Shown here piece after piece: positions 1 through 28,074 of a stretch of 28,074 bases of DNA. How positions within the stretch are numbered: the stretch's first letter is position 1; the number at the start of each line of letters is the position of its first letter. Position numbers and translations under genes: made by a program. The notes under the pieces are model-generated. The model was not told where the DNA came from. It searched no databases and saw nothing but the letters and a program-made list of their open reading frames with translations. The stretch lies in the IMG/VR virus record IMGVR_UViG_3300046751_000348, positions 1 to 28,074 of that record; one strand, given 5' to 3'. Origin of the DNA: a virus.

Positions 1-820
1 TTATCTTTCTGTAGTTAGATGCTGCCCAAGTAGGAATAACAGGGTTGCCGTTAGCGTCGGTAAAGTCTTTAGCAAGAATGTCTAACTGGCCTTTAATCGT
101 GGCCTTAGAGTCTATGTAGTTGCCTTCACCTAATTCGTCGGCAAGTAACTTACCAGACACAGTGCTGGTGTCTATTACGTTGCCTATGTCGTAGCTGACG
201 TAGTCATCCATAGCGTCGCCTAGCTCAGTTTCGCCTCGTGCAGTAGCGCCTATGTCTATCTGTGCCGCTTCGTCTATAACACTTTCGTCACTTAGATCTC
301 CCTCAGCCGCCGTTGCAAGACCTTCTCCTATGTCATCTTCAGCAGACGCAACGTCATACGCACCTTCGTCTCCTGTTCTAGAGTCAGTGGTAATGATAGT
401 CTCTGCTGCGGCGGAAGGCGCTACGTCTATGTTAGCTTGCGTAGGGTCTAGCCCGTAGCGCGGGTCAGTAGGATCTAGGAGGCTTTGCTCAGTTTCTAAT
501 TGAGTTACAGTAGGCACGTTATCTGCCATCGTCCTGTCACCTATAATGGCAGACGGGTCGGTGATAGCCCCTGCACCAAACTCGGATACAGACTGACCGT
601 CTATTGAGGTAGTCGGTCTACTTAGAGCGGGTACATTCCTTAAATTGGGGTCTTCGCCTTGTTTACCTCCAGAAATTACGTCACCTGTGGCAGAGCCTGT
701 ATAGGTTTCTCTTGCGGTAGCGGCAGAAGCCGACCCTCCTCCAGCGTTCTGTTGGGGCAAGTAATCGTCGTAGCTTGTGGATACGGGGGCGACATTTCTG
801 TCTTCTACTGTATTAGCCAT
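1..820 (-). CDS. Partial virion-like protein, N-terminal 273 residues
   Basis: An open frame starts at the ATG at 820 and runs off the left edge without a stop, so only the N-terminal 273 residues are visible. The start lies 15 bases after the stop of the TM lysozyme, with AGG about 10 bases upstream. The visible part is acidic, rich in Ala, Thr, Asp and Gly, has no cysteine and no signal peptide or membrane segment, and reads MANTVEDRNVAPVSTSY at its N-terminus. The last visible part (GQLDILAKDF, then NGNPVIPTWAAS) resembles, from memory, the region before the repeat core of long ejected or internal virion proteins of marine podoviruses. That assignment is inference. Composition and position next to the 1004-residue protein suggest the two work together in the virion. 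The function is otherwise unknown. Confidence 0.72.
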   Translation of the reverse strand, partial: MANTVEDRNVAPVSTSYDDYLPQQNAGGGSASAATARETYTGSATGDVISGGKQGEDPNLRNVPALSRPTTSIDGQSVSEFGAGAITDPSAIIGDRTMADNVPTVTQLETEQSLLDPTDPRYGLDPTQANIDVAPSAAAETIITTDSRTGDEGAYDVASAEDDIGEGLATAAEGDLSDESVIDEAAQIDIGATARGETELGDAMDDYVSYDIGNVIDTSTVSGKLLADELGEGNYIDSKATIKGQLDILAKDFTDANGNPVIPTWAASNYRKI

Positions 821-835
821 GTTTATTCATTACCT

Positions 836-1552
836 TTAATGTATTCCTTCTTTATAATCTTTTATTCTGGAGTACGTCACTAAAGCCACACCACACAGGC
901 CTATTGCCAGCAGTGCGTAGTTAACCGTACTTGAGTAAGAAATAGCCTCGTTTAATCCAGCAGATAGTAGTCCTATTCCTGCTAGTACAGACCCTATAAG
1001 AGTCTTAGATCGCGTTAAAGGCCTCAAACTGGCCGTATCAGGGCGTTGGGGCATTATAGGGCTACTTTCCCCTAGGTCCACTCCAACGGTCCACAGAGAG
1101 CCTTCTGCGGCCCTTCTGCGCGTTAGGCCACTTAAAGTAACCATCTCGCCCTCTACTTTTGCTCTATTCCATCGCATAATCTCTGCGGGTATGGCGTTGT
1201 AGTCGCCTTTATTAAGCTTTGTAAGTAGAGAGGACTTCCTAAATTTTACTACCCCTACGCTAAACACGAACGACGTTAGCGCGTCAAACTGAGGCTGGGT
1301 TAAAGGTACACCTACAGATTGTCTGATGTACGCTCCGATACGCTTCAGGTCTTCTTTTAAAAAGTCTTCACACTCTTCTTGTGTAGCCGACATACCCGAT
1401 CTAACGCTTTGTGTGTGTCCGTACCCTATTGTCCATCTTCCAGACAAACAACGATAAGATTTATAGTTGCCTTTTGAGTCTGACTTGTGGCATCCTTCAA
1501 ATCGTTTTATAAGGGTAATTGCCTCTGGTGAAACTGTATTTGGTGTACTCAT
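836..1552 (-). CDS. GH24 (T4-type) lysozyme with C-terminal two-TM hairpin
   Basis: A muramidase-type endolysin that would cut peptidoglycan glycan strands. The catalytic Glu is E19 in KRFEG. The Cys/Thr pair is C35 and T41 in YRCLSGRWTIGYGHT, giving the known E...(D/C)-x5-T arrangement. The usual E-to-Cys spacing is 8 residues. Here it is 15, so about 7 residues are inserted (HKSDSKGNYKSY region). After the lysozyme fold (to about residue 150) comes a linker and two hydrophobic stretches, roughly 184-202 and 210-227, separated by a short polar turn and ending in a charged tail. A C-terminal membrane hairpin is unusual for an endolysin. It sits among virion-like genes rather than beside the holin, so it may be a virion-associated lysozyme acting at entry, or a membrane-tethered lysis enzyme. 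Function of the core is fairly sure; the role is not. Confidence 0.88.
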   Translation of the reverse strand: MSTPNTVSPEAITLIKRFEGCHKSDSKGNYKSYRCLSGRWTIGYGHTQSVRSGMSATQEECEDFLKEDLKRIGAYIRQSVGVPLTQPQFDALTSFVFSVGVVKFRKSSLLTKLNKGDYNAIPAEIMRWNRAKVEGEMVTLSGLTRRRAAEGSLWTVGVDLGESSPIMPQRPDTASLRPLTRSKTLIGSVLAGIGLLSAGLNEAISYSSTVNYALLAIGLCGVALVTYSRIKDYKEGIH

Positions 1553-1585
1553 AGTTTATCTCCTAAAATAACTTAGTATACACCT

Positions 1586-4500
1586 TTAACCGAATCCCAT
1601 CAAGCCTTCTGCCCTAAATCCTTGTAAGAAACGACGGTCTGCCGCAGTTAAATCTTCAGGCTGGGCTAAAGGATCTGACGGAAATATCTTATCGAGTATT
1701 TCTGCTATTGCTATGTTATCAGTACCGGCTTCAGACCCGTCGTCGTAGTAGCTAGTTTCTCTAATAAATTGCCCGCTAGAGTCAATTTCTCGTGTAATCC
1801 TACGACCCATAGTGTCTACGTCATCTCTTATAAGCCCGCCTAGAGCGTTAAAGTACGTTTGCTTCTGTTCTATGTCACTGCCTTGTTGAGCTAAGTCTAT
1901 AGCGGCTTGGTTAAGGTTGCCTGTATCATCTAATACGCTACTTAGGTCAGTGACTATAGTGTCTTGTACCGTTCCGTTAGCTATGACCGTTTCTGTAAGT
2001 TTACCTTCAGCGTCTAACACACGCTCTATTTCGTCGCCGTTAGCAGTAAGGCCGCTAGAGATGAGTCCGCCGGTAGTGTCAAACGCCGTACCTATCTTAC
2101 CTTCTACTCTTTCTTTAGCCTCTAAGACTTTTCTTTCTAGGTAGTTAGTGTTGGTATTAGCGTCTTTAATAAGCTGGCCAGTACCTGCGTCTATGTCAGC
2201 ACCAAGCGCAAGGGTCTGTCTGTCTATTGCTTGAGCAGTCAGCTTTCCAGTTTGGCTATCAAGAGACACTGCATAATCTCCCAAGTCACCCTGTATTGTT
2301 TGGGTCTGACCTGCTAATAAGTTACGCATAACAGCTTCATTAGCGTTAATCTCGTCGTCAAGAGCGTCTAGCATATCTTCTCTTACGCCTGAGAGTTGCT
2401 GATCTCTAGCCGTGTTAGAGGCTAAATCTTCTTCGGCCTTGGCTAGTAAATTTGTTACGTCACCTTTAATGTTATCTATATTACCCAGAGAGACCGCTTG
2501 ACCTGCTACGGCACTGCCTACATCGGCCACACCTTCAGCGGTAGCTACGCCAGAAAGATCTACAGCTTCGTCTAGTTTTGATACAAGAAGCTCATTGTTT
2601 TGCCCTAACTCAAGCTTGTAGTCTCCTACTCCCGTACTAATAACTTGCGGAATTTCTGTGCTAATAAGCTCGTCTAACGCTTCGCTGTCTGTCTGTATAG
2701 CCTCTAGAACAGTCTTCCTGTCGTTGGCTATATTGGTTTCCATTGACGAGTAGTCTTCGGTAAAGGTAGAAGCAGCCGTGCCTATGGTCGTTGTTAGAGC
2801 CGCTATTGCAGCAGACTCGTCCATGTTGCTTACATCTATGTTACCTATAGCGTCGCCTATGTTGCTGAATTTCTCTATCGCTACATTGCCATTAGCGTCT
2901 ACGCTAGTCTTTATGTTTCCTGTAGCAGTTTCTACGTCGCTTAACAAGTTTCCTTGGTCGTCAAATATATCGAATATGTTTTCAAACTCAGGAATTACGT
3001 TAGTTTTAATCGCAGCGTCTACGCCTTCAGTGGCTGTCTTGACTTGAGCTACAGTGTTAGCAAGATCTTGCTGACCTTCTACAGTAGCTAAGTTGCCTAT
3101 GCTTTCTGTTTGGGCAGTCTGAGCCTGTTGTATGTTACCCAAGTCACCTGCAACTTGGCTTAGAGCAGTAGCAGAAGCGCCGCCTTCTAGGCTAGATATT
3201 TGAGATGCTTGATTACCAAAGCCACTAGAAACCTGACCGCCTATACCAGAAACCGCTTGCTGGATGCCTGAAGCTTTACTGGCTATCTGCCCTTCTAGCG
3301 TACCGCCAGCGCCTACAGCCCCTTCTACTCTGCCGAGAGCGTCTATAATAGAGGCGGTGTCTACGCCTAGGTCAGCTAAATCTTGGACTATGTCTAGCTG
3401 GCGATCGTCTAGTACGCCTACAGCAGCCTCAACGTCGTCTACCGTGGTTTGTACGCCGCCTACTGCAGTGCCTACTGTTTGTATTTCAGTAGTAAGGTCT
3501 CCAAATTGAGTGGTCAAAGCGTTCTGGACATCCTGCTGGTCTAACGTAGATATACCACCTATGTCTCCCCTAACGTCACCAATAGCAGTTCCTAAGCCTG
3601 CTATGTCGCTGAATAAAGTGTCTTGGCCTTCGCCACCGTAGCCTAATCCTGTTGCAACGTCTCCAGCAACTCCGCCTATTCTTGCTTCTAAAGAAGCGCC
3701 TAAATTGCTAATTAAAGAGCTTAGGTCTTTGCCTTCTGCTGTTTGATAAGAAACCGTGCCGTCTGCGTTTACTATAGGACCAATCATATCGTCAGTAGAT
3801 ATTCCTAACCCGCCTAGTAAAGATACGGCATTAGTTATAGATTGTGCGCTAATAGACTCTACCGCACCCGTAATGTCGTTTCGTATCTGTACTTGGCCTT
3901 GTACGGTAGCGTCGGCAAGTCTTGGGTCCATAGTGCCGAAAGCAGGGTCTCCAGCGGCAGCGTCTAAGGTGGATTGCTGTTGGTCCGCAGTCCTGTCGTA
4001 GAAATCTCCTGTCCCTGCTTCGGGCCTAGATCCGCCCCCAGTGCCAGTATAGCCGCCAAGATCCGAAAACATATCTTCAGTTTCGTCTGGAGAAACTGTT
4101 TCTGCGTCGATAAACATTTCTGTGTCTGCGGCAGAAGTATCTACTATGTTTTGGAATGCGCCTGTTTGTGCGCCAAGCTCGGCAGTTCTATCCCTAGCCT
4201 CGGCCTCCGCCTTGATCGCGGACACAAAGCCTGCATAATCTCTAACCCCTCGTGATGTAGAATTTGTATCCCATCCTGAGGTAAGATTGCCGCTCGAGCC
4301 AAAGCGGGACTGGACTACTAATCCAGTCGAACTATAAAGATTAGTGTCATACGCAGGTATTTCATAAACAGTACCCGCTGCAGTTGTTCCTTGAGTAGGG
4401 GCAAAAGTTATAAACCCTGATTTACTAGCATTTATATTATACCTGTCGTTTTTTGGCCGCGCTCCTAGCATGGTCTGATTTAAAGTACCAAGATTGGTTG

Positions 4501-4600
4501 TGTCTACGCCTAAATTTTGCAGTATAGCAATATCTTCTGTAGTTAAACTTAAAGTTCTCTTATGACTTGAACCTGATCTTTCGACAACTGACTCTGCCAT
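1586..4600 (-). CDS. 1004-residue cysteine-free helical virion-like protein
   Basis: A very long protein with no clear homologue by eye. It has no cysteine and few aromatics. From about residue 240 onward it is a long series of short helical segments of the type IGDVRGDIGGI, VGGVQTTVDDVEAAV and IGNIDVSNM, each separated by Gly or Asp turns. There is no signal peptide or TM segment. The C-terminus is compact and charged (LTAADRRFLQGFRAEGLMGFG region). The composition and length fit an ejected internal virion protein or long fibre. It lies between two lysozyme genes, 2 bases before the small lysozyme's end and upstream of the TM lysozyme, which suggests a part in cell-wall passage during DNA entry. 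This is inference from context. It could instead be a tail fibre or tape-measure-like protein. Confidence 0.75.
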   Translation of the reverse strand: MAESVVERSGSSHKRTLSLTTEDIAILQNLGVDTTNLGTLNQTMLGARPKNDRYNINASKSGFITFAPTQGTTAAGTVYEIPAYDTNLYSSTGLVVQSRFGSSGNLTSGWDTNSTSRGVRDYAGFVSAIKAEAEARDRTAELGAQTGAFQNIVDTSAADTEMFIDAETVSPDETEDMFSDLGGYTGTGGGSRPEAGTGDFYDRTADQQQSTLDAAAGDPAFGTMDPRLADATVQGQVQIRNDITGAVESISAQSITNAVSLLGGLGISTDDMIGPIVNADGTVSYQTAEGKDLSSLISNLGASLEARIGGVAGDVATGLGYGGEGQDTLFSDIAGLGTAIGDVRGDIGGISTLDQQDVQNALTTQFGDLTTEIQTVGTAVGGVQTTVDDVEAAVGVLDDRQLDIVQDLADLGVDTASIIDALGRVEGAVGAGGTLEGQIASKASGIQQAVSGIGGQVSSGFGNQASQISSLEGGASATALSQVAGDLGNIQQAQTAQTESIGNLATVEGQQDLANTVAQVKTATEGVDAAIKTNVIPEFENIFDIFDDQGNLLSDVETATGNIKTSVDANGNVAIEKFSNIGDAIGNIDVSNMDESAAIAALTTTIGTAASTFTEDYSSMETNIANDRKTVLEAIQTDSEALDELISTEIPQVISTGVGDYKLELGQNNELLVSKLDEAVDLSGVATAEGVADVGSAVAGQAVSLGNIDNIKGDVTNLLAKAEEDLASNTARDQQLSGVREDMLDALDDEINANEAVMRNLLAGQTQTIQGDLGDYAVSLDSQTGKLTAQAIDRQTLALGADIDAGTGQLIKDANTNTNYLERKVLEAKERVEGKIGTAFDTTGGLISSGLTANGDEIERVLDAEGKLTETVIANGTVQDTIVTDLSSVLDDTGNLNQAAIDLAQQGSDIEQKQTYFNALGGLIRDDVDTMGRRITREIDSSGQFIRETSYYDDGSEAGTDNIAIAEILDKIFPSDPLAQPEDLTAADRRFLQGFRAEGLMGFG

Positions 4601-4601
4601 T

Positions 4602-5015
4602 TTATTTATCTCCTGCTATCATGTTTGCCACATCGACACTTCTCTGTCCTACCTGACGGGCGTAATTAGAATCTAATAGTTCAGTACCGGCCAGCTCGTA
4701 TGAACCTTGCTCTAAGTACGAAATAGTATTTTTAAATTTACAAAACGTGCTTAACCCCATGTTAAACACTAGATTAACTATTGCTTCTTTTCGTATGTCG
4801 GTCAAACCGTCAAACCAAGAGAATGTAGCTTGGCACTGAGCCACAACGCTTTTAATGTCGTTATCAAGAAGATACAGGGCCTCATCTTTAGTGATTCCGA
4901 CTTCCTGTATATTTCTCCCCACGCCAATAGTGGTTTTGTTGGCGGTACACTTGTAGGGCTTTAATTCTAGCCCTTCATGCACTACCAGTTGCTTTTTAAG
5001 TCTATCGTAATCCAT
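4602..5015 (-). CDS. GH24 lysozyme (endolysin)
   Basis: A 137-residue T4-lysozyme-type muramidase. Alignment by eye to T4 lysozyme places the catalytic Glu at E14 (HEGLELKPY), the Asp20 equivalent at C23 and Thr26 at T29 (TTIGVGRN). The Asp-to-Cys change is a known natural variant of the GH24 triad, and a Cys at this position of T4 lysozyme is reported to retain activity, so the enzyme is probably active. Further family features are the DIKSVVAQC helix and the LVFNMG segment. There is no signal peptide, so release needs the holin. Its ATG overlaps the holin stop by one base (TAATG), a coupled holin-endolysin pair. This is most likely the endolysin that frees progeny. Confidence 0.92.
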   Translation of the reverse strand: MDYDRLKKQLVVHEGLELKPYKCTANKTTIGVGRNIQEVGITKDEALYLLDNDIKSVVAQCQATFSWFDGLTDIRKEAIVNLVFNMGLSTFCKFKNTISYLEQGSYELAGTELLDSNYARQVGQRSVDVANMIAGDK

Positions 5016-5491
5016 TATTCATCCTTCCCGTGACTAGCGCCAAAGTAAAACGAGCTTATACCTGAAACAAGTCCTCCGAGATACCCCAAGACAAGAGATA
5101 CAATAGTATCGCTGTTAGCGTCAGGGGGCTGAATAGTAACGAGGAATATATAAGCCAAAAAGCCGATAAGGCTAAATAGTCCAAATACTCGTGGTGTCCA
5201 ATCTCCTTTATGAGCTTTTCTAGCGTCTTGTACATCAGCAGTCTCCAGAGCAAATATGTCTACGTCCATCTGTTTCATTTGAGCTTCAAAATCTAGCTCT
5301 GCTTTTTTTATTTCTGCTAACTGCTCAGGGGTTGCCTGTTGCATAGCTGTAGAAATAGACTTGGGGTCTGGCTTGCACCCCAGTACCGCAGAAATAGCTT
5401 GTGCGGCAGTGCCTCCTAGAGGACCACCTAATGCTGTGCCTAGCGTAGGGGCTACTGCCCCAATGACATTTTTCAATGCACTAAAATTCAT
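5015..5491 (-). CDS. Putative holin of the 3TM (GTA-type) family
   Basis: A 158-residue membrane protein. The N-terminus (residues 5-38) is hydrophobic and Gly/Ala-rich (VIGAVAPTLGTALGG). The middle (about 45-95) is a charged helical part with the typical ATPEQLAEIKKAELDFEAQM pattern. The C-terminus carries two TM segments, around 102-119 (VFGLFSLIGFLAYIFLV) and 129-152, the second ending in SSFYFGASHG. This layout matches the family of three-TM holins first described in gene transfer agents and common in marine phages (recognised from memory). It would make holes in the inner membrane at lysis time. It directly precedes the lysozyme with a one-base overlap, which supports the role. Confidence 0.78.
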   Translation of the reverse strand: MNFSALKNVIGAVAPTLGTALGGPLGGTAAQAISAVLGCKPDPKSISTAMQQATPEQLAEIKKAELDFEAQMKQMDVDIFALETADVQDARKAHKGDWTPRVFGLFSLIGFLAYIFLVTIQPPDANSDTIVSLVLGYLGGLVSGISSFYFGASHGKDE

Positions 5492-5497
5492 AATTAC

Positions 5498-5788
5498 CTA
5501 CCATTTAGATTTATTTGCCCAAAAAGCTGCAGACATTTTACCTTTAGCAATGTTCTTGCCGTGCCTAGCCTTAAAGGATTTACGTTTTGCTTTAGTTTTA
5601 GCAGACTCACCTTTCTTAGGTTTACCTGCAGTCTTAGCCCCTTGTTCGCCGTAGCGTATCGTTTTAATTTTGTCGCCTTCTTTGGCAACTACTACGTGGC
5701 TTTTCTTGGGGTGATTAGGAGTGCGTTTAGGTTTATTATACCCGCTAACACCGGCTCTTGCTAATCTAGGGTCTTTCTTTTTAGCCAT
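5498..5788 (-). CDS. Small basic marine-phage protein (DUF6321-like)
   Basis: A 96-residue, strongly basic protein. It opens with MAKKKDPRLARAGVSGYNKP and closes with FKARHGKNIAKGKMSAAFWA. I recognise this pattern from conserved proteins of cyanophages and other marine phages, probably the family called DUF6321; the family number is from memory. No enzymatic motif, signal peptide or membrane segment is visible. Its function is unknown. The high Lys/Arg content fits binding to nucleic acid. It sits between a membrane coiled-coil gene and the holin, with gaps of only 4 and 6 bases, so it is co-transcribed with the lysis genes. A virion or DNA-associated role is as likely as a lysis role. Confidence 0.82.
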   Translation of the reverse strand: MAKKKDPRLARAGVSGYNKPKRTPNHPKKSHVVVAKEGDKIKTIRYGEQGAKTAGKPKKGESAKTKAKRKSFKARHGKNIAKGKMSAAFWANKSKW

Positions 5789-5792
5789 AATA

Positions 5793-6221
5793 TTAACCTA
5801 AAGGGTTGCTGTTACTTTTCAGTAAGTTTACTCTCGAATCAATACTTTTAATCTCTTCTTGAAGCCTTTTAATCTCGCTTTTAATATTTGATATTCTGCT
5901 TTTATTAACGCTAACATCGCTTTGAATTTGGCTTGTATCAACATTTTTAATTCCACTAATTTTTGTTTCAACATTTTTAATTTGCTCCTCTATTGTAGCT
6001 ATTGTTGCAGATAGCCTACCCACATCACTATTATTTTGTGTTACTTCTAAAGTAGTAAGGCGTTTCTCCATAGTACGAATCTCCTCAACATTATACAGTT
6101 CTGACATAGAACCTTCCAGTTGGGCTACTTTTTCTTCCATTGTGGCAAATGTCATGGCGACACCACCTAACGCACCTAAGATGCCTATCCAAGTGCCTAT
6201 TTGTTCTGCGTTTATATTCAT
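5793..6221 (-). CDS. Membrane-anchored coiled-coil protein, possible spanin-like
   Basis: A 142-residue protein with one N-terminal TM segment (about residues 8-27, IGTWIGILGALGGVAMTFA) followed by an almost continuous coiled coil to the end (heptad-like MEEKVAQLEGSMSEL, MEKRLTTLEV, IKSEIKRLQEEIKS). This topology, a short N-terminus, one TM and a long helical rod, is that of inner-membrane spanins (Rz-like) and of some XhlA-like proteins. The position just upstream of the holin-lysozyme pair supports a lysis role. No outer-membrane lipoprotein partner with a clear lipobox is visible nearby. The ATG overlaps the previous stop as ATGA, so translation is probably coupled. Assignment as a spanin is inference. 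Confidence 0.72.
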   Translation of the reverse strand: MNINAEQIGTWIGILGALGGVAMTFATMEEKVAQLEGSMSELYNVEEIRTMEKRLTTLEVTQNNSDVGRLSATIATIEEQIKNVETKISGIKNVDTSQIQSDVSVNKSRISNIKSEIKRLQEEIKSIDSRVNLLKSNSNPLG

Positions 6222-7006
6222 CGTAATATCATCTCCATGTCTTGTTGTGAGTCATTAGAGTACAGGTAGTACATGGCGCTCTCTACCCCTACGTTGTGTT
6301 GGTTCCAATCAAGGTTCAATTGTCTGGGCATTAATTCATCAATAGAGACTGCGGTGTTTGTAAAAAAGTCCATGACTGTGTTGGTGTTCATAAAGGAAGC
6401 GGCTATTGTATCTATAACAAAGCTGTCCTGAGCGTAGCCTTCGATCATGTTCTTTGTTAAGGAAGCCTCTAACATTCCAGAAATACTCGTATTAAATTGC
6501 TGACGACTAGACTCCTTAATAGCTCTTAAATCATTCTCAGTTGCATATGCCTCTGCATTAATCTTAGTCTGCTGATCACCGTCAACAAGCATCTCAGCTA
6601 TACTTGTAACTGCTGCTATCTCGCTCGCTGCTTCGATCAGGGAGTCTTTCTCGTCCTCATAAGTACCCTGCTCTACGTCAATCATATCGTTCAGTAGAAC
6701 GGCTGTGAGAGCCTCTGGAGTGCTGTTCGCTAAACCATCAGCATAGGCAGCATTAAAGGTGCCCATTTGTTCTGGTGTTAGCTCGTAGCTAGTCCCATCG
6801 TCGTTGTTGTAGATAATAGTGTTACCATCTAGCATAGACTGAGTAGTCCATTGGATGTAATCCTGCATATTACTGTTTATCACAGTCGTTATCGTAGACG
6901 TGCTTTCGCTTAATGCTGTCATATCGAAGTCGTTTTCCTGTGCAGTCGTCTTTATCGACAACAGGAGCATCAGGGACAAGATCAGGATGTTTTTTATAGT
7001 ATTCAA
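6218..7006 (-). CDS. Exported protein with signal peptide, TTG start
   Basis: A 262-residue protein with a clear signal peptide (NTIKNILILSLMLLLSIKTTA, cleavage likely after TTA, before QEND). The start codon is TTG at 7006-7004. An AGGAG Shine-Dalgarno sequence 9 bases upstream decides this start and lies inside the coding part of the preceding gene. The first 137 bases, including the whole signal peptide, overlap the end of that gene in another frame. The mature part is acidic and helical with few aromatics and no cysteine. I do not recognise the family. A protein exported to the periplasm and encoded in a block of membrane genes may belong to lysis, superinfection exclusion or virion surface. 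Which one cannot be said from the sequence. Confidence 0.72.
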   Translation of the reverse strand: MNTIKNILILSLMLLLSIKTTAQENDFDMTALSESTSTITTVINSNMQDYIQWTTQSMLDGNTIIYNNDDGTSYELTPEQMGTFNAAYADGLANSTPEALTAVLLNDMIDVEQGTYEDEKDSLIEAASEIAAVTSIAEMLVDGDQQTKINAEAYATENDLRAIKESSRQQFNTSISGMLEASLTKNMIEGYAQDSFVIDTIAASFMNTNTVMDFFTNTAVSIDELMPRQLNLDWNQHNVGVESAMYYLYSNDSQQDMEMILR

Positions 7007-7469
7007 GCGCTTCTTCTCCTATTTTACCTTTAATTGGGCAGGGCGTTTGGGCGTTTCTCATAGCCCACCAAACCCGTGCGTCTTGGCATAAAATGCTAGT
7101 TGCAGCAACCTTTAGTCCTAAAGAAGACAACTGCCTACTGAGCTTTAGCCTTTCGCAATTTACATCTACTTTCATTTTAGATGTGCTAATGCCTATCTGT
7201 AGCGTCTGCACACCTGAACCCGATGTAACAATACAGGTATCTGCTTGATACGTTGGGGTAGAGGGTGCTACCGCTGTTGTCACAGGCATACCTTCTTGGT
7301 TTACCGTTGTTTCAGTAGTCGTCGTAATAGTCTCAGCTTGCTGGTTAGTACCAAAATCTCCTACAGTAGCTTCACTTGCAAGGCTAGAAGAACTTACTAA
7401 TAATACCAGTAGCAATAATGAGTACATACAGCCCCCAGATAGTATTCTGCTGAAACTTAAATTTGTCAC
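6870..7469 (-). CDS. Exported Cys-containing protein, GTG start
   Basis: A 199-residue frame starting at GTG (7469) with GAGG six bases upstream. An alternative ATG at 7427 behind a GGGGG run gives 185 residues. Both keep a strong hydrophobic export signal (YSLLLLVLLVSSSSLA); the GTG start adds a slightly basic N-region. Residues 40-70 are Thr-rich (TITTTTETTVN). The mature part has several cysteines (CIVTSGSG, NCERLK, LCQDARVWWAM, PCPIKGKIG, DDCTGK), which suggests a periplasmic fold with disulfides. Similar proteins occur in marine phages (from memory) with no known role. It overlaps the upstream small membrane gene by up to 86 bases and the downstream exported gene by 137 bases, all in different frames. 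Confidence 0.7.
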   Translation of the reverse strand: MTNLSFSRILSGGCMYSLLLLVLLVSSSSLASEATVGDFGTNQQAETITTTTETTVNQEGMPVTTAVAPSTPTYQADTCIVTSGSGVQTLQIGISTSKMKVDVNCERLKLSRQLSSLGLKVAATSILCQDARVWWAMRNAQTPCPIKGKIGEEALEYYKKHPDLVPDAPVVDKDDCTGKRLRYDSIKRKHVYDNDCDKQ

Positions 7470-7563
7470 TTCCGGCCTCTAACCTACGGTTTATGTTTTC
7501 TAAATGTATACTGCATTCAGCTTCGTGCTTTTCTAGCTTGGCTAGTAAATCTTTTATAGTCAT
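7384..7563 (-). CDS. 59-residue XhlA-like membrane protein
   Basis: A short gene that is easy to miss. Its ATG overlaps the previous stop by one base (TAATG) and it ends at TAG 7386-7384. The product begins MTIKDLLAKLEKHEAECSIH, continues as a charged amphipathic helix to about residue 40, and ends with one TM segment (TIWGLYVLIIATGIISKFF, 41-59). This is the topology of the haemolysin XhlA / small holin-associated family: a cytoplasmic coiled coil and a C-terminal TM helix. It overlaps the start of the following exported gene in another frame. It is probably a lysis accessory protein or small holin. The protein-like pattern and coupled start make it likely real; the function is inference. 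Confidence 0.72.
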   Translation of the reverse strand: MTIKDLLAKLEKHEAECSIHLENINRRLEAGSDKFKFQQNTIWGLYVLIIATGIISKFF

Positions 7564-7844
7564 TAAGGCATCCTATCTTCGTTTAGCAGGAGCTTGGTCG
7601 TTCCTCCTATAGCCGCTGTGTGATCTGTGGCGCTGCCACTTGCAGCAACAAAAGGAGGTAGCGTAATTATTTTTATTTGATCCGTAGTAAACGACTCTAT
7701 TAACGCAAAATTAGTGTTGTCTATACTACCGTGTAGATGCACATAGTTTGTAGAATTTATTATAGATTGCACACATCCTATACCCATAGTTCTACTAGAA
7801 AAAATAGGTTGTATTGAAGAGTTTGTCAGTTCTTTGTACGCCAT
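7563..7844 (-). CDS. Small hypothetical tail-region protein
   Basis: A 93-residue protein starting MAYKELTNSSIQPIFSSRT. It looks beta-rich, with Ser/Thr/Ile alternation (VHLHGSIDNTNFALIESF and TDQIKIITLPPF), and has no TM segment, signal peptide or catalytic motif. I do not recognise the family. It lies 12 bases after the 204-residue gene and shares a TAATG stop/start overlap with the small membrane gene that follows, so it belongs to the same transcript. Size and position at the end of the tail genes suggest a minor virion protein, but this is only context. Confidence 0.68.
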   Translation of the reverse strand: MAYKELTNSSIQPIFSSRTMGIGCVQSIINSTNYVHLHGSIDNTNFALIESFTTDQIKIITLPPFVAASGSATDHTAAIGGTTKLLLNEDRMP

Positions 7845-7856
7845 TATTATTTTACC

Positions 7857-8471
7857 TTACAAATGCAAATAAGATACTGTGTGAACAAAAGTCTCGTCTT
7901 GTCCTAAGTATATTCCCTCTATTTCTTGTCCAACCATAGAGGCGATAGATTTTTCTACAATTTCGTATTTTCTATTAATTCTGTAGGTGTCTTTTTCATA
8001 TAGTTTAGGACAAATTACATTGTTAGAAAACTCAGCGGCAGTAGATCCTTTTACGTCGTACCCAGCAATACCTATATATTTACCTACCGAATTAGAATCG
8101 TGAAAAGACTTTAAAGCGTTCCAAAAATCATCTGAGTATAACCAGCTTCTGCTTCCGTTTGCGTCTTGCCCAGCTAAAAATCCCACGTTATGAAACACTG
8201 TATTTTTTGTTATTTTACCTAGGGAATTGGTGTGTCCCCATCCTACCCAACATAAAACGTCATCTTTGTAGTACCCTATAACAGAGGTAGCTACTCCTGC
8301 TATATAGCTTAAAACTGTGCTTTTAACTGTAGTGTAAAATTCATCAGAGCTTTTATTGTGATAATCAAACTTACGGACTGTGCCTTCTCTAGCTTTGGCT
8401 TCACTGTGGTCAAACAGACGACGCAAGTCTGAGTCTTGTACTTCAGTTAACAAAGAGCAAACATGACTCAT
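7857..8471 (-). CDS. Hypothetical protein, possibly GNAT-like
   Basis: A 204-residue cytoplasmic-type protein with no signal peptide. A central strand (GYYKDDVLCWVGWGHTNS), a helix (SDDFWNALKSFHD) and a following strand (YIGIAGYDV) recall the beta4-alpha3-beta5 order of GNAT acetyltransferases. The acetyl-CoA loop (R/QxxGxG/A) is not visible, so this is a weak suggestion. It starts in a stop/start overlap with the preceding tail gene and sits after fibre-like genes. In other marine phages, proteins of about this size occur at the same place without known function. Treat it as hypothetical. Confidence 0.7.
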   Translation of the reverse strand: MSHVCSLLTEVQDSDLRRLFDHSEAKAREGTVRKFDYHNKSSDEFYTTVKSTVLSYIAGVATSVIGYYKDDVLCWVGWGHTNSLGKITKNTVFHNVGFLAGQDANGSRSWLYSDDFWNALKSFHDSNSVGKYIGIAGYDVKGSTAAEFSNNVICPKLYEKDTYRINRKYEIVEKSIASMVGQEIEGIYLGQDETFVHTVSYLHL

Positions 8472-9331
8472 TATCTGTTCCTCAATTCTACTGTGTAAGT
8501 TTGCCCGTCAACAAAAAGGGCACTTCCACCATATCCACCAGATAAATCCGGTATAACAAACGTATTCGGGTCGTAAGTAGAAAAACCTAGGTCGGCTATA
8601 TCTACTTTATCTCCTGTAGTCAAAGAATGACCAGAGCTAGTATTTATTGTAACTACATTGGAAGACAAGCTGGCCGAGGATATATCTATTCCGCTTGTAG
8701 AGTTTCTAGGTACAGCATTGGAAACATCGCTACCAGTATAAACTCTGCCACTGCTGTTAGTATACGTTTCACTAGCCCCAGAAGGTACGGCCTTGCCTCT
8801 TTTAGTTATAGTAAGAGGAATCGTAAACGTGTCGGAGTCTGTTACAGTCACCTCGACAGCATGAAAGTCGAAGTCTTGTAGTGCGCCGCCGAGCCAATTA
8901 TTATCGAACCAAAAAATCACCCTAGACAGTTCGCTACTACCAGCCGGACCGAAAAAAGAATTGTTTTCTACACCTGCCATCATTTCCAATTCTGCAATTT
9001 CAACCCCAGATGAATTCTTAATTACCATGTAGTTAAAGCTCACTGTAGGGTCGCTATACAGTATGCCCGTTGAGGCATTAGGGGGTATGTACTCTGACGA
9101 CGCATACTTATGCACAATTCGTAACTGCACAAACCCGCTGGTGTTAGCCGTAAGTGCTACAAGCCTACCCTGATAGCCAGTATCAATGGTAAGATGCTTA
9201 GCGTAGGTAATTCCTGCGTCAGACAGTGCAGTACCGTAGTCATTTTCGTAATACCCTGTAAAAAAACTACCGCCAGCAGTAAATTTAAAACTATCTATAA
9301 TATTAGCAACAGAAGATATAGCAGTACTCAT
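8471..9331 (-). CDS. Beta-rich tail-region structural protein
   Basis: A 286-residue protein rich in Ser, Thr, Gly, Val and aromatic residues, with alternating patterns that predict mostly beta strands. Near the C-terminus the stretch SSNVVTINTSSGHSLTTGDK is a motif type that recurs in phage structural and fibre proteins (strand, then SGHSLTTGD, then strand). No signal peptide or TM segment is present. It follows the fibre-like gene with an ATGA overlap and precedes the 204-residue gene. It is probably a tail spike, fibre-associated or adhesin component. No enzymatic residues can be pointed out, so this rests on composition and place. Confidence 0.7.
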   Translation of the reverse strand: MSTAISSVANIIDSFKFTAGGSFFTGYYENDYGTALSDAGITYAKHLTIDTGYQGRLVALTANTSGFVQLRIVHKYASSEYIPPNASTGILYSDPTVSFNYMVIKNSSGVEIAELEMMAGVENNSFFGPAGSSELSRVIFWFDNNWLGGALQDFDFHAVEVTVTDSDTFTIPLTITKRGKAVPSGASETYTNSSGRVYTGSDVSNAVPRNSTSGIDISSASLSSNVVTINTSSGHSLTTGDKVDIADLGFSTYDPNTFVIPDLSGGYGGSALFVDGQTYTVELRNR

Positions 9332-10203
9332 GCAATGCCACTTCCGTATAAGATGTAGCTATCTGCGCCCGTACATATAAGCTCTGCTACCCCGCCAGAA
9401 GCTATAGTTATATCTGTAGTAACTGCCGCCGCGCTTCCTGTGAGTTTGGTTACAGTCTGTGAATTAGTGTCTACGTCTAGGGTTATAGCCGCACTACTAG
9501 CATTATTAATAATCCAAGTTTTACCTAAATCACCGCTAACCGCATCGGGTAAAGTATATGTTGCGGCAGAACTTCCTGCCAAAACCACACGTTTATTAGC
9601 ATATCCAGCAAACGTGCTTGCGCTTACGGTTCCTGCCGCAGATGCTTGATAAGTAGGAAAAGAAGTAATTCCTCCAGTACCAGTTATTGCCCCTGTGACG
9701 GTAGCCGCATCAGCCGCTAAAGCATCTATATTGGCTGTGCCGTTAATGTATAAATCTTTAAACTGGTTACTATTAGTCCCTAAGTCAACGGTGTTATCCG
9801 CTCCGGGATCTAGGGCGTTTCCTTCTTTGTTTATATGAGCTATTTCTTTCCATTCTGCGGCATCGTCGCCTACTGCGTAAGCTATGTAGCCTCTCTTTGT
9901 GCTAGAGTTTCCCCAGAAACTACCCACAGCGTAGCCTTCACCTGTGTCGTTAGTAGCTGCAGGATTAGATGTAGTAACTTGGTTCTTTCCCGCTACACCG
10001 CCATGCGCTAAAGGTAAATATCCAGATATAGATGTGGTTAAGACAATCTTAGGCCCATTACCCGATGTACTGCCGTCGTGGTTATGTCCCGAAGAAGCAT
10101 CAAAAGCACTTTGCACTTGGTTAAATTCATTGTTTAGCGGCACTGCAGAAACGGCTTGCCCGCTTGCAATACTAGATGATGATTGTCTTGTATATCCTGC
10201 CAT
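9328..10203 (-). CDS. Tail fibre-like protein
   Basis: A 291-residue protein with the features of a phage fibre or collar protein. An N-terminal part contains HNHDGSTSGNG, a sequence type common in phage tail proteins. It is followed by LDPGADNTVDLGTNSNQFKD, then LYINGTANIDAL, which is the known phage-fibre pattern introducing a repeated beta segment. The C-terminal half is a Thr/Ser/Ala-rich beta region (YTLPDAVSGDLGKTWIINNA). It carries no chaperone or peptidase motif. It lies directly after the nozzle-like gene with a 1-base gap and ends in an ATGA overlap with the next gene. A role in host recognition or as fibre base is inferred. Confidence 0.78.
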   Translation of the reverse strand: MAGYTRQSSSSIASGQAVSAVPLNNEFNQVQSAFDASSGHNHDGSTSGNGPKIVLTTSISGYLPLAHGGVAGKNQVTTSNPAATNDTGEGYAVGSFWGNSSTKRGYIAYAVGDDAAEWKEIAHINKEGNALDPGADNTVDLGTNSNQFKDLYINGTANIDALAADAATVTGAITGTGGITSFPTYQASAAGTVSASTFAGYANKRVVLAGSSAATYTLPDAVSGDLGKTWIINNASSAAITLDVDTNSQTVTKLTGSAAAVTTDITIASGGVAELICTGADSYILYGSGIA

Positions 10204-10204
10204 A

Positions 10205-12214
10205 CTATTGTTTTCCTGATGTTGTAAATTTAACTATTAAGCCCTGTATAGAAAAAGGAGCAAACTTGCCGTTAGATATAAACCTGAACTGCACTGAGTT
10301 ACCAGAACCCGATACATGATAAGATAGAACCGGCTTTGTTTGTCCGCCGTATAGAAAGATAGAAGTGTCGTCTACGTCGTCTACAAAAGTAACTCCAGAC
10401 CTATCAAATTTAACAATAGCGCCCTCCGTAACTTCGGACATATCCGCTGGCCTAAATAAGTCAGGGTCGCCGTAATCAAAGTCAAGGGCTACGCCTAAAG
10501 TTAAAGAGCCTTCTGCCCGTATAAAAGCGTCTATCTTGCGTACTGTTTTTCTTACTAACGGATCTCCCATGTCCATATATGGGGTCTCATAAATAGCTAC
10601 AATGTCACTGCCGGCAAAGTCGTGTGTACCGTCGGTGCTGGAAGCAAACTCTTGCCTGTACACTATACCGTCGTGATCGCCATGAATAACGTATTCGTCG
10701 CTGCCTAAGTAGCCATGTGCAGTACAATTAGCCCGTATGCCTCGTAGTCTTCCCCACTCCCATCCCACTTGCTTATCCGCAGTACGCAAACCGCCGATAA
10801 ATCCTTCCGAATCCGCCACAGAAACATCTGTGGGAGTGGCCTTGTTCAAGAAGTATCTTACCTGACTCTTAGAAGGCACGACCACAGACACTAATCTGTT
10901 TAAGTCATAAGTCTCTCTAAGATGTATAAGGTCACTTTGTATGCTCTTAGATAGTGACTCTAACTCTAAGTCTCCTATCCTTGAAGTACCCGCAACAGGC
11001 CTAAAGCCGTCTTGGGATAAGAATATAAGGTCGCCGCCAAGTTCTACTATGCTGTCTGGGGCTACACAACCTAAGTTGTTTGTTACGTTTTCTAGTACAA
11101 AGTCTGTACCAGACGTTGTTATTTTCTTAATTGCCTTTACGCCAAAAACGTATAAGTCATTCCTAAACGGCTTTATGTTAACTACATCTATTTCTGTAGT
11201 AACTACAGCGCCGCCCGTACCAAAATCTTCTACTTTACCACTAACGCCGGCGGCCACAGAACCCGTAGACTGAGTTGGCGTTTGGTCTCCCGCTATAAAC
11301 AAAGTCTGTTTAAAGTAAGCAGAAGCGACCGGCGCGTTTATTGCGTTAGCCCCTCCGTAACCGTCGTTTACCCCACTACTGGCTAAGGGTGGCTCGTTGC
11401 TGGTATTAGTAGAATTACCGTTACCTGTACTAACCAACTGCTCAAATGTGTGGCCGTCTGCGTCACTGTAGTATATTACTGCAGGATTTATGCCGTCAGT
11501 TATACAAACTTTGTTTCCGTCACCGTCGTTAAACTGAGTAATATGCAGATTAGTTATGCCTACACCCGTACTAAACTGTAGCCTAGTATTGTCGTTTATA
11601 GTCTTAGCGGTGGCTATAACTATGTCTCCGCTATCCGATCTGCCCGTGGACACTGCTTCAAAAACGTGATCGCCAGAGCTGTCTACTGCACTCATTGTCA
11701 TCGACGTTGTTATTGTAGTGCTAACCTCGTCTATAGTAACCGTAGTGCTACTAGAAGGAGATCCGTTGTTTACTCTAGCAGTAGGACCGAAGGTCATAAC
11801 ACTAGGGCGATACTTCTTACTGGCTTCGTTATTTACCCTAGCATTGTCCGATATTAGCACCCAAGAGTCGTTTGCTCGATACTGATAAAAAGAGTAGTAC
11901 CCCGAACTGGCTACTTGTCTAGCTGCAATTATGCTTGTTCCTTGGCTATACTGATTAACGTACACAAAAACGCCAAGGACGGGGCCGGTTCCGGGAAGCG
12001 TAGAGTTTTGAGTGGCAGTAGTCCCTGCGCCAGTATTAGCACCGTTAGAGAGGGCGTACCCTTCTATTCTACGATAACCACCAAACTCTCCTACTTCAAA
12101 ATTAACTAACCTAGAAGCAGTGCCTTCTTTGCCGTCCGATAGCGCTAGATGATTCTCAGAGTTATCTAGACCACCTTCGCATATAATAGTCTGTTGTTGA
12201 GTTTGCTCTGGCAC
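10205..12214 (-). CDS. Tail nozzle-like / tail tubular B-like protein
   Basis: A 669-residue protein placed right after the adaptor gene, where short-tailed phages encode their nozzle (tail tubular protein B or P22 gp10-type). It starts with GTG at 12214, with AGG about 10 bases upstream. The opening CEGGLDNSENHLAL and VNFEVGEFGGYRRIEGYA is the typical start of this class in marine phages (recognised from memory): a strand-rich N-terminus reading GG(L)D...NF. The rest is repetitive beta structure with Asp/Ser/Gly loops (FVLENVTNNLG, DLIFLSQDGFRPV), which fits a propeller fold. It would extend the adaptor ring and close the DNA channel. Identity is by position and pattern, not by a catalytic motif. 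Confidence 0.75.
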   Translation of the reverse strand: MPEQTQQQTIICEGGLDNSENHLALSDGKEGTASRLVNFEVGEFGGYRRIEGYALSNGANTGAGTTATQNSTLPGTGPVLGVFVYVNQYSQGTSIIAARQVASSGYYSFYQYRANDSWVLISDNARVNNEASKKYRPSVMTFGPTARVNNGSPSSSTTVTIDEVSTTITTSMTMSAVDSSGDHVFEAVSTGRSDSGDIVIATAKTINDNTRLQFSTGVGITNLHITQFNDGDGNKVCITDGINPAVIYYSDADGHTFEQLVSTGNGNSTNTSNEPPLASSGVNDGYGGANAINAPVASAYFKQTLFIAGDQTPTQSTGSVAAGVSGKVEDFGTGGAVVTTEIDVVNIKPFRNDLYVFGVKAIKKITTSGTDFVLENVTNNLGCVAPDSIVELGGDLIFLSQDGFRPVAGTSRIGDLELESLSKSIQSDLIHLRETYDLNRLVSVVVPSKSQVRYFLNKATPTDVSVADSEGFIGGLRTADKQVGWEWGRLRGIRANCTAHGYLGSDEYVIHGDHDGIVYRQEFASSTDGTHDFAGSDIVAIYETPYMDMGDPLVRKTVRKIDAFIRAEGSLTLGVALDFDYGDPDLFRPADMSEVTEGAIVKFDRSGVTFVDDVDDTSIFLYGGQTKPVLSYHVSGSGNSVQFRFISNGKFAPFSIQGLIVKFTTSGKQ

Positions 12215-12218
12215 TATT

Positions 12219-12971
12219 CTAGAACCTGTCTGCTACTTGAACACCTATCTTGCCGCCGCCGAATTGTACGCGACGGTCAGTAACTCTCTCGTATGTATTA
12301 ACTAACTGACTTTGCATTTCTTTTATGCCTTGCTGAAAATTCATTAACGCTAATTGGGCAGCGTCCATGTTTTCTTTAAATACAAACATAAAATGCACAG
12401 CACCGTCTATTATAACGTGTGCAAAATGATCCGGTATTCGGGTGGTAGAAGTAGCATTCTGTAACCTGTCTGGGATTCTGTAGTAATTATACTTTAAGCT
12501 GTACGCTTTATCGGGTGTAGGAGTAACACCAAAGTATAAATCTTGAGCGTCGGAACTCCCTACTCCATGTGCCATAAAGACAAAATCAGGTATTCCTCTA
12601 CCAGTTGACGCTGAATTATCGTCTGTATCTCTGTATAAATTATAGTACTCGTCTCTTTCTATTTTTCTTAGCGTCTTAAAATTAGCGCCAAGCGTGTCGT
12701 TTTTTTGTATCTGAAAAGAATTAAAATCTGCAGTTTTAAAATTGACAGGAAAAACATAATTTTCTGTCCCTGCTACAAGCGTTGCTGTAACTGAAGCGGC
12801 GTTATACGGCCACTCATACTCTGCAGAATTTATTTTGTCAATAGAATGTTGCACAGAATCTTTAACTGCTGCGTGTAGTCCTGTAGCGGAGTCAAAATCA
12901 GAAGAAGAAAACTCTACTTCGTTTATGCGCCGCAGTACATTATTGCAAAGATCTAAATACGTTAAAGCCAT
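12219..12971 (-). CDS. Tail adaptor / tail tubular A-like protein
   Basis: A 250-residue head-tail connector. It opens with MALTYLDLCNNVLRRINEVE, the start pattern common to gp11/tail tubular A-type adaptors in podoviruses, followed by a helical region (VKDSVQHSIDKINSAEYEW) and strands around NYVFPVNFKTADF. The length is close to the usual 190-250 residues. It would form the ring that joins the portal to the nozzle. The gene is separated from the decoration-like gene upstream by a strong hairpin and starts the tail block; the nozzle-like gene follows 4 bases later. The pair adaptor-nozzle in this order is the main support. Confidence 0.8.
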   Translation of the reverse strand: MALTYLDLCNNVLRRINEVEFSSSDFDSATGLHAAVKDSVQHSIDKINSAEYEWPYNAASVTATLVAGTENYVFPVNFKTADFNSFQIQKNDTLGANFKTLRKIERDEYYNLYRDTDDNSASTGRGIPDFVFMAHGVGSSDAQDLYFGVTPTPDKAYSLKYNYYRIPDRLQNATSTTRIPDHFAHVIIDGAVHFMFVFKENMDAAQLALMNFQQGIKEMQSQLVNTYERVTDRRVQFGGGKIGVQVADRF

Positions 12972-12984
12972 AATAACACTCTAT

Positions 12985-13028
12985 AAAAATTAGAAGAAAG
13001 TGGGCCAGCGAACCAGCCCACGATCTAA
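12985..13028 (-). terminator. UUCG-capped hairpin between head and tail genes
   Basis: In the 67-base gap after the decoration-like gene, the minus-strand RNA folds into a 9-bp stem (13000-13021, GUGGGCUGG paired with CUGGCCCAC, two G-U pairs) closed by a UUCG tetraloop. Outer arms ATTAGA and TCTAAT can extend the stem with a small internal loop. The bases after the stem are T-rich (TTTCTTCTAATTTTT) but interrupted. It is therefore a weak or partial terminator, or an RNA processing or stability element that lowers tail-gene expression relative to capsid genes. Confidence 0.65.
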
Positions 13029-13038
13029 TTTAACTCAA

Positions 13039-13533
13039 TTAAGAGCCGATTGCCGCAACGCCGGGAGCGTTACGATCACTGATGTCACATAAAAGTGCGA
13101 ACACTCGTGCCGCGCCTGTAGTTAAACCACCACTACCAAAAGTGAGTGTGATGTCTACAGTGTCAGCAGATTGACACACTAATGGGTGAAAATCAGCAAC
13201 GTCAGTTTGTGCATAAGTTCCTGCCGCAGTGCCAGAGTCAGCGTCAAAGCCATCAATAAAGGCATCGGCATCGTCGCCAGTACCTAAATCAAAAACTAAA
13301 ACACCTGAAGCTCCGTCAGTAACGGTAGTAATCTCAACACCCGCCATAAGAACGATAGTTTCAGCAGGTATATCTAAAACCTGAATAACATCGCCAGTAG
13401 CAAGCGCACTGCCCTTAGTAGTTGTTGCCGTTGCAAAATTAACGGAAGCAGATACTAAATAGGGAGTGTGAGCATCGGACTGTGTGCGGTGGCCACCCGC
13501 ATTAATGTTTGAGGCCATATCAACAGTAGCCAT
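13039..13533 (-). CDS. Capsid decoration-like structural protein
   Basis: A 164-residue protein located 14 bases after the coat gene. It is rich in Ala, Thr, Gly, Val and Asp, with alternating hydrophobic patterns (IPAETIVLMAGVEITTV, DTVDITLTFGSGG) that predict a compact beta fold. There is no signal peptide or TM segment. Small beta-rich proteins encoded right after the coat gene are often decoration or head-stabilising proteins. In marine phages similar proteins occur as abundant virion parts of unknown place (from memory). The gene is followed by the UUCG hairpin, so it shares the strongly expressed coat transcript. The role is inferred from place and composition. Confidence 0.75.
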   Translation of the reverse strand: MATVDMASNINAGGHRTQSDAHTPYLVSASVNFATATTTKGSALATGDVIQVLDIPAETIVLMAGVEITTVTDGASGVLVFDLGTGDDADAFIDGFDADSGTAAGTYAQTDVADFHPLVCQSADTVDITLTFGSGGLTTGAARVFALLCDISDRNAPGVAAIGS

Positions 13534-13547
13534 TGATTAATTCCCCC

Positions 13548-14612
13548 TTATGCTGTTGCAGCTAAATGATAACGAGCAGTAACAATAGATTCTGGTCGAA
13601 GAATCTTGCGCCCGTAGAGTTGCATACCGCGAACAATGTCAGAAAAACTGTCAGGGTCACGATAAGTTTCGGTTTTGTCGATCTGCTGGGCAGTTGCTGC
13701 CGCAGAAGAATGACCTGCAATGATAACGCCTAAGTTAGAGCTATTAGTAGTATCATTTGGAGTTCCCGGACCTGTACCTAAGAAAGGCAAGTTATTAGAC
13801 ATATAAACTTTAAAGCCACGGATTAAACCGTCACCAACACGGCCATTACGGATTACGCCGTCGCCCATGCTCAAGTTAAAATCTGCACTAATAAACTTAG
13901 AACTTTCGCCCATTAATTTCTCAAAAAACACAGGGTCAGCAACAAACCAACGGTCTGCAGTGTCGATGTTGTTAACATCCATAATACGAGCCATACGGTT
14001 TAACAAGTCTAACGGAGTAGCACTGCCGCTAACAGAAGCAGTTTGGCTTAATGGGATGCCTTTAGTAGCATCGCCAGCAACACCAAAGTCTACTACGCTT
14101 AACTTATTGGCAGATAACAACTCGTCAGTACCAGCAGAAGCGCTTGCCACAGTACCGTTAACAGTAGAGTTAACAGAGAAAGTGCCGTCAGCCGCTTGTA
14201 CAAAGCCTGACATATAGCTTAAAACGTCAGCGTCAAAAGTGTCACGCAATTTGTAACCTGCACGATCTGTTGCTAGATCCATAAAGTTAACGTGTGAGTG
14301 AGCAGTTTCGATGTCGTCCATTTTAAAGCTAAAGTAGTTAGCTTGGTCAATGTTTAATGAAAACTCGCTGTCTTCTAGATCTTGAGTTTGGATCTGAGTG
14401 CCACGAGCGTAAGTGTTAACAGTGATTTCAGGTTCTTTGATGATTTTGACAGAGTCGCCAAAATTAGCAATTTCACCCATGTAATCAGTGTTCGTGATGT
14501 CTTCTACAACAGAAGACTTACGGAAGGCTTTTTGAACCTTCTGGGAATAAATGACGGGCGAGAAGTTACCATTAGGTAAATTTCCGTGACCCGCTGCTTT
14601 ATTAAATGCCAT
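13548..14612 (-). CDS. Major capsid protein (HK97-fold coat)
   Basis: A 354-residue coat protein. The N-terminal part (FSPVIYSQKVQKAFRKSSVV) and the central VNTYARGTQIQTQDL followed by LNIDQANYFSFKMDDIE are the pattern of HK97-fold coat proteins of the P22-like and marine podovirus type: a long spine helix is followed by a beta strand with QANYFSF. The C-terminus (YGRKILRPESIVTARYH) is also typical. The start is ATG at 14612 behind TGGAG. A scaffold gene precedes it, as expected. There is no N-terminal pro-domain of the HK97 type, so the separate scaffold probably guides assembly. Confidence is high from both sequence pattern and gene order. Confidence 0.9.
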   Translation of the reverse strand: MAFNKAAGHGNLPNGNFSPVIYSQKVQKAFRKSSVVEDITNTDYMGEIANFGDSVKIIKEPEITVNTYARGTQIQTQDLEDSEFSLNIDQANYFSFKMDDIETAHSHVNFMDLATDRAGYKLRDTFDADVLSYMSGFVQAADGTFSVNSTVNGTVASASAGTDELLSANKLSVVDFGVAGDATKGIPLSQTASVSGSATPLDLLNRMARIMDVNNIDTADRWFVADPVFFEKLMGESSKFISADFNLSMGDGVIRNGRVGDGLIRGFKVYMSNNLPFLGTGPGTPNDTTNSSNLGVIIAGHSSAAATAQQIDKTETYRDPDSFSDIVRGMQLYGRKILRPESIVTARYHLAATA

Positions 14613-14752
14613 GATTATATCTCCATAAAAGTTTTTTAGGGCATTGTTATAAACGCAAAAGGTAACTTACGAAGGGCTGAATGTATCAAGGTGTCCTCAT
14701 AGAGGGGCTATCTAATTCAGGTAACTCACGCCGTTATTCTTTTGGTTAAAAG

Positions 14753-14790
14753 GCAATAGACAAAGTAGGCCGAAGCGGTCTGTCTGTTGC
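14753..14790 (-). terminator. Hairpin in scaffold-coat gap, weak terminator candidate
   Basis: The 190-base gap between scaffold and coat genes has no gene. On the minus strand a 10-base arm (GCAACAGACA) pairs with TGTCTATTGC with one mismatch, around an 18-base loop that can form its own small CCG/CGG hairpin, and CTTTT follows. It may be a partial terminator or an RNA processing site that separates coat mRNA from the long upstream transcript. No good -35/-10 pair is seen in the rest of the gap. Confidence 0.4.
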
Positions 14791-14802
14791 TGTTAGATGC
14801 GA

Positions 14803-15588
14803 CTACCTAGCCGCACCCGAAACGTCATAATCGAATCTGCCAGAGCGAATGGCATCTTCAATTTCTTTTTCATACTGGTCAAATTCCTGACCGCTTAAAG
14901 CCGATACTTTAGACTCACTCCATGTAGCATTTCCACTGGCAGCTCTAGGAGCAGCACCAGAAGATCGAGTTACAGATTCCGCCGCAGCTTTATCCGGCTG
15001 TGCCTTGCGATTTTGTCTAGCTTTTGCTACGTCTGCCTTATACAGATCTATAGCTCTAGCCGCCGCAAGGGCATCCGTGTCGTTAGAATACAAAGCTTCT
15101 TGTATCCATTTAGGCTGTCTTTCTGCCCAAACGTGAAACCGACGGTCCTGTCTAATAGTATCAAAGTCAGGATGCAGAGCTTTTAAATGCGTCTCTGCTT
15201 TTTCTTTGTGTATTTTGGTCTCTAGCTTTCTAAGACCTTGCATTTTTTCTTCGACTTTACTGGTAGCTTCTAACGCTCTGCGCTGTGCTATAGAGTCGAT
15301 AATGCCTGCTACGTCAGGATACTTAGTAACCCAATCCGCAATTTCTTTATCTGTCTTAGGAAACTTAATTTGTTTCTTAGTAGCAGAGTCTAATTGCGCT
15401 CGTAGCTTTCTTGCTTCAGCTTCGGCAGCGTCTGTCTTAGCCTGTGAATGCCGCCGTAAGTCCGAGTAGCGTTTCTTAAATGTTTCTTCTTCTACAGTAG
15501 CCGCCACGGGTTCTGGTGCTGCCTGTACTTGTTCGGGTGCTTCTTCTTTATCTAAATCGTCTCTATAAGAGCCTTGATACTTAGCCAT
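14803..15588 (-). CDS. Scaffolding protein
   Basis: A 261-residue, highly charged, mostly helical protein directly upstream of the coat gene, where podoviruses encode their scaffold. The N-terminus is acidic and Pro/Ala-rich (EEAPEQVQAAPEPVA). A coiled coil follows (about 35-75, FKKRYSDLRRHSQAK to LRAQLDSATKK). Residues 75-200 are helical with TDKEIADWVTKYPDVAG and LHPDFDTIRQD, a pattern I recognise from marine-phage scaffolds. The C-terminus (EFDQYEKEIEDAIRSGRFDY) is a charged helix that could bind the coat. No protease motif is present. It would fill the prohead during assembly and leave before or during packaging. Confidence 0.85.
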   Translation of the reverse strand: MAKYQGSYRDDLDKEEAPEQVQAAPEPVAATVEEETFKKRYSDLRRHSQAKTDAAEAEARKLRAQLDSATKKQIKFPKTDKEIADWVTKYPDVAGIIDSIAQRRALEATSKVEEKMQGLRKLETKIHKEKAETHLKALHPDFDTIRQDRRFHVWAERQPKWIQEALYSNDTDALAAARAIDLYKADVAKARQNRKAQPDKAAAESVTRSSGAAPRAASGNATWSESKVSALSGQEFDQYEKEIEDAIRSGRFDYDVSGAAR

Positions 15589-15652
15589 GTTGTTTTACCT
15601 ATTGGGGGCCACAATGATGTTACTATCGCGGGTAGCCCGTGCCGTCGATTCT

Positions 15653-18600
15653 CTAGTCTTTTCTTCGTCGGAAGAAGCCTTCGTCGTCTCTTAGAAATGC
15701 AAAAGGTGTAACTGTTTCGCCGCCTTTTTCAAAAGAAAAATTAGATAATTTGTCTCCTACCTTTTGACCTACGTCAAACATTTGCATTCCGCCCGCTATA
15801 CCCGTTTGGAAAGCTGAGTATTCGTCCTCTGATCCGCCGTAACTTTGAGCGGCTTTCATCAACGCTTTAGCTACGTCGTTAGGTTCTAGATCTTTAAACT
15901 TTTCTGCATCTTGTGCAGGTGTGTCTGAAAGATCTGTGTCAAAATCTACGTCAACTTCTGCGTCAGCGTCTTCTACTACACTGTCTGCTACGTCTTGACT
16001 AGAATCTTCTCGATCTGGGTTTCGTAGACTATCCATCTCATCTACTTCACTTGCCGTTAGATCTTCTTCTCTTGCGTAACGCTCCTCAAGCTCACGGAGT
16101 CTTTCTTGCTCGTCAGAGTCTTCGTATTGTTGCATCATTAGGGCGTTGTCTTCTAACGCAAAAGGATTACCACCTTCTGCAAACCCTTTCTTCTCCATCA
16201 AACCGCCGCCGTAGAATACACCACGACCTTTAAGGATGTCCGCTTGGGTTACCTTGCCGTCGTCGTTAAGATCAGGAAAGGATTTCTTGCCTGCTAGTCC
16301 GCCTTCGTTAAACGCTTTTAGATTACCCTTAACTTTGCTGGCGTACTTTTTATCTTCTTCTTTTACTTTAGTAGGCGTGTCTGTAGTGTCTACTGCAGCA
16401 ACAGTAATAGATTCGCCGTCAGGTGTTTTAATCTTTTTGCCTTTTTTAGTGTTAGGCTCTTGAGTTACTTTTTCGGCTTCTAGCGGCTTTGCTTTCTGAT
16501 CTAGAACGTAGCCACCGTTGTCTTTCATATCTTTGACTTCGTCCTTTTCCATGTCGTAATCCGTAGGAACAAGGTCGTCCATAGCCATAGACATAAGACC
16601 CATTTCAGCTTCAACGTGCATACCCTGTATGTGCTTTAAGCCGTGCCATTTAACTACGTCAGCAGGTAAAACGTACTCACCGTCAGATAGAACAGCGTCT
16701 AGGTCGTCCCGTACATTCTTAGCGCTAGAGCCTAGAGGGACTTCGTTGCCGCTTTCTGGGTCAAAGCCTACGACAATCTCTGTAGTAGACATAGGGCCGC
16801 AGTCTGACATCATGCCGCCGTGATATAATTCTTCTGGTTCTTTCATAAGTCCGCCTTTGTATTTTCCTTTAGCTTTAGTTATTCTAATTCCGGGGCTAGT
16901 CCCAGTAGTACTCACTATATCTGCTGTAAAATCGTCTCCCAAAACGTCAGACGCATACTCTTTTAACTCACTCGGCGTAAATCCTTTTTGATACGTTCCT
17001 TTAGCTAGTATTACCGACCCTTGTTCCGGCCCCAGCGCAGCTTTTACCGGCCTAGCTTTAGATCCAAAAACATCAGATCCTCTAGTAATTATTACGGCTT
17101 CTCCTCCGGGCTTTAATATTCTACCCATCTCAGACACTAAGCCATCCCTAATCTCTTTGGGGACTACGTTTAAAACGTAGGTGTTTACTATTTTGTCGTA
17201 GGATTCACTAGGTATGTCTGCACTAGAAGTAAACGTAGGACTTCCTCCTACAAATCTATCTTTTGGAAACGGCTCGTAGCTGTCAGCTTTTAGTTTTGCC
17301 GCGCCATGACCGTGACCTGCTCCGTAGTCTAAGACACTTTCTTTTTTACTTTTTGAAGAAAAGAAATTTTCTACCTTATCATATATTTTAGTATTTATCT
17401 GAGTAAGTTGCGCTTTTTCTGGAGCAGGTATAGTGTCAGGAACAGCATCAGATGCTTTAAACCATTTAGGTGCTTTCAAAGCATTTTTAGCCATCCTTGC
17501 GGGCAGCCCTAGTCCGGGTATTGCCCCTGCAGCAGAAAGAGTAGCCATGCCGTAGTCGCCCTGCTCAAAGCTTTCTACTGCTTCTTTTGCAGAAATAGCT
17601 TCTCCCGTAACAGGGGCTAGAGAAGCAGCAAAGTAAGCTGCGTCTTCTATAGTATCTCTGTTGTCAGTAAAGAAATTAGTTTCGTCTTCTTCAACGGACA
17701 TCAAGCCGCCTTCGTTTTTTTCTTCTACTATATCGTCGTAGAATTTTTTACGGTCTTCTTCCGCTTCTTCAGGAGAATCGTAGCCTTCTATTTCTCCAGA
17801 CTCTATCAACGGCATGAACTTTTCCGCTACTTCTTCAGAGTCTAATATTGTTTTGCTTTCTGGGTCGTAAGAAGGAAGAAGATATTCCTTTCCGTTTATT
17901 CCAACTCCAGTAATTCTCATTGTAGTAGTCATGCCATCTTCTACTAACTCGGAGTCACTGGAGACCACTTCGTTGTGAAAATTTTGTAGAAACCTTTTGT
18001 TTTCTGGAAACAAAGGGATGTTATATCTTTCTTCCATCTCTTCTCGGTCTGTTTCCATAGCTCTTTTTTTAGCCGAGGAGCTTCCAAAAAACCCAGCTTC
18101 GTCGCTAAGGTCCCCATACCTGCCTGTCCTTGCGGGGTCGTCTAGCTCAGGTGGAGAATACTGATGATCTCTTTGGTTTAACTCATCGCGCACTTCTGGG
18201 TGATAGATGTCGTCAAACTGATTTAATATGTAAGGGCTAACATTTCCGTTTAAGTAACCATAAGAATAGTTTATTATAAAAGCTTGATTTCCCGGATTGT
18301 GATAAACATTTTTATAGTGATCTAGAAGATTACCCTTTGCCGTTTCGTATTCCTTACTGTCAAACCCTTTTTTGTATTCTTCTTCAGCTTTAGCTGCTAG
18401 ATCGGCTAACTCTTCACCTTTATCCGAATCGCTTATGCTACCCATATACCCTAGCGCGTTTATCATATCGGAGTCGTTTTGAGAAGTTAGTAGCTCCATC
18501 TGCGCCATTGTTCCGTGATCTCTTGAGCCAAATCCTCTTCTATGTTGATACTCGTGGGCTATAGTCCCAGAGTCGGCTCCGTCCATAAACACATTTACCG

Positions 18601-19108
18601 TATCGGGACTTAAAACAAATTCGTAAGTTTTTCCTGTTTTTTTTGAAGTCCAAGACTCTATAAAATCTTCTGGGTTTTTAGAACTAGCGTAAGTACCTTT
18701 TCTGGTAAACGTAGTGTCGCCTTCTTCTGGCGGCAGTCCATGATAGCGGAAAACAGAAGGATCTACTGGCTTTGAGCCTTTAGGCATTCTGTCTCCTACT
18801 GCCATTTGAAACTCTGCGTCGGCCATTTCAAAAGAGGCCTTTTGTTCGGCTGACATCAAGCCGCCTTCGTTTCTGTGACTAGCAGTTTTCTTTGCAATCT
18901 TTTTAGGTTGCTTAGAATGTTGTTTACCTTTCTTGGTATCTTCTCGTTTCTTCTTAGTAGAAGCCGCGTACTCTTGCGGACTGAGAGAGTCTATTGCAGA
19001 TTTAGGCAAGTAACGCTCACCAGTTTCTGCAGACTTTTTACCCGACTTAGTACCCCAGTCTTGGCTAGTCCAATCCTTTAACGACTTTTGAGACTTTTTA
19101 AGTGCCAC
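15653..19108 (-). CDS. Giant modular protein: HExxH, methyltransferase-like, Ca-loop, GGLM motifs
   Basis: A 1151-residue mosaic starting at GTG, one base overlapping the preceding TAG. In order: a basic N-terminus (1-80); GGLM (82-85); a domain with the zinc-peptidase motif HEYQH at 185-189; a segment with GVGINGKEYLLPS (about 400) and SPEEAEEDRKKF as in phage internal proteins; GGLM again (467-470); a hydrophobic APVTGEAISAKEAVESFEQG part; a class I SAM-methyltransferase-like domain (motif I VLDYGAGHG at 592-600, later ILKPGGEAVII near 675); GGLM (752) and GGMM (764); a module GFDPESGNEVP with DGEYVLPADVVKWHG; a calcium-loop-like DLNDDGKVTQAD (946-957) between GGLA and GGGLM; and an acidic C-terminus. 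Such modules occur in marine-phage virion proteins (from memory). It lies between packaging and scaffold genes. A virion role is likely; enzyme activity is unproven. Confidence 0.82.
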   Translation of the reverse strand: MALKKSQKSLKDWTSQDWGTKSGKKSAETGERYLPKSAIDSLSPQEYAASTKKKREDTKKGKQHSKQPKKIAKKTASHRNEGGLMSAEQKASFEMADAEFQMAVGDRMPKGSKPVDPSVFRYHGLPPEEGDTTFTRKGTYASSKNPEDFIESWTSKKTGKTYEFVLSPDTVNVFMDGADSGTIAHEYQHRRGFGSRDHGTMAQMELLTSQNDSDMINALGYMGSISDSDKGEELADLAAKAEEEYKKGFDSKEYETAKGNLLDHYKNVYHNPGNQAFIINYSYGYLNGNVSPYILNQFDDIYHPEVRDELNQRDHQYSPPELDDPARTGRYGDLSDEAGFFGSSSAKKRAMETDREEMEERYNIPLFPENKRFLQNFHNEVVSSDSELVEDGMTTTMRITGVGINGKEYLLPSYDPESKTILDSEEVAEKFMPLIESGEIEGYDSPEEAEEDRKKFYDDIVEEKNEGGLMSVEEDETNFFTDNRDTIEDAAYFAASLAPVTGEAISAKEAVESFEQGDYGMATLSAAGAIPGLGLPARMAKNALKAPKWFKASDAVPDTIPAPEKAQLTQINTKIYDKVENFFSSKSKKESVLDYGAGHGHGAAKLKADSYEPFPKDRFVGGSPTFTSSADIPSESYDKIVNTYVLNVVPKEIRDGLVSEMGRILKPGGEAVIITRGSDVFGSKARPVKAALGPEQGSVILAKGTYQKGFTPSELKEYASDVLGDDFTADIVSTTGTSPGIRITKAKGKYKGGLMKEPEELYHGGMMSDCGPMSTTEIVVGFDPESGNEVPLGSSAKNVRDDLDAVLSDGEYVLPADVVKWHGLKHIQGMHVEAEMGLMSMAMDDLVPTDYDMEKDEVKDMKDNGGYVLDQKAKPLEAEKVTQEPNTKKGKKIKTPDGESITVAAVDTTDTPTKVKEEDKKYASKVKGNLKAFNEGGLAGKKSFPDLNDDGKVTQADILKGRGVFYGGGLMEKKGFAEGGNPFALEDNALMMQQYEDSDEQERLRELEERYAREEDLTASEVDEMDSLRNPDREDSSQDVADSVVEDADAEVDVDFDTDLSDTPAQDAEKFKDLEPNDVAKALMKAAQSYGGSEDEYSAFQTGIAGGMQMFDVGQKVGDKLSNFSFEKGGETVTPFAFLRDDEGFFRRRKD

Positions 19109-19296
19109 TATTTGTACCCGCCGCCTTTGGCTTTATATTGTTTGGCTAACATCTGAGCCTTACGAGCCGACCACTGACCTGCCTTACCACCTTTAGTACC
19201 TGCCTTGATTCTGTTAAACATATTTTTACGCATGGTAGGCTTGGTGTAGTTGCCGGCCTCGTTGACTTTAGACTTAGCTTTTTTCTTAGCAGCCAT
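19108..19296 (-). CDS. Small basic protein with GQWSARKAQ motif (DUF5872-like)
   Basis: A 62-residue, very basic protein. Its core GKAGQWSARKAQMLAKQYK and the end KAKGGGYK form a pattern that I recognise from small phage and large-virus proteins, probably DUF5872 (family number from memory). A basic N-terminal tail (MAAKKKAKSKVNEAGNY) precedes it. No catalytic residues are apparent and the function is unknown; binding to DNA or to other proteins is plausible from the charge. Its ATG overlaps the TAA of the 44-residue basic gene, and its TAG overlaps the GTG of the giant modular protein, so the three are probably translated in a coupled way. Confidence 0.85.
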   Translation of the reverse strand: MAAKKKAKSKVNEAGNYTKPTMRKNMFNRIKAGTKGGKAGQWSARKAQMLAKQYKAKGGGYK

Positions 19297-19430
19297 TAAC
19301 GTCGTCGTGCTTTTGCTTTAGCTTTTGGCTTACGCATTGCTGGGGCTTTTTTCTTAGTTGCTCCGCCTTTAGCGTAACCTTTTTTCTTTTTCATGCCGCC
19401 TTTAGCGTAACCTTTCTTTTTTTTCATCAT
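19296..19430 (-). CDS. 44-residue lysine-rich peptide with tandem repeat
   Basis: A very short gene. It starts at ATG 19430, overlapping the previous TGA as ATGA, has AAGGG 9 bases upstream, and ends at TAA, which overlaps the next ATG. The product contains two exact tandem copies of MKKKKGYAKGG (residues 2-12 and 13-23), followed by an Ala/Lys/Arg tail ending in RRR. It has 21 Lys/Arg in 44 residues and no acidic residue. Perfect coupling on both sides and a sensible protein pattern make it a likely real gene. It resembles protamine- or histone-tail-like peptides and may neutralise DNA in the capsid. That role is inference. Confidence 0.75.
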   Translation of the reverse strand: MMKKKKGYAKGGMKKKKGYAKGGATKKKAPAMRKPKAKAKARRR

Positions 19431-20110
19431 TTCTTTTTGCCCTTTGAGTAGAGATTATTAAATACCCTGTCCTTGTCTAAGGAGTAGTCAAAGTCATCCT
19501 TAGAGTTGTACGTGTGTTGATTGGGTATAAAGTCAGGAGCGCCTTCGCCCATTTCAAACCAAGCGGGGTGCGACACCCTAACTCGATTATTCGGTAAAGC
19601 AACTATGTTGCCCGTGTACTCTCCAGCGTCTAGCAGTTCTAATACGTGTGACTGCTTGTGTTGCGCTGGGTCGTCTGCTACTTCATTCTCTGTGTAGTCA
19701 ACAGTAAAGTAATACTTAGCAGGGTAAAACTCGCCGTCTATCTTAGCCAACCAAGGCGCTGGTGTAGCTCTCTCTAGTACATATACCGAATGCGTATGAG
19801 ACATACAGTCCCAAGGTTGTGCTAGATGAGGCGGTAGTTCTTCAGGCCACACTTCTAACGGTGTATCGGCTATCAGCGCAGTCAGTGGCATTCTTGCCCA
19901 CATTGCACCACCATGTACATTTGGCTCGTCGGTATCGTCCGATTCACAGCCAGTAAATATTACCTGAAAGCTAAGTGTTCTTTTTGGCATAGTGGTTACT
20001 GCTACAACCATGCAATGCAAAAACTCACCTTCATAATCTTGTAAATTTTTTGTGTACTCTTTTCTTACCCAAGCCTTAAAATAAGGAATGTTAGATTGTA
20101 AAAAAGCCAT
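19427..20110 (-). CDS. Conserved-type hypothetical protein between portal and head genes
   Basis: A 227-residue protein starting MAFLQSNIPYFKAWVRKEY. It is rich in aromatic and acidic residues and Trp/Pro segments (PLEVWPEELPPHLAQPWDCM, PAWFEMGEGAPDFIP), with no TM segment, signal peptide or known catalytic motif. From memory, proteins of this kind lie near the portal in marine podoviruses, where they are unassigned. It starts 30 bases after the 72-residue gene and ends in an ATGA overlap with the 44-residue gene. A role in head completion or as an accessory virion protein is possible. There is no direct support beyond its place. Confidence 0.78.
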   Translation of the reverse strand: MAFLQSNIPYFKAWVRKEYTKNLQDYEGEFLHCMVVAVTTMPKRTLSFQVIFTGCESDDTDEPNVHGGAMWARMPLTALIADTPLEVWPEELPPHLAQPWDCMSHTHSVYVLERATPAPWLAKIDGEFYPAKYYFTVDYTENEVADDPAQHKQSHVLELLDAGEYTGNIVALPNNRVRVSHPAWFEMGEGAPDFIPNQHTYNSKDDFDYSLDKDRVFNNLYSKGKKK

Positions 20111-20140
20111 AGCTTACTCCGCATTTGTGATTAGCGCGGA

Positions 20141-20359
20141 TTACTTTTTCAAAGAAGTTTGTGCTTCTTCTCTTAGAGTAAAAAACTTACGAAGTTCTGC
20201 AATCGCGCCTTGTACTTCTCTGACTCGTTGCGGATCTTTTTCTCGCTCTAGAAACCCACGAAGGATCTCTATTCTATCTTCTACATACAGTAAAAACAAA
20301 TTGTACTTTTCTTTTTCGTTTATTACTGGAAGAATTGCCTTAGCTACATTCTTATCCAT
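20141..20359 (-). CDS. Small helical hypothetical protein
   Basis: A 72-residue protein starting MDKNVAKAILPVINEKEKYN. It is predicted to be almost wholly helical, with a charged pattern (YVEDRIEILRGFLEREKD, VREVQGAIAELRKFFTLREE) that suggests a two-helix hairpin or coiled coil. It has no TM segment. The ATG directly abuts the portal stop. Small helical proteins after the portal are common in marine phages and have no assigned role; they may help portal or head assembly. The family was not recognised. Confidence 0.75.
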   Translation of the reverse strand: MDKNVAKAILPVINEKEKYNLFLLYVEDRIEILRGFLEREKDPQRVREVQGAIAELRKFFTLREEAQTSLKK

Positions 20360-22567
20360 CTACTGTAGCATCTCGCCTTCGCCAGTATTAGCGGCGAAAC
20401 CTGCTGCTCCGGGTTCTGGTGCGGCTCCGGGCTGTACTGTACCCCCTGCTCCTGTAGGGTCTTGTAGTGGAGGAGGACCGCCTTGAGGGCCTTGTGGTGG
20501 AGCGCCACCCATTAGTGCTTGCAACATAGCTGCAGGGTCTTGTGCTTGCTCTGGTGCTGCCGCAGGATCAGGCTCTGGCATATTTTCCATCAGTATTTTC
20601 TGATAGTCTGCCGCCATCTTAGCTTGTATCTCTGCTTCTCTAGGGTCGTTAAGAATCTTATCTTCGTCTAGATCCATAGAAGCTGCAATCTCGCGTAGAA
20701 CGTAGTCGTACTTAACGAACGGAGCCATAGCAGGATTCTGTGCTACCTGCATAAACTGCATCAGTTTTTGTGAGCGAATCTCGTTACGCATCAACGACTC
20801 TGTGCCTAGTGCTTCTACATCTAAGTCCCCGTTAGCATCTGGGTCGTACTTAAACTGCATATTAAACGCAAAGAAAGCTTTGCCTAGTGGCCCTAGTAAA
20901 TAGTCATCTACGTTACGGACAACAGCCTTAATGTTCTGTGCCGCCGCACCCATTAGCATAGACATACCAGAAGCAGTACGACCTACGCCCATAACGCCTG
21001 TCATACCGTGAGAGTACGAAGGGATACCTGTAGATTCGTCTGCAAGCTGTCGTGTCTTGTCAAACATTTGCAAACACTCGTTAGTTACGTTAGGGAACTT
21101 AGTGCCAAAGATAGCCTGTCCCGGAGCGCCTGCTTGCCGTCGGAATATCTTTCCCGGATAAATAGACATATCTTGTCCCGGAATTAAGTTAGTTTCGTCT
21201 ACTTCTATGAGTAGATTAGAAGACAATGCTGCGTTGTCGATAGCCATACGCATGAAGCCATTCATTAGCAACTGCGTGTCTTCCATGTTTTCTGCTACGC
21301 CTACCCCAAAGAAAGAGTAAGGGTTTAATTCGTAAGGCACAGCTTGGTAAGGAATACGAGAAGGCGTAAATGGATTTAGCACTAATCGTAGAATGTTACC
21401 GTTACAGACCCAAGCGTTAATGTGTACTTGGTCTTTATCTTGTAGATTTTTAGGTAGCTCCATGCCAGCTTCTTCAGCTAACTGTGCGTCTAACACGCCC
21501 CAGTACTCTAGTACTTCGTAGCGGTTGGTCTTAACACTTACTTCGCTGTCTTCTAGTACGTCTTCCCAGTACTCTGTGTTGTACGAAGGACCCATTTCAA
21601 TGCTGGATTCTATAGCGTCGTCGATAAAGTACGGGCGTTTTTTAAGTCCGCGTAATTGAGAGCGAGACATTCTGTGACGCTGGATAACGTACTCTGCCTC
21701 AGACATATTGTGTGCGTCTGGGTCTGGGTATACGTCCCAGATAGAAACAGACTCTACACGAGGCACAGTTTCAAAGATAGGAGAATACTCTCCGTCTTCA
21801 GTCCAACGAGGGTACTCTTTGTCGAACGCAAAAGGTCCTTTAAGAATACCTGTGCCAAACAAAGACATCTCAAACGCTACGTTACGCAAATGCTTAGACG
21901 CTTCACTCTCTTCTAGTTGATCGTGAATGCGCTTCTCCATATTACGAGCAGCTTTAATAATTGGTTCAAAGGTAGCAGACGTAGGTGTGTGGCCGTAGCC
22001 TTCTTGTAGTACGTCTTCTACTCTTTCTAAAGATTCTGAATAAGGGCCAAAGTTACCGCCAAAGTCTCTAGTAGCGTTGTTTCTAGGGCCGGACGGTGTA
22101 GTTTCTTCTGGCTTACCCGTAGCAGGGTTAGGTACTTTGGACGCAATGTTTTCTTCGGTTAACTCCATCTCGTCAAAGTAGACAGCAGAAGGAGCGTCCC
22201 CTACAGGATTTTTAGTAGGAGAAATGGCAATAGGAAACTTAGAACCTGCAAACAGTACGTCAACAATTTGTGCGTATGCTGCCAGTACTTTAGTTTTAGT
22301 TATCTTAATAAACGCACGAGACTTTTCAGAGTCAGTAAATCTTACGTCGTCCCCGTAGACACCTCGGTAGTTACGATACGCCTGTAGCCAACGAGTTTCG
22401 TCGCTGTCTCTTTTCTCAGAAGCCCTACGATACTGCTCTCTTATCCAAGGCTCTACGCCACCGTAGCCAGACTCGCCTTCTTTCTCTAACGCAAACAACT
22501 CGTCAGTAATAGAATCAAGGTCTGTTTTTAACTCTTCTGTAGTACTTGGCTTTTCAATTATAGGCAT
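20360..22567 (-). CDS. Portal protein
   Basis: A 735-residue head-vertex channel protein. The first half has the charged helical pattern of large podovirus portals (VEPWIREQYRRASEKRDSD, WLQAYRNYRGVYG, then AFIKITKTKVLAAYAQIVD). The centre contains SVSIWDVYPDPDAHNMSEA, a landmark of this portal group in which the phrase WDVYPDP is typical. Later come NPYSFFGVGVAENMEDTQLL and GVGRTASGMSMLMGAAAQN, both typical portal signatures. The C-terminal 80 residues are a low-complexity Pro/Gly/Ala/Gln tail (APPQGPQGGPPPL). The size fits P22-like and marine podovirus portals (about 700 residues). It lies directly after TerL with no gap. It would form the dodecameric ring through which DNA is packaged. Confidence 0.92.
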   Translation of the reverse strand: MPIIEKPSTTEELKTDLDSITDELFALEKEGESGYGGVEPWIREQYRRASEKRDSDETRWLQAYRNYRGVYGDDVRFTDSEKSRAFIKITKTKVLAAYAQIVDVLFAGSKFPIAISPTKNPVGDAPSAVYFDEMELTEENIASKVPNPATGKPEETTPSGPRNNATRDFGGNFGPYSESLERVEDVLQEGYGHTPTSATFEPIIKAARNMEKRIHDQLEESEASKHLRNVAFEMSLFGTGILKGPFAFDKEYPRWTEDGEYSPIFETVPRVESVSIWDVYPDPDAHNMSEAEYVIQRHRMSRSQLRGLKKRPYFIDDAIESSIEMGPSYNTEYWEDVLEDSEVSVKTNRYEVLEYWGVLDAQLAEEAGMELPKNLQDKDQVHINAWVCNGNILRLVLNPFTPSRIPYQAVPYELNPYSFFGVGVAENMEDTQLLMNGFMRMAIDNAALSSNLLIEVDETNLIPGQDMSIYPGKIFRRQAGAPGQAIFGTKFPNVTNECLQMFDKTRQLADESTGIPSYSHGMTGVMGVGRTASGMSMLMGAAAQNIKAVVRNVDDYLLGPLGKAFFAFNMQFKYDPDANGDLDVEALGTESLMRNEIRSQKLMQFMQVAQNPAMAPFVKYDYVLREIAASMDLDEDKILNDPREAEIQAKMAADYQKILMENMPEPDPAAAPEQAQDPAAMLQALMGGAPPQGPQGGPPPLQDPTGAGGTVQPGAAPEPGAAGFAANTGEGEMLQ

Positions 22568-24421
22568 CTAGTATCCAAACGTGTTATCTGAGGGTTGCCA
22601 CCTATTCGGTGGTGTGTTTCTTGGGTCCCAAGGCGAGCCAGATCGTGGCCTTGACATAATACCGTAACGAATAGAATCGTAAGTATGGTCCGATTTAAAG
22701 CGTACATCAATGTCGTCCGAGCCTTTAGGGCAAGTAGGGATAATCTGTAGATCTGAAATTATCTGCCTGCAAGTGTCAAAGAAAACTATTGCTGGCGTTT
22801 CTGTAACTTCATCTACCTTTAAAAGCTCGTGTAATCTATTCCTACCGGCTACTCTAGCGCCTGCCGAACGATCTGATGGCCTCCACCTACATCCCATAGC
22901 AATCATTTCTTCAGCTATGGAAGGACCTATCTGCCCTCTATTATGCCAGCAACTAGAATCAAGAACACCGTAGTGTATAGATTCACCTTGCTCTTCTGCC
23001 ATAACGAGAGAAGCTAAGTCTCTGCCTGTGCGTTTAGAGACGTACAACTCTCTGTAAACGTACAAGGTCTCGTAAGAAGGATCTATCGCAAACCAATGCA
23101 CTGCTGAATAGCTTGAGTAACCGTAATCACACGACCTAAACTTTCTCCAATCGTGGGGTATCTCAAAAGGTTCTGCAGTATGGAGATGTGGTCTAAACTC
23201 TGGGAACGCTGCCCCGTCTGCTATAGCCCAATCACCCTCAAGTAACTGCCGTCTCTGCATCTCTGGTAGAGACAGCAAGTTAGCTTCGTAAGTTCCTTCT
23301 TGGTACAAGTACGGATTATCCTTTAGTGTAGCAGGAATAAACCGTCTTTGAAACAGGGGTTGCCCCGCCTTAGCGTGACTAGGAGGATACAACAATTCCT
23401 CCCCTGTTTCTATATCTGTTGCGTTAAATGTTTTACCTGCAGGTGCAGGGTCTATAAACATTGCCTTAACCCAACCGTGTCCGGGACCTCCGGGGTTGGT
23501 TGTTGCTCTCATGTACACTGGAAGCTCTGGGTCGATAGTCCGTAGACGAGACCTCATGTAGTTCCAAGCGAACGGAGTGGCGTGTTGCGTTAACTCGTCA
23601 AACCCTATGTAAGAGAATGCTTGTCCTTGATAACGAAGTACGTCTTCTTCTCGTTCAAGGTACGTTAACCATAACTTAGCCCCACTAGGAAATATCCACT
23701 GAGACTTTCTTTCTTGCCACTTAGCTCCGACATACGCCCTTGGGTATATCTCTTGGGTCTTCCAGATCAACTCCCTTAGTTCGTCGTTAGTACGTCTAAG
23801 GATTAGACCGTTAAAGTTCTTGTTACCGAAGTAACGCATTGGGTCAGCCAACAGTCCGTAAGACTTGCCTCCCCCTGCAGAACCACCGTACAGTACTTCT
23901 CTCTCTACCGACGCTAAGAACTCTGTCTGAGGTCCTTCGTTAGGGGCAAAGATAACGTCTTGGTTCTGTGGTATAGCGCTATTGCCAGTCAACCCTTCGG
24001 GTGTCTCTGGCTTAGGTTTAGTTACACCGTTAGCTTTATCTCTTCGTTTCTCTGCTGCAATGAGAGATCGCTTTTTAGCGGCTACATCTTTAGTTAATCT
24101 ATCTTGTTTCTTTTCTGCTCTAGTAGTAGGTTTTTTACGAGTCGCTAGTTGTCTATCCCTAGGAGTCTCTACACCTTCTCTAGATACCTTCCACAAGTCT
24201 GACAGACCTTGGTGAGATATTTTCCTACCACCCTCTTCGGTTAGCCACTTGGCTGTCTCCCGTAGAGAGTTACCGTCATCTAAAAAAAGAAACGCTTCCT
24301 CCAACAATGTCAGAAGCGCCTCATCAGGGACCCATTCTTCTTTGTTATTTGGGTCAGCCGCGTAACCAAAAGGAGGTTTTATCGCGGACTTATTTCTTGG
24401 TCTATTCGGCCACTGGCTCAT
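22568..24421 (-). CDS. terL: Terminase large subunit with recombinase-like N-terminal domain
   Basis: The DNA-packaging motor and nuclease, 617 residues from ATG 24421; a TTG just upstream would add one residue. The ATPase has Walker A GGSAGGGKS (179-187), Walker B YIGFDE (271-276) and motif III ATTNPGG (306-312). The nuclease part has likely metal-binding Asp at D432 (CDYGYSS), D488 (VLDSS) and near 578-582 (SDHTYDS). The first 130 residues are extra compared with a normal TerL. They contain PPFGYAADPN (16-25), GNSLRETAKWLTEEG (50-64) and ISHQGLSDLWK (68-78), the pattern of the Recombinase domain of large serine recombinases, followed by a Lys-rich helix. It overlaps TerS by 20 bases and abuts the portal gene. 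The N-terminal domain may bind DNA. Confidence 0.93.
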   Translation of the reverse strand: MSQWPNRPRNKSAIKPPFGYAADPNNKEEWVPDEALLTLLEEAFLFLDDGNSLRETAKWLTEEGGRKISHQGLSDLWKVSREGVETPRDRQLATRKKPTTRAEKKQDRLTKDVAAKKRSLIAAEKRRDKANGVTKPKPETPEGLTGNSAIPQNQDVIFAPNEGPQTEFLASVEREVLYGGSAGGGKSYGLLADPMRYFGNKNFNGLILRRTNDELRELIWKTQEIYPRAYVGAKWQERKSQWIFPSGAKLWLTYLEREEDVLRYQGQAFSYIGFDELTQHATPFAWNYMRSRLRTIDPELPVYMRATTNPGGPGHGWVKAMFIDPAPAGKTFNATDIETGEELLYPPSHAKAGQPLFQRRFIPATLKDNPYLYQEGTYEANLLSLPEMQRRQLLEGDWAIADGAAFPEFRPHLHTAEPFEIPHDWRKFRSCDYGYSSYSAVHWFAIDPSYETLYVYRELYVSKRTGRDLASLVMAEEQGESIHYGVLDSSCWHNRGQIGPSIAEEMIAMGCRWRPSDRSAGARVAGRNRLHELLKVDEVTETPAIVFFDTCRQIISDLQIIPTCPKGSDDIDVRFKSDHTYDSIRYGIMSRPRSGSPWDPRNTPPNRWQPSDNTFGY

Positions 24422-24791
24422 CAACTACATCTTTAGGTGGTAAGATAAATAAGCCACCCTGTTGGGTAGTCACTTCTATCTTCTCTTTTTTAACCAGACC
24501 CACCCGATCTAGTACTTCTTTAGCTGCAGAGACAGCGTTCTTAGCGCCTACCTGCGACGGGTCAACTAAAACTCCCGTCAATGAGAATGCTGCTTTAGGC
24601 GCATTCATGGCGAGCATCGTAGAAGCACGTTCTACTATCTCGTCCTTTAGAGGCTCTACGACCTCTTTAGTTCTTGTGTTAGGTGAGTACCCAGCAATGT
24701 TCATAGCTTCCCGTATAGAGCCTCTGGCTTCGCCACAGAGCGCCTCTAAGAATGCTTCTTGCATCTCAGTGTACTGTTTAGTTTCTGCCAT
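24402..24791 (-). CDS. terS: Terminase small subunit
   Basis: A 129-residue protein with the pattern of Terminase_2-type small subunits. An N-terminal helix-turn-helix is seen in QEAFLEALCGEARGSIREAM and NIAGYSPNTRTKEVV. A central helical oligomerisation part follows, then GAKNAVSAAKEVLDRVGL and VKKEKIEV, the classic end of this family. It would recognise the packaging site and load TerL. The gene lies 2 bases after the basic repeat protein and overlaps the start of TerL. The recombinase-like domain on TerL may share its DNA-binding job. Confidence 0.88.
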   Translation of the reverse strand: MAETKQYTEMQEAFLEALCGEARGSIREAMNIAGYSPNTRTKEVVEPLKDEIVERASTMLAMNAPKAAFSLTGVLVDPSQVGAKNAVSAAKEVLDRVGLVKKEKIEVTTQQGGLFILPPKDVVDEPVAE

Positions 24792-24793
24792 AG

Positions 24794-25798
24794 TTATCGT
24801 CTTTTATTTTTAGGCCTAGTTAAAGCTGCGGCTCTTTGGTATTGCTCAGGAGTCAGTACCATGCCTCCTTTGTTCATTGGTCGAGGCGTAGTCCCTGCGT
24901 TCCTTCCTCGCTGCATTTGTGCCGCCGCCGCCGCTTGCTGTGGCGTTACTTGAGGGCGAGTAAACCTAGCTTGGTTGGCTGCTCGATTTGTCTGTTCAAG
25001 TGTCCTTCGACCACGAAAAGAATTGGGATTAGGCACAGGAGGACGATAGTTAGGGTTAGGTATCCGAGGGCCAAAGCGGCTACTGGTGGGAAGGTATCTG
25101 TCAGTAGTGTTCACATAATTAGGGTTAGGTATCCGCCTGCCACGAGGGCCACCGGACTCCTGTGTGAATCTGTCAGTAGTGTTCACATAATTAGGGTTAG
25201 GTATCCGAGGGCCAAAGCGGCTACTGGTGGGAAGGTATCTGTCAGTAGTGTTAACCGGCGCTTGAGGGTTAGGTCTAAGGTCAGGTGCGCCACGAGGAGG
25301 CCTACGATCCATAAAAGGCTGATTTAAAGGTACGCGAGTAGGATTAGGATTAATAGCCCCACCAGCCCTAGGTCCCATTGGAGTTGGAGTAGGTCTAAAT
25401 CTAGAGGGGGGCCGACTACCATCAGGATACATAGCGGGTTGGCCTATGCGCTGAGGCCTACGAGGACCCGGAGTAAAGTTAGATGGCCGAGATCCTCCAG
25501 TTGCAGTGTCTACATACCGAGGACCCGTGCGTTGAGGGTTCCTGTTGTTTTCCAGAGCGTCTCTTTTAGTTTGCTCGGCAAGAAGATCCGCGTCAATCAT
25601 ACCACCTTCGTGAAGAGGACGACGAGCAGGCTTCTTAGCTGCTGGCTTTTTCTTCTTAGCCATAGGTTTGGCTTTAGCTTTAGGAGCCGCTTTCTTAGCA
25701 GCAGGCTTAGCCTTAGTAGGCATTGGACGTTTTTTTGACGACGGCTGTGCCGCCTTAGCCGCAGGCTTTTTCTTAGTAAGCTTCTTCTTGGCAGGCAT
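24794..25798 (-). CDS. Histone H1-like, proline-rich repeat protein
   Basis: A 334-residue protein and the first gene after the late promoter. The N-terminus (1-62) is an Ala/Lys/Pro run (KKPAAKKAAPKAKAK) like histone H1 tails and bacterial or phage DNA-binding tails. Then comes HEGGMIDADLLAEQ (63-76), followed by a Pro/Arg/Asn-rich middle with three units of about 23 residues (PNPNYVNTTDRYLPTSSRFG type). The C-terminus contains NKGGMVLTPEQYQRAAALTR and a basic end. The GGM motifs echo those of the 1151-residue protein. Low-complexity sequence prevents a family call. It could bind the phage genome in the head or take part in packaging. The AGGG in front of the ATG overlaps one arm of the 16-bp inverted repeat. 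Confidence 0.8.
   Translation of the reverse strand: MPAKKKLTKKKPAAKAAQPSSKKRPMPTKAKPAAKKAAPKAKAKPMAKKKKPAAKKPARRPLHEGGMIDADLLAEQTKRDALENNRNPQRTGPRYVDTATGGSRPSNFTPGPRRPQRIGQPAMYPDGSRPPSRFRPTPTPMGPRAGGAINPNPTRVPLNQPFMDRRPPRGAPDLRPNPQAPVNTTDRYLPTSSRFGPRIPNPNYVNTTDRFTQESGGPRGRRIPNPNYVNTTDRYLPTSSRFGPRIPNPNYRPPVPNPNSFRGRRTLEQTNRAANQARFTRPQVTPQQAAAAAQMQRGRNAGTTPRPMNKGGMVLTPEQYQRAAALTRPKNKRR
25050..25252 (-). repeat. Three in-frame tandem units of 69-72 bp
   Basis: Inside the proline-rich gene three units begin at 25050, 25119 and 25191. The outer two are identical over 62 bp (25050-25111 and 25191-25252). The middle one shares only its ends (TTAGGGTTAGGTATCCG and CTGTCAGTAGTGTT) and differs in the centre. 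Units are multiples of three, so the frame is kept and each codes for 23-24 residues. This is recent duplication inside a coding repeat. Confidence 0.9.
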
Positions 25799-25800
25799 AG

Positions 25801-25967
25801 ATTTACCCTATATAGTATAATTAAAGGTTTTAGTATAGTATTCTATATAATTATTATTATAGTATGTTACTATATAAACTTACAGGAAATTTACTATTTA
25901 AGTATCCTATAAAGATATTCTAATTATAACATATATTTTAATAAAAGTCAAACTATATAGGGTAAAT
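25801..25967. repeat. Perfect 16-bp inverted repeat around the late promoter
   Basis: ATTTACCCTATATAGT at 25801-25816 is the exact reverse complement of ACTATATAGGGTAAAT at 25952-25967. The two arms are 135 bases apart and enclose a very AT-rich stretch with a sigma70 promoter. One arm touches the -35 box on its upstream side; the other ends two bases before the start codon of the proline-rich gene and includes its AGGG ribosome-binding sequence. Two copies of an operator are a likely reading, which would allow looping. The same arms could base-pair only if the transcript began further upstream. Confidence 0.85.
25923..25951 (-). promoter_or_regulatory. Near-consensus sigma70 promoter of the late operon
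   Basis: On the minus strand TTGACT (25951-25946) is followed after exactly 17 bases by TATAAT (25928-25923), in an A+T-rich surround. The expected start of RNA is near 25916, which leaves a leader of about 118 bases before the ATG at 25798. It is the only strong promoter seen in front of the 25-kb packaging, structural and lysis block, so it probably drives that block, subject to the flanking inverted repeat. The 227 bases between the HNH-type gene and the proline-rich gene contain nothing else coding. Confidence 0.82.
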
Positions 25968-26025
25968 AAATTAAAAAAATTACCAAAGACTCTATCTCCT
26001 CCATTACCTGTAACTATATCCCCTC

Positions 26026-26445
26026 CTAAACTAGCTTTTCTTGCCTTGGCGGACATAAATCGTATCCGTTTTGGTTGGCTTCCATGTAATTTAGTACAGA
26101 TTTTAGCTCTTCTAGCGTCCCGTCGTTCTTCAAACGGTTGGCTTTTGCACTAATTATCCTACAATTACCCCTAACGTAGCCCTTTTTGGGGTCTATACGG
26201 TCTATTGACGGGCTAAAGTTGGCCGTACCCTGTCCAACCTTGGTCCATTCTAGCGTTACGCCAAGAATAGGACAGAAAACTGGGTAAGGTTCTAGGTCAA
26301 TTAGCTCTAAATCAAACGGCGTAGCGTCTTTTTGGCATTTATACTTGATATGTGCCAGAGAAGTAGACAATTTCTGCTTAATACAGAACTCTAGTAGGTC
26401 ATTAGGGTCGTACTGGCTTATTTCTTCATCCGTCCATGCGGTCAT
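26026..26445 (-). CDS. Degenerate HNH-type (treble-clef-like) protein
   Basis: A 139-residue protein whose core FCPILGVTLEW (57-67), then FSPSIDRIDPKKGYVRGNCR (77-96), then IISAKANRLKN, is that of a phage protein family related to HNH endonucleases. SIDRIDP takes the place of the DHI strand, GN at 93-94 that of the conserved Asn, and ANRLK that of the last HNH helix. The usual Cys-x-x-Cys zinc pairs are not visible; only single C58 and C95 remain. It may be an active nuclease of the marine-phage type or only a DNA-binding remnant. It starts within the end of the preceding gene (20-base overlap) and lies just upstream of the late promoter. Confidence 0.75.
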   Translation of the reverse strand: MTAWTDEEISQYDPNDLLEFCIKQKLSTSLAHIKYKCQKDATPFDLELIDLEPYPVFCPILGVTLEWTKVGQGTANFSPSIDRIDPKKGYVRGNCRIISAKANRLKNDGTLEELKSVLNYMEANQNGYDLCPPRQEKLV

Positions 26446-26791
26446 AGTCCGTTTCTCCGTCGTCGTCTAGCGGTATAGTCATTTGTTTAATGCTATCTGC
26501 AGCATCTCGCATAGTATTGGAGATGTCCCTTAGACAATCGGACAGAGCGTACAGGTGATTGTAGCCAACTTCAGTGGTTATATAGTGTTCAATCCACCTA
26601 TTGAAGATTTGGGAGAGGGATATACGGTTCTCAGAGCAGGCCTCATCGTCCTCTCCGACGTACATATACAGGACTAGGTTAATGTCGCCTGCTTGGTCTA
26701 ATTCAGCGTCCGCTTCAGCGTAGACTGGTACTTTCAGGTCAAAGTCTGTACCTGTTAATTCTAGTTCAATGTGATGTCCTTTGTTGGCCAT
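26426..26791 (-). CDS. Acidic hypothetical protein
   Basis: A 121-residue, acidic cytoplasmic-type protein starting MANKGHHIELELTGTDFDLK. The first half looks like beta strands, with an ELDQAGDINLVLYMYVGEDD part; the second half is helical (YALSDCLRDISNTMRDAADS). No motif is recognised. It is the first gene behind the strong promoter at 26853-26881. Its leader holds a small dyad, CCCTA-C-TAGGG, just upstream of the start and close to a weak ribosome-binding sequence. Its codon use is like that of the structural genes, not like that of the gene at 27.5-27.9 kb. A regulatory or accessory role is possible. Confidence 0.72.
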   Translation of the reverse strand: MANKGHHIELELTGTDFDLKVPVYAEADAELDQAGDINLVLYMYVGEDDEACSENRISLSQIFNRWIEHYITTEVGYNHLYALSDCLRDISNTMRDAADSIKQMTIPLDDDGETDYDRMDG

Positions 26792-26852
26792 GTGAGTAGG
26801 ATCCCTAGTAGGGTTGTATTAGCACCAACTGCGGGTACTAGTAACGTTAAGA

Positions 26853-26881
26853 GTTATAGCAGCTATATGACAGACCGTCAA
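26853..26881 (-). promoter_or_regulatory. Strong sigma70-type promoter
   Basis: On the minus strand TTGACG (26881-26876) is followed after 17 bases by TATAAC (26858-26853), five of six matches to consensus in each box. The RNA start should be near 26846, which gives a leader of about 55 bases in front of the acidic protein gene at 26791. The -35 box is part of an 11-bp inverted repeat, so a repressor site is likely. Confidence 0.78.
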
Positions 26882-26923
26882 GTTTCCCTGCAGGCCCGTT
26901 TTTGTGTACGCGCTTGACAGTCT
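26872..26923. repeat. 11-bp inverted repeat covering the -35 box
   Basis: AGACCGTCAAG (26872-26882) and CTTGACAGTCT (26913-26923) are reverse complements with one mismatch, 30 bases apart. The first contains the -35 box of the leftward promoter. The second contains a perfect TTGACA facing right, but without a good -10 at 16-18 bases. A second dyad, TGTGTACG (26903-26910) with CGTACACA (26961-26968), is interleaved. This nested layout looks like an operator region. Confidence 0.65.
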
Positions 26924-27429
26924 AAAAATCTTAATCTGTGTTCAGAGCTGTATACGCTAACGTACACACCCCCCCTGTCCCATACCGGCCCGCGTAAGTC
27001 ATTGATTTATCACGTTTTAGTTAACTCTCGGTTACTCGGCTCGGCTAATCTTACAGCGCTTGCGGTAATCATGGCGGAAACTTTGCGCGGCTCGCGGTAA
27101 TTTTAGCGGCCAGCGCTGACAATATACGCGGGCGCGTGTGAGAGCGCCGTTATGCTAGCTAGAATCAATTTAAAATCTAACCTAATGCATTGCCCTAGGG
27201 TCAAACTGTCGGCGCTTGTACGGCGATTGAGGCGGCTTAGAATTCGACCGGCTTTAAACCGGCGCGGACAATGGCCCTAGATTAAAAAGCGCGGGCAATC
27301 GGTCCGGCAATGTAACAGAGCGGCGAATATAGTAGGTTAAAAAATGATCAATCTAAGCTGCTTTAGACAGTGACAAAAAAGGTCATTTAGGGGTGGTGCT
27401 GCTTAGACTTTTTTTGCCAGTCTGCAGAC
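26924..27429. other. Non-coding dyad-rich region, possible control or origin region
   Basis: No convincing gene is found on either strand between the promoter at 26.85 kb and the terminator at 27.43 kb. The region holds a run of seven C (26969-26975), two direct copies of GCGGTAAT (27062-27069 and 27094-27101), two palindromes AGCGCT (27055-27060 and 27112-27117), CCGGCTTTAAACCGG-type dyads around 27248-27262, and CCCTAGGG near 27192. CCGG is frequent here, unlike in the sequence to the left. It could be a replication origin, packaging site or operator cluster. Nothing decides between these. Confidence 0.45.
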
Positions 27430-27455
27430 AAAAAAAAGCCGGCGATTAGACCGGC
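27430..27455 (-). terminator. Rho-independent terminator after the 142-residue gene
   Basis: On the minus strand the stem GCCGG/CCGGC (27455-27438, 8-base loop) is followed by eight T. It lies 25 bases after the stop of the 142-residue gene and should end the rightmost transcript, isolating it from the promoter at 26.85 kb. A perfect 10-bp palindrome, GTCTGCAGAC, follows directly. Confidence 0.8.
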
Positions 27456-27479
27456 GAAGAGGGGACAAATTGAGGGCGA

Positions 27480-27908
27480 TTAATTAGCGGTATCGAATCC
27501 GGCAAGCTTGATCTTGTTAGATTCTGGCAAGCTTATACCGGATAGCTCATACAGAGCATGAAGCCGGCCAAGCTCGTTGTCTAGATCTCGGCCATGATAC
27601 CAGAGCAATACCGCCGGCAATGTTACGCGCTTATCGTAATCGGATAAGTGAAAATTAGCTAAGCCATAATCGCATTGGGTGAAGCCGCCCTGCTTAATAA
27701 CGACGGATAAGGTTGATTCGCAAGCGCGGATATTGCCCCACAATTCGCGGCCCTCGGATACGTCGCCGCAATCAATAACAAGGTTGACGAAACAAGCCGC
27801 TAAGCCGGCGTTAATTTCTAGCCATCCGGTTAGCTGGCGGTCGTGATATTGCTTGCTAGTAATCGCTACAATTTTAGATTCATTTTTTCTGATATTGGTT
27901 GAAATCAT
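27480..27908 (-). CDS. Hypothetical protein with distinct codon use
   Basis: A 142-residue protein starting MISTNIRKNESKIVAITSKQ, with GGGAG 9 bases before the ATG. It looks like a small alpha/beta cytoplasmic protein with a Cys/Gly/Trp-containing middle (CFVNLVIDCGDVSEG, RELWGNIRACES) and a helical C-terminus (GRDLDNELGRLHALYELSG). The family is not recognised. Codon choice favours GGC for Gly, CGC for Arg and ATT/ATC for Ile, while structural genes of this window use many ATA codons. That suggests a different origin or a different part of the phage. A terminator lies on each side, so it probably forms its own unit or depends on read-through. Confidence 0.75.
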   Translation of the reverse strand: MISTNIRKNESKIVAITSKQYHDRQLTGWLEINAGLAACFVNLVIDCGDVSEGRELWGNIRACESTLSVVIKQGGFTQCDYGLANFHLSDYDKRVTLPAVLLWYHGRDLDNELGRLHALYELSGISLPESNKIKLAGFDTAN

Positions 27909-27930
27909 TTTTTAAAACTCCCGTAAAAAT

Positions 27931-27963
27931 AAAAAAAAATAGGCGGCCTGAATAAGCGCCGCC
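27931..27963 (-). terminator. Strong rho-independent terminator
   Basis: On the minus strand a 6-bp all-GC stem GGCGGC/GCCGCC (27963-27942, 10-base loop) is followed by TA and nine or more T. It begins 8 bases after the stop of the partial gene at the right edge. The T-run leads directly into the ribosome-binding region of the 142-residue gene, so that gene is transcribed by read-through or from a promoter not recognised here. Confidence 0.88.
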
Positions 27964-27970
27964 GGTTAGA

Positions 27971-28074
27971 TTAAGCCGCTAGACTTTTGGCGATCCCTTC
28001 AAAAGCTTCGGATATTTTCTTTTCGCGATTCGCTTGGGTGGATCTAATATTTACCGGCGCTTTTTCGCCGACGC
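27971..28074 (-). CDS. Partial gene, C-terminal 34 residues
   Basis: An open frame enters from the right edge and ends at TAA (27973-27971). The visible C-terminus ends with EKKISEAFEGIAKSLAA and is a charged helix. Codon use (GCG, GCC, ATC, TCC, CGC) matches the neighbouring 142-residue gene. A strong terminator just after the stop supports a real gene end. Too little is visible for a function. Confidence 0.6.
   Translation of the reverse strand, partial: VGEKAPVNIRSTQANREKKISEAFEGIAKSLAA

Follow-up and report, generated by a model that had tools for sequence, protein, structure and literature searches.

The portal-scaffold slot and its mosaic protein

The window analysed here, a viral record of 28,074 bases taken at its full length, represents part of the genome of a marine podovirus of the HMO-2011 type and has most of its genes on the minus strand. 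The nearest relatives of its portal, terminase and coat genes are found in HMO-2011-type podoviruses of marine Roseobacter and SAR116 (CRP-3, CRP-738, CRP-212 and HMO-2011), and phages of this type are described as dominant and widespread in ocean waters (PMC9038755). One long ORF, designated P0001, occupies the interval between the portal and scaffold genes, which we term the portal-scaffold slot:

14803..15588, minus strand: probable scaffold, downstream border of the slot (adjoins the coat gene; synteny with related phages)
15653..19108, minus strand: P0001, mosaic putative cargo protein of the slot, 1151 aa, GTG start (ORF; synteny)
20360..22567, minus strand: portal protein, upstream border of the slot (PF23899 SU10_portal, E 4.6e-30)

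The portal and P0001 genes are separated only by some small ORFs and a 227-aa gene whose family is labelled ferredoxin. P0001 is syntenic with CRP-3 gp36, CRP-9 gp54, CRP-212 gp38, HMO-2011 gp49 and others, all situated between portal and scaffold/coat and labelled only 'hypothetical' in the annotated records. A scan with P0001 alone found a single close relative. The slot was sampled from 80 metagenomic loci retrieved via the portal, with ORFs called mechanically, together with annotated phages; the portal-to-scaffold interval was closed in 68 loci. These closed slots nearly always contain one or two large ORFs, the main one of 199-2050 aa, and their content is hypervariable. Pfam matches in 43 slot proteins were to lysozymes, cell-wall hydrolases, LysM, methyltransferase, DUF7178 and, in 3 of the 43, LPD23, a 'large polyvalent protein associated' domain. 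This set of domains fits ejected multi-effector proteins, and the place of the slot gene in the head/packaging block of annotated relatives is that of podovirus ejection proteins. From gene position and domains we infer that the slot protein is located in the virion.

P0001 itself combines several unrelated domains in one chain (a methyltransferase, a phrog_14910 module and a core), and its relatives swap modules:

18872..19108, minus strand: N-terminal basic module, residues 1-79 (phrog_14910, E 7.7e-35; HMO-2011 gp59, 64% identity)
17738..18847, minus strand: cassette with a HEYQH (HExxH) stretch, residues 88-457 (absent from relatives L101, L102 and L021)
16859..17701, minus strand: cassette of residues 470-750, a hydrophobic segment plus a methyltransferase domain at 572-680 (PF13489, E 5.7e-7)
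16583..16768, minus strand: constant core module, residues 781-842, NVRDDLDAVLSDGEYVLPADVVKWHGLKHI... (HMM, 64 of 68 closed slots)
16208..16300, minus strand: small insert, residues 937-967, with a DLNDDGKVTQADI stretch and GG copies on either side (precisely absent from L101)

The N-terminal module exists as a free-standing protein in other phages, and in that form (HMO-2011 gp59) contains no GG. No Pfam match and no relative elsewhere were found for the HEYQH cassette, which is read as a putative metallopeptidase by eye only; a search of P0001 for catalogued polyvalent domains (LPD/PBECR/MPTase) found none. The DLNDDGKVTQADI stretch resembles, again by eye, an EF-hand or dockerin. The core, of about 60 aa and with the consensus DPVSGNxVPxGSxxxEVRDDIPAxLSEGEYVxPADVVRYxG, is the sole near-constant part of the slot and may stand anywhere in the chain; the 4 closed slots that lack it are more distant. 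In an AF2 model the core was predicted with pLDDT 82-93 and the GG residues fell in or beside low-confidence stretches, while the full-length model (pLDDT 44, pTM 0.28) was uninformative on linkers or domains.

A glycine-glycine motif in the window and in related phages

Six copies of GG[LM] had been reported in P0001, and all six positions were exact. A seventh GGM, at residue 1106, is not followed by M or A. The copies, together with a variant and the two other motif-bearing proteins of the window, are as follows:

18854..18874, minus strand: residue 82, HRNEGGLM (cassette-deletion joint in L021, L101 and L102)
17699..17719, minus strand: residue 467, KNEGGLM (flanks the cassette missing in L101 and L102)
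16844..16864, minus strand: residue 752, KYKGGLM (joint in L021 and L101)
16808..16828, minus strand: residue 764, LYHGGMM, start of the constant core module (near-invariant GG in 57 homologues)
16292..16312, minus strand: residue 936, FNEGGLA (joined directly to the 968 copy in L101)
16196..16216, minus strand: residue 968, FYGGGLM (joined directly to the 936 copy in L101)
16163..16183, minus strand: variant at residue 979, FAEGGNP (GYDEGGLF in L021, GYAEGGLV in L102)
19296..19430, minus strand: 44-aa Lys-rich peptide, GYAKGGM...GYAKGGA (repeat in three copies in L021)
24794..25798, minus strand: 334-aa basic protein with motifs at residue 65 (LHEGGMI; 25595-25615) and residue 311 (MNKGGMV; 24857-24877)

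In 20,000 residue shuffles of P0001, GG[LM] occurred 0.82 times on average against the 7 observed (P 5e-5), and GG[LM][MA] 0.09 times against 6, a count that no shuffle reached. The identical stretch of about 20 bases described at two of the copies was confirmed as 21 nt, GACATCAAGCCGCCTTCGTTT, at 17697-17717 and 18852-18872; it encodes NEGGLM plus flanking bases at residues 467 and 82. Likewise, GGM was found twice in the 334-aa protein (LHEGGMID and MNKGGMVL) and once in the 44-aa peptide, as stated in the original prediction.

That prediction had also called for the motif to be compared with shuffled sequences in related phages, where it proved to be well above chance. Across 115 non-redundant slot proteins a better description is [FYM]-x-x-GG-[LMAVI], the most informative position being -3 from the first glycine (F enriched 4.5-fold, M 3.6-fold and Y 1.9-fold), with further bias in the residue before GG (H, E, K or Q) and in the two after it (M/L, then V/M/A). 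It can be seen that [FYM]xxGG[LMAVI] occurs 170 times in these proteins, against 17 in shuffles and 12 for the mirror [LMAVI]GGxx[FYM]; 72 copies were left once those with similar flanks were removed, of which 15 adjoin the core. Since the slot sequences are related by descent, z-scores given below overstate independence. The constraint at -3, the variants GFAEGG (979) and SFEKGG (1129) of P0001, and the C-terminal placement in relatives described below were all absent from the earlier account.

The density per 1000 aa is 2.25 copies for slot proteins and drops to 0.43 for the genes on their upstream side, with scaffold, coat and tail genes at a combined 0.17. The upstream copies are mostly in small Lys-rich basic proteins, for example as GYAKGGMKKKK repeats. 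In T7, P-SSP7 and HTVC010P the motif is at or near shuffle level, and a general phage or glycine bias is ruled out by these phages, the mirror, the shuffles and the scaffold, coat and tail genes. Nor is the motif an intrinsic property of the methyltransferase, as relatives of this domain in non-HMO contigs are at background (15 forward and 10 mirror copies). Individual slot proteins have from none to more than six copies, the count rising with protein length (rho 0.65).

Module edges, cassette deletions and C-termini

The copies in P0001 had been placed at boundaries between unrelated modules, and breakpoints in relatives bear this out. Among close relatives, 4 of 7 distinct breakpoints fell within -6/+7 residues of GG[LM] (coverage 8%, P 0.0014). 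For 95 proteins, in which 760 clustered homology breakpoints were placed, the share of [FYM]xxGG sites no more than 12 aa from a breakpoint was 50%, compared with 26% by circular shifts (z 7.8). The corresponding observed and expected values were 30% and 25% for other GG (z 2.5), 18% and 24% for tryptophan and 22% and 25% for PG. Because BLAST ends are drawn to conserved residues, the relevant figure is the excess over other GG, a control that lessens this bias rather than removing it.

Several of these breakpoints are natural cassette deletions. Residue 82 is the point where homology to L021, L101 and L102 breaks off, and the phrog_14910 family ends at 79. In L021 (portal 94% identical) the GGLM of residue 82 is joined directly to the 752 copy, with 18 nt shared at the joint and all the cargo in between removed. 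In L101 (91%) the same GGLM runs straight into the segment that follows the GG467 equivalent in L102, the methyltransferase cassette is replaced by another module ending FPFNKGGLM exactly at GG752, and the stretch between GG936 and GG968 is exactly missing, with 14 nt shared at the joint. L102 is without residues 88-457, homology resuming at 458, and keeps KGGLM, KNEGGLV and KGGLM around the same methyltransferase cassette (83% identical). The module substituted in L101 is found again at the end of separate ORFs in L047-L049 (KFNQGGFATAVGY, AFNRGGFAAPVGY and AMNRGGLLSPLGY), which read KFNQGGF..., AFNRGGF... and AMNRGGL...; a cassette can therefore retain its terminal motif whether free or fused. 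The suggestion that the motif may spread by recombination is borne out in that motif joints do recombine, with 14-18 nt of DNA shared at the new joint.

The motif is also found at the ends of proteins. Of the 93 complete slot ORFs with 200 aa or more, 31 have GG[LIFMV] among their last 18 residues, where 6.2 were expected and the maximum in 1000 draws was 14. Typical C-termini are GFNKGGLMQKKKK or FKKGGLASKKKK; the end is basic in 25 of the 31, and the motif is often followed by lysines. We found, then, a peptide that is common to several proteins of one phage, terminal in a third of the slot proteins and present in small basic proteins as well.

Where aligned sequences were 25-70% identical, the motif glycines outside the core were the same in 72% of comparisons per site; other GG reached 48%, single glycines 54% and tryptophan 55%. 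The Gly codons at motif GG are the same as those at other GG, so the DNA sequence itself is not conserved across phages; for this reason a DNA-level recombinase site was rejected. We conclude that the motif is conserved at the protein level and not at the codon level.

A potential explanation that would not need to invoke any binding function is that GG repeats are recombination scars or flexible linkers, which simply make handy in-frame joints. The precise GG-to-GG deletions, the 14-18 nt shared at their joints and the identical 21-nt repeat in the window are what this would produce. However, the codons point to no conserved DNA site, a linker does not need F/M/Y at -3 or L/M at +1, the motif glycines are conserved in diverged homologues above other glycines and tryptophans, and C-terminal copies have nothing after them to be linked. 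As a pure scar or linker leaves the upstream aromatic, the conservation and the C-terminal placement unexplained, we regard this explanation as unlikely.

Possible roles of the motif

Cleavage at GG-x sites is known from the adenovirus protease and from double-glycine leaders, and a host or virion protease could cut after or within the GG, freeing cassettes from a polyprotein. The location of the motif at module edges is what a polyprotein needs, and its count scales with protein length; moreover, P0001 has the HEYQH stretch, and processing by zincin-like peptidases has been proposed for polyvalent proteins (Iyer et al. 2017; PMC5512222). Against this, the copies that 31 of 93 proteins have in their last 18 residues, and those in small basic proteins, are at positions where cleavage frees no module; residues are conserved on both sides of the GG; L101, L102 and L021 keep the motif though they are without the HEYQH cassette; and neither Peptidase_C39 nor Peptidase_S78 (prohead protease) was found in 15 related genomes, while the controls for both, control genomes in the case of S78, were detected. 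Processing is thus improbable in our judgement; were it to be the function, the motif would point to an unknown GG-specific maturation protease. That aromatic-GG-basic repeats act as stickers or DNA-binding elements, condensing cargo with the genome in the head without a specific protein receptor as other low-complexity aromatic/Gly/Lys stretches do, would suit the Lys-rich context of some copies (GYAKGGMKKKK, FNKGGLMQKKKK), but it is very unlikely given the strong preference for hydrophobic L/M-M/V/A after GG and the often acidic surroundings of the internal P0001 copies (KNEGGLMSVEEDE).

The reading that we favour, at a probability of about 45%, is that the motif is a transplantable docking or loading tag on cargo cassettes, which doubles as a joint for in-frame shuffling. 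A motif that is enriched in one group of phages and specific to it, conserved at the protein level and on both sides of the GG, associated with breakpoints and GG-to-GG deletions, and placed at module edges and C-termini fits such a linear tag; the C-terminal copies, the two-sided conservation and the lack of C39 and S78 in the 15 related genomes favour it over cleavage. Processing sites, sorting tags or docking points shared by several virion proteins had all been offered originally: the evidence leans to a tag, the sharing by several proteins of the same phage held, and these are presumably virion proteins.

On this tag reading, P0001 would be a cargo protein built of several modules, which the HMO-2011-type podovirus most likely packs into its head and expels together with the DNA. 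One core of about 60 aa would be constant and the other modules exchangeable, namely the methyltransferase and putative metallopeptidase here and lysozymes, cell-wall hydrolases and a polyvalent-associated domain in relatives. The tag, [F/Y/M]-x-x-G-G-[L/M]-[M/V/A] and often then lysines, would mark the edges of cargo cassettes, standing at the natural C-terminus when the cassette or protein ends there and internally in fused cassettes. The tag may serve to dock the cargo on a conserved partner in assembly (portal, scaffold or core protein), by which new cassettes would be loaded, and copies within one gene would provide in-frame joints for cassette deletion and replacement.

It is possible, if rather doubtful, that [FYM]xxGG[LM][MVA], often with a basic tail, is a general and transplantable loading tag, with any module that acquires it docked to a conserved portal- or scaffold-side partner, packed and injected; in that case the slot would amount to a natural plug-in system through which varied proteins are delivered. 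A search of open-licence papers found no described motif, tag, receptor or virion mass spectrometry for HMO-2011-type phages. A role as loading tag, if it holds, would account for the way in which these phages exchange delivered effectors, would allow injected proteins to be predicted by sequence alone and would make the motif a candidate for the signal by which proteins are loaded into phage heads.

The T4-type capsid targeting sequence is a short peptide that sends cargo into the head, and is N-terminal and removed by the prohead protease. The proposed tag is like it by analogy, but is C-terminal or internal, in genomes where no S78 protease was found. Ejection (internal virion) proteins of podoviruses include T7 gp14-16, P22 gp7/16/20 and SU10 gp20-24. 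The slot recalls such phages in its SU10-type portal, SU10 being a carrier of ejection proteins (PMC9509320), and in its cell-wall hydrolases and lysozymes; unlike ejection proteins, however, it shows extreme module turnover and a motif that is at background in T7, and family searches with P0001 gave no match to any known ejection protein.

Polyvalent proteins of phages and conjugative elements, as described by Iyer et al. (PMC5512222), combine metallopeptidase-like, methyltransferase, lysozyme and LPD domains, and it has been proposed that they accompany the genome into the host. Slot proteins are similarly large and multidomain, with LPD23 in a few, but occupy a fixed place in the genome, share one constant core and carry the proposed GG tag; the account has nothing on 'glycine' or 'linker', and the passages of it covered here note no joint motif. 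Polymorphic toxins and T6SS cargo effectors (e.g. RIX, PMC10435454) also combine a constant trafficking-like module with exchangeable effectors, whereas the slot is a phage gene, its constant module may be anywhere in the chain and its joints bear a short motif.

Finally, the core is like the 'SDSIPAxLSxGEF' module of tape-measure proteins. The core of pelagiphage HTVC115P matches phrog_6090 (E 1.5e-11) and other tape-measure families, although these are podoviruses without a long tail and only weak matches were obtained with the HMO-2011-type form (EVRDDIPAQLSEGEYVVPADVV). A Foldseek search with the core model returned mainly unnamed phage proteins, several of them of slot-protein size (1292, 715, 647, 1395 and 762 aa), together with weak matches to tape-measure proteins.

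Size variation of the portal–scaffold slot

The interval between the portal and scaffold genes, termed the slot, is among the most size-variable loci that we met in the present analysis. Among phages with portals 58–64% identical to that of the window, the slot ORF varies in length from 199 to 2050 aa, and the spread is marked by the following ORFs from two related phage loci:

L070 6298–12447, slot ORF
L042 9699–10295, slot ORF

Long poly-glycine runs are found within the slot proteins of L013 (10139–13876, CRP-345 gp62) and L017 (16313–19294), one run in gp62 comprising about 20 glycines. Small Lys-rich upstream proteins (L053 180–455, L054 4590–4895 and L077 696–1304) consist mostly of [YM]xxGG motif repeats with KK spacers.

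Modules of the slot proteins

Tape-measure proteins carry an ‘SDSIPAxLSxGEF’ module to which the near-constant core module (window 16583–16768; L015 6293–7297) is related, and yet the phages that bear the slot are short-tailed. The methyltransferase module of the 1151-aa window protein (17069–17395) has mycobacteriophage relatives at 41–45% identity, in Bigswole, Myrna, Phabba and ScoobyDoobyDoo. Ahead of it lies a hydrophobic segment (17480–17650; DAAYFAASLAPVTGEAISAKEAVESFEQGDYG...AAGAIPGLG) that by eye resembles the linker segments of polymorphic toxins.

Other genes of the window

Between the portal and the cargo gene, 19427–20110 encodes a 227-aa member of phrog_3704, a family labelled as ferredoxin, and L021 has such a protein at this position also. 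Judged by eye, the fragment carries two distinct lysozyme-like ORFs (4602–5015 and 836–1552), the latter with a hydrophobic C-terminal region that appears membrane-spanning.

Follow-up and report, generated by a model that had tools for sequence, protein, structure and literature searches.

In the DNA analysed here (the window: 28,074 nt, one strand, positions 1 to 28,074 of IMG/VR virus record IMGVR_UViG_3300046751_000348), the promoter of a phage operon is enclosed by the arms of a perfect inverted repeat, and RNA folding predicts that the start site of the operon's first gene is closed on RNA arriving from upstream and more open on RNA begun at the enclosed promoter. The same predicted occlusion and relief recur, with other letters, in a sister lineage. 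We consider it probable that this region acts as a transcript-origin filter in the manner of T4 gene e or I-TevI, here with the whole promoter placed inside the loop. The arms would pair with each other over a long range in RNA, forming a helix that sorts transcripts by where they began: RNA from the upstream genes (the promoter-like site near 26881, the 121-aa gene and the endonuclease gene) would carry the upstream arm, the ribosome-binding site (RBS) of the 24794–25798 gene would pair with it on emerging, and translation initiation would be blocked, while RNA begun within the loop (~25916) would not carry that arm and would have a more open RBS. We infer that in cells the read-through RNA is made, the helix forms and translation is changed.

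Locus and phage context

Judged by its terminase, the window is a fragment of an HMO-2011-type phage, since the terminase large subunit (22568–24424) shares 66–68% identity with its counterparts in Roseobacter phages CRP-3, CRP-235, CRP-738 and CRP-212 and, across three quarters of its length, 63% with the one in Puniceispirillum phage HMO-2011. Phages of this type are described in the abstract of PMC9038755 as a dominant and widely distributed marine viral group. All large genes of the window lie on the minus strand, and the arms are placed between an endonuclease gene and the gene of a very basic protein (Table 1). Downstream of the latter come the small and large terminase genes and the portal gene, and it is from this gene content only that the operon would be called late. 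The basic protein has no PHROG or Pfam match, and its first 60 residues contain 25 K/R and zero D/E. Its composition is rich in lysine, arginine, proline and alanine, and its N-terminus resembles a histone tail.

Table 1. Positions of the features discussed, in window coordinates
Feature	Position	Strand	Basis or remark
Upstream arm, RNA order ATTTACCCTATATAGT, proposed anti-RBS strand	25952..25967	-	abuts -35 box
Downstream arm, RNA order ACTATATAGGGTAAAT, holds Shine-Dalgarno of first gene	25801..25816	-	
Shine-Dalgarno-like AGGG, 7 nt before ATG (25798-25796)	25806..25809	-	read from sequence
Sigma-70-type promoter TTGACT-17-TATAAT, TG before -10	25923..25951	-	11/12 consensus matches
Second promoter-like site TTGACG-17-TATAAC, candidate source of read-through RNA	26853..26881	-	sequence reading
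Predicted leader hairpin near 5' end of promoter-initiated RNA, UUAUAGGA...UCCUGUAA	25880..25912	-	
Leader 17-mer AGTAAATTTCCTGTAAG, non-coding	25879..25895	-	identical in 9/9 family members
First gene of downstream operon, 334 aa, pI 11.9, very basic N-terminus	24794..25798	-	
Upstream gene, endonuclease VII/HNH-type endonuclease	26026..26445	-	PHROG 3322, E 1.1e-25
Upstream gene of read-through unit, 121 aa, no assigned function	26426..26791	-	

The inverted repeat and the enclosed promoter

On the strand of the window, the arms at 25801–25816 (ATTTACCCTATATAGT) and 25952–25967 (ACTATATAGGGTAAAT) are complementary at 16 of 16 positions, with 135 nt between them. The upstream arm, first in RNA order, follows the endonuclease stop codon by 58 nt and ends at 25952, next to the -35 box that begins at 25951, and the downstream arm stops 2 nt short of the ATG at 25798. 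The promoter (TTGACT at 25951–25946, a 17-nt spacer and TATAAT at 25928–25923, minus strand) is the best of six promoter-like matches in 24300–28074, and its RNA is predicted to start at ~25916, which is 7 nt past the -10 box. Direct reading thus bears out this part of the preliminary description, which had reported a perfect 16-bp repeat spaced by 135 bases, with one arm abutting a TTGACT-17-TATAAT promoter and the other lying over the RBS of the operon's first gene.

The window has eight inverted repeats whose arms measure 14 nt or longer and fall within 400 nt, and all but this one are imperfect. Dinucleotide-preserving shuffles produced a perfect repeat of 16 nt or longer in 3 of 1500 cases for 25799–26026 (78% AT) and in 0 of 1500 for 25790–25980 (81% AT). 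A length of 16 bp by chance in such AT-rich DNA is unlikely but not impossible, and the main weight of the case lies with the relatives and the folding controls rather than with the length of the repeat. An Rfam search of the window gave zero matches at gathering score, with two sub-threshold matches at chance level.

For the filter to have something to silence, RNA would have to enter from upstream. This is likely, because a promoter-like site at 26881–26853 precedes the upstream genes and no terminator-like site was found on the minus strand from 26881 to 25798, the nearest one upstream being at 27455–27438. The 26881–26853 site had been missed by the promoter listing, whose rule demands a T closing the second hexamer. 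The sister lineage (group B, below) has a comparable TTGACG site ahead of these genes.

The RNA begun at the inner promoter carries its own predicted hairpin, the 3' side of which falls within the conserved leader 17-mer. Covariation says little about this hairpin because its pairs scarcely vary across members, and a role in mRNA stability is a guess. Across the two lineages together, the 17-mer (25879–25895) is better conserved than the promoter -10 box.

Two lineages keep the complementarity with different letters

Relatives were sought with terminase, arm, leader 17-mer and endonuclease scans, which led to eight contigs with the same intergenic region; a profile scan via the endonuclease gene returned the same eight again. 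The exact 16-mer occurs in ten contigs, seven of which were dropped for their unrelated context, and the leader 17-mer in eleven, of which three (L097, L099 and L100) were dropped likewise. Nine loci from a terminase scan of genome contigs (33–64% identity) were left out of the comparison. When a phage collection was searched by DNA similarity, nothing reached 80% coverage of the query, and all that matched was short, AT-rich and from unrelated phages.

The promoter position and the leader are common to all eight relatives, and the family falls into two groups. Group A consists of the window, L008, L003 and L007, the arms measuring 16 bp in L008 but 15 bp in both L003 and L007. In group B (L014, L016, L102, L103 and L015), the arm sequence is absent, the 17-mer is kept, and the promoter reads TTGACT-17-TATTGT at the same position, so that the -10 box is TATTGT in five of the eight relatives. 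Since the window and L008 are near-identical, as are L014, L016 and L102, the nine members form two lineages with about six distinct sequences between them. The first gene encodes 334–449 aa in group A and 109–122 aa in group B, and its product is very basic in both (seven members translated); the group B counterpart is short and arginine-rich. In the stretch that separates the upstream arm from the endonuclease stop codon, at about 25985–26025, the window and L008 have ~40 nt that are absent in L003 and L007.

In place of the arms, group B has TAGGTAT just before and within the -35 region (ATAGGTAT in L015 and L103), to which L014 and L016 add CTTTTAGT, and the complements ACTAAAAG and ATACCTA(T) are found around the Shine-Dalgarno (AGGGG) and the start codon. 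In L014, for example, TAGGTAT...CTTTTAGT in and before the -35 region faces ACTAAAAG...ATACCTA at the start site. In this sister lineage, the -35 box itself is inside the pairing strand. The letters have changed between the lineages, while the complementarity of the upstream flank to the RBS has stayed.

Predicted occlusion depends on where the RNA begins

Occlusion was measured as the predicted thermodynamic cost of freeing the stretch from -13 to +3 relative to the start codon, all folding being computed. This cost was 10.4–16.2 kcal/mol on read-through RNA and 4.4–8.3 kcal/mol on promoter-initiated RNA, a contrast seen in nine of nine members; overall, the values at 37 C were about 10–18 and about 4–8.5 kcal/mol, respectively. 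In all nine the Shine-Dalgarno and/or the start codon is predicted to lie within a helix on the longer RNA. The promoter (25951–25923 in the window) is located downstream of or within the 5' strand of this helix, and RNA starting at the predicted ~25916 is without that strand. The contrast persisted in all nine members with 20, 40, 60, 100 or 200 nt of upstream sequence, with three downstream lengths, and at both 37 and 20 C; the smallest margins were those of L103 and L003 and, in single settings, also of the window and L008.

When the segment before the start was shuffled, the observed cost was reached in 0 of 1000 shuffles for the window, L014 and L015, and in 10 of 1000 for L007, whose value is therefore not extreme; in smaller runs of 150 shuffles it was reached twice for L003 and never for L103. 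Shuffling the 22 nt before the start codon gave, out of 150 each, 1 for the window, 2 for L003, 2 for L007, 0 for L014, 4 for L103 and 1 for L015. The occlusion is thus lost when the upstream part is shuffled, and it weakens when that part is exchanged between the two lineages. For this exchange, the pre-start segments were swapped among the nine members. With 60 nt upstream of the -35 box, costs were 11.9–18.0 within lineages and 5.4–10.2 between them, with no overlap, and with 40 nt they were 10.6–17.1 within and 5.1–12.7 between lineages, ranges that do overlap. No other of the 29 gene starts in the window is as closed as the one at 25798 (15.2, followed by 12.0), and at this start alone does sequence 118–193 nt upstream make a large difference (9.9, followed by 3.0). 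Column-wise covariation in a joint alignment is weak (term -1.14 kcal/mol) because the two lineages pair in different registers.

Outside the family, a scan of 83 loci, nearly all more distant, yielded 18 distinct promoter-like sites followed by a gene, none of which shows the effect, with differences of -4.5 to +1.5 versus 6.0 to 9.9 in the family under the same settings; the scan used a threshold of 10/12, which would miss group B's own weaker promoter. Given this result, the occlusion appears to be limited to the window's clade.

Other readings of the repeat

The preliminary description had proposed a regulatory unit acting on both transcription and translation, in the form of a two-operator switch or paired sites for a phage regulator. 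This proposal is supported in part: the repeat does belong to the promoter/RBS unit and bears on translation of the first gene, but the operators find no support. Paired DNA operators, at which a phage or host regulator would bind both arms and loop out or block the promoter, would account for two identical arms that closely flank the promoter, for the promoter-proximal placing typical of operators, and for the palindrome CTATATAG within each arm. Yet the five group B relatives have the same promoter and leader without the arm letters, having retained the complementarity to the RBS instead—literally the loss of the arms beside a conserved promoter that the preliminary description had named as counting against its proposal—and RNA pairing is favoured over a sequence-specific binding site because that complementarity is kept with other letters. 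The arm sequence also has no third copy in the window with up to three mismatches allowed, and we regard operators as unlikely. The arms resemble TATAGGG, the core of T7-like phage promoters, and a pair of such promoters was considered and rejected: they would point in opposite directions, one of them against all local genes, and they are absent in group B.

That the read-through helix serves mainly as a processing or decay site for an RNase III-type nuclease, parting the upstream and downstream messages with loss of translation as a secondary effect, strikes us as quite unlikely. In principle the length of the closing helix, 15–16 pairs, would suffice for such a nuclease, but cleavage would remove the RBS, so the same end would be served, and in group B the helix is interrupted by an internal loop. 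A functionless chance repeat is decidedly unlikely: the intergenic DNA is 78–81% AT and its shuffles attain 16 bp in 3 of 1500 cases, but chance sits poorly with two lineages that occlude the same start with different letters, and with the finding that, of the four members given 1000 shuffles each, three had none that reached the observed cost. It is very improbable that the arms are recombination sites flipping the 135-bp promoter segment. A perfect inverted repeat around a promoter is the classical anatomy of an invertible promoter, but all four arm-bearing sequences have a single orientation, the sequence of the inverted junction matched 0 stretches in viral contigs (where near-identical records may be hidden), and L003 and L007 have arms of 15 bp while group B has none.

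Comparison with known systems

Among the closest known parallels to the proposed transcript-origin filter is the T4 lysozyme gene e. Passages in PMC3014915 describe long upstream transcripts of this gene that fold and hide the RBS, and transcripts from an RBS-adjacent promoter that are without the 5' strand and are translated. As in our region, the 5' strand of the RBS-hiding structure comes from promoter sequence. For I-TevI, I-TevII, I-TevIII, segB and Aeh1 mobE, passages in PMC2988022 describe an RBS that is sequestered only on early or middle read-through RNA and freed on RNA from an internal promoter. By the accounts in these two sources, T4 e, I-TevI and Aeh1 mobE provide experimental precedent for such sequestration. 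T4 gene e has a stem–loop and T4-type late promoters (TATAAATA), whereas the promoter here is of sigma-70 type; in group A it lies whole within a loop of ~135–150 nt, in an unrelated podovirus lineage, and the structure is a computed one. In the homing endonuclease leaders, the silenced gene is the endonuclease, whereas here the endonuclease is upstream and the gene to be silenced would be the first of a packaging/structural operon. When open-licence literature was searched for such a device in podoviruses and in marine phages, T4 reviews came up and otherwise only unrelated papers, and the word 'promoter' occurs 0 times in the main text of PMC9038755, on HMO-2011-type phages. What sets the present case apart is the unrelated phage lineage, the long promoter-enclosing loop and the fact that in group B part of the pairing strand is supplied by the -35 region.

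A more distant likeness is found in yeast, where long undecoded transcript isoforms from an upstream promoter are not translated into product. In both cases the longer RNA would yield no product, though the yeast isoforms use upstream reading frames and the RNA of the window would use pairing.

If the filter is real, it extends T4-style translational filtering of read-through RNA to HMO-2011-type phages, and suggests a way in which a phage with a seemingly host-type promoter could hold back a very basic protein and a packaging operon until the right transcript is made. The inner promoter, being a near-consensus sigma-70 promoter, may be active from the start of infection, and if it fires at once the device would insulate the operon from stray upstream RNA rather than set its timing. 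We also entertain, tentatively and as somewhat short of probable, a broader idea: that the non-template strand of the promoter itself doubles as antisense to the start site downstream of it. This would be a wrong-start filter of a general kind, with an origin outside T4-like phages, re-tuned as promoter flank and leader co-evolve. Any RNA carrying promoter sequence would then be marked as wrongly begun, and hence be silent. Complementarity between the upstream flank of a promoter and the next start site would be a signature searchable in other genomes.

Elsewhere in the window, two separate lysozyme-like endolysin genes (836–1552 and 4602–5015, PHROG 7 for both) are present in one late operon. 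A stretch of ~690 nt at 26792–27479 is without a long reading frame, and a G-run plus the motif GTTAGCGTATACA, upstream of the 121-aa gene, is common to the window and L014–L016.
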